Assembly: GCA_002281485.1 (NCBI GenBank)
Contig: NCGF01000004.1
Span: 82,386 to 146,385, forward strand
Direction of reading: 5' to 3'
DNA from: Sphingomonas sp. 28-66-16
GTDB taxonomy: Bacteria; Pseudomonadota; Alphaproteobacteria; Sphingomonadales; Sphingomonadaceae
DNA: 64,000 nt
Every line of letters begins with the position of its first letter. Position 1 is the first letter of the stretch. The notes beneath the pieces were generated by a model. The model worked only from the letters and a program-made list of their open reading frames with translations. It ran no database searches and had not been told where the DNA came from. A program made the position numbers and the translations under genes. Positions 1 to 64,000 of this stretch are shown one piece after another.

Positions 1-115
1 GACCGAGATCGCGGACGATATGTGCCCGGCCCTTTACGACCACCGCAAGCTCCATCGCGCCGGGATTGGGCCGGCAGCCGCCGTCAAAGTAGATTTTGAG
101 GAGACGATCGCTCAT
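1..115 (-). CDS. RNase H-fold protein (ribonuclease HI family), N-terminal part only
   Basis: Only the first 38 codons are inside the window; the gene runs off the left edge. The reading begins M-S-D-R-L-L-K-I-Y-F-D-G-G-C-R-P-N-P-G. The YFDGGxxPNPG stretch is the first beta-strand of RNase HI-type folds, and its Asp would be the first metal-binding acidic residue. It starts 9 bases after the stop of the helicase gene on the same strand, so the two are probably co-transcribed. RNase HI enzymes cut RNA in RNA:DNA hybrids, which fits a DNA-repair helicase partner. The remaining catalytic residues cannot be seen, so a non-catalytic reverse-transcriptase-like relative is not excluded. Confidence 0.7.
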   Translation of the reverse strand, partial: MSDRLLKIYFDGGCRPNPGAMELAVVVKGRAHIVRDLG

Positions 116-124
116 CGGCGGGCG

Positions 125-2428
125 TCAGCCGATCGCCACGAAGCTGTCCATCACGCGTTTGCGGCCAGCGCTTTCGAAATCGATCTCGAGCTTGTTGCCC
201 TCGATCTCGGCGATCGCGCCATAGCCGAATTTCTGGTGGAAGACGCGCATGCCCACGCTCAGGTCGCTCCGTCCCTTGTTGCCGATGCTGACGGCGCTGG
301 CGCGCGATTCGACGACGCGGGACGGTTCGCGCGTGAAGGTTCGGGTGCTGAAGCCGCCGCCTGGAGTGCCGGTCCCCGCAGCGCGCTGCCAGCCGGGCCC
401 GCGGCCGGTGCCGCGCGCGACATCGGCGAACGGATCGGCGCGTTCGGACCAGTTGGCGCGCCACAGGCTTTCGCCGCCCGACATGCTGCTCTCGCTGTCG
501 ATATGCGCCGACGGCAGCTCCCCGACGAAGCGGCTGGGGATGCTCGACGTCCATTGCCCGTAGATGCGGCGATTGGCGGCGTGGAGGATGATCGCGCGCC
601 GCCTTGCGCGGGTGATCGCCACATAAGCGAGGCGGCGCTCCTCCTCGAGGCTGGCCAGCCCGCCTTCGTCGATCGCGCGCTGCGATGGGAACAACCCTTC
701 CTCCCAGCCGACAAGGAAGACCGTGTCATATTCCAGCCCTTTGGCGGCGTGGATCGTCATGATCGTGACCTTGGCGTCCTCGGCCTGCGCCTCGTTGTCC
801 ATCACGAGGCTGACATGTTCGAGGAACGCGCCGAGATTTTCATATTCCTCCATCGCGCGAACGAGTTCCGACAGGTTTTCGAGTCGGCCCGAGGCCTCGG
901 TCGATTTCTCGGCCTGGAGCACGGCGGTGTAACCGCTTTCGTCGAGTATCTGGCGGGCCAGCTCGGGGTGCGGCAGGTCCGCTGCCATTTGCCGCCAGCG
1001 CGCCATGTCGATCACGAAATTGCCGAGCGAGCGTCGCGCCTGCGGGGTGAGTTCGTCGGTATCGAGGATCCGCGCGGCCGCGGTGGTCAGCGGAATACCT
1101 TCCGCGCGCGCCAGTTGATGGACCTTCTGGACCGCCTTGTCGCCGAGCCCGCGCTTGGGGACATTGACGATGCGTTCGAAGGCGAGATCATCGGCGGGCT
1201 GGCTGACGACGCGCAGATAGGCCAGCGCATCGCGGATTTCGGCGCGCTCGTAGAAGCGGAAACCGCCGACGATGCGGTACGGCATGCCGATCGCGATGAA
1301 GCGGTCCTCGAACTCGCGGGTCTGGTGCTGCGCGCGCACCAGGATCGCAATCTCGTCGAGCGACTTGCCGCCGCGTTGGGCCGACTCGATTTCCTCGCCG
1401 ACACGGCGCGCTTCCTCGGGGCCATCCCAGATGCCGAGCACCTTGACCTTTTCGCCCTCGGCCTCGTCGGTCCAGAGCGTTTTGCCGAGCCGGCCGGCAT
1501 TATTGGCGATCACCCCCGATGCGGCGGCGAGAATATGCGGGGTGCTGCGGTAATTCTGTTCGAGCTTGATGACCTTGGCGCCCGGAAAATCCTTCTCGAA
1601 CTTCAGGATGTTTTCGACCTGCGCGCCGCGCCAAGAATAGATCGACTGGTCGTCGTCGCCCACGCAGCAGATGTTCTTGCGCTCCTGCGCAAGCAGACGG
1701 AGCCAGAGATACTGGACGCTGTTGGTATCCTGATATTCGTCGACCATGATATAGCGGAAACGCTGCTGATACTGGTTCAGCACCTCGCGGTCGCGCTTCA
1801 GGATGGTCAGCATGTGCAGCAGCAGATCGCCGAAATCGCAGGCGTTGAGCGCGACGAGACGCGCCTGATAGGCGGCGTACATTTCCTTGCCGCGGCCGTT
1901 GGCATAGCTTTCGCTCTCGCCGGCATCGATATCGGCGGGGGTCAGCCCCTTGTTCTTCCAGCCGTCGATAATGCCGCCGAGCTGCCGCGCGGGCCAGCGC
2001 TTTTCGTCGAGATCGGCGGCGAGAATGAGCTGCTTGAGCAGGCGCAATTGGTCATCGGTATCGAGAATCGTGAAGTTCGATTGCAGCCCGACGAGTTCGG
2101 CATGCCGCCTGAGCATCTTCGCGCCGATCGCGTGGAAGGTGCCCAGCCACGGCATGCCCTCCACCACATCGCCGACGATGGCGCGCACCCGGTGGCGCAT
2201 TTCGCGTGCCGCCTTGTTGGTGAAGGTCACCGACAGGATTTCGCTGGGATAGGCTTTGCGCGTGTAGAGCAGATGCGCGAGCCGGGCGGTCAGGGCCGCG
2301 GTTTTGCCGGTGCCGGCGCCCGCCAGCACGAGCACGGGCCCTTCGGTCGTCAGGACGGCTTCGCGCTGGGGTGCATTGAGGCCCTTCAGATAGGGCGGGT
2401 CCTGCGGCGAAGGGGCGGGAAGACTCAT
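125..2428 (-). CDS. UvrD/PcrA-type superfamily 1 DNA helicase
   Basis: A 767-residue 3'-5' DNA helicase of the UvrD/Rep/PcrA family, used in repair and replication. All SF1A motifs are visible: Q motif LNAPQREAV, Walker A AGAGTGKT, motif II DEYQDTN, motif III GDDDQSIYSWRGA, motif IV LEQNYRST, motif V TIHAAKGLEYD and motif VI AYVAITRAR. The last ~45 residues (VFHQKFGYG, then IDFE) look like the tudor-like C-terminal domain that binds RNA polymerase in PcrA/UvrD. The frame is open a further 28 codons upstream to a GTG, but the ATG followed by SLPAPSPQ is preferred because homology begins soon after it. UvrD and PcrA cannot be separated from the sequence alone. Confidence 0.95.
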   Translation of the reverse strand: MSLPAPSPQDPPYLKGLNAPQREAVLTTEGPVLVLAGAGTGKTAALTARLAHLLYTRKAYPSEILSVTFTNKAAREMRHRVRAIVGDVVEGMPWLGTFHAIGAKMLRRHAELVGLQSNFTILDTDDQLRLLKQLILAADLDEKRWPARQLGGIIDGWKNKGLTPADIDAGESESYANGRGKEMYAAYQARLVALNACDFGDLLLHMLTILKRDREVLNQYQQRFRYIMVDEYQDTNSVQYLWLRLLAQERKNICCVGDDDQSIYSWRGAQVENILKFEKDFPGAKVIKLEQNYRSTPHILAAASGVIANNAGRLGKTLWTDEAEGEKVKVLGIWDGPEEARRVGEEIESAQRGGKSLDEIAILVRAQHQTREFEDRFIAIGMPYRIVGGFRFYERAEIRDALAYLRVVSQPADDLAFERIVNVPKRGLGDKAVQKVHQLARAEGIPLTTAAARILDTDELTPQARRSLGNFVIDMARWRQMAADLPHPELARQILDESGYTAVLQAEKSTEASGRLENLSELVRAMEEYENLGAFLEHVSLVMDNEAQAEDAKVTIMTIHAAKGLEYDTVFLVGWEEGLFPSQRAIDEGGLASLEEERRLAYVAITRARRRAIILHAANRRIYGQWTSSIPSRFVGELPSAHIDSESSMSGGESLWRANWSERADPFADVARGTGRGPGWQRAAGTGTPGGGFSTRTFTREPSRVVESRASAVSIGNKGRSDLSVGMRVFHQKFGYGAIAEIEGNKLEIDFESAGRKRVMDSFVAIG

Positions 2429-2486
2429 CGGTGAACAGGTAGGGAACGCAGGCGGCGAGGGCAACCGCGCTTTTGCGGGGGCCGGC

Positions 2487-3725
2487 TCAGCCCTCCGATG
2501 CTGCCTCGGCACGCACCAGCCGGCTCATCGTTTCGAGATAGGCGGCGGCTCCGGCTTCGATCGTGAAGCGTCGGGCATGCGCGCGGGCGCTGTCGGTACA
2601 GGGCTGGCAGCGGCTGGCCTTGTCCATCGCGCCGGCGAGCGCGGCGACATCGCCCGTCGGCACCAGCTTGCCGAACCGGCCCTGACCGAGCAGATCGGGC
2701 ATCGAGACACTGCAATCGGTCGCAACGACGGCAAGCCCTGCGGCCACCGCTTCGATGATCACCGCCGGCACGCCTTCGTAAGCCGATGACATCACCAGCG
2801 TGTCGGCGTCGCGCAGCCAATGATCGAGCGAATCGACGTGGCCGGGCATCGCCAGCCGATCGGCAATCCCCAGCCGCGCCGCCCGCTGCTCGAGGTCGGC
2901 CCGTTCGGGTCCCTCGCCCAGGATCGTCAGCCGATCGTCGGGAGCGGCGATCCGGGCAAAGGCAGCGAGCAGCAGCGCGAAATTCTTTTGCGCCGTCAGC
3001 CGACCGATCGCGATGAACCGCCGTCCTTTACGAACGGCGAGGGGCGGCGAGCGCGTCGCGCCAAGGCGGTCGAGTTCGGCTTCGAACAGCACCGGATCGT
3101 TGATGATCGTGATGCGATCCCGGCCGACGCGCATGCCTTCGGCGATTTCCTGCGCCATCGCCGGCGCCATGCCGACGAAATGATCGATCAACCGGCCCTG
3201 AATCTTCAGCCAGCGATGATAGAAGACGCGAACCAGCCAGGGCATGTCGCGGCGCGCCAGATCGTTGCTGATCTTGGCGATGATCGGCGGACAGGCCTTG
3301 CCGAGAATCAGCCTGAGGCCGACCGCGATGGCGCTGTAGGTATTGCCCGCGCAGAAGATCACGTCCGGACGGTCGCGCCGGATGATTGCCGGCAACAGCA
3401 GCAACATGTGCACTATTCGGGTTCGCGGGCCCGGCACGAACCGTCCAGCCAGGACCTGATACTGGATCGCGGTGGCGGGCGCGCGCGCGGCGCCGCTATC
3501 GCAACCGACGATGATGTTGGTTTGCGCGCCGCGCGCCGCCCAGGCCGCATTGAGCCGCAGCGCCACGCGCTCGACGCCGCCGGGATCGAAGCCGTGCAGA
3601 TACGTCAGGATTCGCAGCGGCCGTGCCGGCCCACCGGCCTCGACCGTGGGCGCGTAACGGGTGATCATAGTGCGGCGACCGGGTGACGAACCGACCCGGT
3701 CGATCGTATTTGCGCTTAACGGCAT
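2487..3725 (-). CDS. Glycosyltransferase family 4 (GT-B fold)
   Basis: About 412 residues. The N-terminal acceptor domain begins LRILTYLHGFDPGGVERVALRL, with the GGxE/VER loop of GT4 enzymes. The C-terminal donor domain has RFIAIGRLTAQKNF, GEGPERADL and the EX7E-type motif EGVPAVIIEAVAAG. Such enzymes move a sugar from an NDP-sugar to a lipid or glycan during exopolysaccharide or lipopolysaccharide assembly; acceptor and sugar cannot be told. I chose the ATG at 3725, with GGATGG some 10 bases upstream. Another ATG at 3668 is possible and lies nearer to the conserved region. It is a single gene, not part of a visible polysaccharide cluster. Confidence 0.85.
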   Translation of the reverse strand: MPLSANTIDRVGSSPGRRTMITRYAPTVEAGGPARPLRILTYLHGFDPGGVERVALRLNAAWAARGAQTNIIVGCDSGAARAPATAIQYQVLAGRFVPGPRTRIVHMLLLLPAIIRRDRPDVIFCAGNTYSAIAVGLRLILGKACPPIIAKISNDLARRDMPWLVRVFYHRWLKIQGRLIDHFVGMAPAMAQEIAEGMRVGRDRITIINDPVLFEAELDRLGATRSPPLAVRKGRRFIAIGRLTAQKNFALLLAAFARIAAPDDRLTILGEGPERADLEQRAARLGIADRLAMPGHVDSLDHWLRDADTLVMSSAYEGVPAVIIEAVAAGLAVVATDCSVSMPDLLGQGRFGKLVPTGDVAALAGAMDKASRCQPCTDSARAHARRFTIEAGAAAYLETMSRLVRAEAASEG

Positions 3726-3930
3726 GCGTTGATCGCCATCCAAGAACCCGCCCCGATCGTTGATCGCCGTAGGTACAATCGCCCGCCGAAGCAATGCGCT
3801 GCGCGCGCGATCATCAGTCACGCCGAACGGTCTAGCGTCCATTCGGTGCCACTTTATGGTCAAATCATGGCGCGCTTGCGATTGGCCGATGCAGCATTAG
3901 GATCGAGCCGGGGACGATCGGAGACAGTGC

Positions 3931-4314
3931 ATGACTGCCGTAGCAATCCAACGCTGGCACGCGGTGATGAAGGCGCGCGACCTTGGCGGCCTCGGGGCGC
4001 TGATCGCCGACGATTGCGTCTTTCAGTCGCCGGCGGTGCACACGCCGCAAAAGGGCAAGGCGCTGACGATCAATTATCTGTCGGCGGCGATGACGGTGCT
4101 CGGCACGCCTGATTTTCGGTACGTCGAGCAATGGATCGGCGCCACCTCGGCGGTGCTCGAATTTTCGCTGACGCTCGACGGAATCGCGGTCAACGGTGTC
4201 GACATCATTCACTGGAACGATGCCGACCAGATCGTCAATTTTCGGGTGATGATCCGCCCGGTCAAAGCGTTGCAGGCGGTGATGCCGGCCATGGCCGCCG
4301 TGCTGGCGGCGTAA
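3931..4314 (+). CDS. SnoaL/NTF2-like fold protein
   Basis: 127 residues with the cone-shaped NTF2/SnoaL pattern: an N-terminal helix (AIQRWHAVMKARDLGGLGALIADDCVFQSP) followed by strands ending NFRVMIRPVKAL. A good ribosome site, GGAGA, sits seven bases before the ATG. The family includes small-molecule isomerases, cyclases and many proteins of unknown role, and no substrate can be assigned. The GT gene is divergent upstream, with about 200 bases between the two starts in which I see no clear promoter. The Pit gene follows 128 bases downstream behind its own palindrome, so this is probably a separate transcription unit. Confidence 0.8.
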   Translation: MTAVAIQRWHAVMKARDLGGLGALIADDCVFQSPAVHTPQKGKALTINYLSAAMTVLGTPDFRYVEQWIGATSAVLEFSLTLDGIAVNGVDIIHWNDADQIVNFRVMIRPVKALQAVMPAMAAVLAA

Positions 4315-4400
4315 TCATCGCGCCGCCGCCGATTGTTGATGCTTGCTTGCCGACCGGCCACGGCGCTAGGGGCTCCGCAGCGAGGATGGCCGGACATACG

Positions 4401-4418
4401 CTGTCATCCATATGACAT
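4401..4418. promoter_or_regulatory. Pho-box-like palindrome upstream of the Pit gene
   Basis: The site reads CTGTCAT-CCAT-ATGACAT, 24 bases before the Pit start codon. The first half equals the alphaproteobacterial PhoB half-site (CTGTCAT, 7-4-7 layout). The second matches at five of seven positions and turns the core into a perfect inverted repeat TGTCA-N6-TGACA. PhoB control of a Pit transporter would make sense, but PhoB normally binds direct repeats. A different dimeric regulator is therefore possible. Confidence 0.45.
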
Positions 4419-4442
4419 AATAATCGACCACGGATTGAGCCA

Positions 4443-6089
4443 ATGGCATCCCAGACCCTACCGGCCGATGACAGCGGCGCATCCGTCGCGCGACCGTCGC
4501 TCGATGCCGCCGCGCATCCCGCCGGGCGCTGGCTTTTTCTCGCGGCGCTCGCCGGTGGATTGATCTACGCCGGTTTCAGCATCTTTGCCGATACCGCGCA
4601 GGTTGGCGAAAGCCTGGCGACCGGGGTGTTTCTGTTTCTGGTGCTGGCGCTGGTGATCGCGCTTGGCTTCGAGTTCGTGAACGGCTTTCACGATACCGCC
4701 AACGCCGTCGCGACGGTGATCTACACCAATTCGATGTCGGCGCCGGTGGCCGTCGTCTGGTCGGGCTTTTTCAATTTCCTCGGCGTGCTGCTGTCGACCG
4801 GGGCGGTGGCCTATTCTATCGTCACCTTGCTGCCAGTCGAACTGATCCTCAACGTCGGCAGCAGCGCCGGTTTCGCGATGATCTTCGCGCTGCTGCTTGC
4901 GGCGGTGATCTGGAACCTCGCGACCTGGTATGTCGGCCTGCCCAATTCGTCGAGCCACGCGCTGATCGGATCGATCCTCGGCGTCGGCTTCGCCAATCAG
5001 CTGATCTCGGCGAGTACCAACGGGACTTCCGGGGTCGATTGGGGGCAAGCACAGAAAGTGCTCTCGGCGTTGCTGTTCAGCCCGATGGTCGGCTTTGTCG
5101 GCGCGCTCGTCCTGTTGCTGGTGATGAAGCGGGTACTGAGCAACCGCAAGCTCTATGAAGCGCCGACCTCCAATGCACCGCCGCCGCCCGGGATCCGCGC
5201 GCTGCTGATCTTCACTTGCACCGCCGTGTCGTTCGCGCATGGCGGCAATGACGGGCAGAAGGGCATGGGACTGATCATGCTGATTCTGATCGGCTGCGCG
5301 CCGACCGCCTATGCGCTCAACCGGACGATGCCCGAAAGCGCCACGCCGGCGTTCATCGAACGGACGATCGCGGCTGCCGATGTCTTTCGTGACCATGCCG
5401 GCAGCGCGACGGTAACCCCCGGGGCCGCGCGCGAGGTGCTCGCCAGTGCGCTCAAGACCAAGTCGGCGAGCGACCCGGTCGTTTATGCAGCGATCGACAC
5501 CGTCTCGCGCGATATCGGCGCGCGCCTCGGCAATTACGGGTCGCTGAGCAAGGTGCCGGCGGCGGCGACGCCCAATCTGCGCAATGACATGTATCTCGTG
5601 CTCGATACGACCAAGCTGGTGACCAAGAGCGCAACGGTCCATGACGCCTTTTCGGAAGCCGAGATCAAGGCGGTCGGCGCCTATCAGAAGGGCCTCGAGG
5701 ACGGCACGCGCTTCATCCCGCTGTGGGTGAAGATCACCGTCGCGATTGCGCTCGGGCTCGGCACGATGGTCGGCTGGAAGCGGATCGTCGTCACCGTCGG
5801 CGAAAAGATCGGCAAGTCGCACATGACCTATGGCATGGGCGCTTCGGCCGAACTGATGGCAGCGGCGACGATCCTGCTCGCCGAACGCTATGGCCTGCCG
5901 GTCTCGACCACGCACATCCTCTCGAGCGGGGTTGCGGGCGCCTCGGTCGCCAATGGCCAGGGACTTCAGGCAAGGACGATTCGGAATATGGCGCTGGCAT
6001 GGCTATTGACCCTGCCCGTGGCGATGGCGCTCTCGGGCGGCCTCTACTGGCTGTTCCTGACGATCGTCCGCGCCGCCGGGAGCGCCTGA
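4443..6089 (+). CDS. pit: Inorganic phosphate transporter, PiT family
   Basis: 548 residues. PiT proteins carry phosphate (as metal-phosphate) with H+ or Na+ across the inner membrane. Both inverted-repeat signature regions are visible: GFHDTANAVATVIYTNS near residue 76 with SSSHALIGSILG, and the second copy AHGGNDGQKGMG plus PVSTTHILSSGVAG near the C-terminus. Between them, at roughly residues 290-425, lies a hydrophilic insert of about 135 residues (MPESATPAFIERT through EDGTRF). That insert makes the protein longer than a minimal PiT. No phoU-like DUF47 gene, which often precedes pit in alphaproteobacteria, is present. The start has a weak ribosome site (TTGAGCC). Confidence 0.93.
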   Translation: MASQTLPADDSGASVARPSLDAAAHPAGRWLFLAALAGGLIYAGFSIFADTAQVGESLATGVFLFLVLALVIALGFEFVNGFHDTANAVATVIYTNSMSAPVAVVWSGFFNFLGVLLSTGAVAYSIVTLLPVELILNVGSSAGFAMIFALLLAAVIWNLATWYVGLPNSSSHALIGSILGVGFANQLISASTNGTSGVDWGQAQKVLSALLFSPMVGFVGALVLLLVMKRVLSNRKLYEAPTSNAPPPPGIRALLIFTCTAVSFAHGGNDGQKGMGLIMLILIGCAPTAYALNRTMPESATPAFIERTIAAADVFRDHAGSATVTPGAAREVLASALKTKSASDPVVYAAIDTVSRDIGARLGNYGSLSKVPAAATPNLRNDMYLVLDTTKLVTKSATVHDAFSEAEIKAVGAYQKGLEDGTRFIPLWVKITVAIALGLGTMVGWKRIVVTVGEKIGKSHMTYGMGASAELMAAATILLAERYGLPVSTTHILSSGVAGASVANGQGLQARTIRNMALAWLLTLPVAMALSGGLYWLFLTIVRAAGSA

Positions 6090-6141
6090 ATCCGCCGCCG
6101 CGCCCGTTAGACAAAGCGCACGGGAACGGTATGGCAGGCAG

Positions 6142-7422
6142 ATGACCGCCGCCGCCCGCCCCAACCCGCTGATCGCGCAACGCCGCGTGCTCGTCGCAAG
6201 TCTCGTCGGCACGTCGATCGAATTCTACGATTTCTATATCTATGCGACCGCGGCGGCCCTGGTCTTCGGGCCGCTGTTCTTTCCGGCCGAGGACAAGGCC
6301 GCGCAATTGCTGCTGTCCTATGCGAGCTTCGGCCTGGCCTTTGTCGCCAGACCCGTCGGCGCCGCCATTTTCGGCCATTTCGGCGATCGGGTCGGCCGCA
6401 AATCGACGCTCGTCGCCTCGCTGTTGCTGATGGGGGGCTCGACCGTGCTGATCGCCTTCCTGCCCACTTACGCCCAGATCGGCTGGGGTGCGCCCTTTAT
6501 CCTGTGCCTGCTGCGCTTCGGCCAGGGGCTCGGCCTCGGTGGCGAATGGGGCGGGGCATCGTTGCTCGCGGTCGAGAATGCCCCGCCGGGCTGGGCAGGC
6601 CGGTTCGGGATGTTCCCGCCGCTCGGTGCGCCGATCGGATTCGTCGCCGCCAATGGTTTCTTCCTCATCCTCGGCCTGACACTGAGCGATGATCAGTTTC
6701 GCGCCTGGGGCTGGCGATTGCCGTTTCTGGCAAGCGCCGTGCTGGTGCTCGTCGGGCTCTGGGTGCGGCTCAAGCTGACCGAGACGCCCCCCTTTGCCGC
6801 GGCGGCGAAGCAGGGGCGGTTGCCCCGGGTGCCGATCGCCCAGCTGCTTCGGCACGATCTGCGCGCGACGCTGGCGGGAACGTTCGGCGTGATCGCGTGC
6901 TTTGCATTGTTCTATATCGCGACTGCCTTTGCGCTTGGCTATGGCACGACGACGCTCGGTCATTCGCGACAGGCGTTTCTGGTCGTCGAGTTGCTCGCGA
7001 TTCCCTTTCTCGCGCTCGGCGTCATCCTGTCGTGCACGCTGGCTGATCGCCACGGCCTGTCCGCGATGCTGCGCCTGGGATTCGGCGGCGCCGTGATCGT
7101 CGGGCTGGCAATGGGACCGATGCTCGGCGCGGCCTCGCTGGTGATCGTCTGGCTCTGGTTGTCGCTGGCACTGTTCGTGATGGGCTTCGCTTATGGGCCG
7201 CTCGGGGCGTGGCTGCCGTCGCTGTTCGGTGCGGGGGTGCGCTACACCGGGGTGTCGCTGGCGTTCAACCTGGGCGGGATCATCGGCGGCGCACTGGCGC
7301 CGATCGTCGCGCAGGCATTGGCCGAGCGCGGCGGGCTGGCGCTGGTCGGGGCGTATCTGGTGGTCGCGGCATTGCTCAGTATCGGCGGTCTGGCGCTGGT
7401 CAAATCACCCGTCGGCAAATGA
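6142..7422 (+). CDS. MFS transporter, metabolite:H+ symporter (MHS) family
   Basis: 426 residues with twelve predicted membrane spans. The N-terminus (SLVGTSIEFYDFYIYATAA) and the loop 2-3 motif FGHFGDRVGRKSTL are the hallmark of MHS carriers such as ShiA, ProP and KgtP. The stretch GLGGEWGGASLLAVENAP is also typical. The family imports carboxylates, shikimate, proline or betaine; the substrate here is unknown. It begins 52 bases after pit on the same strand, with AGGCAG before the ATG. It converges with the PsiE gene with only three bases between the two stops. Confidence 0.9.
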   Translation: MTAAARPNPLIAQRRVLVASLVGTSIEFYDFYIYATAAALVFGPLFFPAEDKAAQLLLSYASFGLAFVARPVGAAIFGHFGDRVGRKSTLVASLLLMGGSTVLIAFLPTYAQIGWGAPFILCLLRFGQGLGLGGEWGGASLLAVENAPPGWAGRFGMFPPLGAPIGFVAANGFFLILGLTLSDDQFRAWGWRLPFLASAVLVLVGLWVRLKLTETPPFAAAAKQGRLPRVPIAQLLRHDLRATLAGTFGVIACFALFYIATAFALGYGTTTLGHSRQAFLVVELLAIPFLALGVILSCTLADRHGLSAMLRLGFGGAVIVGLAMGPMLGAASLVIVWLWLSLALFVMGFAYGPLGAWLPSLFGAGVRYTGVSLAFNLGGIIGGALAPIVAQALAERGGLALVGAYLVVAALLSIGGLALVKSPVGK

Positions 7423-7425
7423 CGT

Positions 7426-7866
7426 TCAGCCCTTGCTGGCGCGGAGGATGACGACGGCGGAGATGGCGAGCAACAGGATGGCGCTCGCCTCGAAAACGAT
7501 ATTCTCGGGCGCCATTTCCTTGCCCTGCAGCACGATCAGCCGGGCGAGCGCGGTAATCGCAATGAAGATCGGATAAATGAACGGCGAGCCGCTCCGCGTG
7601 TAGAACACCGCGACCATCCCGATGACTTCGGTGTAGAGAAACATCAGCAGGATATCGGCCAGCCCGATCGTCTGGCGCTGGTACACGCCGGTCATTTCGA
7701 TCGCGGCGGCGCCGAGCGTCATCGCGGCGATGACGATGAGCAGAAAGCTTTCGATGAAATGAAACCCGTCGATCGCCCGCGGATGGGCGGCGGGGCGCTC
7801 GGGCGCGACCGGCAGTTCCGCCGTGGCGGTCTGCGCTGTGCGGTCGGGATGAAGCGGTTCAGCCAT
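7426..7866 (-). CDS. PsiE family (phosphate-starvation-inducible E) membrane protein
   Basis: 146 residues: a hydrophilic N-terminal tail, then four predicted membrane spans (FIESFLLIVIAAMTLGAAA, LADILLMFLYTEVIGMVAVF, YPIFIAITALARLIVL, ASAILLLAISAVVIL). The pattern FIES...LYTEV...FIYPIFIAITALAR is characteristic of PsiE proteins. E. coli psiE responds to PhoB and CRP, but the protein's role is unknown. Its position two genes from pit suggests a phosphate-linked patch, though no Pho site is visible before this gene. The ATG at 7866 is preferred; an ATG at 7878 is in frame but sits directly on GTAGG. Confidence 0.85.
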   Translation of the reverse strand: MAEPLHPDRTAQTATAELPVAPERPAAHPRAIDGFHFIESFLLIVIAAMTLGAAAIEMTGVYQRQTIGLADILLMFLYTEVIGMVAVFYTRSGSPFIYPIFIAITALARLIVLQGKEMAPENIVFEASAILLLAISAVVILRASKG

Positions 7867-7923
7867 GATCGCCGCCATCCTACAGCAGATTACGCGATGC
7901 GCCAGCGGTTGGGCGCGGTGGCG

Positions 7924-8463
7924 CTACGCCGCCAGCCGAAGCAGCGTGAGCCGGGCGCGCCCATGGGTGCGATCGGCATCGATCGCGAAGCCCGGGACGG
8001 TCACCGGTTCGTTGAAAGCGGTTTCGATGCTCACCCAGCTCGCCGGGCCGATCCAACCGAGCCGGGTGAGCTTGTCGAGCGCGACGGCGCCGGCGCCCGA
8101 GCCATAGGGCGGGTCCATCATTATGATATCGAGCGGAGCGGGAGCGACGCCGAGCGACAGCACCGACATCGGGCGAACGTCGCCGGTCGCGCCGAGCTTG
8201 GCGAGATTGGCCCGCAGCGCATCGATCGCCGGCCGGTCCTGCTCGACGAACAGGCAGGTCGCCGCGCCGCGCGACAGCGCCTCGATCCCCAGCGCGCCCG
8301 ATCCGGCGAACAGATCGGCGACCGCCAGCCCCTCGAAGCTGCCGACGCGGCTGACCAACATCGAAAACAAGGCCTCGCGGGTGCGATCGGCGGTCGGGCG
8401 GGTGGCGTCGCCCTTGGGCGCCGCCAGCGGGCGACCGCGCCATCTGCCGGCAATCACGCGCAT
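7924..8463 (-). CDS. rsmD: 16S rRNA (guanine(966)-N2)-methyltransferase RsmD
   Basis: 179 residues, the usual RsmD length. It begins MRVIAGRWRGRPL, then TRPTADRTREALFSML, the SAM-binding loop DLFAGSGALGIEALSRGA and the catalytic MMDPPYGSG. All four blocks are hallmarks of RsmD, which methylates G966 of 16S rRNA in the small subunit. It lies three bases after the stop of the pseudouridine synthase gene on the same strand, so the two rRNA-modification genes form one operon. Confidence 0.95.
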   Translation of the reverse strand: MRVIAGRWRGRPLAAPKGDATRPTADRTREALFSMLVSRVGSFEGLAVADLFAGSGALGIEALSRGAATCLFVEQDRPAIDALRANLAKLGATGDVRPMSVLSLGVAPAPLDIIMMDPPYGSGAGAVALDKLTRLGWIGPASWVSIETAFNEPVTVPGFAIDADRTHGRARLTLLRLAA

Positions 8464-8466
8464 CGG

Positions 8467-9591
8467 CTAGCGCCGAGTCCGTGGTGGGCTGGGTTTGCCG
8501 CGTCCGCGCGTCGGCCCCTTGCCGGGGCTGGGCGCGCGGGGCTTGTCGACCAGGGCGCCGTCCTTGCGCCGCGGGTCGGTGGCAGTGCGCCGGGCGCGGG
8601 CGCTGGTGTCGCTGCGCTTGGCGGATCGCTCGGGCTTGGCGGGCGTGACGCCGCCCTTCTCCCTGGCGTCATAGAAGCGCTTGGGCTTGATCGCGGTGAG
8701 CGTTTTCGGTGCCTTGCGCGGCTCGGCGGCATCGGGGCCGGGTTTGGGCCCGCGAAACGGGCGATCGGCTTTGGCGGGTGCCGCCGTCCGCTCGCTGCGG
8801 CTGCGCGCTTGCGGGGGCTTGCCGTGTTCGGGCGGCGGCGTGCGGGTCGGATCGCGGCGAAACGCGACGACATCGTGCTGGCGCACCTCGCCAATCTCGC
8901 CGGGCGCGAGATCGCCGAGCAGGAACGGGCCGTAACGCGTCCGAATCAGGCGCGACACCTTGAGCCCCAGAAATTCGAGTACGCGGCGGACTTCGCGGTT
9001 CTTGCCCTCGGTCAGGATCATCTCGATCCAGACATTGGCACCGGTACGCCGCTCGAGATTGGCATTGATCGAGCCATAGCGCACGCCCTCGATCTCGACA
9101 CCTTCGATCAGGTCCTCGAGCTGTGCCTGAGTGACCGCGCCGTACGCGCGCGCGCGATAGGCGCGCTCGACCCCGGTTGCCGGCAATTCGAGCTGGCGCT
9201 TGAGCTCGCCATCGGTGGTGAGCAGCAACAGCCCCTCGGTGTTGAGATCGAGCCGGCCGACTGGCACGAGCCGCGGCAGGTCCTCGGGCAATTTGTCGTA
9301 GATGGTGGGGCGCCCGGCCGGGTCGCGCTCGGTGACCAGCAGCCCGCTCGGCTTGTGATAGAGAAACAGCCGCGCCGGCGCCGGGGCCTGGACCGTATTG
9401 CCATCGACCGTCACGCCGCGCAGCGACGGCAGGATCGTCGCCGGTGTGTCGACCGGCTTGCCGTCGATCGCGACGCGGCCCTCGGTGATCATCCGCTCGA
9501 TCTCGCGACGCGACGCGATTCCGGCGCGCGCGAGCAGCTTGGCGATGCGGTGACCCGTGCGGGGCGCTTGTTCGGTTGGGGGTGTTGCCAC
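8467..9591 (-). CDS. rRNA pseudouridine synthase, RsuA/RluB family
   Basis: About 374 residues. Order: an S4 RNA-binding domain (RIAKLLARAGIASRREIE, residues ~8-55), the synthase core with the catalytic Asp in VGRLDLNTEGLLLLTTDGEL, then LTEGKNREVRR, and a long basic tail from ~residue 240 rich in Lys, Arg, Pro and Ala. The tail suggests extra RNA contacts, as in RluB-type enzymes that act on 23S rRNA, so RluB is more likely than RsuA. The start is uncertain: GTG at 9591 is used, and the frame stays open to a TTG at 9621. Neither has a clear ribosome site. rsmD follows directly. Confidence 0.88.
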   Translation of the reverse strand: MATPPTEQAPRTGHRIAKLLARAGIASRREIERMITEGRVAIDGKPVDTPATILPSLRGVTVDGNTVQAPAPARLFLYHKPSGLLVTERDPAGRPTIYDKLPEDLPRLVPVGRLDLNTEGLLLLTTDGELKRQLELPATGVERAYRARAYGAVTQAQLEDLIEGVEIEGVRYGSINANLERRTGANVWIEMILTEGKNREVRRVLEFLGLKVSRLIRTRYGPFLLGDLAPGEIGEVRQHDVVAFRRDPTRTPPPEHGKPPQARSRSERTAAPAKADRPFRGPKPGPDAAEPRKAPKTLTAIKPKRFYDAREKGGVTPAKPERSAKRSDTSARARRTATDPRRKDGALVDKPRAPSPGKGPTRGRGKPSPPRTRR

Positions 9592-9712
9592 AAGGCCGCT
9601 GATACAGGGAATTCGGCGCAATGCTCAAAATATTTGCGGCACGATGCGCCGGGAACCGATATCGTGCCCCTGCGGGCCGGGTGCATCTTGGGCTCTGGAG
9701 TGGTGTTGCGTC

Positions 9713-10144
9713 ATGTTGTTTGGGAAGAAGAAGCGCGCGATCGTTCGACTCCTGATCGTCGAGGACGAACCGCTGATCGCGTTCGATGCCGAGCATCTCC
9801 TCGTCGACGCCGGCTATGAGATCGTCGCGACCGTCGACCGTGTCGCCGATGCGGTTGCGACGATCGATTCGGGCGAATCGATCGATCTGGTGCTGGTCGA
9901 TATCAGTCTCGCCGACGGCAGTGGGCTCGATGTCGCGCATGCCGCCCGCCGGACGGGTATCCGGGTGCTGTTCGTAACCGGCGAATTCCCCAGCGAAGCC
10001 CGCTCGCTCGCCGACGGCTCGCTCGCCAAGCCCTATCAGCAGCGCGATCTGCTGCTCGCGATCGAAGCGATCGAAGCGGTGATCGGCGGCAAGGCGCCGA
10101 AGCGCGTTCCGGCCGGCTTCACCTTGTTTCGCGACGCCGCCTGA
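9713..10144 (+). CDS. Stand-alone response-regulator receiver protein
   Basis: 143 residues made of one CheY-like receiver domain: acidic pair E17-D18 (LLIVEDEPLIAFD), phosphoacceptor Asp63 in LVLVDISLADGSGLDVA, Thr in VLFVTGE and Lys in SLAKPYQQRDLL. There is no output domain, only a ~25-residue tail. Single-domain receivers of this kind in alphaproteobacteria usually act in phosphorelays or by protein binding. No kinase is adjacent. The ATG of MLFGKKKR is chosen because homology starts there; GGAG lies about 12 bases upstream. The gene is divergent from the pseudouridine synthase and convergent with the Rieske oxygenase. Confidence 0.88.
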   Translation: MLFGKKKRAIVRLLIVEDEPLIAFDAEHLLVDAGYEIVATVDRVADAVATIDSGESIDLVLVDISLADGSGLDVAHAARRTGIRVLFVTGEFPSEARSLADGSLAKPYQQRDLLLAIEAIEAVIGGKAPKRVPAGFTLFRDAA

Positions 10145-10155
10145 CCGCCGGGGCG

Positions 10156-11298
10156 CTAAAGGCGCGCCTCCACCGAATCGTGAAAGTGGCGAATGCCGGT
10201 TTCGAGTGTGCCGAGGGTGACGCGATCGATCGCGCCCGACGCCAGTCCCTGCTGCCCCAGTTCGGCAGCGCGGAAATCCTCGCCGGCAAAGACTTTTCCG
10301 TCGAGCAGCGCCCAGCTGCGCTCCCAGTGATCGCGCGCCTTGTCGGTCGCGGGCGCCTCGGGGATCAGCATGAAATCCTCGACCAGCACCTCGCCGGCCG
10401 ATTGCGGCATCATGATCATCAGGTTCATGTAATCGGGGCTGACGATCAGCACCGTGCCCGGAAACATCTGATAGGTATAGGTGATCGCGGCGCGCAATTG
10501 CGGCCAGTCGCTGCCGGCCGCCGCGACGAGATCGGCCTCGCGGCCGACGGCCGAGCGCTGATGCGGGCCGATCGCATCGCCGGTGGTCACGCCGTCCTTG
10601 AAGAACGGGCCGATCGTCTCGGCATGCAGTCGCTGGACGTGATAGCTTTCGAGGAAAGCGTCCATGATCAGCTTCCAGTTGGCGGCAACGCGGTGCGTCC
10701 GGCGGCGGAAGAGATGATGGCCGGGCAGGTCGAACGCCTCGAAATCGGCGCCGAGCGCGCGTGCCTCGGCGAAATCGGCCGCCTCGTCGAAAGCGAACCA
10801 GATCAGCCCCCCCGATTCGACCGTCGGCAGCCGCTTGAGCCCGAAATCGGGCTTGTCGAGGCCGGGAAACGTCTCGGGCCGGGGCATCCCCACCAGCGTC
10901 CCGTCGAGGCTGTAGGCCCAGGCGTGATAGGGGCAGATCAGCCGTGGCGCACAGACCGGCCCGGCGCCTTCGACGAGCCGGGTGCCGCGGTGGCGACAGA
11001 CATTGAGGAAGACATGTGCCGTGCCGCTCCGATCGCGCGTGATCAGCAAGGGCTTGCCGAAGCCATCATGCGGCACCGCCATATTGGGTTGCGGCAGCAG
11101 CGCCGAGGGGGCGATGACGAGCGGCTGCTTGCTGAAGATCATTGCCTGCTCGGCATCATGGCGCTCGGGCGAGGTATAGGCGGCCGCACCGACATGGGTG
11201 ATGCCGGGACTTGGCCTCGTCCCGCCAGCGGCCAGCAAGGCGGCAAGCGCAAGCTGCCCCTCGGTCGGCCGCAAGCCTTGTCGCGCCTGCACGTTCAT
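10156..11298 (-). CDS. Rieske-type aromatic ring-hydroxylating oxygenase, alpha subunit
   Basis: 380 residues. The Rieske [2Fe-2S] ligands are in [11 protein letters not shown] and [12 protein letters not shown] (C-x-H then C-x2-H, residues ~100-130). The mononuclear iron site follows in [19 protein letters not shown], which carries the bridging Asp and the two His. The third ligand should lie in the C-terminal third. Such oxygenases add O2 to an aromatic or quaternary-amine substrate using a separate reductase, and none is encoded nearby. The gene is isolated and divergent from the AmpG-type carrier, so substrate and pathway are unknown. Distant members also demethylate carnitine or betaines. 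Confidence 0.9.
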
Positions 11299-11360
11299 GG
11301 CTGTCCTTCTCCCGGTTTCGCGCTAGTGTCGGCGCGATTTGGGCGGGGAGCAAGTGGGCG

Positions 11361-12662
11361 ATGGCGACTGCGGCGGGGGAAGACTGGCTGTCGGGCATCA
11401 GGCCCTATGTCGAAAAGGCACCACTTGCCGCTTTTTTCCTCGGGGTATCGTCGGGTTTTCCCTATGCGATGATCGGCGCCACGCTGACCAGCCGGTTGGC
11501 GCAGGACGGCATCGACAAGAAGACGATCACCGCCTTCACGCTGGGTTTCCTCGTCTACAACCTCAAACCCTTGTGGGCGTGGGCAGTCGATGGCGTGCGC
11601 CTGCCGCTGATCGGTGCGCTGGGCCAGCGCGTCTCATGGCTGTTGTTCGCGGGCGTGCTGGTGATGGCGGCCGTCGCCAATCTGGCGCTGGTCGATCCGG
11701 CGACCAATATCGGTGCGACGGTGGTGGCGGCGGTGCTGGTCGGCTTTGCCGGCGCGACGTTCGATATCGTCATCGATGCTTATCGGATCGAGCAATTGAA
11801 GCCCTATCAGCTCGGCGTCGGCTCGGGGATGACCCAATATGGTTGGCGGATCGGCTCGGTCGCGGCGGGTGCGCTCGCGCTGGTGCTGGCGGCGCGGATC
11901 GGCTGGTCGGGAGCCTATCTGGCGTGCGCGAGCTTCGCGCTGCCGGCGATGATTACCGGGCTGGTGCTCGGCGAGCCCGAGCGGCATCGTCCACCCACCG
12001 AAAAACGGGGCATGGCCGAAGTGCTCGCGTCGATCGTCGGGCCATTTACCGAATTCTTCCAGCGCCACGGCGCGATCATCGTGCTTCTCTTCATCCTGAT
12101 CCACAAAATCGGCGACACCCTCGGGCAGATCGTGCTCAGGCTGCTACTCAACGATCTCGGTTTCACCAATGACGAGATCGCGCTGTATGACGTCGGGGTC
12201 GGATTCTGGGCCTATCTGATCGGCATCTTCGTCGGCGGCGCACTGTATGCGCGGCTCGGCATGAAGACATCGGTGCTGCTGAGTCTGATCCTGATGGCGG
12301 TCTCCAATGCAAGTTTTGCGATCCTCGCGGGGGCCGGCCACAGCAACTGGGGGCTCGCGGGCGCGATCGGCTTCGAGAATTTCGCGAGCGGGATCGGCGG
12401 CGTCACCGTCATCGCTTATTTCGCGGCGCTCTGCGATCTGCGGTACACGGCTTCGCAATATGCGCTGATCTCCGCTGCCTCGAGCGTGGTCGGGCGGCTG
12501 CTGACCGCGACGACTGCCGGGGCGATGGTCGAGCGGTTCGGCTATGTGACCTTCTACTGGATTACGACGATCGTCGCTTTCCCCGGCGTTTTTCTGTTCT
12601 GGTGGATGATCAGGACCGGGTTGGTCGATCAGGCGATCGGCGATGCTGGCACCGAGGAATAG
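11361..12662 (+). CDS. AmpG-like MFS transporter (muropeptide permease family)
   Basis: 433 residues with at least twelve hydrophobic spans. The pattern FFLGVSSGFPYAMIGATLTSRLAQDGIDKKTITAF, the conserved FDIVIDAYRIEQL and the helix LPFLIGVGxG-like QLGVGSGMTQYGWRIG are typical of AmpG/AcpA-type carriers. AmpG imports GlcNAc-anhydro-muropeptides for wall recycling; related carriers move other cargo, so the substrate is inferred only. A strong GGGGAG lies about 10 bases before the ATG. The frame stays open 50 codons upstream, but that part is low-complexity and lacks homology. It converges with the DUF6628-like gene, 32 bases apart. Confidence 0.85.
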   Translation: MATAAGEDWLSGIRPYVEKAPLAAFFLGVSSGFPYAMIGATLTSRLAQDGIDKKTITAFTLGFLVYNLKPLWAWAVDGVRLPLIGALGQRVSWLLFAGVLVMAAVANLALVDPATNIGATVVAAVLVGFAGATFDIVIDAYRIEQLKPYQLGVGSGMTQYGWRIGSVAAGALALVLAARIGWSGAYLACASFALPAMITGLVLGEPERHRPPTEKRGMAEVLASIVGPFTEFFQRHGAIIVLLFILIHKIGDTLGQIVLRLLLNDLGFTNDEIALYDVGVGFWAYLIGIFVGGALYARLGMKTSVLLSLILMAVSNASFAILAGAGHSNWGLAGAIGFENFASGIGGVTVIAYFAALCDLRYTASQYALISAASSVVGRLLTATTAGAMVERFGYVTFYWITTIVAFPGVFLFWWMIRTGLVDQAIGDAGTEE

Positions 12663-12694
12663 CTTGCAGCGCTGCGCCGGGAACAATCGGACAA

Positions 12695-13120
12695 TCAGCG
12701 GATCGGTCGGCCGGCGTCGGCAAAGGCGCTTGCGACCAGCGCGACACTGGTGAAGACGCCGTCAACCTGACGATTGCCGAGCAAATCAGCCAGCAGCAAC
12801 CGCGCGGCAGCGGGGCGAACCGGGATGCGCACGATGATGTCGAGCATCGCGCGTTCGGCCGCCGTCGCGCGCGGACAGCAGCACGGCGCGATCATCATCG
12901 GTGTGGATGCGGCGGCGGCGACTTCGGTCATCATCACGCGCAGCGCGATCAACGGTCGCTGAACGCTGCCGCCGAATGCCCGGAGAAACTGATGCGTCAC
13001 GACTGCGTCGTCCAGCCCATGCGCCCCAAAGCGACGTATCCCGAGCAGACAAAGCCGGGCATTGGGATCATCGGGGAGGGGGCTGGGAAGCTGTCGTGCG
13101 ATCGGCGCGGGAAGGGGCAT
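12695..13120 (-). CDS. Small orphan protein, resembles DUF6628 family
   Basis: 141 residues starting MPLPAPIARQLPSPLP, with GGAG placed eight bases before the ATG. I recognise the pattern DPNARLCLLGIRRFGAHGLDDA followed by LIALRVMMTEVAAAA as that of a sphingomonad-specific family (I recall it as DUF6628), but the assignment is from memory. There are no membrane spans of normal length. A run of Cys (CCCP) sits mid-protein, with further conserved Arg and Ala-rich helices. Function unknown. A Fur-type palindrome lies 46 bases upstream of the start, which suggests iron-dependent expression. Confidence 0.65.
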   Translation of the reverse strand: MPLPAPIARQLPSPLPDDPNARLCLLGIRRFGAHGLDDAVVTHQFLRAFGGSVQRPLIALRVMMTEVAAAASTPMMIAPCCCPRATAAERAMLDIIVRIPVRPAAARLLLADLLGNRQVDGVFTSVALVASAFADAGRPIR

Positions 13121-13163
13121 GCAATTACTCCGGGTCAACGGAGGGAAAGCTTCCACGATGCGC

Positions 13164-13184
13164 TATTGCAAGTCAATCGCAATA
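13164..13184. promoter_or_regulatory. Fur-box-like palindrome
   Basis: The sequence TATTGC-AAGTCAATC-GCAATA is an inverted repeat 44-64 bases before the start of the small orphan gene (minus strand). The inner 17 bases match the alphaproteobacterial Fur/Mur consensus TTGCGAATnATTCGCAA at 13 of 16 defined positions. On the minus strand it also contains TTGACT, a possible -35 element, so a repressor bound here would block transcription. The hairpin at 13272-13289, just past folC, is separate. Confidence 0.5.
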
Positions 13185-13312
13185 AGTTCGGCTTCTCGCC
13201 CTGATATGAATCGTCTTGGCGAGCGTGGCGACGCACTCCAGGGGCGCGCGATCGGCTGGATTGGCTCGCTGCACCCGGAAAGACGGGTGGCGCAATTTTG
13301 CAGGTCGAAGCT

Positions 13313-14635
13313 TCAGACAGGCACCTGCCCGTTCGCGTGAAGCACGCCGCCAGCCAGATAGAGCGAGCCCAGAATCAGCACTACCGGCGGATTGGCCGGA
13401 TCGGCGCGGGCGGCGATCGCGTCGAGCGCTGACGGAACATCGGCGGCGACATCGGCCCGGAGCCCGAGATGGACGGCTGCCTGCACCAGCGCGGCGGGCG
13501 CGTGATGATCGTGATCGGGCACCGGCACCGCCTGGAGCGAGCGGGCATAGCCAGCAAACGGCATCAGCAGCCCGCGCGCATCCTTGTTGACGAGCATGCC
13601 GAGCACGAGATGGACCGGGCGGCGCCCCGCGCTCGCCTCGAGCGCGGCACTCACCGCCGTCGCGGCGGCCGGGTTATGGCCGCCGTCGAGCCACAGCGCG
13701 CTCCCCGGCGGCAACCGATCGACCAGCGGCCCGGGCGCGAGCCGCTGCATCCGCGCGGGCCATTCGGCCCATTCGGCGGCGGCGCGATAGGCGGCCGGCG
13801 GGATGGCGAGCACCCGCTGGTGGCGGAGCATCGCAATCGCGAGCCCCAGATTCTCGGGCTGGTGCGGCCCGGCGAGGCGGGGCAGGCCGGTCTCGATCAC
13901 GCCGCGCCCGTCCTCATAGCGGACATGATCGTCGACCTTGAGCTGCCAGCCTGACCCCAGCGCGGCGAGCTTTGCGCCGGCCGCCGCCGCGGCGCTGGCG
14001 ACGGTGGCGGCGACGCTGGGCGGGTAGCGCATCGTCACCAGCGGCACGCCCGCTTTGGCGATGCCGGCTTTCTCGCCCGCGATCTGCTCGATCGTGTCGC
14101 CGAGGAAGCTTTGGTGATCGAGGCCCAGCTGGGCGATCCCGGTGACGATCGGCGCCGCGATCACATTGGTCGCGTCGAGCCGGCCGCCGAGCCCCACCTC
14201 GATGATGCACGCATCGGCCGGGGTTCGAGCAAAGGCGAGGAAGGCGGCTGCGGTCGTAACCTCGAAAAAGCTCGCGCCGATGCCGCCGGCGACATCGAGC
14301 ACCTGGTGCAGAAGCGCCGCCAGCGCGGCATCGTCGATCAGCCGCCCGTTGACGCGGATTCGTTCGTTGAAATGGACGAGGTGGGGGCTGGTGTAGACAT
14401 GAGTCGTCAACCCTGCGGCCTCGATCGCCGCGCGTAGGAACGCGCAGGTCGATCCCTTGCCGTTGGTGCCGGCAACATGGAGCACTGGCGGCAGCGCGCG
14501 CTGAGGGTTGCCGAGTCGGTCGAGCAGCATGGTGATGCGTTCGAGCCCGAGGATGTCGGCACCGGGCGATAGCGCCCACAGCCGATCGAGCTGCGCTTGG
14601 ACGTCGGGAGAGGAGGAGCGGGCGTTATCGGGCAT
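13313..14635 (-). CDS. folC: Bifunctional folylpolyglutamate / dihydrofolate synthase FolC
   Basis: 440 residues, normal for FolC. The ATP site HVAGTNGKGSTCAFL (residues ~50-65), SPHLVHFNERIRVNG and the Mur-ligase-like DGGHNPAAA are all present. The enzyme joins glutamate to dihydropteroate and to folates in the cytoplasm. It is the last gene of the trpF-trpB-orf57-trpA-accD-folC run, 27 bases after accD, an order conserved in many alphaproteobacteria. A short hairpin CACCCG-N6-CGGGTG at 13272-13289 lies past the stop but has no T-run, so it is a weak terminator candidate. Confidence 0.95.
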   Translation of the reverse strand: MPDNARSSSPDVQAQLDRLWALSPGADILGLERITMLLDRLGNPQRALPPVLHVAGTNGKGSTCAFLRAAIEAAGLTTHVYTSPHLVHFNERIRVNGRLIDDAALAALLHQVLDVAGGIGASFFEVTTAAAFLAFARTPADACIIEVGLGGRLDATNVIAAPIVTGIAQLGLDHQSFLGDTIEQIAGEKAGIAKAGVPLVTMRYPPSVAATVASAAAAAGAKLAALGSGWQLKVDDHVRYEDGRGVIETGLPRLAGPHQPENLGLAIAMLRHQRVLAIPPAAYRAAAEWAEWPARMQRLAPGPLVDRLPPGSALWLDGGHNPAAATAVSAALEASAGRRPVHLVLGMLVNKDARGLLMPFAGYARSLQAVPVPDHDHHAPAALVQAAVHLGLRADVAADVPSALDAIAARADPANPPVVLILGSLYLAGGVLHANGQVPV

Positions 14636-14662
14636 GACGGCCGCCCTGCGGCGGCGGCGCCG

Positions 14663-15517
14663 TTACGCCGCCTGCTTCACGCATAGATAATCGATCAGGC
14701 TGGCGAGCGTCTCACGCAATTCCTTGCGGGGTTTGACCATATCGATCATCCCGTGCGCGAGCAGATATTCCGATGTCTGGAAATCCTCGGGCAGTTTCTC
14801 GCGGATCGTGTTCTCGATCACGCGGCGCCCCGTGAAGGCCAGCGTCGCCTTGGGCTCGGCGATCTGGACGTCGCCGAGCATCGCATAGGCGGCCATCACC
14901 CCGCCCGAGGTCGGATCGGTCAGCACGACGATATAGGGCAGGCCGGCATCGTGCAGCATCTGGATCGCAACGGTGCTGCGCGGCATCTGCATCAGCGAGA
15001 GGATACCCTCCTGCATCCGCGCGCCGCCGCTCGCGGTGAAGATGATGTACGGGCATTGATCGGCGATCGCGGCTTCGATCCCGGCGACGATCGCCTCGCC
15101 GACCGCGAGCCCCATCGATCCGCCCATGAACGCGAAATCCTGCACGCCGATCACCGCCCGCTTGCCCTCGATCGTGCCGCGCGCGTTGACCAGCGCATCG
15201 GCCTCGCCGGTCGCCGTCCGCGCCGCCTTGATGCGATCGACATAGCGCTTGGTATCGCGGAACTTCAGCGGGTCTTCCTGGACGCGCGGCTGCGGCAGCA
15301 CGACGGCGCTGCCCGGATCGAACAGCTGGGCAAAGCGCGTCGCCGGCCCGATCCGCTCGTGATGCTCGCACAGCGGGCAGACATGGAGATTCTCTTCGAG
15401 GTCCTTGACGAAGATCAGCTGCCCGCAGCCCTTGCACTTGTGCCAGAGATTGTCGGGCGTCTCCTTTTTGGGAACGACGAACGACAGCGCGTTGCGGACA
15501 TTGCTCAGCCAGCTCAT
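14663..15517 (-). CDS. accD: Acetyl-CoA carboxylase carboxyltransferase subunit beta
   Basis: 284 residues. The N-terminal four-Cys zinc ribbon is [12 protein letters not shown]...[10 protein letters not shown] (C-x2-C, C-x2-C, residues ~26-50). The crotonase-like core contains [14 protein letters not shown] and the oxyanion-hole region [16 protein letters not shown]. With AccA it moves CO2 from biotin to acetyl-CoA, the first step of fatty-acid synthesis. The ATG overlaps the trpA stop by 4 bases, so translation is probably coupled. Confidence 0.96.
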
Positions 15518-16323
15518 GCCCGAACTTCCTTCATGACAGCGTCCTTCCGGGCGGCGACGATCGCGGCCTTGAGCGACGCAATATAGGCGCGAACCGGCGC
15601 GGGTGCATCCTCTCCGTGCGCGGCGATGATCTCGACGATCGCCGAGCCGACCACGACCCCGTCGGCGACGGCGGCGATCGCCTGCGCCTGTTCGGGGGTA
15701 CGAACGCCAAAGCCGACCGCGATCGGCAGATCGGTCTGTGCCTTGAGCCGTGCGACCGCGTCCTCGATCGAGGCTTGCGCGGCTTGTTGCAGCCCGGTGA
15801 TCCCGGCGACCGACACATAATAGAGAAACCCGCTCGCGCCTTCGAGCACGGCGGGCAGTCGTGCGGAATCGGTTGTGGGGGTGGCGAGGCGGATGAAGTC
15901 GATCCCCGCGGCGCGTAGCTCCGGGCCAAGGCCATCATCCTCTTCGGGCGGGAGATCGACGCAGATGACGCCGTCGACACCGGCCTTGGCGGCTTCGGCG
16001 GCGAACCAGTCCGCGCCACGCCGGAGCATCGGATTGGCATAGCCCATCAGCACGAGCGGGACGCTGGGGTGGCGGGCACGGAAATCAGTCGCGATCTGCA
16101 GGATGTCGCGCGTCGTGGTGCCGGCGGCGAGGCTGCGCAAGTTGGCCGCCTGAATCGCTGGGCCATCGGCCATCGGATCGGTGAAGGGCATGCCGAGCTC
16201 GATGACGTCAGCGCCACCTTCGACGATCGCGTCCAGGATGGCGGGGGTGGGGCCGTCTCCGGCGGTCACGAAGGTGACGAGCGCGGCGCGGTCAGTGGGG
16301 AAGGCGGCGGCGAGGCGGGTCAT
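15514..16323 (-). CDS. trpA: Tryptophan synthase alpha subunit
   Basis: 269 residues. The catalytic Glu is in [16 protein letters not shown] (residues ~40-56) and the second catalytic Asp lies in the loop after it. The phosphate-binding region [12 protein letters not shown] is near residue 210. It splits indole-3-glycerol phosphate to indole, which is channelled to TrpB. In most operons trpA directly follows trpB; here a 57-codon gene lies between them, overlapping the trpA start by 4 bases. Confidence 0.96.
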
Positions 16324-16493
16324 CGTCTAATGCGTTTTTGCAGCGAGATTGCCACCCCATATCCCAGCCCAACCGCTAGGGCAGAGACAAGATGGCTACG
16401 CCATTCCATTTTTTCGGCAACCCAGCTGACAATCGCTGCGACAGTCCCCGCGATCGCTGCGCCGATGAGGATTTCTCGCCAATTCAACGTCAT
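16320..16493 (-). CDS. Small two-span membrane protein between trpB and trpA
   Basis: 57 residues: [24 protein letters not shown], a charged turn (VAEKMEWR), then [18 protein letters not shown] and a basic end KRIRR. This predicts two short membrane helices with both ends on the cytoplasmic side. The ATG overlaps the trpB stop as ATGA and its own stop overlaps the trpA ATG by 4 bases. This double coupling argues that it is a real translated gene and not a gap. I do not recognise a family, and a role in tryptophan synthesis is only suggested by position. A longer in-frame start inside trpB is rejected because the ATGA coupling is more natural. Confidence 0.7.
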
Positions 16494-17731
16494 ATCGCCG
16501 TCCCCAGCGCCTCGGCGACGGTGAAAATATCCTTGTCGCCACGGCCACACAGGTTGGCGAGGATGATCTGGTCCTGGCGCATCGTCGGGGCGATCTTCGC
16601 CACCGCCGCGATCGCGTGCGCCGGCTCAAGCGCGGGGATGATGCCTTCGGTCCGGCAGAGCAACTGAAACGCGTCGAGCGCTTCGATGTCGGTGGCGCTG
16701 CTATATTCGACGCGGCCAATGTCTTTCAGCCAGGCGTGTTCCGGGCCGATGCCGGGATAGTCGAGCCCGGCCGAGATCGAATGCGCCTCTGTGATTTGGC
16801 CGTCTTCGTCCTGCAGCAGATAGGTCTTGTTGCCATGGAGCACGCCGGGGGACCCGCCCGCGAGGCTGGCGGCGTGTTCCTTGTCGAGCCCGTGGCCTGC
16901 GGCCTCCACGCCGAGCATCTTGACCTCGGGATCGTCGAGGAAGGGGTGGAACAGGCCGATCGCGTTGGAGCCACCACCGATGGCGGCGACCAGCAGATCG
17001 GGCAGGCGGTTGATGCGGGCGAGCATCTGCGCGCGCGCCTCCTTGCCGATCACGCTCTGGAAATCGCGGACGAGTTCGGGATAGGGGTGCGGCCCCGCCG
17101 CAGTGCCGATGATGTAGAAAGTGTCGTGGACGTTCGCGACCCAGTCGCGCAGCCCCTCGTTCATCGCGTCCTTGAGCGTCGCCGCACCACTCGTCACCGG
17201 GCGGACCTCGGCGCCGAGCAATTTCATGCGGAATACATTGGGCTGCTGCCGTTCGATATCGCGTGCACCCATATAGATGACGCAGGGCAGCCCGAAGCGC
17301 GCGCAGACGGTGGCAGTCGCCACGCCGTGCTGGCCCGCGCCCGTTTCTGCAATGATCCGCGTCTTGCCCATCCGGATCGCGAGCAGGATCTGGCCGATGC
17401 AATTGTTGATCTTGTGCGCGCCGGTGTGGTTGAGTTCGTCGCGCTTGAACCAGATTTGCGCGCCCATGCCCTCAGGCGCGCCGTTGCGGATTTCCTCGGT
17501 GAGCCGCTCGGCATAATAAAGCGGGCTCGGGCGGCCGACATAATGTTCGAGCAGATCGTCGAACTGCGCATGAAAGGCGGGATCGGCCTTGGCGCGGTTA
17601 TACTCGGCCTCGAGCTCGAGCACGAGCGGCATCAGCGTTTCGGCGACATAGCGCCCGCCGAATTGTCCGAAATGGCCGCGATCATCGGGCTGCGCGCGGA
17701 ACGAGTTTGGCTGCGAAGGAGGTGCATTCAT
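16490..17731 (-). CDS. trpB: Tryptophan synthase beta subunit
   Basis: 413 residues, PLP-dependent. The PLP lysine is in [13 protein letters not shown] (residue ~100), the phosphate-binding glycine loop is [12 protein letters not shown], and PALEPAHA and NLCGRGDKD are near the C-terminus. It condenses indole with serine. The ATG overlaps the trpF stop by 4 bases (ATGA), and the gene's own stop overlaps the start of the small membrane protein. It is TrpB1-type by length and motifs. Confidence 0.97.
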
Positions 17732-18366
17732 AATGACGAGCAGGCTTTAAGGAAGGCGGCGATCTTGTCCACAGCCTTGATGCCCGGCGCGCTTTCGACG
17801 CCCGACGAGACATCGACCAGATCGGCGCCGGTCGCCGCGACCGCGTCGCCCACATTGATCGGATCGAGCCCCCCCGAAAGCGCCCAGGGCAAGCGGTGGA
17901 TGATGCCCTCGAGCAGCGCCCAGTCGAACCTCACCCCCATGCCGCCGGGCAAACTCGCCCCGGGCGGGGTCTTGGCGTCGTAGAGCAGGCGGTCGGCCGC
18001 GCCGACAAAGCCGCGCGCCGCATCGAGATCGCCGCGCGCCCGAACGGCGATGGCGGCCCAGATATCGACCCCGCTCCGCGCGCCGAGCGCCGCGGCGCGT
18101 TCCGGAGCGGTATCGTGAAGCTGCAAGGCGGTCAGCTTGCCGGCCGCGATCGCCGCATCGACCAGTGCATCGTCGGGATCGACGAACACCCCGACCCGAC
18201 CGACGCCATCAGGCACGCGCTGGGCAAGCTGGGCGGCACGGCCAAAGGACAGGTGGCGCGGCGAGGGCGGGAAAAACACGAAGCCGACATGGGCGGCGCC
18301 ATGCGCGATCGCGGCGTCGAGCGTCTCGGGCGTCGAAAGGCCGCAAATCTTGGCGCGCACGGGCAT
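17728..18366 (-). CDS. trpF: Phosphoribosylanthranilate isomerase
   Basis: 212 residues, a TIM barrel. The catalytic Cys is in [15 protein letters not shown] (residue ~8), followed by [15 protein letters not shown] and the phosphate loop [11 protein letters not shown]. It carries out the Amadori rearrangement of the third step of tryptophan synthesis. It is the first gene of the trp-accD-folC run and lies 42 bases after the VOC gene on the same strand. I see no leader peptide or attenuator in that short gap. Confidence 0.95.
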
Positions 18367-18408
18367 TGCCGCCTCATTGCCGCGCCGCGCCGCAATGGCA
18401 AGCGCCAG

Positions 18409-18762
18409 TCAGGCGTCGCCGGGATCGCAGACGTGCCAGAGCACGCCCGCCGGATCGACCAAGAAGCCGACACGGATGCCCCAGGCCTGCATCTCGGGCG
18501 GCTTGGGTTCGCGCACGCCGAAGCGCTCGACCAACCCCTCGGTGCGCCGCCACCACGCGTCGAGATCGGACACAAACAGCTGGTGCATCGAATTGCCGGC
18601 CCAATCCTCGACATAATAATTCTGCAGCAGCAGCCCGGCACCGTCGAAATCGAAGATCGCAATGCTGTCGTCATGATAGCCAATCGTGAAACCGATCGCT
18701 TCGTAAAACGCCTTCGATTGTTCGAAATTCCGGGCCGGAACGAAGGGCCGGATCAGGGCCAT
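18409..18762 (-). CDS. VOC superfamily (glyoxalase/bleomycin-resistance fold) protein
   Basis: 117 residues with the repeated beta-alpha-beta-beta-beta module: FVPARNFEQSKAFYEAIGF, then GAGLLLQNYYV, DLDAWWRR and a final strand VGFLVDPAGVLWHVCD. The conserved His and Glu positions of metal-binding VOC enzymes are only partly present, so it may be a binding protein and not an enzyme. Substrate unknown. It is four bases from the ICMT-like gene on the same strand and probably co-transcribed with it. Confidence 0.8.
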   Translation of the reverse strand: MALIRPFVPARNFEQSKAFYEAIGFTIGYHDDSIAIFDFDGAGLLLQNYYVEDWAGNSMHQLFVSDLDAWWRRTEGLVERFGVREPKPPEMQAWGIRVGFLVDPAGVLWHVCDPGDA

Positions 18763-18766
18763 CGGC

Positions 18767-19366
18767 TCATATCACGCCAGGCACGAATCGCGCGACGCGC
18801 GCGGCATAACGATCATAGGCGTTGCCGAATTCGGCACGGAGTATCCTTTCCTCGCTGGCGACGCGCAGCCACGTCGCGGCGGCATAGACGGGCGCCGCCA
18901 GCAGCAGCGCCGCCCCATGGCCGTAGGCGAGCGCCATCGCCACCATGAACATCGCGAGCGCGACGTAGATCGGGTTGCGAACATAGGCGAACGGCCCGCC
19001 CGTCACGAGTTCGGCATCGCCCCGGGTCCGCGCCACCAGCGCCCAGTTGCTGCCCATCGTTCGCGACGACCAGTCGAACAGCGCCGCTGCGCCGAGCATC
19101 AGCACGAGCACCGCAGCCGCCGGGATCAATGCGCGTGCCGAGAGCGGCGGCAGCGTGACCTCGACGGGGCCAAGCCCGGCCAAGCCGATTCCCACGGCCT
19201 GCAAGGCGATCCACAACATCGATCGATTATCGCGCTTGCCGCCCGCCACGCGCGGCCCGCGTCGCCCGCGCCACCACGCCGCGGCAAGTGCCGCCGTAAA
19301 GGCGGCGGTGCCGACACCAAAGGCAATCATCGCGGGGTAACCGATTGGAGTGTGTGGAAACGCCAT
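18767..19366 (-). CDS. Isoprenylcysteine carboxyl methyltransferase (ICMT/PEMT)-like membrane protein
   Basis: 199 residues, five predicted spans. The C-terminal part has GPFAYVRNPIYVALAMFM and ASEERILRAEFGNAYDRY, the RNPxY and EE motifs by which bacterial ICMT-like enzymes bind SAM and the lipid substrate. The natural substrate of these bacterial proteins is unknown. The ATG at 19366 has GGAA eight bases upstream. The upstream open frame is Arg-rich, lies opposite the M1 gene's end and was dropped. Confidence 0.82.
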   Translation of the reverse strand: MAFPHTPIGYPAMIAFGVGTAAFTAALAAAWWRGRRGPRVAGGKRDNRSMLWIALQAVGIGLAGLGPVEVTLPPLSARALIPAAAVLVLMLGAAALFDWSSRTMGSNWALVARTRGDAELVTGGPFAYVRNPIYVALAMFMVAMALAYGHGAALLLAAPVYAAATWLRVASEERILRAEFGNAYDRYAARVARFVPGVI

Positions 19367-19425
19367 ATATTTTTCCGGGTGTGTCGCCTGAACAATACGC
19401 CTGTCGCGGCGCGATGCAAGGTCGA

Positions 19426-21204
19426 TCAGCCACCCGCGCGCTGTGCCGCGTGCATCTCCTCGACCGCGATCGAGCGCTTGAGCACGCGCGCCATCGGGTC
19501 GATCACGACATGGGCCCCGTCCGGAACCGCGACCTCGCCGGCGCCGTCCGTCATCGCGACCCGGATCAGTTGTTCGCCGATCTGAATTTCGATCGGCATC
19601 GGGAAGGGCCCGGGCGCCGTCCATCGCAGCGACACGCCGCCCGGGTGGCGAACAGCTTCGAGTTCCGGCAGCGCGGCGTTGCGAATATAGACATCGAAGA
19701 ACCAGCGATAATCCTTGCCGGTCACGGCGGCGACGATCGCCTCGAACTCGGCGGTCGAGCCATAACGTGGCCGGAAATTCCCCGGCTTCGGGTCGGGCCG
19801 CCCATAGACGAGCCGCCGGGTTGCATCGAAGAACGCGGCGTCGCCGATCAGCCAGCGCAGCGTATGGAGCGTCCAGCTGCCCTTGTAGTAGATATCGGCG
19901 CCGGGGCCACCGCGATCGTTTTCATAGACATCTTCTTCGCTCCGCACCGCGCCCGATACCAAAGGTGCGCGGTTGACGATCTTGCCGCGCTGCGCATCCA
20001 TCATCGTCGCATAGCGCGCCGCGCCCTCGCGCCAGCGCCCGTAGAGCGGCTGCATATATTGCGCGAACCCCTCGTGAAGCCAATAATCGTCCCAGTTCGC
20101 GGCAGTGAGCTGATTGGCGAACCATTCATGCGCGAATTCATGCTCGAACAGCCAGTCGAAGCCCTCGATCGCCTTGGCATAGCCATTGCCGTAGGCGTTG
20201 ATCGTCTGGTGCTCCATGCCGAGATGCGGGGTCTCGACGACGCCGACTTTCTCGTCGCCGAAGGGATAGGGACCGATCATGCTCTCGAAAAAATCGAGCG
20301 TCGGCGCGAACTCGGCGAACAGCCTGGCCGCCTTGTCGTGCTCGCCGGGCAGATACCAATAGAACATCGGAATGCTGTTGCCGAAACGGCTCTTGTAGCT
20401 GCCCGAGATCACCTCATAAGGCCCGACCGCGAGCGCGATGCCATAGGTATTGGGATGCTTGACCCGCCAGTGCCAGGTCGATCGTCCGCCCGACGTCCGA
20501 TCGACCCCGAGCAGCACGCCGTTCGACGGCGCCGAGAGGCCCTTTGGGACGGTGATATGCAGATCGACCACGCCGGGTTCGCCGGTCGGGAAATCGAGGC
20601 ACGGCCAGAACAGGTCGCAGCCATAGCCCTCCGCCGTCGTCGCGACCCACGGCTTCCCGTCACGGGTCTTCGTCCAGACCATGCCGTCGTCCCAGGGCGG
20701 GTTGGCCGCCACGTGCGGCGTGCCGGCATAGCTGATGCGTGCCGTCACGCGCTGGCCGGGCGCCAGCGGGACGGGCAGTCTGATCGTCAGCCGGCCTTCG
20801 GGATTCGACCAGGCGGCAGGCTTGAGGGGCGCGCCGTCGATACTGATCGCCGACACCGGCAAGTTGCGATCGAGATCGATCAGCAAGCGATCGAGCGGTG
20901 CCCGCGTCTTGAAAACCAGGATCGCCGTGCCGACCAGCAACTGGCGCTCGGGAAACACGTCGAACGACAGATCGGCGCTTTCGAAATCGAGCGCTGCCTG
21001 GACAGGATCGATCGGGCCGCCCGATCGTTGAGTCTGGGCGGTAAGCGGCGGCTGCCCCTTGTCGGGCATTGAGGCGGCGGGCGTCGCCCCGGCGCAAAGC
21101 GCGAGACAAGATCCGATGATTTTCGCTCGGCGATTGATGCGCCGCGCGCGCTTACCATATAGATAGGAAAGGGCACCCCGTTCGGGTGCCGTCGGAGACT
21201 TCAT
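19426..21204 (-). CDS. M1 family zinc aminopeptidase, exported
   Basis: 592 residues. The gluzincin motif HEFAHEWFANQ with the second Glu in WLHEGFAQY gives HExxH-x18-E. GMEHQ replaces the classical GxMEN exopeptidase loop. A hydrophobic stretch IGSCLALCAGATPAAS after Arg/Lys-rich residues (positions ~29-45) looks like a signal peptide with a long n-region. The ATG at 21204 has AGGA eight bases before it, inside lon, and no other usable start precedes the signal. The start codon therefore overlaps that of lon on the opposite strand (CATG). It is likely a periplasmic peptidase with an M1-type beta-sandwich N-domain. Confidence 0.88.
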   Translation of the reverse strand: MKSPTAPERGALSYLYGKRARRINRRAKIIGSCLALCAGATPAASMPDKGQPPLTAQTQRSGGPIDPVQAALDFESADLSFDVFPERQLLVGTAILVFKTRAPLDRLLIDLDRNLPVSAISIDGAPLKPAAWSNPEGRLTIRLPVPLAPGQRVTARISYAGTPHVAANPPWDDGMVWTKTRDGKPWVATTAEGYGCDLFWPCLDFPTGEPGVVDLHITVPKGLSAPSNGVLLGVDRTSGGRSTWHWRVKHPNTYGIALAVGPYEVISGSYKSRFGNSIPMFYWYLPGEHDKAARLFAEFAPTLDFFESMIGPYPFGDEKVGVVETPHLGMEHQTINAYGNGYAKAIEGFDWLFEHEFAHEWFANQLTAANWDDYWLHEGFAQYMQPLYGRWREGAARYATMMDAQRGKIVNRAPLVSGAVRSEEDVYENDRGGPGADIYYKGSWTLHTLRWLIGDAAFFDATRRLVYGRPDPKPGNFRPRYGSTAEFEAIVAAVTGKDYRWFFDVYIRNAALPELEAVRHPGGVSLRWTAPGPFPMPIEIQIGEQLIRVAMTDGAGEVAVPDGAHVVIDPMARVLKRSIAVEEMHAAQRAGG

Positions 21205-23623
21205 GACCCATTCCTACCCTGTATTGCCGCTCCGCGACATCGTCGTCTTCCCGCACATGATCGTGCCGCTGTTCGTCGGTCGCGACAAGTCGGTCGCCGC
21301 GCTCGAAGCGGCGATGAACGACACCAAGGAAATTTTCCTCGTCGCGCAGCTCGATCCGAGCGAGGACGACCCCGACCGCGACGATCTCTACGACATCGGC
21401 GTGACCGCCACCGTCTTGCAATTGCTCAAGCTGCCCGATGGCACTGTGCGCGTGCTGGTCGAAGGCAAACGGCGGGCGCGGCTCGAATCGCTGATCGCGC
21501 AGGACGGGTATCTCATCGCCGAAGCCCAACTCCTCGAGGCCGATGACGAAGAAGGCGCCGAGGAACTCGCCGCCGTCGGCCGCGAAATGGCAGCGCTGAT
21601 GCGCTCGGTGGTCGATCAGTTCGAAAACTACGCCAAGCTCAACCGTAAACTGCCGGCCGAGACGGCGGTGCAACTCGGCGAGATCGACGATCCCGCGCGC
21701 CTTGCCGATGCGATCGCCGCCAACATCCAGGTCAAGGTGGCCGACAAGCAATCGTTGCTGATAGAAGCCGATCCGCAAAAGCGCCTCGAAATGGTGTTCG
21801 CCTTCATGGAGGGCGAGCTCGGGGTGCTGCAGGTCGAGAAGAAAATCCGCAGCCGCGTGAAGCGCCAGATGGAGAAGACCCAGCGCGAATATTATCTCAA
21901 CGAGCAGTTGAAGGCGATCCAGCGCGAGCTGGGCAACGAAGGCGAGGAAGGCGAGGGCGACGAGATCGCCGAGCTGACCCAGAAGATCGCCACGCTCAAA
22001 CTGTCGAAGGAAGCCCGCACCAAGGCGACGCAGGAGCTCAAGAAGCTCAAGACGATGGCACCGATGTCCGCCGAGGCGACGGTCGTGCGCAACTATCTCG
22101 ACGTGCTGCTGGGGCTTCCCTGGGGCAAGAAGTCGAAGCTCAAGAAGGACATCGAGGCGGCCCAGGCGGTGCTCGACGAGGACCATTATGCGCTCGAAAA
22201 GGTCAAGGACCGGATCGTCGAATATCTCGCGGTGCAGGCGCGCACCAACAAGCTGAAGGGCCCGATCCTGTGCCTGGTCGGCCCCCCGGGCGTCGGCAAG
22301 ACCAGCCTCGGCAAGTCGATCGCCAAGGCGTGCGGGCGCGAATTCGTGCGCCAGTCGCTGGGCGGGGTGCGTGACGAAGCCGAGATTCGCGGGCATCGGC
22401 GGACCTATATCGGGTCGCTGCCGGGCAAGATCGTCACCAATCTGCGCAAGGCAGGGACCAGCAACCCGTTGTTCCTGCTCGACGAGATCGACAAGCTCGG
22501 CCAGGATTTCCGCGGCGATCCGGCATCGGCATTGCTCGAGGTGCTCGATCCTGAGCAGAATTCGAAGTTCCAGGACCATTATCTGGAAATCGACATCGAC
22601 CTGTCCGACGTGATGTTCGTGACGACCGCGAACACGCTCAACCTTCCCCAGCCGCTGCTCGACCGGATGGAAATCATCCGCCTCGAAGGCTATACCGAGG
22701 ACGAGAAGGTCGAGATCGCCGAGCGGCATCTGATCGCCAAGCAGATCGAGGCGCACGGCCTGAAGCCCGGCGAGTTCGAGCTGACCAACGAAGGCCTCCG
22801 CGCGCTGATCCGCTATTATACGCGCGAGGCCGGCGTCCGCACGCTCGAGCGCGAGATCGCCCGGCTGGCGCGCAAGGCGCTGCGCCGCATCCTCGAAGGC
22901 AAGATGGAGAGCGTGGTGATCACCGCGGATAACATCGCCGAATATGCGGGTGTCCAGAAATATCGCTTCGGCATGGGCGAGGAGGAGCACCAGATCGGTG
23001 CCGTGACGGGCCTCGCCTGGACCGAAGTTGGCGGCGAATTGCTCACGATCGAGAGCGTCACCGTGCAGGGCAAGGGGCTGGTGCGCACCACCGGCAAGCT
23101 CGGCGACGTGATGAAGGAATCGGTCGAGGCGGCGATGAGCTTCGTCAAGGCGCGCGCGCCGACCTATGGCATCAAGCCGAGCATTTTCGCGCGCAAGGAC
23201 ATTCACGTTCATCTGCCCGAGGGCGCGGTGCCGAAGGACGGGCCGAGCGCGGGCATCGGGCTGGTCACGTCGATCGTCTCGACGCTGACCGGGGTGCCCG
23301 TGCGGCGCGATGTGGCGATGACCGGCGAGGTCACGCTGCGCGGCCGGGTCCTGCCGATCGGCGGGCTGAAGGAAAAACTGCTGGCGGCGATGCGCGGTGG
23401 CATCACGACGGTGCTGATCCCTGAGGAAAACGAGAAGGACCTGGTCGAAATCCCGGCGAATATTCGCGAAGGCCTCAAGATCATTCCGATCCGTCATGTC
23501 GACGAGGCATTGCGCTTGGCACTCACCGAGCCGCTGACCGCGATCGACTGGAGCGATGCCGATGAACTCGCCGCATTGCCCCCGACCGGGGTGACCCCGG
23601 TGGGTGGCGAAGTGCATCACTAG
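21203..23623 (+). CDS. lon: ATP-dependent protease Lon
   Basis: 806 residues: N-terminal LAN domain ([23 protein letters not shown]), a coiled middle, AAA+ module with Walker [16 protein letters not shown] and Walker [10 protein letters not shown], and the protease domain. The catalytic dyad is Ser682 (KDGPSAG) and Lys725 (GGLKEK), 43 residues apart as in E. coli Lon. It degrades misfolded and regulatory proteins in the cytoplasm. GGAG sits five bases before the ATG. With the M1 gene head to head and no gap, the lon promoter must lie within the M1 coding sequence. HU follows, as in many proteobacteria. Confidence 0.97.
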
Positions 23624-23647
23624 GAAAGTCGCGATTCCGCCGTGCCA

Positions 23648-23669
23648 ATTCGCCCCGATTGGGGCGAAT
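23648..23669 (+). terminator. Hairpin after lon
   Basis: ATTCGCCCC-GATT-GGGGCGAAT forms a perfect 9-base-pair stem with a 4-base loop 25 bases past the lon stop. The T-rich stretch beyond it (GGATTTGTTTT) is interrupted, so it may be a weak terminator or an RNA-stabilising hairpin. It separates lon from the HU promoter. Confidence 0.5.
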
Positions 23670-23683
23670 ATGACGGATTTGTT

Positions 23684-23712
23684 TTGACAGGCTCCCAGCC
23701 GCAAGCGCTATT
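23684..23712 (+). promoter_or_regulatory. Sigma-70-like promoter of the HU gene
   Basis: A perfect -35 TTGACA, a 17-base spacer and GCTATT as -10, 72 bases upstream of the HU ATG. The placement after the lon hairpin and before a highly expressed gene supports it. Confidence 0.55.
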
Positions 23713-23783
23713 GGGATTCCGGCGGAAAAGCCGCGACTCATTCAAGTTATATCGATCAAGATTAAAAGCAGGGGTTTTCCGAT

Positions 23784-24056
23784 ATGAACAAACAGGAATT
23801 GATCGGCACGGTGGCTGATGCCTCGGGTCTGACCAAGGGTGATGCAAGCAAGGCCGTCGAAGCGGTGTTCGAAGCAATTTCGACTGCCTTGACCAAGGGG
23901 GATGAAGTTCGCCTCGTCGGCTTCGGCACGTTTTCGGTCAGCAAGCGTAAGGCCTCGACGGGGCGCAACCCGCGCACCGGCGAGCCGATGACGATCAAGG
24001 CGTCGTCGCAGCCGAAGTTCAAGGCCGGCAAGGGCCTCAAGGACTCGGTCAACTGA
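23784..24056 (+). CDS. HU-type nucleoid DNA-binding protein
   Basis: 90 residues, the exact HU length. It begins MNKQELIGTVADASGLTKGDA. The DNA-binding arm is GFGTFSVSKRKASTGRNPRTGEPM, with the intercalating Pro in GRNPRTG. It acts as a dimer that bends DNA. AGGGG lies about ten bases before the ATG. It has its own promoter and a strong terminator, so it forms a single-gene unit downstream of lon. Confidence 0.96.
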   Translation: MNKQELIGTVADASGLTKGDASKAVEAVFEAISTALTKGDEVRLVGFGTFSVSKRKASTGRNPRTGEPMTIKASSQPKFKAGKGLKDSVN

Positions 24057-24094
24057 TCACGGTGATCTGATCGCCGTTCGCTACAGAAACAAAG

Positions 24095-24130
24095 CCCGCG
24101 CCCGAGTCGATCGGGCGCGGGTTGTTTTTT
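24095..24130 (+). terminator. Rho-independent terminator of HU
   Basis: CCCGCGCCCGA-GTCGA-TCGGGCGCGGG, an 11-base-pair GC-rich stem followed by TTGTTTTTT. A textbook intrinsic terminator 38 bases past the HU stop. Confidence 0.92.
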
Positions 24131-24239
24131 GGGCGGGACGGGTGAAGCTGCTTGCATTGGACGAATGCGCTCGGGCGGTCGGATGGCGCGGCCGATGAGT
24201 CGAGCCGAAACATCCTGCTCGGCGGCGCCGCGTCGAGCC

Positions 24240-24268
24240 TAGACAGATTCTCAAAGCTCGCTTATGGG
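24240..24268 (+). promoter_or_regulatory. Promoter of tRNA-Val
   Basis: TAGACA, a 17-base spacer, TATGGG, ending 21 bases before the tRNA. The -10 with GGG at its end resembles those before tRNA-His (CTAGGG) and, more loosely, tRNA-Met (TATTCG) in this window. Confidence 0.4.
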
Positions 24269-24289
24269 CTTGCCTTCCGAATTCAGTTC

Positions 24290-24364
24290 GGGCGCGTAGC
24301 TCAGTGGTAGAGCACTGTGTTCACACCGCAGGGGTCGCTGGTTCAATCCCAGCCGCGCCCACCA
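24290..24364 (+). tRNA. tRNA-Val (anticodon CAC)
   Basis: Acceptor GGGCGCG pairs with CGCGCCC. Anticodon stem CTGTG/CGCAG encloses the loop TTCACAC, so the anticodon is CAC, reading GUG. The T loop is GTTCAATC, followed by encoded ACCA. It is complete and 75 bases long. Confidence 0.95.
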
Positions 24365-24418
24365 TCCCCAGGCCTTGAGGGAAGTCGCTCGCCGGAGCGC
24401 TTCGAGCTCGGCGCATCG

Positions 24419-25825
24419 TCATTCCAGGCCGAGCGCCTTCAGATCGACTGCCGCTGCCGCGAGCTCGGCCCGAGCCACGATCTGGCGATACGCCGCGTCG
24501 AGCTGGCGGACGCTGGCGTCTGCGGCGGCTTCTTCGCGGACGTTTACCAGGAAAAAGTCGCTGGCGCCCATGGTGAAGCGTCGGCGCTCGGCCTGCGCCA
24601 TCTTCGCGGCGCGATCCTGCTCGGCTTCGACCAGCGTCCGCAACCGTTCGGTTGCCTGCACGTCGATCGCGAGCGCATCGAGTGCGTTGACGATCGACTC
24701 CTCGGTCTGCTGGCGACGCCGCCGAAGCGCGTCTATCTCGGCGCTCGTCGCGTCGATTCGCCCCTTGGCGACACGGCGCTGAAGTGGCAGCGAGAAGCTC
24801 AGGCCCACCTTTGTCTCGGTGCCGACCCGCGATCGTCCTCCCAACCCGATCGGTCCGATATCTTGCGAGGCTTCGAGCTTCAGATCGAGCCGGGGACGGA
24901 GCGCGTTGCGATCGAGGTCGAGCCTGGTCGCTGCCTGATCGAGGCGCAGATCGATCTGCGCCAGATCGGGGCGCGCCGCCAGCATCGCGCGCGGGTCGCC
25001 GATCGGCCGCGGGATCGCGACAAGGCTGTTCGGCAGGCGCGCCGGGTCTGGCTGCATCGGTGCGCCACGGGCATCGCGCAAGAATAGTGACAGGGCATTC
25101 GCCGCCGTCGCCAGCTCCTGTTCGGCGCGCGCCACCAGCGTTTCGCGGCGCAGGATGTTCTGTTCATTCTCGGTGAGGATGATACTCGGTCGTGCGCCGA
25201 GCTCGACCTGGCGCTCGAATCCCGTCTGGCGCTGTCGCGCGAGGTTCAGCAGGTCGCGATAGACGCTGAGGCGAAGCCCTGCCACGACCCACTGGTTATA
25301 GGCACCGATCGCCCGGCGCTGGACCGCGATGGCCGTCAACAGCCGCTCGGTCTCGGCGATGTCGACATCGGTGCGTGCCAGCAGGCGCCCGGCCCGGCGA
25401 TCGTCGATCGCCCGGTCGCGCAGCAGCGACAGCAACGCCCCGACCTTGATCTCGCCGAGCTGATTGGTGAACCGGTCGTCCTCATAGATCGGAAAATCGC
25501 CGCGCGACACGCGGTAGCCGCCGTACAGGCTGCCGCCCCAGTTCTCGATCGGGCGCGTGATCGTGCCGGCGGCATAGCTGCCGTCATAATAGCCCGACAG
25601 CCGCGTCTCCGCTTCGCCCTTGACGATCGTGTCGAACGCGCCCTCCGCCGAAAGCGCCTTGCCTTGGGCCTGGCGCACTTTGGCGACCGCTTCGAGGATC
25701 TGCGGCACGTGGCGACGCGACGACTGCAGCACCTCGTCAAGCGTCAGCGGTGCTTGGGCCGCTGCGGGGAGGGGCAGCAGCGCGGCAGCAATCAGGGCGC
25801 AAAACGCCACGAGGCTATTTCGCAT
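24419..25825 (-). CDS. TolC-family outer-membrane efflux protein
   Basis: 468 residues. Signal peptide MRNSLVAFCALIAAALLPLPAAAQA, then LTLDEVLQSSRRHVPQILEAVAKVRQAQG, the start of the first TolC repeat. The rest is helix-rich with two repeats (LRLSVYRDLLNLARQRQTG; ARPDLAQIDLRLDQAATRLDLDRNALRPRLDL). It forms a trimeric outer-membrane and periplasmic channel. It is the last gene of a three-gene minus-strand operon and overlaps the HlyD gene by 11 bases. Only an RND, MFS or ABC inner-membrane partner could power it, and here that partner is the ABC-like protein with the degenerate ATPase domain. Confidence 0.9.
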   Translation of the reverse strand: MRNSLVAFCALIAAALLPLPAAAQAPLTLDEVLQSSRRHVPQILEAVAKVRQAQGKALSAEGAFDTIVKGEAETRLSGYYDGSYAAGTITRPIENWGGSLYGGYRVSRGDFPIYEDDRFTNQLGEIKVGALLSLLRDRAIDDRRAGRLLARTDVDIAETERLLTAIAVQRRAIGAYNQWVVAGLRLSVYRDLLNLARQRQTGFERQVELGARPSIILTENEQNILRRETLVARAEQELATAANALSLFLRDARGAPMQPDPARLPNSLVAIPRPIGDPRAMLAARPDLAQIDLRLDQAATRLDLDRNALRPRLDLKLEASQDIGPIGLGGRSRVGTETKVGLSFSLPLQRRVAKGRIDATSAEIDALRRRRQQTEESIVNALDALAIDVQATERLRTLVEAEQDRAAKMAQAERRRFTMGASDFFLVNVREEAAADASVRQLDAAYRQIVARAELAAAAVDLKALGLE

Positions 25826-26876
25826 CCGACGATCCCTTGGCGGGCGCGGCCGCCTGATCGTTGCCGGCCGCCGTTGCGGGATATTGCAACGGAAAATCGT
25901 TGAGCTGGCGCCACAATTCATAGCCGGCCGAGACGGTATCCATCAACACCCAGCCGCGCACGTTGGCGCCCAGCCGGACATAGGGTTCCTTCGGCCATGG
26001 CGGCCGGTCAGGCGCGGGCTCGATCAGAATGCGAAACAGCCCGTTTGCCGACGCCGACAGGTCGATCGTGCGGACGCGGCCGTCGAACATTCCTTGCGCG
26101 ACCGAGGGCCAACCGCTGAACTGGATCGCGGGCCACCCTTCGAACGCCAGGCGCACGCGTCGGCCGGGTCTGATCAGCGACACGTCTCGGCCATCGACAT
26201 AAAGCGCCACCACGCGCGCCGATTCCTCGGGCGCGAAGGTCGCGAGGATATCGCCCGCGCTCACCATCGTCGCGCCCGCGCCCGCGTTGATCGTCATGAT
26301 CCGGCCGGCGCGCGGCGCCCGCACGACCTGTGCCGACTGGCGGCTGAGATCGACGTTGACCTTGTTGATCGCGGCGCGGCTGGCAGCGATCTTGGCCCTA
26401 TAATCGGCGACCTTGATCTGCGCGGCCTCATAGTCGCGCCGCGCCGCGAGGCCCTCTCGGAACAGCGTGCCGGTGCGTTCGACATCGAGCATCGCGGTGC
26501 GGGCGGCTTGTTCGGCGGCGGCGATCTCCGCGAGCTTCTGCGCGCGTTCGGCGCGGATCCTGTCGAGCAGCAACGGATCATTGTCGATGATGCGTGCGAT
26601 CGGATCACCCCGCTTCACTTGGCTGCCGTCGGTCACATACCATTCGTCGATCCTGCCGGGGACGAGCGCGGTGACGTTTTGCACGCGATCTCGCGGATCG
26701 AGCGCGATCACCGATCCGGTTCCCGGTGCGGTCTGCACCCATGGAATGTAGACGAGCCCGATCAAGGCGATGACGATGCCGAGCCCGAGCATTGCCGCCA
26801 GCGCCCGCAGCACGTTCGGCGTGCGCAGTTCGCGCAATGTCTTGAAGCGGCCGAGCTCGTCAGCGTGCGCCTGCAT
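25815..26876 (-). CDS. HlyD-family periplasmic adaptor
   Basis: 353 residues. One N-terminal membrane span (LAAMLGLGIVIALIGLVYIPWV, residues ~27-48) is followed by a lipoyl half-motif (VTALVPGRIDEWYVTDGSQVKRGDPIARI), a long coiled coil (~100-190), the second lipoyl half (VVRAPRAGRIMTINAGAGATMVSAGDIL) and beta-barrel segments. This is the membrane-fusion protein that links an inner-membrane exporter to TolC. The ATG at 26876 overlaps the ABC gene's 3' end by 17 bases. Confidence 0.9.
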   Translation of the reverse strand: MQAHADELGRFKTLRELRTPNVLRALAAMLGLGIVIALIGLVYIPWVQTAPGTGSVIALDPRDRVQNVTALVPGRIDEWYVTDGSQVKRGDPIARIIDNDPLLLDRIRAERAQKLAEIAAAEQAARTAMLDVERTGTLFREGLAARRDYEAAQIKVADYRAKIAASRAAINKVNVDLSRQSAQVVRAPRAGRIMTINAGAGATMVSAGDILATFAPEESARVVALYVDGRDVSLIRPGRRVRLAFEGWPAIQFSGWPSVAQGMFDGRVRTIDLSASANGLFRILIEPAPDRPPWPKEPYVRLGANVRGWVLMDTVSAGYELWRQLNDFPLQYPATAAGNDQAAAPAKGSSDAK

Positions 26877-28563
26877 CGCGCGCCTCCCCGTCGCCGCGCA
26901 ACGCCTCAAAGGCGGCCTTGTCCGGCGCGACCCCCTGACGATCGGCGCCTAGCCAGAGAAAGCCGTCAAGCGCCGGTGCCTGCTGGCGGTCGGTGAAATA
27001 GATGATGCTTCCCGGAAGGTCGCGCATCGCCTCGAACATCGATTGCAGCGCGTCACGCGAGATCATGTCGTACAGCGGCGACATCACCAGCAATTTCGGC
27101 CGCGCCAGTATCGCACCGGCGAGCTTGAGCCGCATCATCTCGGTGATCGACAGCGGCGACCCGGTCGCCGCGAGCACGGTATCGAGCCCGCCAGGCAGCG
27201 CGCCGACGCGATGATCGAGCCCGACGATCGTGATCACCTCCATCATCCTCTGATGGCCGCCATCGGGCGCACAGAGTTCCAGATAGTCGCGGATCGAACA
27301 CTCGACGATCGTCGGCCGGTCGAGCACGATCACGTCGCTGCGCAGCTGATAGGCGTCGAGCGCTCCAAGTTCGGCGCCGCCAAGCGTGATGAACCCGCGA
27401 TCGGGGACGCTGTGCCGCTTGAGCAGCAGCGCGAAGGCGCGCTGGGTTTCGGGATCGGCACCGGCGATCAGCCGCGCGCGATCGGGGATCGTGCAGGTGA
27501 TCGAAACGGCGCCGAGCCGGACGTCCGAAAAAATCAGATCGCCCGACGTATTGCCGGCGCCGCTCAATCGACCCGGAGTCTCCTGGGGAATCGCATAGAG
27601 CAAGCCGAGTTCCTCGACCGCGACGACGAGGTCGTAGAAGATTTCGAGATATGGCCCGAGCTGGGAGACCCCATAGAAGATGCTCGAGAGGATCAGCTCG
27701 GCCGCGACCAGCTGGCCGATCGACAGCTGGCCCTGGATCACCAGCCAGCCACCCATCGCCAGCAGCCCCGCGCTCGCAATGGCATACAGGATGAGAAAGG
27801 CGACGGTCTGGGTGAAGCTGTAGCGCATGTGGCGGCGATAGGTGCTCACGTAGCGCGCGGTCTGCGCTTCCGAACGGTCGATCGCGTAGCTCAAATGGCG
27901 GCTCGACTTGTAGAAGCCGTTCGATGCCCCGACGCTCTCGAGCCAATGTGCAGTATCATATTTGGCGTGGCTGAGCTCGACCGCAGTCGTCATCGCCCCG
28001 CGCGACCAGAGCCGCCAGATCGCCCAGGTGAGCAGGATGAACAGCAAATTGAACCCGAGAAAGAACGGATGGTAGAAAGAGGTGACGACGAAGCCGACCG
28101 CCGATTGCAGCAGGATGGTGAACAACCCGATGAGCAGCGATGGCACCGCCTTTTGCAGGTTCATCACTTCGAAATAGCGGTTGAAGAGATCGCCCTTGCG
28201 GTCGTCGCCGAAAAACGGGTTACGGGCATGGACGGCGCGCAGCGTAATCTCGGCAACCAGCCGTGCGAAGATGTGCTGCCGAAACAGCTCGAGCAGATAG
28301 AAGCGCAACGCGCTGAGCACTGCCGACAGCATCAACAGCGCGAACAGGATCGCCGCCAGGGTGAACAATGGCGCCGGCAGCGCGGTATTCGCGACGCTGT
28401 TGATCAGCATCTGTACCGAGATCGGTGTCGCCAGCGACAAGAGGCTGATGCCGATGCCGTAAATGATCGCCAGCACGAACAGCCCGCGCTGCGGCGCGAG
28501 GATCGGCTCGGCCCAGCGAAACACATCGCGGAGCCGGACGCCGCCAGAAGGTGCCTCAGCCAT
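26860..28563 (-). CDS. ABC exporter-like protein with degenerate nucleotide-binding domain
   Basis: 567 residues with type I exporter layout: six spans at ~20-310 (for example GLFVLAIIYGIGISLLSLATPISVQML) and a C-terminal NBD-like part at ~345-545. Every catalytic motif of that part is altered. Walker A is replaced by AGADPETQRAFALL (no Gly-Lys-Ser/Thr). The Q-loop has lost its Gln (QLRSDVIVL). The signature LSGGQ reads LSITEM. Walker B plus Glu reads LLVMSPLYD, and the H-loop reads YFTDRQ. ATP hydrolysis is therefore unlikely. The fold is kept over its full length with no frameshift, which argues against recent decay. Operon with HlyD and TolC genes. Cargo and energy source unknown. Confidence 0.85.
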   Translation of the reverse strand: MAEAPSGGVRLRDVFRWAEPILAPQRGLFVLAIIYGIGISLLSLATPISVQMLINSVANTALPAPLFTLAAILFALLMLSAVLSALRFYLLELFRQHIFARLVAEITLRAVHARNPFFGDDRKGDLFNRYFEVMNLQKAVPSLLIGLFTILLQSAVGFVVTSFYHPFFLGFNLLFILLTWAIWRLWSRGAMTTAVELSHAKYDTAHWLESVGASNGFYKSSRHLSYAIDRSEAQTARYVSTYRRHMRYSFTQTVAFLILYAIASAGLLAMGGWLVIQGQLSIGQLVAAELILSSIFYGVSQLGPYLEIFYDLVVAVEELGLLYAIPQETPGRLSGAGNTSGDLIFSDVRLGAVSITCTIPDRARLIAGADPETQRAFALLLKRHSVPDRGFITLGGAELGALDAYQLRSDVIVLDRPTIVECSIRDYLELCAPDGGHQRMMEVITIVGLDHRVGALPGGLDTVLAATGSPLSITEMMRLKLAGAILARPKLLVMSPLYDMISRDALQSMFEAMRDLPGSIIYFTDRQQAPALDGFLWLGADRQGVAPDKAAFEALRGDGEARDAGAR

Positions 28564-28686
28564 GATCGCCTCGAAAATCGGTGCTGATAAGGGCGATCAA
28601 CGCTCGCCCGGGCGGGGAGAGCGAGGCAACCGATCCAGGGGCACCACGGGCAAGGTCATGTCTCTTCCAGAACTCGCTGGTCATCG

Positions 28687-28731
28687 AAAAAAACAGGGCG
28701 AGCGGAGGGGGAGGGGGGACCGGGCTCGCCC
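28687..28731 (-). terminator. Rho-independent terminator between the small exported protein and the exporter operon
   Basis: On the minus strand GGGCGAGC, a ~20-base C-rich loop, GCTCGCCC, then TG and seven T. It ends transcription from the 80-residue gene before the ABC gene, so the exporter operon needs its own promoter in the ~120 bases between 28564 and 28686. None is clear there. Confidence 0.65.
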
Positions 28732-28758
28732 CGAGAGGGGGTTGGTAAAGCCGCCGCT

Positions 28759-29001
28759 TCAGCTGCTCGGAAGCGATTTCTGCTCGGGCATCTCGGCAGG
28801 CCGCTGCTCGAGAGCACTGGCGTTCGCCGTTTCTTTGCGATCGCTGCACCGCATCACGGTGGTGATCAGTCCCTTGCCCGAGGGAAGCGGCAGGTGGTGG
28901 AGCGCGCAGCGTGGCGCGGCATCCGCCGATGACCGGTCGACAGCCTGGGCAGGCGCGGCGATCAGCGCCACCAGCGGCGCCAGAGAGGCGAGAATGATCA
29001 T
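28759..29001 (-). CDS. Small exported protein of unknown function
   Basis: 80 residues: signal peptide MIILASLAPLVALIAAPAQA with a likely cut after AQA (residue 20). The mature part has 60 residues, two Cys (C32, C52) that could form a disulfide, and a polar C-terminal tail. GGGA lies nine bases before the ATG. No family recognised. It lies upstream of the exporter operon on the same strand but is cut off from it by a terminator, and is divergent from the OmpR-type regulator. It could be periplasmic, a sensor input or exporter cargo; none of these is shown. Confidence 0.6.
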   Translation of the reverse strand: MIILASLAPLVALIAAPAQAVDRSSADAAPRCALHHLPLPSGKGLITTVMRCSDRKETANASALEQRPAEMPEQKSLPSS

Positions 29002-29164
29002 GTTCGGGTCCCTTGATAGAGGCGGCAAGATCCGCCTCGTCGTGATCGGGGAGTTACGCGAGGGGCTTTTCCCGAGTTTCGCTGCATTGTGAGAAATCAT
29101 TGCCGGCGGTACTGTCAGGGTGCTGTCCATTGACGCGCCGAATCAGCAGACCTACCGGAAGCGC

Positions 29165-29878
29165 ATGACGCCGCCGCCAACCATCATTCTGGTCGAGGAC
29201 GATCCCGGCCTGCGCACGCTGACGGCGCGGGCGTTGCAGGAAAATGGCTATACCGTCCGCACGGCGGGGGCGGCGCCCGAAATGTGGCTCGCGCTGGAGG
29301 CGGGCCCCGCCGATCTCGTTCTGCTCGATATCATGCTGCCGGGCACCGACGGCCTTGAACTCTGCCGGCGATTGCGACAGCAGACCGACGTGCCCATCAT
29401 CTTCACGAGTGCGCGCGGCACCGAAACCGATCGCGTCGTCGGATTGGAAATCGGCGCCGACGATTATCTCAGCAAACCGTTCGGGACGCGCGAACTCATC
29501 GCGCGGGTGCGTGCTTTGTTGCGCCGCTCATCGGTCGAACCGCGCGAGGAACAGCGCGGCAAGGGCGTGATTCGCTTCGACGGCTGGACTGTCGCGCTGG
29601 CGCGCCGCGAGCTGACATCGCCGACCGGCGCGTCGGTTGAACTGACCGGCGCCGAATTCGATCTGCTGACGAGCCTGCTCGATTATGCCGGCCGGGTCAT
29701 CGCGCGCGAGCGCCTGATCGAATTGTCGCGAACGCGCGTCGGCGACAGCTCCGACCGGAGCGTGGACGTGCTGGTGAGCCGGCTTCGCCGAAAGCTCTCG
29801 GTCGACGGGCATGAGGCGCCGATCGTCACGGTTCGCGGCGTCGGCTATATGTTCAATGCGAGCGTCACACGCGAATGA
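29165..29878 (+). CDS. OmpR-family response regulator
   Basis: 237 residues: receiver domain with acidic residues E11/D12/D13, phosphoacceptor Asp55 (LVLLDIMLPGTDG) and Lys in YLSKPF; then a winged-helix domain ending SVDVLVSRLRRKL and VRGVGYMF, which is typical of the OmpR group. GGAAG lies close before the ATG. Its stop overlaps the kinase ATG by 4 bases. It probably binds the ~160-base gap to the divergent small-protein gene and may also control the exporter operon, but no repeat site was found. Confidence 0.95.
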   Translation: MTPPPTIILVEDDPGLRTLTARALQENGYTVRTAGAAPEMWLALEAGPADLVLLDIMLPGTDGLELCRRLRQQTDVPIIFTSARGTETDRVVGLEIGADDYLSKPFGTRELIARVRALLRRSSVEPREEQRGKGVIRFDGWTVALARRELTSPTGASVELTGAEFDLLTSLLDYAGRVIARERLIELSRTRVGDSSDRSVDVLVSRLRRKLSVDGHEAPIVTVRGVGYMFNASVTRE

Positions 29879-31182
29879 GCCGGTTTGCCATTCGCCCGTT
29901 CGGGCTGATTGGACAGATTGTCGCCATCTTGTTGATCGCCGTGGTCGCCGAATTTGCGGCGAGCACCATCCTTTATGAGCGCGCCAGCGAATTTTCGGTG
30001 CGTGACGACGAGGCCCGACGGCTCGGCGAGCACCTCGTCGTCGCCAGACAACTTCTCGAAAAGGCGCCGCCCGCGCGCCGCCCGTCGATCGCGGCGGCAC
30101 TGTCGACCGATCATTACGAAACCGGCTGGGCGCCGCGTCCGCCATCGAGGCCGGCGGACACCCTGACGCTCATCCGCAGCCAGATCGTCGCGTGGGAGCC
30201 ATCGCTCGCCAGTGCCGATCTTCGCCTCGCGCGCCGCGGCGATCCGATCGGCACTCGGATAACCGGCGGTCTGGTGCTCGCCGACGGCAGCTGGCTGTCG
30301 TTTCGCACGCTGCGGGGGGTCGGCAGCCAGGATTGGTGGCGCGGTCGCGTGCTCATTTCGGCGCTGCTCGCGCTGCTCGTGATCGGATCGGCGAGCCTGC
30401 TGGTCCGATCGACGCTGCACCCCCTGCGGCGCCTGGCACACGCGGCCGATCGCTTCGGCGCAGCCGCGCCCGAGCGAGTCGAGGAGGGCGGCCCGATCGA
30501 GATTCGTCAGGTGATCACCGCGTTCAACCGCATGCAATCGCGCATACAGCGACTGATCGCCGAGAGAACCCAGGCGCTGGCGGCCGTCGGGCACGATCTG
30601 CGCACGCCGCTCGCGCGATTGCGGCTGCGAACCGACGGGGTCGGCGACGCCGATCTGCGGGCAACGATCGGCGGCGACATTGCCGAGATGGAGGCGATGG
30701 TCACGTCGTTGCTCGCCTATTTGGGCGGCGAGACCGATCCAGAGATACCGACGCTCACGGACATTGCGGTACTGTGCACCACGCTGGCCGACGATGCCGC
30801 CGATCGGGGGCGGGCAGTGACTTATGTCGGCCCCGATCATTGCGAGCTGGCGGTTCGCCGGAGCGGCTTGAAGCGCGCCATTTCGAACCTGCTCGAGAAC
30901 GCGCTGCATTATGGCGACTCGGCCTGTCTCACCCTCGAAGCGCGCGACGGATCGATCCTGCTCGTGATCGACGATGATGGCCCCGGCATACCAGACGAAT
31001 CGCTTGCCTCGGTCGTCGAACCCTTTGTCCGTCTCGATGCGGCGCGGCGACGCGATACCGTGGGGCTGGGGCTTGGTCTGGCGATCGTCGCCCGCATGGT
31101 CGCGGTCGAGGGCGGGACGTTCGGGCTCGCCAACCGGCCCGAAGGCGGGTTGCGGGCGACCATCGAATTGCCCCGCCTCTGA
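29875..31182 (+). CDS. Sensor histidine kinase, HAMP type
   Basis: 435 residues. Two spans (LIGQIVAILLIAVVAEFAAS, ~10-30; LISALLALLVIGSASLLV, ~160-178) flank a ~130-residue periplasmic sensor. Then HAMP (TLHPLRRLAHAADRFG), the dimerisation helix with the phospho-His240 in GHDLRTPLARLRLR, and the ATPase domain (N box NLLENALHYG, G1 DDDGPGIP, G2 GLGLGLAIV). It is the partner of the overlapping OmpR-type regulator. The signal is unknown. Confidence 0.94.
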   Translation: MSRFAIRPFGLIGQIVAILLIAVVAEFAASTILYERASEFSVRDDEARRLGEHLVVARQLLEKAPPARRPSIAAALSTDHYETGWAPRPPSRPADTLTLIRSQIVAWEPSLASADLRLARRGDPIGTRITGGLVLADGSWLSFRTLRGVGSQDWWRGRVLISALLALLVIGSASLLVRSTLHPLRRLAHAADRFGAAAPERVEEGGPIEIRQVITAFNRMQSRIQRLIAERTQALAAVGHDLRTPLARLRLRTDGVGDADLRATIGGDIAEMEAMVTSLLAYLGGETDPEIPTLTDIAVLCTTLADDAADRGRAVTYVGPDHCELAVRRSGLKRAISNLLENALHYGDSACLTLEARDGSILLVIDDDGPGIPDESLASVVEPFVRLDAARRRDTVGLGLGLAIVARMVAVEGGTFGLANRPEGGLRATIELPRL

Positions 31183-31242
31183 CGGATGGCGCCCGCCGTC
31201 GACCGCCGATCGTCGTAAGCGGCGTGTTTCGGCAAAATCGAG

Positions 31243-32109
31243 CTATCCGATCAGACTGGTGACGACCGGGTTGGGAAATTTTCGGCTGACCGTGATCGCG
31301 AGGAATTGTTCGGCGATGCCCGGCAAGCGCTCCAGCTCGATCAGCGACCCGTCCGCGAGCTCGTCCTTGACGACGATCGCCGGCAGCACCGCGAGGCCGG
31401 CGCCTTCGCGCGCGAGCAAGCGCATCATCGCCATGTCGTCGACCTCGGCGGCAATCTGGGGACTGAGCCCCAGCCGGTCGACCAGGGCGTCGAAGCCCGT
31501 CCGGACGCTGCTGCCGATCGTCGGGACGATCACCGGGTGCGCGTCGAGCCACGCTGCCATGCCCGCGCCGGGGGCGCCCATTCCCGGCATGCCGACGAGG
31601 CTGACTGGCTGCTCCGACAGCCGGTGGGTGACATAGGGCGTCAGCGTATCGGCCGGGACCGGCTGGTTGGTGAGCACCGCGTCGAGCCCGTGCGCTGCCA
31701 GGGACGCCAGCAACTCGCCGGCGCTGCCCGAGCGCAGGACGATGTCGATATCGCCACGGCCGAGGATCGGTCGCAGGAAATCGATCTGAAAGTTGCGCGA
31801 CAGCGTCGCCAGCGCGCCGATCCGGACCGGTTGGCGCGCGACTCCGGTCCGCCGCAACGTGCCGACCAGATCGCTTCCGGTCGCAAAGATCGAATCGGCA
31901 TGGTCGAGCGCGATCCGCCCGGCTTCGGTGAGCACCATCTGGCGACTGCGCCGCTCGAACAACGGCTGGCCCAGCCGGTCCTCCAGCTTCCGGATCTGTA
32001 CCGACAGCGCCGATTGCGAGACGCCCAGCCTGACGGCGGTGCGCGTGAGATTGCCGTCATGCGCGACCGACCAGAAATAGCGCAGATGATTATAATTGAG
32101 CTCGGCCAT
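31243..32109 (-). CDS. LysR-type regulator, divergent from the DAB operon
   Basis: 288 residues. The N-terminal helix-turn-helix is LNYNHLRYFWSVAHDGNLTRTAVRLGVSQSALSVQIRKLE, followed by a periplasmic-binding-fold effector domain. The N-terminus (NYNHLRYFWxVA) is of the NhaR subtype. DAB loci elsewhere are often paired with LysR regulators, so control of dabB-dabA is the natural inference. The ATG at 32109 lies inside the palindromic operator, which suggests strong self-repression. An upstream in-frame start at 32145 would place the operator inside the coding region and is less likely. Confidence 0.9.
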   Translation of the reverse strand: MAELNYNHLRYFWSVAHDGNLTRTAVRLGVSQSALSVQIRKLEDRLGQPLFERRSRQMVLTEAGRIALDHADSIFATGSDLVGTLRRTGVARQPVRIGALATLSRNFQIDFLRPILGRGDIDIVLRSGSAGELLASLAAHGLDAVLTNQPVPADTLTPYVTHRLSEQPVSLVGMPGMGAPGAGMAAWLDAHPVIVPTIGSSVRTGFDALVDRLGLSPQIAAEVDDMAMMRLLAREGAGLAVLPAIVVKDELADGSLIELERLPGIAEQFLAITVSRKFPNPVVTSLIG

Positions 32110-32134
32110 ATCGTTCTTATAAACAGAACGATAT
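32108..32134. promoter_or_regulatory. LysR operator palindrome between the regulator and dabB
   Basis: ATATCGTTCT-N7-AGAACGATAT: perfect 10-base arms. Its core TTC-N9-GAA satisfies the LysR T-N11-A rule. It covers the first two bases of the regulator gene and ends 74 bases before dabB. The only strong palindrome in the divergent gap. Confidence 0.75.
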
Positions 32135-32208
32135 CGACCAAACAATGAATTTTATGCAGGGGCAGACGCCGCGTATCGGTTTCGCGATCGATTACGCAGG
32201 AGAGGTCG

Positions 32209-33768
32209 GTGCCGTTTTCCCTTATTCCTTCAGCCGCGCCCGTCGCTTTGCTGGCCGCAGCGACGCTCGGCCATCTTTTACCGGGGCGCTTCCCTGCGTC
32301 CGCCAAACGACTTTGCGAGGCGCTGGCGATGGTGGCGATGCTCGCCGCCATCGCTTCACTCGCCTTGCTCGTGGTGTACGGCCCGGTGACGAGTCCACTG
32401 ATCGGCGCCGGCGGGATCGGGCTGGCGCTGCGGATCGATGCGGTGAGCGCACCGCTGCTGCTGCTCATCGCCTTCATCGGCTGGGTGGTGATCCGCTATG
32501 CCTCGGTCTATCTCGACGGCGAGGCGCGCGAAGGGCGGTTCATGGGCTGGCTGTGCGCCACGCTTGGCTTCGTCATGCTGATGGTCAGCGCGGGCAATCT
32601 CGGCCAGCTGGTGCTTGCCTGGATCGGCACCAGTCTGACACTGCACCGCCTGTTGCTCTTCTATCCCGAGCGCGCCGCCGCGCAGCGGGCTGCGCGCAAG
32701 AAATTCGTCGTCGCGCGGGCCGGCGATGCGGCGCTGCTCGGCGCGACGCTGCTGCTCTGGATTGGGCATGGTACGGGGGATATCGCCACGCTGACGGCCG
32801 CGATCGTGCGTGACGGTGCCTCGCGCTTCGACACCGGCGCGGCGGCGCTGCTCGCGGTCGCAGCGATGCTCAAATCGGCGCAGTTTCCCCTGCACGGCTG
32901 GCTGACCGAGGTGATGGAGGCGCCGACGCCGGTGTCGGCGCTGCTCCATGCCGGAGTCGTCAATGCCGGCGGCTTCGTGCTGATCCGCTTCGCCGATCTG
33001 ATGCTGACCGCCCCCGCCGTGCTCGCCGCATTGGTCATGATCGGCGGGCTGAGCGCGGTGATCGGCGGGCTGGTGATGCTTACCCAGCCGGCGGTCAAGA
33101 CCTCGCTCGCCTGGTCGACGATCGCCCAGATGGGGTTCATGCTCATGCAGTGCGGGCTAGGACTGTTCGCGCTCGCGCTGCTCCATCTCCTCGCGCATTC
33201 GCTCTACAAGGCGCACGCCTTCCTCGCCTCGGGCGGCGCGGTCGAGCAGATTGCCGCCGCCGCGCGGCCGGGGCCGGTCGCGGTGCCGAGCCTGCGCGCC
33301 GTCGCGCGATCCTTTCTCGCTGCGCTCGGCATCTATGTCGCGATCGGGCTTGCTTTCGGTTTTCATGACACATCCCCTCAGGCGGTCGCGCTCGGCGCGA
33401 TCCTCATTTTCGGGATCGCCTATCTGTTCGCACAAGGCCTGGCCGATGCCGCGCCGCGCGCGCTGGCGCGGCGAATCGTCGGCTACGCGGTCGCCGCGTC
33501 GATCGGTTATTTCGTGCTCCATCTGATCGCGATCGCGCTGACCGCAGGCACGTTGCCGCCGACGCCCTCACCCGACGCGCTCGGCTGGGTATTGATTGCG
33601 CTGGCGGTGCTGAGTTTCGGCGCGGTCGCCTTTGCCCAATCGACGTTCCCGCTCTGGTCGGGGCATCCGGCCGTCGCCGGGCTGCGCGTCCACCTCGCCA
33701 ACGGGCTGTACGCCAATGCGTTGTTCGATCGGCTGCTCGGCAGCTGGCGCCTGCAGGGAGAAAAGTAA
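32209..33768 (+). CDS. dabB: DabB: proton-conducting subunit of the DAB inorganic-carbon transporter
   Basis: 519 residues, about 14 membrane spans, of the complex I NuoL/Mrp antiporter family. The conserved Lys and His stretches are [35 protein letters not shown] (~220-255) and [20 protein letters not shown] start with AGGAG seven bases upstream. Its last base is the first base of the dabA ATG. With DabA it is known in other bacteria to couple the proton gradient to one-way hydration of CO2 to bicarbonate. No other nuo or mrp genes are present, which supports DabB over a complex I subunit. Confidence 0.88.
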
Positions 33769-36179
33769 TGCACGGTCGGATCATGCCAAACGCGGAGGGT
33801 TTGTCTCCCGCGATCGACGCTGCTGCGGAAGCGGCGATCAACGCGATTCCGCCGCTCTGGCCGCTGGCGGCGACCGTCGCGGTCAATCCGTTCCTCGGAC
33901 AGGCGACCGAGCCGCTCGATCGGGCGGCCGCCCGGCTGGCGCGGACAGCGGGGGCGGCGATCACCATGCCGCGCGGATGGTTCGCCGATCGCATCGACGA
34001 GGGCCGGATCACCGATGCCGATCTTGCTGCCGCGCTGGCGGCAAGTGACTGGGCGGGCAAGCCCGCGACCACCGACGCGCTGAAAGCAGCGACCGCGCGC
34101 CCACTCGCGTCACCGGTCGCCGTGCCGACGATCGCCGATCTGGCGGCGGCTGCCTCAGGGATCGACTGGCCGGGCATCATCGCCGATCGCATCGGCCATT
34201 GGGCGGCGGGGTATTTCGATGCGGGACAGGCGCTGTGGCGGGCCAATAGCGCGCGGGGCGCCTATGTGGCGTGGCGCGAGACCGCCACGCATGATCTGAC
34301 GCCGGAGATTCTGGGCCTGCCGGGCTTCGCCGCCTTCGTCGCCGCTGCCCCCGAAACGGCACGCGGCGCGATCGGTCGCTCCACCGACGCGCTTGGGCTC
34401 GCCGAGGCTGCGCTCGAGGGGGCCTTTACCCGGCTGCTCACGACGCTTGGCGGTTGGGCGCAGCTGGCGCGTTATAACTGCTGGCAGGCCGAGCTTGGCG
34501 GCACAACCGATGACACCGCGCTCGATCTGCTCGCGATCCGGCTGCTGTGGGAGGAGGCGCTGTTCGAACGCTACCGGCCCGATATCGCCGCAGTTTGGCC
34601 AGCCGCCTGCGCCGCCCACGCCGAAGCGATCATGCCAGGCGACGACCAGCGGATCGGTGCCATCCTTCAGGAAGCCGCCGAGCGCGCCGGGCAGCGCACG
34701 CTTGCATTAACGCTTGCGGCACCCGCAACCGCCCAGCCGGCCGCACCCGCTTTCCAGGCCGCCTTCTGCATCGACGTCCGTTCCGAAGTGTTTCGCCGGG
34801 CGCTGGAGAGCGTCGATCCGGGCGTGCAGACCCTAGGGTTCGCGGGCTTTTTCGGGCTCGCGACGGCGCATCGCCGGTTCGCGTCCGACGTCGTCGAGCG
34901 CCGCTTGCCGGTCCTGCTCAACCCCGGGGTCGCCAGCGTCGCGGGGAGCGCGGCGACGTTGCCCGCCGATCAGGCTGCGCGGTTTCGCGCCCGTGCGACA
35001 CGAGCCTGGGGGCGGTTCAAGCTCGCGGCGGTGTCGTCCTTCGCCTTTGTCGAGGCGGCTGGGCCGCTCTACGGGGGCAAGCTGGTGCGCGATGCGCTCG
35101 CGGCGACCAGACCGGACGTGCCGGGCGGGCCGCCGCCCCAGCTGGACCCGCCGCTGGCACTGGATGACCAGCTCGATGCCGCCGAGAAGATTCTCCGCGC
35201 GATGTCGCTGACCGAGCGATTCGCCCCGCTGGTGCTGATCGCCGGCCACGGCGCGCGCGTCACCAACAACCCCCACGCCAGCGCGCTGCAATGCGGTGCC
35301 TGCGGCGGCTATTCGGGCGAGGTCAATGCGCGGTTGCTCGCGGGACTGCTCAACGCGCCAGCGGTTCGTGACGGGCTGCGTCATCGCGGAATCGACGTTC
35401 CTGCGACCACCTTGTTCGTCGGCGCGCTGCACGACACCACGAGTGACGACGTCACATTATATGATGGCGATTTCCCGGCGCCGTCGCACCGCGACGCCTT
35501 GAGCCGGCTCCGCGACATGCTGGCCCGGGCGGGCGCGCTGGCGCGCACCGAGCGGGCGCTGCGGCTGCCGCGCGCGACGTCGGGCGGGGCGATCGAGGGG
35601 CGGACCCGCGACTGGGCCGAGACGCGGCCCGAATGGGGTCTCGCCGGCTGTCAGGCTTTCATCGCCGCGCCGCGGGCGCGCACGCTCGGCAAGCCGCTCG
35701 CCGGGCGCGCCTTCCTGCATGATTATGATTGGCGCGCGGACCAGGATTTCGGGGTGCTCGAGTTGATCCTGACTGCCCCCGTGGTCGTCGCGAGCTGGAT
35801 CAGCCTGCAATATTACGGGTCGGCGGTCGCGCCGGCACTATTCGGTGGTGGCAACAAGCTGCTCCACAATGTCACTGGCGGGATCGGCGTGGTCGAGGGC
35901 AATGGCGGCACGCTGCGCGGTGGTCTGCCCTGGCAGTCGGTGCATGACGGGGCAGCGCTGGCGCACGAGCCGCTGCGGCTGACGGTGTGCGTGGAGGCAC
36001 CGTGCGCCGCGATCGGCGATATTCTCCGGCGCCACGATCATGTCCGTGCGCTGTTCGACAATCGCTGGCTCCATCTGCTGGTGCTCGACGATGCCGGGCA
36101 GGTGGCGTGGCGCTATGCCGGCAACGGCGAATGGGAAGCGGCGGCTGGATCATTGGCAGCGCCAGTGCCGGCCATCTGA
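33768..36179 (+). CDS. dabA: DabA: carbonic-anhydrase-like subunit of the DAB transporter (DUF2309)
   Basis: 803 residues, the usual UPF0753/DUF2309 length. The four zinc-site residues known from Halothiobacillus DabA have clear counterparts: Cys334 and Asp336 in [17 protein letters not shown], His494 in [11 protein letters not shown], and Cys509 in ALQCGACGG. The His-to-Cys spacing of 15 is the same as in the characterised protein. The start follows dabB with a one-base overlap. In heterotrophs such systems supply bicarbonate for carboxylases at ambient CO2. A third, zinc-ribbon gene begins two bases after the stop. Confidence 0.92.
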
Positions 36180-36181
36180 AA

Positions 36182-37060
36182 ATGACCGCGTCATGCGTAG
36201 CGCAAGATCCGCTCGGCTGGGCAGGTGCGCCCGCCGTGATCGCGACGATGCACGGTAAGCAGCGCGTCATTGCGCCGTTGGCCAAGCGGTTTCTCGGGAC
36301 ATCGGCAGTACCGGTCGATGGGCTCGACACCGATCGCTTCGGCAGCTTTGCGCGCGACGTGCAGCGCCGTGGATCGGCGATCGAGGCGGCGCGGGCGAAG
36401 ATCGCTGCCGCCGCCGCGCTGGCGCCCGGGGCGCGCTTGTTCTTCGCGAGCGAAGGCAGCTTCGGCCAGCATCCCCAGCTGCCGATGCTGGCGCTCGACC
36501 GCGAACTGGTGCTGGTTCGGGATCGCGAGACAGGATTCGAGCTCGCCGGTCATGCCGCGACGCCCGACACCAACTATGGGTTCACGATCGTCAGCGATGT
36601 GGCGGCGGCGCAGGCATTCGCCACGCGCATCGGCTTTCCCGCGCACGGTGTGATCGTTGCCAAGGCGCGCGACGGGGCGCCGGTTGCGGGCCCGGATTTG
36701 GTGAAGGACATCGCCGATCCGGCGGCGCTCGCCCACGCTGTTGGTGCGTTGGTTGCGCGCGACGGTGCCGCCGCCATCGAGACCGACATGCGGGCGCATC
36801 GCAACCCGCGGCGGATGCGGGCCATCAAGCGCGCGATGATCGACTTGCTTCGCCGGGTCGCGTCGAAATGCCCGGACTGTGGTGGTCCCGGCTTTGCCGT
36901 GATGCGCCGAGTCCCCGGCCTGCCGTGCCGGGCCTGTCGCGAGCCGACGCTGCTTTGCCGTGCTGAAATCCTGCAATGTCCCGGCTGCGGCCATCGAGCC
37001 GAGCGGTCAGTGAGCGCGGCTGCCGCCGAACCGGGCTTTTGCCCCGCGTGCAACCCATGA
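36182..37060 (+). CDS. Zinc-ribbon protein downstream of dabA (DUF6671-like)
   Basis: 292 residues. The N-terminal ~215 residues are an alpha/beta domain (ATMHGKQRVIAPLAKRFLG, LFFASEGSFGQHP, LVLVRDRETGFELAGH). The C-terminal ~70 residues carry four Cys pairs (CPDCGGPGF, CRACREP, LQCPGCGHR, GFCPACNP) that could bind two zinc ions. I recall this pattern as DUF6671, from memory only. It starts two bases after the dabA stop, so it is almost certainly translated with it. Function unknown; the zinc ribbon could act in assembly or metal delivery to DabA, which itself needs zinc. Confidence 0.72.
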   Translation: MTASCVAQDPLGWAGAPAVIATMHGKQRVIAPLAKRFLGTSAVPVDGLDTDRFGSFARDVQRRGSAIEAARAKIAAAAALAPGARLFFASEGSFGQHPQLPMLALDRELVLVRDRETGFELAGHAATPDTNYGFTIVSDVAAAQAFATRIGFPAHGVIVAKARDGAPVAGPDLVKDIADPAALAHAVGALVARDGAAAIETDMRAHRNPRRMRAIKRAMIDLLRRVASKCPDCGGPGFAVMRRVPGLPCRACREPTLLCRAEILQCPGCGHRAERSVSAAAAEPGFCPACNP

Positions 37061-37076
37061 CGACCGAGGCGAGCCA

Positions 37077-37340
37077 ATGACCACCGAGCCCGAAGTTGCC
37101 CTGAAGATCGCCGACGCCCAGATTGCCTGGGTGTGCCAACATCCGGGCACCAGCGGCTGGCTGAAGGCGACGCTGCGCGAGGCGCTTGCCGGCGATCCGG
37201 TCGCGATCGCCAACGACGTCGAACTCTTGCATCATCTGCTGCAGGCCCGCGCCACCGCCTGGGTGCGACACCAGCTCGATCAGGCGCAGGCGACACCACG
37301 GGCCCACTGGCCCGATCGGAACCCTGGATCGACGGCCTGA
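37077..37340 (+). CDS. Small hypothetical protein ending the DAB operon
   Basis: 87 residues, helical and without membrane spans: ALKIADAQIAWVCQHPGTSGWLKATLREALAGDP then NDVELLHHLLQARATAWVRHQL. A GAGGCGAG ribosome site lies before the ATG, 16 bases after the zinc-ribbon gene, so it is part of the same transcript. No family recognised. One Cys only. Confidence 0.6.
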   Translation: MTTEPEVALKIADAQIAWVCQHPGTSGWLKATLREALAGDPVAIANDVELLHHLLQARATAWVRHQLDQAQATPRAHWPDRNPGSTA

Positions 37341-37407
37341 TCGGCAAGCGGCCTGTCCAAGCGGACGCGATCATCCTACCAGTTGCGCATGATCGGGGGA
37401 TGAGTCG

Positions 37408-38703
37408 ATGAACAGAAACTGGGCAGCGCTGGTCGTTGCGTTGGTCGCGGTCGGATCAGGAATCGGGGCCGCGCCGGCCCAACCGGCGCCAGAGCCGGCA
37501 GCGGCGATGCTGATCGTGCCCGATGGCGTGTTCGACGGCCGCGACGGGCAGGTTCATCGCGGCTGGCGCGTGCTCGTCCGCGGGTCGCGAATCGAGGCGG
37601 TCGGCCCCGATCTCACGGCAGCGGCAGACGTCCAGACGGTGGCGCTGCCGGGCACGACGTTGATGCCGGGCATGATCGACGCCCATGTCCATCTGTTCCT
37701 CCATCCCTATAACGAAACCAGCTGGAACGATCAGGTGCTCAAGGAGCCGCTGGCGCTGCGCACCGCGCGCGCCGTGGTCAGCGCGCGTGCTACGCTGATG
37801 GCGGGATTCACCACGGTGCGCGATCTCGGCACCGAAGGCGCGGGCGACGCCGATGTCGGGCTGAAGGCAGCGATCGACCAGGGGATCGTTCCGGGGCCGC
37901 GGATGCTCGTCGCGACCCGTGCGCTGGTGGCAAGCGGAAGCTATGGCCCCAAGGGCTTCGATCCCGGCTTTGTCGTGCCGCAGGGCGCCGAGGAAGCCGA
38001 TGGCACGGACCTCGTCGCCGCCGCGCGCCGCCAGATCGGGCGCGGCGCCGATGTCGTCAAGCTCTACGCCGACTATCGCTGGGGCGCCGGCGAACCCAGC
38101 CGCCCGACATTTTCGATCGAGGAAATGCGCGCGGTGGTCGAGGCGGCGCATTCGGCCGGGCGCAAGGTGGCCGCGCACGCCAGCACGCCCGAAGGCATGC
38201 GACGCGCGACGCTCGCCGGGGTCGACAGCATCGAGCATGGCAACGACGGGACCGCCGAGATTTTCGCGCTGATGAAAGCGCATGGGACGGCGCTCTGCCC
38301 GACGCTCGCGGCCGGCGACGCGATCGAACGCTATCGCGGCTGGAACGGAGACAAGCCCGAACCCGGCTCCATCATCGCCAAACGCGCCAGTTTCGCGGCT
38401 GCGCTCAAATCGGGCGTTGCCCTGTGCGTGGGTGGGGACACCGGTGTCTTCAGCCACGGCACCAATGCCCGCGAAATCGTGTTGATGGCCGGCTGGGGGA
38501 TGAAGCCCGCCGATGTCCTGCGCGCGGCGACCGCCGGCAATGCAGCGATCCTGGGCATCGGCGACCGGCTGGGTGCGATTGCGCCGGGGATGCTGGCCGA
38601 TCTCGTCGCGGTGCGTGGCGATCCCGTTGCCGATATCGCCGCTGTCGAAGCCGTTGTCTGGGTGGCGAAGGGTGGCGTGGTCGTCAGGCAGGTCCCGCAA
38701 TGA
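37408..38703 (+). CDS. Exported amidohydrolase-superfamily enzyme
   Basis: 431 residues with a signal peptide (MNRNWAALVVALVAVGSGIGAAPAQP). The metal site HxH is in GMIDAHVHLFLHP (~residue 90), the metal-bridging Lys is in VVKLYADYRWG, then His in KVAAHAST and SIEHGND, and the Asp in CVGGDTGVFSHG. This layout matches imidazolonepropionase-like and dipeptidase-like amidohydrolases that are exported. Substrate unknown. A GGGGGATGAG stretch precedes the ATG. Separated from the DAB operon by 67 bases. Confidence 0.88.
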   Translation: MNRNWAALVVALVAVGSGIGAAPAQPAPEPAAAMLIVPDGVFDGRDGQVHRGWRVLVRGSRIEAVGPDLTAAADVQTVALPGTTLMPGMIDAHVHLFLHPYNETSWNDQVLKEPLALRTARAVVSARATLMAGFTTVRDLGTEGAGDADVGLKAAIDQGIVPGPRMLVATRALVASGSYGPKGFDPGFVVPQGAEEADGTDLVAAARRQIGRGADVVKLYADYRWGAGEPSRPTFSIEEMRAVVEAAHSAGRKVAAHASTPEGMRRATLAGVDSIEHGNDGTAEIFALMKAHGTALCPTLAAGDAIERYRGWNGDKPEPGSIIAKRASFAAALKSGVALCVGGDTGVFSHGTNAREIVLMAGWGMKPADVLRAATAGNAAILGIGDRLGAIAPGMLADLVAVRGDPVADIAAVEAVVWVAKGGVVVRQVPQ

Positions 38704-38729
38704 GCAATCGCCCCGGCGTCCAAGAGCCG

Positions 38730-38747
38730 TTGTCACATAAATGACAC
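38730..38747. promoter_or_regulatory. Second TGTCA-N6-TGACA palindrome
   Basis: TTGTCAC-ATAA-ATGACAC. The core TGTCACATAAATGACA has the same 5-6-5 palindrome as the site before pit at 4402-4417, and the same departure from a PhoB direct repeat. It sits 67 bases before the lipoprotein start and may overlap its -35 (TTGTCA). Confidence 0.45.
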
Positions 38748-38813
38748 GAAATCATAACGGGTTTATCATCCGGCTGGCCTAATCGCACCCCCTGTCGTTC
38801 AACGGGGGTGTCT

Positions 38814-39353
38814 GTGCGGGTTCAAATTCTGGCTCTAACGATCCTTGTCGCTGGCTGCTGGCCAGCGGTCACTTCGAACGAGACGACGGTGGCCCCGGGC
38901 AACGATAGCGGCGCTGCCAAGGCTGCGGCCTCTGACAAGCCCGGCACGCCGATGCTCGGCGATGCGCCGGCGACCTCGCCCGCCGCGGCCGAAGCCAAGG
39001 CAGTGGCCGAGCGCTATTTCGATCTGATCGAGAAGAAGAAGTATCGCGACGCGTGGCTGCTCTGGGGCAATGGCGGCGCCGATTCCAAGGGAACGGCGAC
39101 CCAGTTTGCCGACAGCTTCAAGCCCTTTTCGGTCTATGAGCCGACCGTCGGCGAGCCGACCGAGATCAAGGCCCGCGATGGGCAGCAATTTATCGCCGTC
39201 GCCGCCAGCGCCCATGTCAAGATCCGCAAGACCGGCAAGGAGCAGGAGCGGAGCGGCGTGGTGATGCTGCGCCGCTCGGCCGACCCGTCAGAGACGATTG
39301 ACGAAAAGAAGAACTGGCGAATCTGGGGCGTCGATCTGCGCGTTCGCCACTGA
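38814..39353 (+). CDS. Putative lipoprotein
   Basis: 179 residues. The lipobox is in LALTILVAGC, so the mature protein would start at that Cys and be lipid-anchored. A Ser/Thr/Ala/Pro-rich linker (~20-60) is followed by a compact domain (AEAKAVAERYFDLIEKKKYRDAWLLWG then FAVYEPTVGEP-like KPFSVYEPTVGEP and WRIWGVDLRV) that resembles NTF2-like or DUF4864-type folds. I do not assign a family. GTG start with GGGGG five bases before it; a GTG at 38808 is also possible. Regulated perhaps through the palindrome upstream. Confidence 0.7.
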   Translation: MRVQILALTILVAGCWPAVTSNETTVAPGNDSGAAKAAASDKPGTPMLGDAPATSPAAAEAKAVAERYFDLIEKKKYRDAWLLWGNGGADSKGTATQFADSFKPFSVYEPTVGEPTEIKARDGQQFIAVAASAHVKIRKTGKEQERSGVVMLRRSADPSETIDEKKNWRIWGVDLRVRH

Positions 39354-39537
39354 CAGGCGCTTTGCGGGCAAAATGCTGGCCGGCCAGCGGGCTCAACGGG
39401 CGCGAGCGGCCGGTGCCCCGCTGCTTTTTCCGACATTGAGCGGGACGGGGATCGGCTATTCTCGAACAGCTATCGGCCCGATGCGGGCGATCGCGCTTGA
39501 GCAGCTCGACCGACCAAATCCGGGACTTTTGCGACGA

Positions 39538-39570
39538 AGGCCGTCCAGAGCGGAGCGCTCCGGACGGCCT
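39538..39570 (-). terminator. Hairpin after the TonB receptor gene
   Basis: AGGCCGTCC and GGACGGCCT form a perfect 9-base-pair stem, with a second self-complementary GGAGCGCTCC in the loop. It lies nine bases past the receptor stop. There is no T-run on either strand, so it may be factor-dependent or protective. The remaining ~180 bases to the lipoprotein hold nothing I recognise. Confidence 0.5.
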
Positions 39571-39578
39571 GCCATCGA

Positions 39579-42305
39579 TCAGAAGTTGACGCTCAACCCG
39601 AACGTCGCCGTCGTGCCGACATTGTACAGGTTATAGTAGATCCGGTTGGCGCCGTTCTGCTGATATTCCTGATATTTGGTGCCGGTGATGTTGCGGACTT
39701 CGAGCTTCATTTCGGTGTTGATTCCGGCGATCTTCACCCCCTGGCGAGCAACGAAGTCGAGGTGGAAGCCGGGATATTCATAGATGTCGGGCTGGCCCGA
39801 GCCACCGCGGATCGACGCCCGACGGCTTGCATAGGTGAGCAGGAAGGTCTGCTGCGACAGCCGATCCTGATCCTCGAGTCCGAATTCGAGGTTGGCGATG
39901 TGATCCGACTGCCCGGTCAGCGGCACGCCGTCGCGGAAAAGCTGGTCGGCACGCGTCACGCCCGCCAGGCCGAAGACCGATGCCGGATCGTTCGGGCCGA
40001 CTTTGATCGATGATTGCGTGTAGGTGTAATTGGCGATCACGACTGCCCGGCGCGAAGCAAAGAACGCCGAATCGCCGAACATCCCATCGAGCCGGAAATA
40101 TTTCTGCGCCTCGGCCTCGATGCCGTAGAGATTGGCGGTCGGGGCGTTGGCAAAGCTCGTCGTCACCGTGTTGTCGCTGAAGCTGGCAAAGGTTTCGATC
40201 GGGTTGTCGATCCGCTTGTAGAAGCCGGCCACCGCGATCCGCTGATCGCGCGCGAAATACCATTCGTACCGCAATTCGGCGTTATAGAGCTGGCTGTCGA
40301 CGAGGAACGGGTTGCCGCGATACTGGCGGTTGTTGTCGGGATCGAAATAATTCTGGAACACCAGTTCGCGGAACTGCGGGCGGGCGATCGTCTTCGATCC
40401 GGCGATGCGGATCTGCATGTCGGGCGCCACATTGTAGGTCAGCGTGATGCTCGGCAGCAGATAGTCGCGGCTCAGACTTGTCGTCGCGAGCGAGGTCGAC
40501 GGCACCGTGAAAACCTGGATCGAGCGCACCGATTGATTGGCCGATTCGAAGCGCAGACCGACGTCGAGGTTCAAGCTGTCGAGAATCTGGGCCTGCACGC
40601 GGCCATAGCCCGCGTGGACGACGAGGTTCGACCCGAAGGCGGGGTTGCCCTCGTTGGTGTCGATCAGATTGACCCCGAAGCCGCAGCTGACAGTCCCCGA
40701 TCGGCAATTGACGATCGTCGGCTGGAGCAGCAGATCGGGCCGCAACACACCAAGACCGGGGGGGAAGTTGCCGGTCGCCGTGAACAGAAATTCGCGCCGA
40801 TCGGTGCGGCGATAGGTGTCCTGATAGGCGTAGCCGACCGTCGCAGAGATGCCGGGGACGACCTTGTAGGTGAGATCGAAACCGCCCGAATAGAGGTTTT
40901 CGCGCAGATCGGAATAGCTCACGGTGGCGGTGCCGCGATTACCATTGTTCAGCAGGTTGATGAACAGGTTGCCGTAGGGATCGGTCGCCGAATTGCTGCG
41001 GAAATATTCGAAGCTGAGCTCGCTCGGCGCCTCGCGCCGCGAATTGGCGTAGCTCCCGCGCAAGTCGAGTTTGAGCGCGTCGGTAAGGTGGAATTCGCCG
41101 ACCAATTGCGTGTCGAGCAACTGGCGCTCGAACCACGCGGTATCCTGCTGCTGGAGCGTGGCGTCGGTCGACGTCGTCGCCCGTGACCCGATGCCGATCC
41201 GCGCCTGCTTGAGCGTGTCGCGAATATAGAGCGTCGTCCAACGAACCTTGTTGTCGCCGATTTCGAGGCTCGCGCCGACCAGGCCGTCGACGACCACGCG
41301 GTTGTCGGTAATGACCCGTTCAAAATCGAGCTCCTTGGTCGACAGATCGAGCGACGACGCCGTCTGCTGGATGGTATCGCGGGTGCGCCACCGGTTGCTG
41401 TAGCCAACCGTCGCGACGAGACCGAGGGTGGTATCGTTGCCCAGATCCCAGGACTTGCCGCCGGTGAGATTGGCCGTCCAGTTCGGCGGCAGTGCGGTGT
41501 TGCGTTGAACGACTGCGTTGTTGCCGTTGACGAGTTGCGCCGCGATCGCCTGCGAATCGACTCCGCCCGTGCTCAGGCGGTTGCCACTCGCGATATAGCT
41601 GGCGAGGGCGGGGGCAAGGTCGCGCGCGCCATTGTCGAAGCCCGTCCAGTCACTGGCGCTGCCGAAATAGGTATAGCCGAGCTGGCCGGTCGTGACGCTA
41701 TCGATGCCGATGCTGGCGCCGACCGCGAAGAACCCTTCCTTGGGCACCGATTTGGTGGTCAGGTTGATCACGCCCCCGCCGAATTCGGCGGGGAAGTTCG
41801 CCGAATACGTCTTCTGCACCAGCGCCGAGGCGATCACCGTCGTCGGGAAGATGTCGAGCGGCACGACGCGCTTGAGCGGCTCGGGGCTCGGCAAAGGCGA
41901 GCCGTTGAGCAGCGCGAGCGAGTAGCGATCGCCGAGACCGCGCACATAGACGAAGCCGTTGCCGACGACGCTCAGGCCGGTCACCCGCGAGAGCGCACCG
42001 GCAATGTCGCCTTCGCCGGTGCGGGCGATGTCGGCGCTCGAGAGGATCGATACCGCCTGGGGGCTGGTGCGGGCGATGTTGCTGTTGCGGCTGCCGACGA
42101 CGACGATGTCCTGACTGCCGCCCGGAATGGAAACGTCGACCTCTTCGGGGGTCTGTTCCTGCGGATCGGTTGCCGGCTGCGCCAGCGCCGGTTCAGCGGC
42201 GGCCGGTGAGGCGGGCGCGGGCGCCGACTGCGCTCGAGCGGCCGCGGGCGCGACCAGCGCCGATGAAAGTAGCAAAAGGCTCGCAAGCTCTAACGGCCTC
42301 GACAT
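39579..42305 (-). CDS. TonB-dependent outer-membrane receptor
   Basis: 908 residues. Signal peptide SRPLELASLLLLSSALVAPAAARAQ, an Ala/Pro-rich linker, then the plug (GGSQDIVVVGSRNSN, VLSVVGNGFVYVRGLGDRYSLALLNG-like GLSVVGNGFVYVRGLGD, ~60-200), and a 22-strand barrel ending GLSVNF with the terminal Phe. RGLGDRY is the plug signature of a large sphingomonad/Caulobacter receptor group of unknown ligand. AGGGGG lies six bases before the ATG at 42305. A big lipoprotein gene lies 84 bases upstream on the same strand, and the pair probably works together in ligand capture. Confidence 0.93.
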   Translation of the reverse strand: MSRPLELASLLLLSSALVAPAAARAQSAPAPASPAAAEPALAQPATDPQEQTPEEVDVSIPGGSQDIVVVGSRNSNIARTSPQAVSILSSADIARTGEGDIAGALSRVTGLSVVGNGFVYVRGLGDRYSLALLNGSPLPSPEPLKRVVPLDIFPTTVIASALVQKTYSANFPAEFGGGVINLTTKSVPKEGFFAVGASIGIDSVTTGQLGYTYFGSASDWTGFDNGARDLAPALASYIASGNRLSTGGVDSQAIAAQLVNGNNAVVQRNTALPPNWTANLTGGKSWDLGNDTTLGLVATVGYSNRWRTRDTIQQTASSLDLSTKELDFERVITDNRVVVDGLVGASLEIGDNKVRWTTLYIRDTLKQARIGIGSRATTSTDATLQQQDTAWFERQLLDTQLVGEFHLTDALKLDLRGSYANSRREAPSELSFEYFRSNSATDPYGNLFINLLNNGNRGTATVSYSDLRENLYSGGFDLTYKVVPGISATVGYAYQDTYRRTDRREFLFTATGNFPPGLGVLRPDLLLQPTIVNCRSGTVSCGFGVNLIDTNEGNPAFGSNLVVHAGYGRVQAQILDSLNLDVGLRFESANQSVRSIQVFTVPSTSLATTSLSRDYLLPSITLTYNVAPDMQIRIAGSKTIARPQFRELVFQNYFDPDNNRQYRGNPFLVDSQLYNAELRYEWYFARDQRIAVAGFYKRIDNPIETFASFSDNTVTTSFANAPTANLYGIEAEAQKYFRLDGMFGDSAFFASRRAVVIANYTYTQSSIKVGPNDPASVFGLAGVTRADQLFRDGVPLTGQSDHIANLEFGLEDQDRLSQQTFLLTYASRRASIRGGSGQPDIYEYPGFHLDFVARQGVKIAGINTEMKLEVRNITGTKYQEYQQNGANRIYYNLYNVGTTATFGLSVNF

Positions 42306-42389
42306 CGTCAACCCCCTATTTCAAATCGTAAAAGGGGGCGGATCATGGCCCTGCCGACCACGATCCGCCCCAACGTCAAACGCCTCGCC

Positions 42390-44039
42390 TCAGGTCGTGG
42401 GGAGCGAGGTGCACAGGCCGGTATTGCCGGTGCCGAGGTCGAGCGTCGCGCTGTTGCAGGTCCAGGTGCGGTACCAGGTGTCGTTGGCGTCGCGCACGGC
42501 GCCGATATAGGTCACCGCATCGAAGAAGGCGGGCTGGCCACCAAGACCCCCGGTCGCCGACGGAATGCCCGATGCGGCATTGAGGTTGGTCGCGTTGAAG
42601 ACCGGCACCGCGGTTTCGTTGGCGCCGTTGATGAACGCGGAGGTCAGCGTCGGCGTGAAGGTCGCGCTGTTGTTGTTCGATCCGGCCCCGAACAGGGTCG
42701 AGACCTGATCATTGGTCACGCCCGAGTTGCCGAGGAACGGCGTCGCGCCGCACTGCATGACGACCGACCGGAAGATCGGCGCACCGAGCTCGTCGATGGC
42801 GGCATTGGCCACCGTCGAAGCCGTCTGCGGACGGCTGATCCGCAGGCACGAGGGCGACTGCTGGGCGACGAGGATGCCGTTCACCAGCGTGTAATCGGTG
42901 CCGCCGCGCAGCAGCATCGCGCTCAAATCCGAGCTGTTGTTGACGCGGTGCAGGAAGGTGAAGTTGGCGACGATGGTGTTCTGGCGCGGATTGTCGCCAT
43001 CGACCGAATTGTCCGAATCGGCTTCGATGATGGCATCGGTGCCGCGGCTTTCGCTGCCGGCGCGTTGCGCGACCAGCACGTACTGGAAGTTCGCCTTCAC
43101 GCCGGTGTCGGTATCGATATTGTCGTCTTCCGCGCCGACCGACACATAATATTTCATGTTGACGCGACCGCCGAAGAATTCGGCGCCGTCGTCCGAGCTG
43201 TTGAACGACATGATATGGTCGAGCACGGTCCCGCTGCCGACGCCCGAGGGGGTCAGCGACTGAAGTTCCGAGTTGGCCGAAAGGACGAAGCCCGAATAGC
43301 GGATCTGGACGTAGCTCATCCGGCCGCTGCTCTCGGTGTTGTTGGCGCCGCCATAAAGCGCCGGGTCGATCGCGCCTTCGGTCTGGCGCTCGCATGCCGT
43401 GGTGCCCGGGGTCGCCGCAGCGGCGGCGCAATCGGTGACCTGCGCGCGGCCCATCAGCACGACGCCACCCCACTGGCCCGACGACGTGTCGGTGTTCAGG
43501 CCGAGCACGTTGTCGCGGCTGGTGAAGATGATCGGGCGGGCGGCGGTGCCGACGGCCTGGATCGAGTTGCCGCGGTTGACGGCGAGCCACGACGTCCCGG
43601 TGCCGGCGTAAAGGATGACGCCGGGCTCGATCGTCAGGACGACATTGGTGGTGCCGGTCGTCGCGGGGCCCTGATCGGTGCCGACATCGACACGACCGTT
43701 CATCTGATAGAGCACGCCGGTCAGACGTGGCAGGGTGCTGCTGCGCACCAGACGGGCGGGCAGGGTGCAGACGCGATAGGTGCCGGTCGGGCCGCTGATC
43801 GTGCCGCCATCGGTCAGCCCCTGCGAATCGGCGATCGTCGGGCAGCCGGCGGCTGGCGTGATGAGCGATACGGTCGGGGTGGGCGTTGGCGTCGGGGTCG
43901 GGGTCGGTGCCGGAGTCACGTTGTTGATCGTGACATTGCCGCCGGTACCCGGGGAGGCGATATCATTGGCGCCGCAGCCGCTCAGCGCAACGACCGATGT
44001 GGTCGCAATAAGCATGCGACGTAGGTTCGAATTCATCAT
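42390..44039 (-). CDS. Surface or periplasmic lipoprotein paired with the TonB receptor
   Basis: 549 residues. The lipobox is VALSGCG (mature N-terminus at the Cys, residue ~20), followed by a Pro-Thr repeat (PTPTPTPTPT, ~40-50) that acts as a spacer. The large domain is rich in Asn, Gly and Thr with short repeated strands (PIIFTSRDNV, WGGVVLMGRAQV, VQIRYSGFVLS, FNSSDDGAEFFGG), which suggests a right-handed beta-helix. GGAG lies eight bases before the ATG at 44039. Such lipoproteins are often found next to RGLGDRY-type receptors in this group; the ligand is unknown. Confidence 0.82.
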   Translation of the reverse strand: MMNSNLRRMLIATTSVVALSGCGANDIASPGTGGNVTINNVTPAPTPTPTPTPTPTVSLITPAAGCPTIADSQGLTDGGTISGPTGTYRVCTLPARLVRSSTLPRLTGVLYQMNGRVDVGTDQGPATTGTTNVVLTIEPGVILYAGTGTSWLAVNRGNSIQAVGTAARPIIFTSRDNVLGLNTDTSSGQWGGVVLMGRAQVTDCAAAAATPGTTACERQTEGAIDPALYGGANNTESSGRMSYVQIRYSGFVLSANSELQSLTPSGVGSGTVLDHIMSFNSSDDGAEFFGGRVNMKYYVSVGAEDDNIDTDTGVKANFQYVLVAQRAGSESRGTDAIIEADSDNSVDGDNPRQNTIVANFTFLHRVNNSSDLSAMLLRGGTDYTLVNGILVAQQSPSCLRISRPQTASTVANAAIDELGAPIFRSVVMQCGATPFLGNSGVTNDQVSTLFGAGSNNNSATFTPTLTSAFINGANETAVPVFNATNLNAASGIPSATGGLGGQPAFFDAVTYIGAVRDANDTWYRTWTCNSATLDLGTGNTGLCTSLPTT

Positions 44040-44174
44040 TTCCCTGTCTCCAGCGTTTTCTTTGACCGACGATTGGGTCGTAGCCACGACGAGCAACTCG
44101 CGAGTCGGTTGGCCCCCTCGCGCCTTCGTCGAGGCCGCTTTAGGAACGCTAGGTTACGGGAGCATGGGGTATTG

Positions 44175-44192
44175 ATGACGACTGGGCGTCAT
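44175..44192. promoter_or_regulatory. Palindrome ATGACG-N6-CGTCAT upstream of the lipoprotein-receptor pair
   Basis: Perfect 6-base arms around ACTGGG, about 136 bases before the lipoprotein start codon. A candidate operator for the lipoprotein and TonB receptor genes. The rest of the 190-base gap shows no gene. Confidence 0.35.
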
Positions 44193-44229
44193 TTATATTG
44201 CACGAACGTGACGATGATGCCGGATCAAG

Positions 44230-44931
44230 TCAGGAAACGCCCGGACCCTGGCCATCGCCCCAGGGGCGTTCACGAAACCATTTGGTGAGCACGTATTTCG
44301 TGCCCGCGCGCACCTTCATGCCCTGATGCAACGTCATCGGATTGCCGCTGCCATCGGGATTGAGGTTGTTCCACATCAGCAGCTTGCCGGTTTCGGGCTG
44401 GACGATCTTGTCGATCGTCTTGAACCGCGTCGCCCCGCCGGCGCCGGGCTCGTTGAGATAGATCATCGCGGTCCAGGTACGCTGGCCGGCGACCGAGCAG
44501 AAGCGGGCATAGTCGACCCCGAGCGGCTCGAAATAATCGGTGTGCGCCTTGAACTCCTGGCCGACGGCATAGCGCTGGCCCTGGAGTGGTTCGCCATGCG
44601 CCGGATCGATCCCCATGAACGCCGTGATCCGCTCATCGACCGCAATGCACAGCGCCTCGTCGAAACGCAGATCGCAGGTCTCGCTGGTGCGAAAGGCATC
44701 GTCGCCATTGGGATCGGAGATCGTCGACGGGCGCCGCTCGGCGTCGATCCGCTCGATCAGGGCGCGACATAGGTCGTCGTCGAGAAAGCCGCGCTTCACG
44801 AACAGGGCGAGCTTGGGACTCGGGACCTTCTGGACGCCCGGCTGGCTCGTCAGGCGTGCGACGACCGGATCGCCCGGGAAGCCGGAGCCACCGGGATACG
44901 ACTCATCGGCGAGGGACGGGATGCTGGCCAT
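44230..44931 (-). CDS. 2-oxoglutarate/Fe(II) oxygenase, prolyl-4-hydroxylase type
   Basis: 233 residues. The iron triad is in AHTDYF (HxD, ~residue 130) and TLHQGMKV (distal His), with the 2OG-binding Lys in GTKYVLTKWFRERPW. The pattern RFCSVAGQRTWTAMIYLNEPGAGGATRF matches bacterial P4H-like enzymes. It would hydroxylate Pro or another residue; the target is unknown. The start is uncertain: the ATG at 44931 is used, and a GTG/ATG pair at 44952-44955 is also open. Divergent from gspC. Confidence 0.87.
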   Translation of the reverse strand: MASIPSLADESYPGGSGFPGDPVVARLTSQPGVQKVPSPKLALFVKRGFLDDDLCRALIERIDAERRPSTISDPNGDDAFRTSETCDLRFDEALCIAVDERITAFMGIDPAHGEPLQGQRYAVGQEFKAHTDYFEPLGVDYARFCSVAGQRTWTAMIYLNEPGAGGATRFKTIDKIVQPETGKLLMWNNLNPDGSGNPMTLHQGMKVRAGTKYVLTKWFRERPWGDGQGPGVS

Positions 44932-44967
44932 GGCGGCAGAATGCCAAAGCATCACCGCGTGCGCCAG

Positions 44968-45012
44968 TGTCGAGCAACCGGGTGTCGAGCAACCGGGTGT
45001 CGAGCAACCGGG
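44968..45012. repeat. Three perfect tandem copies of a 15-base unit
   Basis: TGTCGAGCAACCGGG is repeated three times without a mismatch, directly before the T2SS operon and in the gap between the divergent hydroxylase and gspC. The unit is a multiple of three. The upstream extension of gspC stays open through it (CRATG repeats), but no ribosome site supports translation there. Confidence 0.9.
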
Positions 45013-45096
45013 GATCGATGTCTTATATGCTTCATGGCCAAGTCGTTTCTCTGTAACAATCGCCGCCTAGCAGGTCGTCGGCGAGGGGTTCATTTG

Positions 45097-45942
45097 ATGC
45101 GGCTGGAGATTGACGCGCGCGCACGCGCTTTGTTGCGTCGGGTGCCGTTGCGCACTGCTTATACGGCGATCGAGCTGGTGCTGATGGCGGTTCTGGCGAT
45201 GCAGGCGGCGCGGCTGGTCTGGGCCGTCGCGACCCCGGTCGCGCCGTTGGGCAACTGGCGGCTGAGCAGGATCGGCGGAGGCGGAGCACCCGGCGAGATG
45301 TTGCGCAGCTTCGATCCGTTCTTCCGTTTGCAGGCAACCACCGCGAGCGCCGGGCCGTCGGTGGTGACCCCGCTGCAGCTCGTGCTTTACGGCATTCGGC
45401 TCGACGGCGCGTCGGGGCGCGGATCGGCGATCATCGCGACCCCGGACGGGATGCAGAAAAATTATGCCGTGGGCGAGGAGATCATGCCCGGCGTGACCCT
45501 GAAGCAGGTCGCGTTCGACCATGTGACGCTCGGGCGTGGCGGTGCCGACGAAGATCTTTTCATCGATCAGTCGGGCGGCGCCACGCCGGCCCAGTCGGCA
45601 TCGGCGCCCGCAGCGGACACCTCGATGTCGCTGGCGCCGGGGGCAGGCGCCGGACAGGCAATCACGCTGCAGCAGCTCAAGGCCGAAATCGGCTTCATTC
45701 CAAGAATCGACAATGGCCGCATCACGGGTCTGGTCGTGCGACCGCAGGGGAGCGGCAGCGTGTTCAGCCGGGTGGGGCTCAAAGAAGGGGATATCGTGAC
45801 GCAGATTGGTGGGCGCCCGGTGACCGGGCAGGGGGACATTGATGGCCTCGCGGCGCAATTCGCCAATGGCGGCAATATTTCGCTGACGGTCGAGCGCGGC
45901 GCCGAAGTGCTGCCTCTCGTGATCGCGGTCAGCGGCAAGTGA
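45097..45942 (+). CDS. gspC: Type II secretion protein GspC
   Basis: 281 residues. A membrane span near residues 23-45 (AIELVLMAVLAMQAARLVWAV), a homology region (LVLYGIRLDGASGRGSAII...YAVGEEIMPGVTLKQVAFDHV) and a C-terminal PDZ domain (GRITGLVVRPQGSGSVFSRVGLKEGDIVTQIGG). GspC links the inner-membrane platform to the GspD secretin. GAGGGG sits eight bases before the ATG. The first gene of a 12-gene operon; its stop overlaps the gspD GTG. Confidence 0.92.
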   Translation: MRLEIDARARALLRRVPLRTAYTAIELVLMAVLAMQAARLVWAVATPVAPLGNWRLSRIGGGGAPGEMLRSFDPFFRLQATTASAGPSVVTPLQLVLYGIRLDGASGRGSAIIATPDGMQKNYAVGEEIMPGVTLKQVAFDHVTLGRGGADEDLFIDQSGGATPAQSASAPAADTSMSLAPGAGAGQAITLQQLKAEIGFIPRIDNGRITGLVVRPQGSGSVFSRVGLKEGDIVTQIGGRPVTGQGDIDGLAAQFANGGNISLTVERGAEVLPLVIAVSGK

Positions 45943-48140
45943 CGCGCAGCCTCACCCTGGCCGCGATCGCGCTCGCCGTTGCTTCGCCGCTCACCGCGCA
46001 GACCACGCTCAACGTCCGCGACGCCGACATCCGCGCCTTCATCGCCGACGCAGCGAAAGTGACCGGGCGGACGTTCATCATCGACAGCCGCGTGCAGGGC
46101 AAGGTGACCGTCGTCACCGATCGGGCGCTGTCGCGCTCCGAATATTTCGAGCTGTTCCTGTCGACGCTGCGCGCCAACGGGCTGATCGCGGTGCCGACCT
46201 CGAACGGGGCGTTCCGGATTCAGCCGACCGACAACGCCAATTCGCAGCCCGGCCGGGTCGGCGTATCGGGCGCCGCCTCGCGCAACAGCTTCATCACCGA
46301 AATCGTCCGGCTGCGCTCGATCGATGCCGGGTCGGCGGTCGATACCGTGCGCGGGCTGGTCAGCGCGCAGGGCTCGGTCACCGCCAATCGCGCCGGCAAT
46401 TCGGTCGTGGTCGTCGATTTTGCCGACAATGTCCGCCGGGTGCGCGAGGTGCTGCGGCGGATCGACACCGACAATGCGACCACCCAGGTCGTCGCGCTCA
46501 AGAACGCTGGCGCGCGCGAAATCGCGACCGCGCTCCAGGCGCTGGTCACGCCGGGTCAGGCCGCCAATGGCGGCAGCGGCCAGAGCGTGTCGGTCGTCGC
46601 CGTGACGAGTTCGAACGCGGTGGCGCTGCGCGGCGACCCCGCCAGCGTCCAGCGGCTCGCGGCGGTGGCGCAGGACCTCGACCGGCGCGCGTCGCTCGGC
46701 ACCGAGATCAAGGTGATCTTCCTGCAGAATGCCGATGCCAGCCAGCTGCTGCCGGTGCTTCAGCAACTCGTCGGTCAGCAGCCGACCGAATCGCCCCAGC
46801 AGACCCAGCTCTCGCAGCAGACCTCGAACGGGTTTGGCGGCGCCGCCAACGCCCGCACCGTCGTCCAGCCACAGAACAGCCAGGGTGCGGTGCCGGCGGC
46901 CGGCGGCACCGGCCAGGCAGCGATCGTGGCCGAGGGCGGCCGCACCGCTGCCGTCGTGACGCGCTTCGCCGGTGCCAATGCGATCGTCATCGCCGCCCCC
47001 GCCGAAGTGCAGCGCCAGCTCGCCGAGGTCGTCCGCCAGCTCGACACGCGGCGCGAGCAGGTGCTCGTCGAGGCGATCGTCGCCGAGGTTTCCGATACCA
47101 CCGCCAACCAGCTCGGCTTCCAGTTCCTGCTCGGCAGCCTTGGAGGCAGCGCGATCCCGATTGCCGCGACCACCTTCAGCAATTCGGCGCCCAATCTGCT
47201 CACCGTCGCCGGCGCGATCGGTGCCCGCCGGCTCAACACGACGACGACCACGGTCAACGGCACCACCACCGTCACCTCGACCAACAGCGCGATCAGCGAT
47301 TCGCTGGCGCAGAGCGCGATCGGTTCGATCCTTGGCGCGTCGGGCGGCTTTGGCGGCGTGGCGACGACGATCGGCAAGGACGGCGTGTTCGGCGGGATCG
47401 TCAACGCGCTCAAATCGGATACGACCTCGAACCTGCTTCAGGCGCCGCACGTCATCACCCTCGACAATCAGCCCGCGCGCATCCTCGTCGGCCAGGAGAT
47501 TCCGATCACCACCGGCCAGGCGCTCAGCCAGAATTTCGACAATGCCTTCCGTACCGTCCAGCGCGAGAATGTCGGCATCCAGCTCGAAGTCCGGCCGCAG
47601 GTCAATTCGAGCGGCACGATCAAATTGTTTCTGCACCAGCAGGTCAGCTCGATCTCGGGCCCGGTTTCGAGCGACAACAGCGATCTGATTCTCAACAAGC
47701 GCGAAGTCGAGACGACGCTGACGGTCGACGATGGCCAGATCGCGGTGATCGGCGGCCTGCTTGACGACAATGAGCGCCGGACGATCGAAAAGGTGCCGTT
47801 GCTCGGCGATATTCCGGGGCTCGGCAATCTGTTCAAGTCGCGGGCGCGGTCGCGCGCCAAGACCAATCTGATGATCTTCATCCGTCCGACGATCCTGCGC
47901 TCGGCCGAGGACAGCCGCCGCGTCGCCGAGCAGCGCTACGGCTATCTGCGGCTGCAACAAGGCGTCCAGAATCCCGACGCCGAACCGAGCATCGATCAGC
48001 TCGTCCGTGACTATATGGGCGCCGAGCCGCCGCTGCCGCCGGCGCCCGCGGCGGGCAGCATCGAGGATCCGCGGATCGGTCTGCCGGTGATGCGCACCTC
48101 GTCGCAGCCGATCCGTCCCGCAGAGGGAGCGCCCAAATGA
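45939..48140 (+). CDS. gspD: Type II secretion secretin GspD
   Basis: 733 residues. Signal peptide TRSLTLAAIALAVASPLTAQ, N0 domain (LNVRDADIRAFIADAAKVTGRTFIID), N1-N3 repeats (VVALKNAGAREIATALQALV), a Ser/Gln/Gly-rich insert in N3 (~285-330), and the secretin barrel with VPLLGDIPGLGNLFKSR and LMIFIRPTIL. It forms the outer-membrane channel. GTG start, overlapping gspC by 4 bases. No pilotin gene seen nearby. Confidence 0.96.
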   Translation: MTRSLTLAAIALAVASPLTAQTTLNVRDADIRAFIADAAKVTGRTFIIDSRVQGKVTVVTDRALSRSEYFELFLSTLRANGLIAVPTSNGAFRIQPTDNANSQPGRVGVSGAASRNSFITEIVRLRSIDAGSAVDTVRGLVSAQGSVTANRAGNSVVVVDFADNVRRVREVLRRIDTDNATTQVVALKNAGAREIATALQALVTPGQAANGGSGQSVSVVAVTSSNAVALRGDPASVQRLAAVAQDLDRRASLGTEIKVIFLQNADASQLLPVLQQLVGQQPTESPQQTQLSQQTSNGFGGAANARTVVQPQNSQGAVPAAGGTGQAAIVAEGGRTAAVVTRFAGANAIVIAAPAEVQRQLAEVVRQLDTRREQVLVEAIVAEVSDTTANQLGFQFLLGSLGGSAIPIAATTFSNSAPNLLTVAGAIGARRLNTTTTTVNGTTTVTSTNSAISDSLAQSAIGSILGASGGFGGVATTIGKDGVFGGIVNALKSDTTSNLLQAPHVITLDNQPARILVGQEIPITTGQALSQNFDNAFRTVQRENVGIQLEVRPQVNSSGTIKLFLHQQVSSISGPVSSDNSDLILNKREVETTLTVDDGQIAVIGGLLDDNERRTIEKVPLLGDIPGLGNLFKSRARSRAKTNLMIFIRPTILRSAEDSRRVAEQRYGYLRLQQGVQNPDAEPSIDQLVRDYMGAEPPLPPAPAAGSIEDPRIGLPVMRTSSQPIRPAEGAPK

Positions 48141-49693
48141 ACATCGGCCAGGGATCGCTAGACGACGCAACCCATCAGCCGCTGGCCATCCTGCCCGAGG
48201 CGGCGGTGATGCCGGCGGCGATGGTGGGCATCCCCTATGCCTTTGCGCGTCGCTTCGGGGTGGTGCTCGACAGCGGCAGCGACGGCCATTTCGCGATCGC
48301 GATGCGCGAGGGCAGCGATCCCAAGGTGCTGCTCGAGCTGCGCCGCCATCTCGCACGGCCGTTCGCGGTCAGCTTTACCTCGGCGGAGGATTTCGATCGG
48401 CTGCTGTCGGAGCGCTATGCGATGGACGGGCAGGCGGCGGCAGCCGCCGCGGGGTCGCTCGGGCTCGGCGACGAACTCGACATGCTCGCGGGCAATCTGC
48501 CGACTGCTGAAGACCTGCTCGATACCGCCGACGACGCCCCGGCGATCCGCCTGATCAATGGCATCATCGCCGATGCCGCGCGCAACGGCGTGTCGGACAT
48601 CCATATCGAGCCCTATGAAACCGGGCTCGTGGTGCGCATGCGCATCGACGGCGTGCTCCGCGAAACGCTGCGGATGCCCGCGCATGTCGCCCCCGTCGTG
48701 GTCAGCCGGATCAAGGTGATGGCGCGGCTCGACATCGCTGAAAGGCGGGTGCCGCAGGACGGCCGGATGGGGTTGTCGCTCGGCGGCAAATTGCTCGACG
48801 TGCGCGTTTCGACGCTGCCCAGCCGTGCCGGCGAACGGGTGGTGCTGCGCATTCTCGACAAGGACAATGCCGGGATCAATCTCGACGTGCTCGGCATGAG
48901 CCCGGCGATCAACACGATGCTGCGCGCGGCGATCGCCGAGCCCAATGGGATCGTGCTCGTCACCGGGCCGACCGGATCGGGCAAGACGACCACGCTTTAT
49001 GCCGCGCTGCGCCTGCTCAACGACGGCACTCGCAATATCCTGACGGTCGAAGATCCTGTCGAATATGCGATGGACGGGGTCGGCCAGACGCAGGTCAATC
49101 CCAAGGTCGGGCTGACCTTCGCAGCCGGGCTGCGGGCGATCCTGCGGCAGGACCCCGACGTCGTGATGGTCGGCGAAATCCGTGACCGCGAGACCGCCGA
49201 GATCGCCGTGCAGGCTTCGCTGACCGGCCATCTCGTGCTTTCGACCGTCCACACCAACGATGCGGTCGGCGCGATCACACGGATGCGCGACATGAAGATC
49301 GAGCCGTTCCTGCTGGCGTCGACGATCCGCGGCGTGATCGCCCAGCGGCTGGTACGCCGGCTGTGTGCGAATTGCCGCAAGCCGGTGCAGGCGCAGGGCT
49401 CGGTCTCGTCCTTGCTCGGCTTCGATCCCGGCGCGATCGTCTATGAGCCGGTCGGCTGTGACGAGTGCAACGGCACCGGCTTCAAGGGCCGGATCGGCGT
49501 CTTCGAGGCAATCCGGATCGACGACACCATTCGCCGGCTGATCAACGATGGCGGCGATGAATCGATCATCGCCCGGCACGCCTTCCTGCATGCGCCCAAC
49601 CTCGGCGCCGCCGCGCGCCAACTGGTGCGCGACGGGCTGACGACGCCCGAGGAAGCCGTGCGCGTCTCGCGCAGCGACATGGCCGATGCCTGA
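48137..49693 (+). CDS. gspE: Type II secretion ATPase GspE
   Basis: 518 residues. N2 domain, Walker A GPTGSGKTTTLYAAL (~277-291), Asp box LTVEDPVEY, Walker B VVMVGEIRDRETAE, His box LVLSTVHTNDA and the four-Cys zinc module C-x2-C in LCANCRKP and CDECNGTGF. It powers pseudopilus assembly from the cytoplasm. Starts 4 bases inside gspD. Confidence 0.97.
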   Translation: MNIGQGSLDDATHQPLAILPEAAVMPAAMVGIPYAFARRFGVVLDSGSDGHFAIAMREGSDPKVLLELRRHLARPFAVSFTSAEDFDRLLSERYAMDGQAAAAAAGSLGLGDELDMLAGNLPTAEDLLDTADDAPAIRLINGIIADAARNGVSDIHIEPYETGLVVRMRIDGVLRETLRMPAHVAPVVVSRIKVMARLDIAERRVPQDGRMGLSLGGKLLDVRVSTLPSRAGERVVLRILDKDNAGINLDVLGMSPAINTMLRAAIAEPNGIVLVTGPTGSGKTTTLYAALRLLNDGTRNILTVEDPVEYAMDGVGQTQVNPKVGLTFAAGLRAILRQDPDVVMVGEIRDRETAEIAVQASLTGHLVLSTVHTNDAVGAITRMRDMKIEPFLLASTIRGVIAQRLVRRLCANCRKPVQAQGSVSSLLGFDPGAIVYEPVGCDECNGTGFKGRIGVFEAIRIDDTIRRLINDGGDESIIARHAFLHAPNLGAAARQLVRDGLTTPEEAVRVSRSDMADA

Positions 49694-50918
49694 TTTCGAT
49701 TATCTCGTCATCGACACGGCGGGCCGCGAGAAGCGCGGCGCGATCGTCGCGGAGACGATCGACCATGCCCGCGACATGCTCGATGCGCGCAAGCTCTACG
49801 TCGTCAGGATCGACGCAGGGAGCGCATCGACCAAGGTAGCGCGCCCGAAGGGCAAGACGCTGATCGAGCAGCTGCGCGGGCGGCGGATGTCGGCCAAGCA
49901 ACTCACGCTTTTCACCCGCCAGCTGGCGACGCTCAACCGGGTGAGCCCGCTCGAGGAATCGCTGCGCACGATCGTCCGCCAGACCGAGCAGGAACATGTC
50001 CGCGAGATCGTCGGCAGCGTGCATGTCGGCGTCGTTGAGGGGCGTCGCCTCGCCGAGGCGATGGCGCGGCAGGGCAAGAGCTTTCCCGCGCTTTATTGCG
50101 CGATGGTCTCGGCGGGCGAAAGCTCGGGTTCGCTGCCGACGATCCTCGATCGGCTGGCGATCCTGCTCGAGCGCCAGGCCGAAATTCGCGGCAAGATGAT
50201 CACGACGATGGCTTATCCCGCCGTGCTGGCGGTCGTCGCGATGGCGGTGGTGACGGCGCTGATGGTGTTTGTCGTGCCGCAGGTCGTCGAGCAGTTCGAT
50301 ACCGTCGGCCAGCAATTGCCGTTGCTCACCCGGATCGTGATCTGGATTTCGGCGTTCCTCGTCAATTGGTGGTGGGCGCTGATCCTCGGGGCGATCATCC
50401 TTGTCGGCGGGTTCATCCAGGCGCTGCGCGAGCCCGCGATCCGGCTGTCGTTCGACAGCTGGCTGCTGCGAATTCCGTTGCTCGGGCGGTTGCTCCGCGA
50501 TCTTCACGCTGCACGGATGGCGCGGACCTTGTCGACGATGGTCGCGAGCCGGCTGCCGCTGCTCGAAGGGCTCGCGCTGACGGCGGGTACGATCCACAAC
50601 CGCCGGCTCCGGCTCGCATCGGACGAGATCGTCGAATCGATCCGCAGCGGCGGCAGCCTGTCGGCGGCGATGCGGCGCGCGGGTGTGTTCCCGCCGCTGC
50701 TCACCTATCTCGCGGCGAGCGGCGAGGCGGCGGGGCGGCTCGACGAGATGCTCGAGCGCGCCGCCGACTATCTCGAACGCGAATTCGATCGCTTCACCGC
50801 CACCGCGCTGTCGCTGCTCGAACCGCTGATCATCGTCGTGATGGGCGGCATCGTCGCGACGATCGTGCTATCGATCCTGCTGCCGATCCTGCAGCTCAAC
50901 ACGCTGGCCGGCCAATGA
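49686..50918 (+). CDS. gspF: Type II secretion inner-membrane platform protein GspF
   Basis: 410 residues with two T2SSF domains (LTLFTRQLATLNRVSPLEESL, ~70; ARTLSTMVASRLPLLEGLALT, ~275) and three spans (MAVVTALMVFVVPQVVEQF; WWWALILGAIILVGGFIQAL; LLEPLIIVVMGGIVATIVLSILLPI). Overlaps gspE by 8 bases. The rotor-like core that couples GspE to the pseudopilus. Confidence 0.96.
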   Translation: MPDFDYLVIDTAGREKRGAIVAETIDHARDMLDARKLYVVRIDAGSASTKVARPKGKTLIEQLRGRRMSAKQLTLFTRQLATLNRVSPLEESLRTIVRQTEQEHVREIVGSVHVGVVEGRRLAEAMARQGKSFPALYCAMVSAGESSGSLPTILDRLAILLERQAEIRGKMITTMAYPAVLAVVAMAVVTALMVFVVPQVVEQFDTVGQQLPLLTRIVIWISAFLVNWWWALILGAIILVGGFIQALREPAIRLSFDSWLLRIPLLGRLLRDLHAARMARTLSTMVASRLPLLEGLALTAGTIHNRRLRLASDEIVESIRSGGSLSAAMRRAGVFPPLLTYLAASGEAAGRLDEMLERAADYLEREFDRFTATALSLLEPLIIVVMGGIVATIVLSILLPILQLNTLAGQ

Positions 50919-50926
50919 GGAGTATC

Positions 50927-51388
50927 ATGCGTACCGACCCCCAAACCGATCCCCGCACCGTCCGCCGCCGCCGTCGACAGAACGGCTTCACGCTGGTGGA
51001 GCTGATGGTGGTCATCGTCATTCTGGGCCTGCTCGCGACGATCGTCGCGCTCAACGTGCTGCCCAGCGGCGATCGCGCGCGCACCGAAAAGGCGAGGGCC
51101 GATATCGCCACGATCGAGGACGGGCTCGAACTCTACAAGCTCCAGAACCTGCAATATCCGAGCACCACCGACGGCCTTGCCGCGCTCGTCAGCCCGCCGG
51201 CGTCGCTGACCGATCCGTCGCGGTACCAAAAGGGCGGTTACATCAAGAAGCTGCCCAAGGATCCCTGGGGCCGCGACTATCTCTATACGTCGCCGGGCAC
51301 GCATGGCGCCGTCGATATCTGGACCTATGGCGCTGACGGCAAGGAAGGCGGCGAAGGCGTCGATGCCGATGTCGGCAACTGGCAATAA
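50927..51388 (+). CDS. gspG: Major pseudopilin GspG
   Basis: 153 residues. Prepilin cleavage site RRRQNG|FTLVELMVVIVILGLLATIV with Glu5. The C-terminal domain has YPSTTDGLAALV and YIKKLPKDPWGRDYLYTSPG, the calcium-binding loop region of GspG. The basic leader is long (~24 residues). Start ATG at 50927 with GAGGAG just before; an ATG at 50915 is also open and overlaps the gspF stop. Confidence 0.95.
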   Translation: MRTDPQTDPRTVRRRRRQNGFTLVELMVVIVILGLLATIVALNVLPSGDRARTEKARADIATIEDGLELYKLQNLQYPSTTDGLAALVSPPASLTDPSRYQKGGYIKKLPKDPWGRDYLYTSPGTHGAVDIWTYGADGKEGGEGVDADVGNWQ

Positions 51389-51842
51389 TCGCGGTCGCCG
51401 CGCGAACGGCTTCACGCTGATCGAGTTGATGATCGTCGTCACGATCATCGCGCTTGCCTTGGCCGCGGTCGCGCTGGCGATTCCCGATCCGCGCGGGCGG
51501 CTGATCGACGACGCCGAGCGTTTCGCCGCCCGCGTGCGCGCCGCGCACGATCTCGCGATCGTCGAGGGGCGCTCGGTGAGCATCTGGGTGACGGCGGCGG
51601 GCTATGGCTTCGACAAGCGCGCCGGCGGGGCGTGGCAGCCGATCAGCGAAAAGCCGCTGCGCGTCGCCCGCTGGGCGACCGACATCCGTCCGACGATCGC
51701 CGATCCTTCGGGCCGCGCGCGCGTCATTTTCGATTCGACGGGGCTCGCCAATGCGCCGCTCGACGTCCGCCTCCGGCGCGGTGCCGATGCGGCGGCGACG
51801 GTGTCGATTGGCGCTGACGGCGCGATCACGATCAATGGCTGA
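51363..51842 (+). CDS. gspH: Minor pseudopilin GspH
   Basis: 159 residues. Cleavage site GRRANG|FTLIELMIVVTIIALALAAV. The C-terminal part (FAARVRAAHDLAIVEGRSVSIWV, RVIFDSTGLANAPLDVRL) fits GspH/FimT. Begins inside the gspG 3' end (26-base overlap); an ATG six bases later is an alternative. Confidence 0.88.
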   Translation: MPMSATGNNRGRRANGFTLIELMIVVTIIALALAAVALAIPDPRGRLIDDAERFAARVRAAHDLAIVEGRSVSIWVTAAGYGFDKRAGGAWQPISEKPLRVARWATDIRPTIADPSGRARVIFDSTGLANAPLDVRLRRGADAAATVSIGADGAITING

Positions 51843-52260
51843 GCCGCGCCGCCGCGACCGGGGATTTACCCTCATCGAGATGATGGTCGCGCTGGCGGTC
51901 TTCAGCCTCGCCGCGCTCGCGCTGATCCGGCTCGAGGGTGCGACGATCCGCAGCACCGCGACGCTCGATGCGACGCTGCTCGCGCAGACGGTCGCGCGCA
52001 ACGTCGCGGTCGAGGCGCTGACCGACGCCCAACCGCCAGTGACGGGCGTCGCCAGCGGCGTCGAGGAGAATGGCGGACGGAACTGGACCTGGCGCCGCAC
52101 CGCAGCCCCGCTCGGCGACAAGGGCGCTGTCCGGATCGACGTCAGCGTGGCCGATCCGGCCGGCACGACGCTGGGGCAGCTGACCGTGGTGCGCCCGCCC
52201 GAGCGGCCCCCGGAGCCCGCCGATCCAGCGCCCACGCCGCCTGGCGGCCAACCGACATGA
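51835..52260 (+). CDS. gspI: Minor pseudopilin GspI
   Basis: 141 residues. Short leader MAEPRRRDRG|FTLIEMMVALAVFSLAALALI, then TLLAQTVARNVAVEAL and a Pro-rich tail. GspI length and order in the operon (H-I-J-K) support the call. Overlaps gspH by 8 bases and gspJ by 4. Confidence 0.88.
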   Translation: MAEPRRRDRGFTLIEMMVALAVFSLAALALIRLEGATIRSTATLDATLLAQTVARNVAVEALTDAQPPVTGVASGVEENGGRNWTWRRTAAPLGDKGAVRIDVSVADPAGTTLGQLTVVRPPERPPEPADPAPTPPGGQPT

Positions 52261-52898
52261 GCCGCCGCGACCGTCGCGCCGTTGAAGGCGGGTTCACGCT
52301 GATCGAGATGATGGTCGCGTTGCTGATCTTCGGCATGCTCGCCGCCGCCGGCGTCGCCTTGCTCTCGTTCAGCGTACGCGCGCAGGCGATCACCGGCGCG
52401 AGGCTCGATGACATCGCGGCGCTCAACCGCTTCTCGTCGGTGCTGTCGGCCGATCTCGCCGAGGCGGTCGACCGCCCGACGCGCGACGAGACCGGCACGC
52501 TGCTACCGGCGTTTCAGGGGGGCAGCGGATCGGGCGATTCGCCGATGCTCGCGCTGGTGCGCGGTGGTTGGACCAATCTTGACGATGCCGCGCGGGCGAG
52601 CCTGCAGCGGGTCGATTATCGTCTCGATCGCGGGACGCTCGAGCGGATCGCCTATCCGATGCTCGATGGCGCACCGCCGCTCGGCGCGGCGGTGATGATG
52701 CGCGGCGTCCGCGAGATCGCGCTGCGCTACCGGCTGCGCGGCGCCTGGTCCGATCGCTGGGAAGGCACCCGCCAGGCGGCGCTGCCCGAGGCGCTCGAGA
52801 TGCAGGTGACGCGCGCTGACGGCACAGCTTTCCGCACCGTGCTGCTCGTCGGCACCGGCTATACCCGCCCGCGTCCGCCGGCGGCGGGGGCGCCATGA
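52257..52898 (+). CDS. gspJ: Minor pseudopilin GspJ
   Basis: 213 residues. Cleavage site AVEGG|FTLIEMMVALLIFGMLAAAG, then LNRFSSVLSADLAEAVDRPTRDE and a C-terminal strand-rich domain (IALRYRLRGAWSDRWEG). Part of the pseudopilus tip with GspI and GspK. 4-base overlaps on both sides. Confidence 0.9.
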   Translation: MSRRDRRAVEGGFTLIEMMVALLIFGMLAAAGVALLSFSVRAQAITGARLDDIAALNRFSSVLSADLAEAVDRPTRDETGTLLPAFQGGSGSGDSPMLALVRGGWTNLDDAARASLQRVDYRLDRGTLERIAYPMLDGAPPLGAAVMMRGVREIALRYRLRGAWSDRWEGTRQAALPEALEMQVTRADGTAFRTVLLVGTGYTRPRPPAAGAP

Positions 52899-53884
52899 CG
52901 AGGATCGATCGGGGCAGCGAGCGCGGCGCCGCGCTGCTGACGGTGCTGCTGCTCGTCGCGGTGATCGCGGTGCTCGCGGCGACCGCGCTCGAAAAGCTGC
53001 GCATCGGCACCCGGCTGACCGCCAACAGCGTGGCGATCGAACAGGCGCGCGGCTATGCAATGGCCGCCGAGACGCTGGCGACCACGCGCATCGATACGCT
53101 GCTCGCCGCCGATTCGGCGCGCGTGACTCTCGCCGGCGGCTGGAGCGGCAAGCCCTATTCGCTGCCCGTGCCCGGCGGCATCGCGACCGCGACGGTGGTC
53201 GATGGCGGCAATTGCTTCAATCTGAACGGGCTGGTGACCCAGGGCAGCGACGGCATGCTCGTCGCCCGGCCGGCGTCGATCGCCCAGTTGACCCGGCTGA
53301 TGCGGATCATCGGCATCCCCGAACAGACCGGCGGCGGGATCGCGGCAGCCGCGGCCGACTGGATCGATAGCGACACCGTCGCGCTGGCGCAGGGGGCGGA
53401 GGATTCGGCCTATGCCAATCTCAGCCCGCGCTATCGCACCGCCAATACGCTGATGGCCGATCCCAGCGAATTGCGCGCGGTGGCCGGCGTCACCCCGGCG
53501 ATCTATGCCAAGCTGCGGCCGTGGATATGCACGCAGCCGCGCGCGCTGCCCTCGCGGATCAACGTCAATACGCTGTTGCCCGAACAGGCGCCGCTGTTCG
53601 CGATGCTGCTGCCCGAAACGCTCGACATCGGCAGGGCGCGCACGCTTCTGCTTGAGCGCCCCGCGCAAGGCTTTACCAGCACGGTGGCGTTCTGGCAGCG
53701 GCCGGCGCTCTCTGGAGTGACGGCGGGGCCTGAGGCGCAAGCGCAAACGGCGGTGACCACCCAGTGGTTTTCGCTCAAGGTCGAGGTCGCATTGGGGGGA
53801 ACGGAATTGACCGAAACGGCGCTGATCGACGCGACGCGGGTGCCGGTGCGGCTGGTGTCGCGCCAATGGGGCGATCCTTCGTGA
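52895..53884 (+). CDS. gspK: Minor pseudopilin GspK
   Basis: 329 residues, the largest pseudopilin. Leader SERG|AALLTVLLLVAVIAVLAATAL, without Glu at position 5 as expected of GspK. The SAM-like domain is seen in NCFNLNGLV and PSRINVNTLLPEQAPLFAMLL. It caps the pseudopilus tip. Overlaps gspJ and gspL by 4 bases each. Confidence 0.93.
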   Translation: MTRIDRGSERGAALLTVLLLVAVIAVLAATALEKLRIGTRLTANSVAIEQARGYAMAAETLATTRIDTLLAADSARVTLAGGWSGKPYSLPVPGGIATATVVDGGNCFNLNGLVTQGSDGMLVARPASIAQLTRLMRIIGIPEQTGGGIAAAAADWIDSDTVALAQGAEDSAYANLSPRYRTANTLMADPSELRAVAGVTPAIYAKLRPWICTQPRALPSRINVNTLLPEQAPLFAMLLPETLDIGRARTLLLERPAQGFTSTVAFWQRPALSGVTAGPEAQAQTAVTTQWFSLKVEVALGGTELTETALIDATRVPVRLVSRQWGDPS

Positions 53885-54969
53885 GCGATACCAACATCCT
53901 GTTCCTGCCCGGCAAGCCCGATGGCGGGTATCGCTGGCTGCGGATCGGGGCGGACGGCATCGCTGCGCGCGGCGAAGGCCTGCCCCAGGCCGACGGGTGC
54001 CCGTCGATCGTGATCGTGCCCGCCGAAGACGTCACGCTGCACTGGGCCAGCCTGCCCGATCGCTCGGTGGCGCAGTCGATTGCGGCGGCGCGCGCACTGG
54101 TGACCGAGGCCAGCGCCGCGCCGATGGCCGAGCTGCACGTCGCGGTGGGCCGCGAGGAGACCGGCGACGAGCGGCCGATCGGGGTCGTCAGCACCGCTCG
54201 GATGCGGCACTGGCTCGACGAACTCGCCAGCGCCGGCGTCGATCCCGAGGCGATGATCCCGGCGCCGATGCTGCTGCCGCGCCCCGAAACGGGCTTTGTC
54301 AGCGGCGATCTGGGCGGGGAAGGGGTCGTTCGCGGCCCGGCCACGGGCTTTGCCGACGAGCCCGGGCTGACCGATCTGGTGACCGGCGGGGTCGCGCCTG
54401 TGGTGCTGCCGCGCGACGCGCTCGAGCAAGCGATCATCGCTGCGGTAGCCGCTCCGGCGCTCGATCTGCGCCAGGGCAACTTCGCGGTCCGGCGGCGGGC
54501 CGCGATCGATTGGCGACGCGTGCGGCGTATCGGGTGGCTGGTGGTCGCGATTCTGTCGGTGACGCTGCTGACCAGCCTCGTACAAATCATGCAATTCGGA
54601 TTTTCCGCGGATTCGATCGAACGTCGCGCTGACATGCTGGCGCGGCAGGGGCTGCCACGCGGCGAATCGGTCAACGACGCCGGGCGCCAGCTCGACGCGC
54701 GGCTCGCGCGGTTGCGCGGCGGCGGGCTGGGGTTCAGCCAGACGGCCGCCGTCCTGTTCAGCGCGATCCGGGCGGTGCCTGGCAGCGAAGTCCGCGCGCT
54801 GTCGTTCGATGCCGACGGCAAGCTGCGCGCTACCCTCGTCACCCAGAGCGAAGGGCAGATCAACGATGTGAAGCGGCAGATCGAGGCGATGGGATTGATC
54901 GTGGAGGCAGGGGTGTTCGAAGCCAATGGCGGCCGGATCAGCGGCCAGTTCACGCTGGTGGCGCCATGA
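53881..54969 (+). CDS. gspL: Type II secretion protein GspL
   Basis: 362 residues. A cytoplasmic actin-like domain (ILFLPGKPDGGYRWLRIG...VPAEDVTLHWASLPDRS), one membrane span (IGWLVVAILSVTLLTSLVQIM, ~220-240) and a periplasmic ferredoxin-like end (VRALSFDADGKLRATLV). It anchors GspE. GTG start overlapping the gspK stop by 4 bases. Confidence 0.92.
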   Translation: MSDTNILFLPGKPDGGYRWLRIGADGIAARGEGLPQADGCPSIVIVPAEDVTLHWASLPDRSVAQSIAAARALVTEASAAPMAELHVAVGREETGDERPIGVVSTARMRHWLDELASAGVDPEAMIPAPMLLPRPETGFVSGDLGGEGVVRGPATGFADEPGLTDLVTGGVAPVVLPRDALEQAIIAAVAAPALDLRQGNFAVRRRAAIDWRRVRRIGWLVVAILSVTLLTSLVQIMQFGFSADSIERRADMLARQGLPRGESVNDAGRQLDARLARLRGGGLGFSQTAAVLFSAIRAVPGSEVRALSFDADGKLRATLVTQSEGQINDVKRQIEAMGLIVEAGVFEANGGRISGQFTLVAP

Positions 54970-55445
54970 TCGCCGCCTTGCGATCGTGGTTCTCGGGTCG
55001 GTCTCTCCGCGAGCAACGGCTCATCCTAGTCGCTCTCGCGCTGGCGGCAGTGACGGTGTTGTCGTTCGGGATCATCCGGCCGGTCGAGGACGGGCTGGCC
55101 GCTGCCAAGGCGCGCCAGCGCGACGCGGTGCTGCGGCTCGCGACCACCGAAAGCCAGCTGCGGGCGTTGACCGAGTTGCAGCGCGATCGCCCGCCGCCGT
55201 TGCAGGCGCCGCTCGACAGCGAGATTCGAGCGCGCGCGGCCGCGGCAGGATTCGTGCTGAGCAATGTTGCCCCGCAGGCGAACAATGCGGTGCTCGTCGC
55301 GATCGCCTCGGCACGACCATCGGCACTGTTCGGCTGGATCGGCGATCTCGAGCGCAGCGGCATCCTCGTCGAATCGCTGACGACGACCGACAATGGCGAC
55401 CAGACGATTTCGGTCCAGCTTTCGGTCAAGGCACGGGGTATTTGA
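54966..55445 (+). CDS. gspM: Type II secretion protein GspM
   Basis: 159 residues: one span (LILVALALAAVTVLSFGII, ~20-38), a helical stalk (AKARQRDAVLRLATTESQLRALTELQ) and a ferredoxin-like periplasmic domain (LFGWIGDLERSGILVESLTT). It works with GspL. Overlaps gspL by 4 bases. Confidence 0.88.
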   Translation: MIAALRSWFSGRSLREQRLILVALALAAVTVLSFGIIRPVEDGLAAAKARQRDAVLRLATTESQLRALTELQRDRPPPLQAPLDSEIRARAAAAGFVLSNVAPQANNAVLVAIASARPSALFGWIGDLERSGILVESLTTTDNGDQTISVQLSVKARGI

Positions 55446-56158
55446 TGCAAATCCGCTTGCAGACTCGTCCCGCCGCGCTGTTCGGCGCGATGCTGGTGAT
55501 TGCCTTGATCGCGCTGATGCCGCTCCGCGCGGCGGTCGCGATTGCCGGCCTGGGCTATTATGGGCTGAGTGCCCGCTCGGTCGACGGGCCGGTATGGTTC
55601 GGGCGGCTCAACCAGGCACGGCTCGGCGATATCGATCTCGGCGACGTCCGTGCGCGCTTGTCGCCCATCCAGCTGGTCGTCGGCCGCCTCCGGCTCGATG
55701 TCGCCGGGCCCGCGGGTGGCGGGCTGCGCGGCGCGATCGGCGTGACCCGACACAGCGTCGGCCTCGACGACATGACCGCGGCGGTGCCGATCGGCGCCGT
55801 CTTTGCGCCGTTGCCGATCACCCGGCTCGATCTCGACGACGTCAGCGTGCGTTTCGAAGACGGCGCGTGCACCCGCGCCGAGGGCCGCGTCAAGGCGCTG
55901 ATCGGCGGCGCGATCGGCGGCATCGCCTTGCCGCAGGGCATGAGCGGCACGGTCCGCTGCGAGGGGCGCGATCTGCTGCTGCCGCTCGCCAGCCAGGCGG
56001 GTTCGGAGCATATCGACCTGCGGATCAAAGGCGATGGCCGCTACCAGGCCGATTTCGCGATCCAGTCGAGCGACCCTGCGGTGATCGCCCCGCTGACCGC
56101 CGCCGGCTTTCAATCGACCCCACTCGGCTACACGCTTTCGGTCGAAGGGCGGCTCTGA
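55445..56158 (+). CDS. gspN: Type II secretion protein GspN
   Basis: 237 residues. One N-terminal span (LFGAMLVIALIALMPLRAAVAIAGL) and a beta-rich periplasmic domain (YYGLSARSVDGPVWFGRLNQARLGDIDLGDVRARLSPIQLV...LRLDVAG) typical of GspN. GspN is an optional subunit of unclear role. Starts on the last base of the gspM stop. It ends the operon; no gspO prepilin peptidase follows. Confidence 0.85.
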   Translation: MQIRLQTRPAALFGAMLVIALIALMPLRAAVAIAGLGYYGLSARSVDGPVWFGRLNQARLGDIDLGDVRARLSPIQLVVGRLRLDVAGPAGGGLRGAIGVTRHSVGLDDMTAAVPIGAVFAPLPITRLDLDDVSVRFEDGACTRAEGRVKALIGGAIGGIALPQGMSGTVRCEGRDLLLPLASQAGSEHIDLRIKGDGRYQADFAIQSSDPAVIAPLTAAGFQSTPLGYTLSVEGRL

Positions 56159-56161
56159 TAC

Positions 56162-56190
56162 TTGACGCTGGGCGTCTCTCCCCGCTAGGG
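56162..56190 (+). promoter_or_regulatory. Promoter of tRNA-His
   Basis: TTGACG, a 17-base spacer, CTAGGG, ending 13 bases before the tRNA. The CTAGGG-type -10 recurs before kup in this window. Confidence 0.5.
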
Positions 56191-56203
56191 GCCCGGGCTT
56201 CGC

Positions 56204-56281
56204 GGCGATCGTAGTTCAATTGGTTAGAGCGTCGGCTTGTGATGCCGGATGTTGCGGGTTCAAGTCCCGTCGGTCGCCCCA
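56204..56281 (+). tRNA. tRNA-His (anticodon GTG)
   Basis: Encoded G at -1 pairs with C73. Acceptor GCGATCG pairs with CGGTCGC. Anticodon stem TCGGC/GCCGG around TTGTGAT gives anticodon GTG. T loop GTTCAAGT, then CCA. Complete, 78 bases. Confidence 0.95.
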
Positions 56282-56313
56282 TTTCCTTTTCCGTCCTTGC
56301 AGGATGATCGCAC

Positions 56314-57363
56314 GTGACAACCGGCTGGGGCTTTCCCGACTTCGACGCGCATGAAGCCGTCCACCTGTTCACCGACACGACGTCGGGGTTGCAGGCAGTG
56401 ATCGCGATTCATTCGACCAAGCTCGGCCCTGCGGGCGGCGGTTGTCGTTTCTGGCACTATGCCGATTCGAACGAGGCGATCACCGATGCACTGCGGCTGT
56501 CGCGGGGCATGAGCTTCAAAAATGCCATGGCCGGGCTCCCGATGGGCGGCGGCAAGGGCGTCGTGCTCGCCGATGCCGACCGCACCAAGACGCCTGAGCT
56601 GCTCAAGGCGTTCGGCCGTGCGATCGAGTCGCTCGGGGGGCGCTATGTCACCGCAGAGGATGTCGGCATGGCCGACACCGATATGGTGACGATCGCCACC
56701 GAGACCAAATTCGTGACCGGTCTGCCGGTCGCCTCGGGCCGCGCCGGCGGCAATCCCGGCCCCTCGACGGCGCTTGGCGTCTATCTGGGCGTCAAGGCGG
56801 CGGCAAAGCGCGGCCTGGGCGCGGACAGCATGAAGGGCGTCCATGTCGCGATCCAGGGCGTCGGCTCGGTCGGCGGCGGGCTCGCCGAATTGCTGGCCAA
56901 GGACGGCGCGAAGCTGACGATCGCCGACGTCGACACCGAAAAGGCACGCGCGCTGGCGGCGGCGCTCGGCGCCGATGTCGTCGCCTCCGAAGAGATTCTC
57001 ACGATCGAGGCCGATATCGTCAGCCCCAATGCGCTTGGCGCGATCCTCACCGAGGCGTCGATCGCCGCGCTTCAGACCAAGGTCGTCGCCGGCGGCGCCA
57101 ACAACCAGCTTGCCACGCGCGGCGATGGCGCGCGGCTGCAGGCGCGCGGCATCCTCTACGCGCCCGATTATGTGATCAACGCCGGCGGGATCATCAATGT
57201 CTGCCTCGAATATCTCGGGCAGGGCGACCGCGCCGAAGTCGAAGCACGCATCCACAAGATCCCCGATCGCCTGATCGAGGTTTGGGATGAAAGCGACCGC
57301 AGCGGCTTGCCGACCTCGGACGTCGCCGACATGATCGCCCAGCGGCTGATCGGGCGCGGCTGA
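56314..57363 (+). CDS. Leu/Phe/Val dehydrogenase (Glu/Leu/Phe/Val dehydrogenase family)
   Basis: 349 residues, NAD-dependent oxidative deamination of a branched or aromatic amino acid. The substrate-domain lysines are in GPAGGGCRFW, SFKNAMAGLPMGGGKGV and TAEDVG, and the NAD loop is IQGVGSVGGGLAELL (~178-192). The length and the GGCR/MGGGKG pattern fit leucine dehydrogenase better than glutamate dehydrogenase. GTG start. Convergent with alanine dehydrogenase; the two flank a resistance-gene remnant. Confidence 0.92.
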   Translation: MTTGWGFPDFDAHEAVHLFTDTTSGLQAVIAIHSTKLGPAGGGCRFWHYADSNEAITDALRLSRGMSFKNAMAGLPMGGGKGVVLADADRTKTPELLKAFGRAIESLGGRYVTAEDVGMADTDMVTIATETKFVTGLPVASGRAGGNPGPSTALGVYLGVKAAAKRGLGADSMKGVHVAIQGVGSVGGGLAELLAKDGAKLTIADVDTEKARALAAALGADVVASEEILTIEADIVSPNALGAILTEASIAALQTKVVAGGANNQLATRGDGARLQARGILYAPDYVINAGGIINVCLEYLGQGDRAEVEARIHKIPDRLIEVWDESDRSGLPTSDVADMIAQRLIGRG

Positions 57364-57579
57364 GGAAAAAGCCGGTGGCATGACGCCGACGGCGCGGTCA
57401 CCGGTTGCCTCGATGTCGGACGGGTCGGCGTCGGCGATCGCTACCAGGATCTGGCCTTCTTGTGGCACAGCCTGCGCGAATTCGATGTCGCCAGCGCCGA
57501 CAGCCTTTTCGCCGCTTATGGTGTGGCGCCCGATCGTGCCAAGATCGAGCTCCACCTTTGCCTCGACGAATTCTTCTAG
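57364..57579 (+). pseudogene. C-terminal remnant of an APH(3')-type aminoglycoside phosphotransferase
   Basis: From the Trp codon at 57376 the frame reads WHDADGAVTGCLDVGRVGVG, then DRYQDLAFLWHSLREF, FAAYG and ends LHLCLDEFF. This is the last ~68 residues of APH(3')-type kinases, including the metal-binding Asp (CLDVGR) and the conserved DRYQDLA and DEFF. The N-terminal two thirds with the ATP site and catalytic HGD are missing, and a stop codon from the dehydrogenase gene precedes it. No start codon or ribosome site. The last 4 bases overlap the ald stop on the other strand. The kept frame suggests a fairly recent deletion. Confidence 0.75.
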
Positions 57580-58670
57580 TTCATCGGCAGATCGAGCGCA
57601 TCGGCAACCGCCTGATGCCTGATCTTGCCGCCCGAAACATTCAGGCCATTGGCCAGATGCGGATCGGCCGCCATCGCGGCTTCCGCGCCGTGATTGGCCA
57701 GCTTCAGCACGAAGGGCAGCGTCGCATTGTTGAGCGCGAACGCCGAGGTCCGCGCGACGGCCCCGGGCATGTTCGCGACGCAATAATGGATCACGCCGTC
57801 GATCTCGAACACCGGATCGTCGTGCGTCGTCGGGTGCGAGGTTTCGAAGCAACCGCCCTGATCGATCGCGATATCGACCAGCACCGAGCCGCGCTTCATC
57901 GTCTTGAGCATCGCCCGGGTGACGAGCTTGGGCGCGGCGGCGCCGGGCACCAGCACGGCCCCGATCACGAGATGCGCGTTGCGCACCGCGGCCTCGATCG
58001 CCGCGGTCGAGGCATAGGCCGTCTTGATCTGGCTCGAGAAGAACATGTCGAGCTCGGCGAGCCGGGCGTTGTTGATATCGTAAATCGTCACGTCGGCGCG
58101 CATCCCGACCGCCATCTGCGCGGCGTTGACGCCCGAGACCCCGCCGCCGAGGATCGCGACGCGGGCAGGGGCCACCCCGGGCACGCCGCCGAGCAACACG
58201 CCGCGACCGCCCTGTTCCTTCTCGAGATAATGCGCCCCGACCTGCACCGACATGCGCCCGGCGACTTCGGACATCGGCTTGAGCAGCGGTAGCGAGCGAT
58301 CGGGCGCGGTCACCGTTTCATAGGCGATGCAGGTCGCGCCCGACGCCATCAGCCCGAGCGCCTGGGCTTTGTCGGCGGCGAGATGGAGATAGGTGAACAG
58401 CAAATGGCGCGGCTCGAGCAGCGCAATTTCGCTCGGCTGGGGCTCCTTCACCTTCACGATCATGTCGGCCTGGGCGAAGACGGCAGCGGCGTCGGCGACG
58501 ATCGTCGCGCCGGCATCGACATAATCCTGATCCTCGAAGTCGATCCCGAGGCCGGCGCCGGTTTCGACCACGACCTCATGGCCGGCGCGGGTCAGTTCGG
58601 CGACAGACGGCGGCGTCAGCCCGACGCGATACTCGTGATTCTTGATTTCCCGGGGTACACCGACTCGCAT
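57576..58670 (-). CDS. ald: Alanine dehydrogenase
   Basis: 364 residues. Start MRVGVPREIKNHEYRVGLTPPSVAEL, Lys in KVKEPQPSEI and the His in LFTYLHLA for pyruvate, NAD fold VAILGGGVSGVNAA (~168-181) and VDIAIDQGGCFETSHPTTHDDPVF. It interconverts alanine and pyruvate plus ammonia. Divergent from kup with a ~165-base gap. Convergent with the leucine-type dehydrogenase, giving two amino-acid dehydrogenases tail to tail. Confidence 0.95.
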   Translation of the reverse strand: MRVGVPREIKNHEYRVGLTPPSVAELTRAGHEVVVETGAGLGIDFEDQDYVDAGATIVADAAAVFAQADMIVKVKEPQPSEIALLEPRHLLFTYLHLAADKAQALGLMASGATCIAYETVTAPDRSLPLLKPMSEVAGRMSVQVGAHYLEKEQGGRGVLLGGVPGVAPARVAILGGGVSGVNAAQMAVGMRADVTIYDINNARLAELDMFFSSQIKTAYASTAAIEAAVRNAHLVIGAVLVPGAAAPKLVTRAMLKTMKRGSVLVDIAIDQGGCFETSHPTTHDDPVFEIDGVIHYCVANMPGAVARTSAFALNNATLPFVLKLANHGAEAAMAADPHLANGLNVSGGKIRHQAVADALDLPMN

Positions 58671-58729
58671 TGATCCGCTCCAGTTATAGTGATTCGCGCG
58701 CTATAGCCTCGCCGTTCGGGATTGTCCCG

Positions 58730-58757
58730 TTGCGGGGGGTGTCGCTGCATGCTAGGG
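58730..58757 (+). promoter_or_regulatory. Candidate promoter of kup
   Basis: TTGCGG, a 16-base spacer and CTAGGG, the same -10 as before tRNA-His, 80 bases before the kup GTG. No riboswitch fold was recognised in this gap. Confidence 0.35.
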
Positions 58758-58836
58758 GCGCGCCACCGTCAACGGGGCAATTTACCGTCGCTTTCATGAC
58801 CGAATTTATCGATTGCTCGGCCCGATCGGCGCGCTC

Positions 58837-60768
58837 GTGACGAGCAGCGACCCCGGCTCGGTGCCGGCCGAGCCCGATGCCGGCGAGACCGCGGCACATG
58901 GTGGCGGCCATCATCAAGGCCCGATCAGGCTGGCGGTCAGCGCGATCGGGGTCGTGTTCGGCGATATCGGCACCAGCCCGCTCTATGCGTTTCGGGAGAC
59001 CTTTGCCGGTCACCACCCGTTGGCGCTCGATCCACTGCACATCATGGGCGTCGTCAGCCTGATGTTCTGGTCGATGATGGTGGTGGTGACGCTCAAATAT
59101 GTCAGCGTGATCATGCGCGCCGACAACAAGGGGGAGGGCGGCAGCCTGGCCCTGCTCGCGCTGGTATCCGGGCGCACCAACAATCAACGCTGGACGCGCG
59201 GCATCATCCTGCTCGGAGTGTTCGCCACGGCGCTGTTCTATGGCGACAGCATGATCACGCCGGCGGTCTCGGTGCTCGGCGCCGTCGAAGGGCTCGCGAT
59301 CGCCGCGCCGGCCTTCGGCAATCTGGTGCTGCCGATCTCGGTCGCCATCATCGTCATGCTGTTTTCGATCCAGCAAAGCGGTACCGCGCGCGTTGGGCTG
59401 CTGTTCGGGCCGATCATGCTGGTCTATTTTCTCGTCATCGCCACGCTTGGCGCGATCAGCATCGCCCAGACGCCCGATATCCTCTGGGCGCTCTCACCGA
59501 CCCACGCCGTCGAGTTTTTCGTGCGCGATCCGCTCCGGGCGTTTCTGGCGCTGGGCTCGGTCGTGCTCGCAGTAACCGGGGCAGAAGCGCTCTATGCCGA
59601 TATGGGGCATTTCGGGCGCAACCCGATCCGCGTCTCGTGGCTGTTCTTCGTGCTGCCGGCCCTGATCCTCAACTATATGGGGCAGGGCGCGATGCTGTTT
59701 CGCGACGGCGAGGCCGCGCTGGTCAGTCCCTTCTACCTGCTCGCCCCCGAAGTGTTGCGGCTGCCGCTGGTGCTGCTGGCGACGATGGCGGCGATCATCG
59801 CCAGCCAGGCAGTGATTTCGGGTGCCTTTTCGGTGACCCAGCAGGCGATCCAGCTCGGGTTCGTGCCGCGGCTGCGGATCGAGCATACCAGCGCGGCGAC
59901 GGCCGGCCAGATCTACATCCCTCTGGTCAATTGGGCGCTGCTGGTGATGGTGATCCTGTTGGTGCTGACCTTCCGGACCTCGTCCAACCTCACCTCCGCC
60001 TATGGCATTGCCGTGACCGGCGCGATGCTGATCGACACCTGCCTGCTCTCGGTGGTGCTGTTTCGCCTTTGGCACTGGCCGAGCTATTATGCGCTGCCGC
60101 TGCTCGGCCTCTTCTTCCTCGTCGACGGCGCCTATTTTGCCGCCAATCTGACCAAGGTGCCGTCGGGTGGCTGGTTCCCGCTGCTGATCGGGCTGATCAT
60201 CTTCACCTTCCTCACCACCTGGTCGAAGGGGCGGGCGCTGATGATGGCGCGGATGCGCGAGACCGCGATGCCGATGTCGGTCTTCATCCAGTCGGCGGCG
60301 AACTCGGCGTCGCGGGTGCCCGGGACAGCGGTGTTCATGACGTCGAGCGCGGTGGGCGTGCCGCATGCGCTGTTGCACAACCTCAAACACAACAAGGTAC
60401 TCCACGAGCGCATCATCCTGCTCACGGTCAAGATCGTCGACGAGCCCTATTGGCCGGCGGACTCGCGTTGCCAGCTCGAACTGCTCGGCCACGGTTTTCA
60501 TCGGATGGTGCTCAATTATGGCTTCATGGAGGAGCCCGACGTGCCGGCGGCGCTGGCCAATGTGCATCGCTGCGGCGCCGATTTCCGGATGATGGACACG
60601 AGTTTTTTCCTGGCCCGCCAGACGCTGTTGCCATCGGCGCGGCCAGGCATGATGATCTGGCGCGAAAAGCTGTTTGCGTGGATGTTGCGCAACGCCGAGA
60701 GCGCGATGGAATTCTTCCGGCTGCCGACCAACCGCGTGATCGAGCTGGGCAGCCAGGTCGAGATTTGA
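58837..60768 (+). CDS. kup: Kup-type potassium uptake protein
   Basis: 643 residues. N-terminal [24 protein letters not shown] is the Kup signature, followed by twelve spans, [19 protein letters not shown] and a ~140-residue cytoplasmic C-terminus. Kup imports K+ with H+. A His-rich run (HGGGHH) precedes the first span. GTG at 58837 chosen; a TTG at 58813 is in frame. Neither has a strong ribosome site. Its stop overlaps the start of the 2H phosphoesterase. Confidence 0.94.
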
Positions 60769-61283
60769 CCACCACGCGAGAAAAGGCACCGATCATCGTG
60801 TCGGCGCTGTTCGGTGCGGCCGATTTTGCCTTCTTCGATGCAATGCGGCGCCGGCATTTTCCGCCTGAGCGCAATGTGATTCCGGCGCATCTGACGTTGT
60901 TCCATCATCTCGCCCCCGATCTGGCCGCCGAGCTCAGGCAGCGTCTCAGCGCCGAAACCCGCCGGATCGCGCCGCCCCCGGCGAGCATCGCCGGGCTGAT
61001 CGAGCTTGGCCGGGGGGTCGCCTACCGGATCGACAGCCCCGCGCTGGCGGCGATCCGCGCCCGGCTCGCCGACGCCTTCGCGCCGATGCTGACGCCCCAG
61101 GACAGGGCTGGCTGGCGCCCGCATGTGACCATCCAGAACAAGGTCGCGCCAGTCGAGGCCCGCGCGCTGCGCGAGGCGTTGGCCGAAGACTTTCGTCCGC
61201 GCCCGATCGTCATCGCCGGCCTTGCTTGCTGGTGGTACCGGGATGGCCCGTGGGAGCCGCTGTCGCGCCATATGTTCGGCTAG
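60765..61283 (+). CDS. 2'-5' RNA ligase-like (2H phosphoesterase) protein
   Basis: About 172 residues with the two HxT/S motifs that define the 2H superfamily: HLTLF (~residue 45) and HVTIQ (~residue 122). Such proteins open cyclic phosphates or ligate RNA; the cellular substrate is usually unknown. A TTG start overlaps the kup stop (TTGA); GTG at 60798 is possible but would cut the first strand. The last gene before tRNA-Met. Confidence 0.82.
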
Positions 61284-61317
61284 CGGTGTGTTCCTGGCCA
61301 GCGGTTGCTCAGCACGC

Positions 61318-61346
61318 TTGACCGGGCGCGCGCCACACCCTATTCG
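61318..61346 (+). promoter_or_regulatory. Promoter of tRNA-Met
   Basis: TTGACC, 17-base spacer, TATTCG, ending 31 bases before the tRNA. Confidence 0.45.
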
Positions 61347-61377
61347 GCCCGCCTGCCCAAGCGGCAGAGCCCATTGG

Positions 61378-61454
61378 GGCGAAGTAGCTCAGCTGGTTAG
61401 AGCACGGGAATCATAATCCTGGGGTCGGGGGTTCAAGTCCCTCCTTCGCTACCA
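61378..61454 (+). tRNA. tRNA-Met, elongator (anticodon CAT)
   Basis: Acceptor GGCGAAG pairs with CTTCGCT, leaving a G1:U72 pair. Anticodon stem CGGGA/TCCTG around ATCATAA gives CAT. T loop TTCAAGT, then ACCA. The lack of a C1:A72 mismatch rules out the initiator, and the G1:U72 pair fits alphaproteobacterial elongator Met. A lysidine-type tRNA-Ile with CAT cannot be fully excluded. Confidence 0.9.
61411..61454. other. Candidate attachment site (recombinase/tRNA overlap)
   Basis: The last 14 codons of the recombinase are the antisense of the tRNA-Met 3' half; its C-terminus reads KEGLEPPTPGL. This is the usual sign of an element inserted at a tRNA 3' end. No second copy of the tRNA end is seen to the right, so the far attachment site lies outside the window. 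Confidence 0.45.
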
Positions 61455-63045
61455 ACAGAACAGTCGGGGATACGGCCGTTGGGGGCTGGTTGGTCGCCAG
61501 CGCCAGGACGTTGGCCAGGCTGCCGGTTATCTCGATCGCGGCGTTGTCCGGTTGGCCGGGGGCATCGGTGATGCGGATCGATTCGATCAAAGCGCGGAGG
61601 CGGGGCAGGTGGCGGCTGGTGGCGTTGCCGCCGGCGAGCGTCTGGCCGAGATCGCCGATCGCGCGGCGATACGCTTCGACGATGTGGGGATGCAGGATGA
61701 TCGCGGGTCCCGCGCTTTGCTCGGCGAGCTCGGCCTCGGCGATGGCGCGCTGATCGCGGCGATCGTCGATACCGGCGCGCACGACGTCCAGATCCGCGCC
61801 GGCGGCGAGCGCGTCGACCAGGCGGGTTATTTCGCGATCGAGTTCGGCGATACGGCGTTCGAGCTTGCGGCGCCCCGCGCCCATCGTGCGATCGGCGACC
61901 GCCCTTTGTTCGTGAAAGCGTTTGACGACGGCGCTGACGACTTCCGGGGCGAGCAGCTGGTGTTCGAGCCCGCCGAGCACGCGGCGCTCGAGCGCTGCGG
62001 TCGAAATGCGCCGGCCGTTGGCGCAGCTGCCGGCCTCCCGGTGGCGGATACAGCCCCAACGATCGCGGGTGACGATGGTATAGGTGCCGCCGCAATCGCC
62101 ACAGCGGACGAGCCCAGACAGCAGGTGGCGCGGCCGGCGGGCCATCCGGAACGGTTGCCGCGTGAGGGTATCGCGGCGCGCCTGGACGGCGTCCCAAAGG
62201 TCCTGATCGACGATGCGCAGATCGGGCGCGTCAATGAAGACGCGATCGGCGTCGGCGTTGACGCGGCTGAGGCGTCGCCGGCTTTCGGGATCCTTGACCA
62301 TATGGACCCGGTTCCACGCGATCCTGCCGATATAGGCGGGGTTGCCGAGGATGCCGTTCATGCGGCCGCGCGAGCCGTTGATCGTCGACGCGCGCCATTC
62401 GGCGCTGCGAGGGGCCGGGATACCCTGGCGGTTGAGCTGCTGGGCGATCGCCTTGGGGCTCTTGCCGTCGCGATACTCGGCGAAGATGTGGCGGATGACG
62501 TCGGCCTGATCGGGCACGATACGGCGATGGCCGCGCTCGATCGAGCCATCGGGCAGCAGCAGGGGCGCGGGCTCATAGCCGTAGCAAAGCCCGCCGGGGA
62601 TCCGGCCGCGCGCGACGACGCCGCGCTGGCCCCGCCTGATCTTATTGCCGAGTTCCTTGACGAACAGCGCGTTCATGGTGCCGAGCATGCCGACGTGAAG
62701 CTCGGAGATCGGCCCTTCGGAGACGGTGACCATGCGGACGCCGGCGAATTCGATACGTTTGAAGATGGTGGCGATATCGGCCTGATCGCGGGCGACGCGA
62801 TCGAGCGCCTCGGCAATGATGAGATCGAAGCCGCGCGCGTCGGCGGCGGCGAGCAGGGCGTTCAAGCCGGGGCGATGATGGGTGGTGCCCGAGATCGCCA
62901 GATCGGAATAGACCTGGACGATATCGATGCCGTCGCGATCAGCCCGTTCGCGACAGACGCGGACCTGATCCTCGGCTGAGCGGGCGTTCTGCATGTCGGT
63001 CGAGAAGCGGGCGTAGATCGCCGCCCGGGGGCGTGCAGTGTTCAT
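61411..63045 (-). CDS. Large serine recombinase / site-specific integrase
   Basis: 544 residues. The catalytic Ser15 is in AAIYARFSTDMQ; the resolvase domain runs to ~145 (DLIIAEALDRVARDQ). Then a Recombinase domain (GGLCYGYEPA, IFAEYRDGKSPKAIAQQLNRQGI, AYIGRIAWNR), a zinc ribbon (LVRCGDCGGTYTIV...GCIRHREAGSC, C-x2-C and C-x-n-C) and a coiled coil (~390-440). It would integrate and excise the element. AGGGAG precedes the ATG. The 3' end overlaps tRNA-Met. Confidence 0.93.
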   Translation of the reverse strand: MNTARPRAAIYARFSTDMQNARSAEDQVRVCRERADRDGIDIVQVYSDLAISGTTHHRPGLNALLAAADARGFDLIIAEALDRVARDQADIATIFKRIEFAGVRMVTVSEGPISELHVGMLGTMNALFVKELGNKIRRGQRGVVARGRIPGGLCYGYEPAPLLLPDGSIERGHRRIVPDQADVIRHIFAEYRDGKSPKAIAQQLNRQGIPAPRSAEWRASTINGSRGRMNGILGNPAYIGRIAWNRVHMVKDPESRRRLSRVNADADRVFIDAPDLRIVDQDLWDAVQARRDTLTRQPFRMARRPRHLLSGLVRCGDCGGTYTIVTRDRWGCIRHREAGSCANGRRISTAALERRVLGGLEHQLLAPEVVSAVVKRFHEQRAVADRTMGAGRRKLERRIAELDREITRLVDALAAGADLDVVRAGIDDRRDQRAIAEAELAEQSAGPAIILHPHIVEAYRRAIGDLGQTLAGGNATSRHLPRLRALIESIRITDAPGQPDNAAIEITGSLANVLALATNQPPTAVSPTVLLVAKEGLEPPTPGL

Positions 63046-63146
63046 GATCGGCTCCCTTGCGCGATTCGGCACGGGCAGCATCGGCGACCGCGAGATCGTC
63101 GGCAATTGCCATCGCAAGGTCAAAAAGCAACGGGTGGATCATCGGT

Positions 63147-63623
63147 TCATTGAGGCCAGCGCTCCAATATGAGCAGACCACGTTCTTTGGTTTTTCCGAC
63201 TTCTTTCCATCCGGCATGCCTAAAGCAGTTGCCTGCCGGGTTGCCGCGCACGCGGTTGGGATCGACATAGGTGTAGTGCCGTTCGCCCGGCCACCTTTGA
63301 AAGGCGATCCTATCAGCTGCTCGAACGAGTTCGCTAGCGACGAGCGGACTGTGGTTGGCAAACCAAGCGCAGTTGACCCCGCTCTGCTTTTCCCCCTGGT
63401 CATCAAGGCAATCATCGATGAAGACGCGCCACGCGAAATGCGCGCGCCGACAGGGTGTCGATAGAACGAGCTTTTGTCCCGGACCAAGCGTGAGCAAGGT
63501 GTTGCGCTCAATTCGTCGGGTACGGCTCCGTTCGCTCGCATAATGCGTCAAATAGCTCGCTGCCGCGCAGATATCGCCATCAATAACGGGCACAAAAATA
63601 TCGAGCGGGAGCAGTGAAGTCAT
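63147..63623 (-). CDS. Phage-like hypothetical protein, possibly Mom/GNAT-like
   Basis: 158 residues. The C-terminal half (TYVDPNRVRGNPAGNCFRHAGW, then GLLILERW) resembles a motif I associate with phage Mom-like or GNAT-fold proteins, from memory and with low certainty. The start overlaps the stop of the methylase fragment by 4 bases, so the two were one operon. It ends 101 bases before the recombinase start. Confidence 0.5.
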   Translation of the reverse strand: MTSLLPLDIFVPVIDGDICAAASYLTHYASERSRTRRIERNTLLTLGPGQKLVLSTPCRRAHFAWRVFIDDCLDDQGEKQSGVNCAWFANHSPLVASELVRAADRIAFQRWPGERHYTYVDPNRVRGNPAGNCFRHAGWKEVGKTKERGLLILERWPQ

Positions 63624-63850
63624 GCTGCCGCCTGAAACAGAGGTCCATCGCCCAGGGCGGTGGAGCAAGAAGGGTTGAGGTAGAGGAGCTCGGTCCTAGG
63701 CAGCGCGCCATCCGCCAAAGCCGCTCGCTCGATCTTTCGCCAATCGGTCAAAAGCGCGTCATAGAGCCCTGAGGGGTAGCCGCAGAGGACAACCATACCT
63801 TCAAGCCCGCACAGCAATGTCAGCAACTCAGCGTGCTGGGTGTCCGTCAT
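63620..63850 (-). pseudogene. C-terminal fragment of a DNA adenine methylase (Dam/D12 class)
   Basis: 76 codons from the ATG: GMVVLCGYPSGLYD, WRKIERAALADGALPRTELL and YLNPSC match the end of phage-type N6-adenine methylases. The frame stays open upstream and reads GVYRHEM just before the ATG, which belongs to the same family, so the ATG is internal and not the true start. Further upstream (63890-64000) the expected DPPY catalytic region is not found. The gene is therefore 5'-truncated or interrupted. Confidence 0.6.
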
Positions 63851-63939
63851 CTCGTGCCGATAGACGCCTCCGTTATCGCGACGACGATGCGTTCGGCTTC
63901 GGTGTTCCCCGTCAGCACCAATGGCACAGATTTGAGGTT

Positions 63940-64000
63940 GTGATTTAAGGAGGGTTAGGGCTTCGTCGTAGTGACGAAGGAACGAAGATGAAGCCCCAAC
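63940..64000 (+). mobile_element. Possible left edge of an insertion sequence
   Basis: The end of the window has an inverted-repeat pair GGGCTTC/GAAGCCC (63958 and 63990) and a purine-rich ribosome-site-like stretch AAGGAACGAAG before an ATG (M-K-P-Q) that runs off the edge. This fits the start of a transposase gene and would explain why the adjacent methylase gene is cut. Only ~60 bases are visible, so this is tentative. Confidence 0.25.

What the first reader, a model, noticed from the sequence alone, without database searches (positions are those of the whole stretch)
24419..28563. Three-gene exporter operon whose ABC protein has lost every ATPase motif
The sequence shows a TolC channel, an HlyD adaptor and a full-length type I ABC exporter frame in one overlapping operon. 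In the ABC protein, Walker A (no Lys), Q-loop, signature (LSITEM), Walker B (LLVMSP) and H-loop are all altered, yet the fold and reading frame are intact. From family knowledge such a homodimer cannot hydrolyse ATP. Inference: it is a conserved tripartite machine powered by something else (an ATPase in trans, or the proton gradient), or a gated channel. A decayed gene would be expected to show stops.
Basis: partly seen in the sequence, partly recalled or inferred. Interest (0 to 1): 0.78.

Follow-up and report, generated by a model that had tools for sequence, protein, structure and literature searches.

The report
ABC exporter family without its ATPase
A bacterial pump that looks like an ATP-driven exporter has lost the parts needed to use ATP, yet relatives keep this altered form together with its two partner genes, so it probably runs on another energy source.

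Summary
Window 24419-28563 (minus strand) holds an overlapping operon: ABC exporter, periplasmic adaptor, TolC-type channel. The ABC protein has a recognisable but catalytically dead nucleotide-binding domain (NBD). This is not local decay. None of 62 aligned family sequences (window plus 61) has a Walker A motif; in the 61 whose frame covers them, the Walker B Asp and first signature Gly are always lost. The substitutes are patterned. The family is monophyletic against 10 intact exporters, occurs in four Sphingomonadales families, one family outside Alphaproteobacteria and on plasmids. The operon was contiguous in 35 of 35 regions examined. NBD dN/dS is below 1 in all 23 usable pairs. The transmembrane domain is better conserved than the NBD in 1827 of 1830 pairs; ten intact exporters show the reverse in 44 of 45. 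A family-specific Glu (E289) in TM6 is kept in 61 of 61. Best explanation: an ATP-independent tripartite exporter driven by an ion gradient, its NBD kept as a structural or gating part. Energy source and substrate are inferred, not shown. New variant of a known kind.

The parts
26860..28563 (-). ABC-exporter-like protein, 567 aa: transmembrane domain plus catalytically dead NBD
26929..27588 (-). degenerate NBD (residues 326-545)
27433..27462 (-). former Walker A (residues 368-377, GADPETQRAF; K to Q, S to R)
27697..27699 (-). codon of E289 in the TM6 hydrophobic stretch, Glu in 61 of 61 family members, Asn in 7 HlyB-like controls
28069..28071 (-). codon of H165 between TM3 and TM4 (periplasmic side inferred), His in 61 of 61 family members
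25815..26876 (-). periplasmic adaptor (HlyD/RND_mfp type), likely start ATG 26876 (ORF open from TTG 26909)
24419..25825 (-). TolC-family outer membrane channel (OEP), likely start ATG 25825 (ORF open from 25921)

Best explanation
The operon encodes a tripartite inner membrane - periplasm - outer membrane exporter whose inner-membrane part is derived from a HlyB-like ABC exporter but no longer uses ATP. Shown: catalytic motifs are lost across the family, the frame, fold and operon are kept, and both domains are under purifying selection, the transmembrane domain most. Inferred: the homodimer still works by alternating access, driven by the proton (or sodium) gradient through acidic residues in the transmembrane domain, with invariant E289 in TM6 as the first candidate; the NBD is kept as a nucleotide-free dimerisation or gating element held by new charged residues (R375, D415-R416, D499). 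The substrate is probably a small toxic compound or metabolite, since no cargo gene was seen to travel with the operon and a LysR regulator often does.
For: 0 of 62 with Walker A; Walker B Asp and first signature Gly lost in 61 of 61; K to Q/E/D in 58 of 62, S/T to R in 56, Q-loop Q to D in 53. One side of a 100/100 branch from 10 intact exporters. NBD dN/dS below 1 in 23 of 23 pairs. Domain conservation inverted relative to intact exporters. E289, H165, K201, R416 and D499 in 61 of 61, none of these letters at those places in the controls. Operon contiguous in 25 of 25, 3 of 3 and 7 of 7 plasmid regions. Precedents (passages or sections seen): LmrA-MD and MsbA-MD transport on ion gradients without an NBD, and the TM6 glutamate E314 matters in LmrA; SbmA, an ABC-type transmembrane fold, is proton driven; HlyA secretion is reported to need the proton motive force too.
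Against: No transport, ATP-binding or energy measurement was met for this family. Laboratory precedent cuts both ways: full-length MsbA and LmrA with a Walker A lysine deletion (dead but present NBD) lost ethidium efflux or had strongly inhibited ion transport, unlike the NBD-less forms, so a dead NBD can block. In LmrA-MD, E314A removed the pH-gradient dependence but not the membrane-potential dependence. The E289 position was not aligned to E314. SbmA-type transporters lost the NBD and coupling helices; here the NBD remains. The NBD changes faster than the transmembrane domain (dN/dS medians 1.6 to 2.6 times higher). The full-length model was poor (pLDDT 50.5), so no charge network could be checked.
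Confidence: 0.42

Rival explanations
1. Passive or ligand-gated conduit: the dead exporter is a regulated channel or an assembly scaffold that lets substrate run down its own gradient into the adaptor and TolC channel.
For: ATP motifs are lost while adaptor and channel are kept; needs no energy source. CFTR shows that an ABC fold can be a channel (own knowledge).
Against: Strong conservation of the transmembrane core, including an invariant Glu in TM6, is more than a passive pore needs (inference); an open inner-membrane conduit would leak.
Confidence: 0.23
2. ATPase in trans: the protein pairs with an intact ABC half-transporter encoded elsewhere, as in heterodimeric exporters with one degenerate site.
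For: Degenerate NBDs are known in heterodimers (TmrAB, TM287/288; PMC8277102 passages). The window's genome has other ABC exporters, intact in the two frames read.
Against: Known degenerate partners keep enough to form one good site (own knowledge); here Walker A, first signature Gly and Walker B Asp are gone in 61 of 61. One match per positive genome at strict cut-offs (scored candidates only); next match in the own genome is 34 bits against 1242. In 35 regions an intact-NBD search met, besides the family itself, only an ABC ATPase about 5 kb from the operon in L094 and a UvrA gene upstream in L065. A distant partner was not tested for.
Confidence: 0.14
3. Non-canonical nucleotide use: the domain still binds a nucleotide or another ligand through its new motifs and works as a sensor or slow engine.
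For: The substitutes are patterned (Q/E-R, D-R, LS-x-x-E, FD), under selection, and the ABC fold appears kept. The second signature Gly is kept in 8 of 61, Walker B Glu in 2, the H-loop His in 4.
Against: Loss of the P-loop Gly-Lys-Ser/Thr and Walker B Asp removes known phosphate and Mg contacts (own knowledge).
Confidence: 0.13
4. Gene decay in progress, kept by chance or by selection on the downstream genes.
For: One of 62 copies (L031) has a broken frame inside the NBD; the NBD changes faster than the transmembrane domain.
Against: dN/dS of the NBD is below 1 in 23 of 23 pairs; the same altered motifs recur in two classes and on plasmids.
Confidence: 0.03

Closest known systems
HlyB / type I secretion ABC exporters (TIGR01846; PDB 7sgr)
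   Same: Best sequence relative over both domains; adaptor and TolC-family genes adjacent here
   Different: No N-terminal C39-like domain, no ATPase motifs, adaptor not of HlyD type by model score, no cargo gene seen
SbmA/BacA (SLiPT) proton-driven peptide transporters
   Same: ABC-exporter-type transmembrane fold working without ATP (inferred here)
   Different: SbmA imports, has no NBD or coupling helices and carries extra TM0 helices; no adaptor and channel operon (own knowledge)
Truncated LmrA-MD and MsbA-MD
   Same: Exporter transmembrane domain without a working NBD; acidic TM residues matter
   Different: Laboratory constructs of ATP-driven transporters with the NBD removed, not a natural family with a dead NBD in an operon with adaptor and channel
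Heterodimeric exporters with one degenerate site (TmrAB, TM287/288, BmrCD)
   Same: Degenerate NBD in an ABC exporter
   Different: They keep one consensus site and a partner subunit (own knowledge); here all core motifs are lost and no partner was found near the operon
Blastomonas fulva 'HlyBD2-OMP2' (PMC9505733, passages seen)
   Same: Three genes of like size and order in Sphingomonadaceae, described as an ABC pump; probably this family
   Different: Sequence not compared here; the passages seen do not mention lost ATPase motifs

Membership tests
Type IV ABC exporter (ATP-driven) | ABC_membrane transmembrane domain | tested here: met
   36.8 bits, cut-off 28; 27 of 27 members of A2 match at E<=0.01
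Type IV ABC exporter (ATP-driven) | Walker A, Q-loop, LSGGQ, Walker B, H-loop | tested here: not met
   ABC_tran not found in the window protein, weak in 8 of 27 members (best E 6.5e-05)
Type IV ABC exporter (ATP-driven) | ABC NBD fold | tested here: met
   Foldseek and VIA-align matches of a middling-confidence NBD model
Type I secretion system | adaptor and TolC-family channel encoded with the ABC protein | tested here: met
Type I secretion system | HlyB and HlyD model scores above cut-off | tested here: not met
   HlyB 113.3 of 725.55; HlyD 48.7 of 208.65
Type I secretion system | protein cargo gene nearby | tested here: inconclusive
   no gene cluster but LysR holds a recurrent place beside the operon in 25 regions; cargo could lie elsewhere
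SbmA-like peptide transporter (SLiPT) | no NBD | tested here: not met
   NBD kept
SbmA-like peptide transporter (SLiPT) | proton-coupled transport | not testable with these tools
   needs biochemistry
Heterodimeric exporter with degenerate site | intact partner subunit | tested here: inconclusive
   none beside the operon in 35 regions; partners elsewhere in the genomes not excluded
Heterodimeric exporter with degenerate site | one consensus composite site possible (intact signature on the dead subunit) | tested here: not met
   first signature Gly lost in 61 of 61, second kept in 8 of 61

The most novel reading that the evidence does not exclude
A natural, ion-gradient-driven tripartite exporter made from an ABC exporter: the ATPase domain was turned into a nucleotide-free latch with its own conserved charge pattern, while a new transmembrane Glu took over energy coupling. 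It would be an ABC-derived counterpart to RND and MFS tripartite pumps and the natural version of the LmrA/MsbA truncation experiments.
Probability: 0.33. Interest if true: 0.86.

Novelty: new variant of a known kind. Interest (0 to 1): 0.64.

Why it matters
ABC exporters are defined as ATP-driven, and the idea that their transmembrane domain can run on ion gradients has rested on engineered LmrA and MsbA and on SbmA. A natural family with a full-length but ATPase-dead exporter, fixed in an operon with an adaptor and outer-membrane channel, makes that question testable in its native setting. It also shows that records naming these genes 'ABC transporter ATP-binding protein' (plasmid hits H1, H5, H7, H8, H14) are misleading.

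Tried and rejected
Decay: rejected on dN/dS and recurrence of the same motifs. ATPase partner beside the operon: looked for with one intact NBD (L055) by tblastn at E<=1e-6 in 34 loci plus the window; besides the family's own NBDs it met an ABC ATPase about 5 kb from the operon in L094 and, directly upstream in L065, a gene that Pfam shows to be UvrA. Structure: the full-length model from 11 close sequences was poor (pLDDT 50.5) and not used; the NBD-only model was better but too weak to test the proposed charge contacts; a dimer was not attempted, since the tool folds single chains. Linking E289 to LmrA E314 by position was not done because LmrA was not fetched. Literature: searches for degenerate or dead ABC exporters and for Sphingomonadales HlyD/TolC/ABC operons listed no paper that I recognised as describing this family, except PMC9505733, which probably describes one copy as an ordinary ABC pump (passages); most listed papers were seen as listings only. 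A Zymomonas paper (PMC11989028, passages) concerned other pumps, and PMC12003926 (passages) gave nothing on this family. PMC8277102 (passages; only its first 300,000 characters are held) named degenerate sites in heterodimers.

Results against the reading: Walker A deletions in full-length MsbA and LmrA blocked or strongly reduced transport; the NBD is less conserved than the transmembrane domain; one copy (L031) is broken; the operon is sparse (27 of 249 family genomes, 28 of 196 order genomes, own included; of listed same-genus genomes, own included, 2 of 5 and 4 of 14); nothing measures energy or substrate. On checking, confidence went from 0.45 to 0.42 and the novel case from 0.35 to 0.33 because of the Walker A deletion results.

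Rows dropped or mended: L031 from identity, tree and dN/dS counts. OUT_L003 proved to be a cut copy of OUT_L002: the 11 control rows are 10 distinct proteins, and the pair control is given (44 of 45), not (53 of 55). dN/dS covers 36 of the 62 sequences (Sphingomonadales only), and 607 of 630 pairs were left out because synonymous change was too high. L031's H-loop letter comes from sequence after the frame break and is not counted here.

Full report

Distribution. At E<=1e-40, 27 of 249 genomes of the family have one match each, own genome included; at E<=1e-30, 28 of 196 in the order, in four families (f1, f3, f5, f6). In the class sample 3 of 289 have it, all Sphingomonadales; the fourth match, G452, is an intact HlyB-like exporter (L055). 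In the phylum sample of 299, six copies score 596-884 bits and the next best match 133 bits. Three of the six lie in one family of another class (f180); within a sample of that family 9 of 118 genomes carry it. Ten further loci came from a scan of named genomes (65-83% identity). Fifteen plasmid records have it, of Novosphingobium, Sphingobium, Sphingomonas, Croceicoccus and Sphingopyxis.

Motifs. In an alignment of 62 family sequences (window plus 61) and 11 control rows (10 distinct intact exporters) the Walker A Lys position reads Q38 E17 D3 K2 R2 and the next position R in 56; no copy has Gly-Lys-Ser/Thr in that region. The Q-loop Gln reads D53 N5 E3 H1. In the 61 copies whose frame covers them the first signature Gly is never kept, the second in 8; the signature Ser in 45. 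The Walker B Asp reads S32 T13 N12 G3 A1, the Glu position Q26 P23 and others, E kept in 2 and D in 1. The H-loop His reads N32 and others, H kept in 4. The controls keep Lys, Gln, Asp and Glu. Seven plasmid copies, the seven examined of 15, are dead in the same way. So the loss is old and shared, and the replacements are patterned rather than random.

Clade and selection. The tree puts 61 family members (L031 left out) on one side of a 100/100 branch from 10 intact exporters (the joining branch is long and the exact sister is unsure). Transmembrane identity exceeds NBD identity in 1827 of 1830 family pairs (means 0.560 and 0.391); ten intact exporters show the opposite in 44 of 45 pairs. dN/dS (Nei-Gojobori, 23 of 630 pairs with unsaturated synonymous change, among 36 Sphingomonadales sequences) is below 1 in every pair for both domains: medians 0.136 (transmembrane) and 0.354 (NBD); in the 11 closest pairs 0.066 and 0.108. 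The NBD is thus selected, less tightly than the membrane part. One copy, L031, has a broken frame inside the NBD.

New invariant charges. In 61 of 61 members: E289 in TM6 (Asn in the 7 HlyB-like controls, Leu or Val in the rest), H165 between TM3 and TM4, K201, R416 just after the Q-loop and D499 near the former D-loop; K480 in 60 of 61. E289 lies within the TM6 hydrophobic stretch of the window protein.

Neighbourhood. ABC, adaptor and channel are contiguous in 25 of 25 regions (24 chosen loci plus window), 3 of 3 examined of the 9 f180 copies and 7 of 7 examined of 15 plasmids. Beyond them a LysR regulator recurs in 13 of 25 regions, directly upstream of the ABC gene in 12. Two other clusters occur in 9 regions each (mixed acyl-CoA enzymes; mixed sensor proteins) without a fixed place. 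Of the LysR genes beside the operon I scanned five from Sphingomonadales (two chromosomal loci, three plasmids; all nearest OxyR, 168-205 bits, cut-off 329) and two from f180 (both nearest NhaR, 190 and 198 bits, cut-off 219), all below cut-off. No cargo gene and no exporter ATPase was seen to travel with the operon.

Mechanism. Shown: a conserved ATPase-dead exporter family fixed with an adaptor and channel. Inferred: alternating access without ATP. Ion coupling is the leading idea because exporter membrane domains can do it: LmrA-MD and MsbA-MD transport on ion gradients without an NBD, and E314 in TM6 of LmrA is needed for proton-coupled drug transport (PMC6155054, PMC2704374, PMC4979069; passages). 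Against it, two of these papers (PMC2704374, PMC4979069) report that a Walker A lysine deletion in the full-length proteins strongly reduced or abolished transport, so a dead NBD can also act as a brake. SbmA runs on protons naturally (PMC13316013; abstract and three sections). HlyA secretion is reported to need the proton motive force as well as ATP (PMC5018854, PMC3034196; passages). A trans ATPase is less likely because the dead subunit lost its signature as well, one match per genome was found at strict cut-offs and no partner gene is near; a distant partner is not excluded.

Known status. Public plasmid records carry the genes as 'ABC transporter ATP-binding protein' or 'ABC transporter transmembrane domain-containing protein' where annotated. 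A Blastomonas fulva paper describes 'HlyBD2-OMP2' with genes of 1659, 1053 and 1503 nt nearest to N. aromaticivorans (PMC9505733, passages); this is probably the same family, not verified by sequence. The searches listed no paper that I recognised as about an ATPase-dead tripartite ABC exporter; that covers only the held library and those terms.

Noticed in passing
window 32209-36179 (+): NuoL-like gene (383 bits, cut-off 380) followed by a DabA gene (PF10070, 842 bits): probably a DAB inorganic-carbon system, with a LysR nearest NhaR (31243-32145 -, 112 bits, cut-off 219) before it.
   Followed up: partly
L097 (plasmid pHAL16) 1362-9069: A DabA gene lies directly upstream of the ABC-adaptor-channel operon, with a LysR after it and a carbonic anhydrase nearby. 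Seen near the operon in two loci only (here and the window).
   Followed up: partly
window 28759-29130 (-): Small ORF with an internal signal-peptide-like stretch between the operon and a response regulator/histidine kinase pair (29120-31182 +); no Pfam match.
   Followed up: no
L067 (same gene as L029): ABC reading frame open for 978 codons, far upstream of the usual start.
   Followed up: no
L031: The only family copy met with a broken frame, inside the NBD; the membrane part is open and an adaptor match (residues 2-343) follows.
   Followed up: partly
L100 1452-6583: His-Xaa-Ser radical SAM maturases hxsB/hxsC and an S8 peptidase lie upstream of the operon on a Sphingobium plasmid.
   Followed up: no
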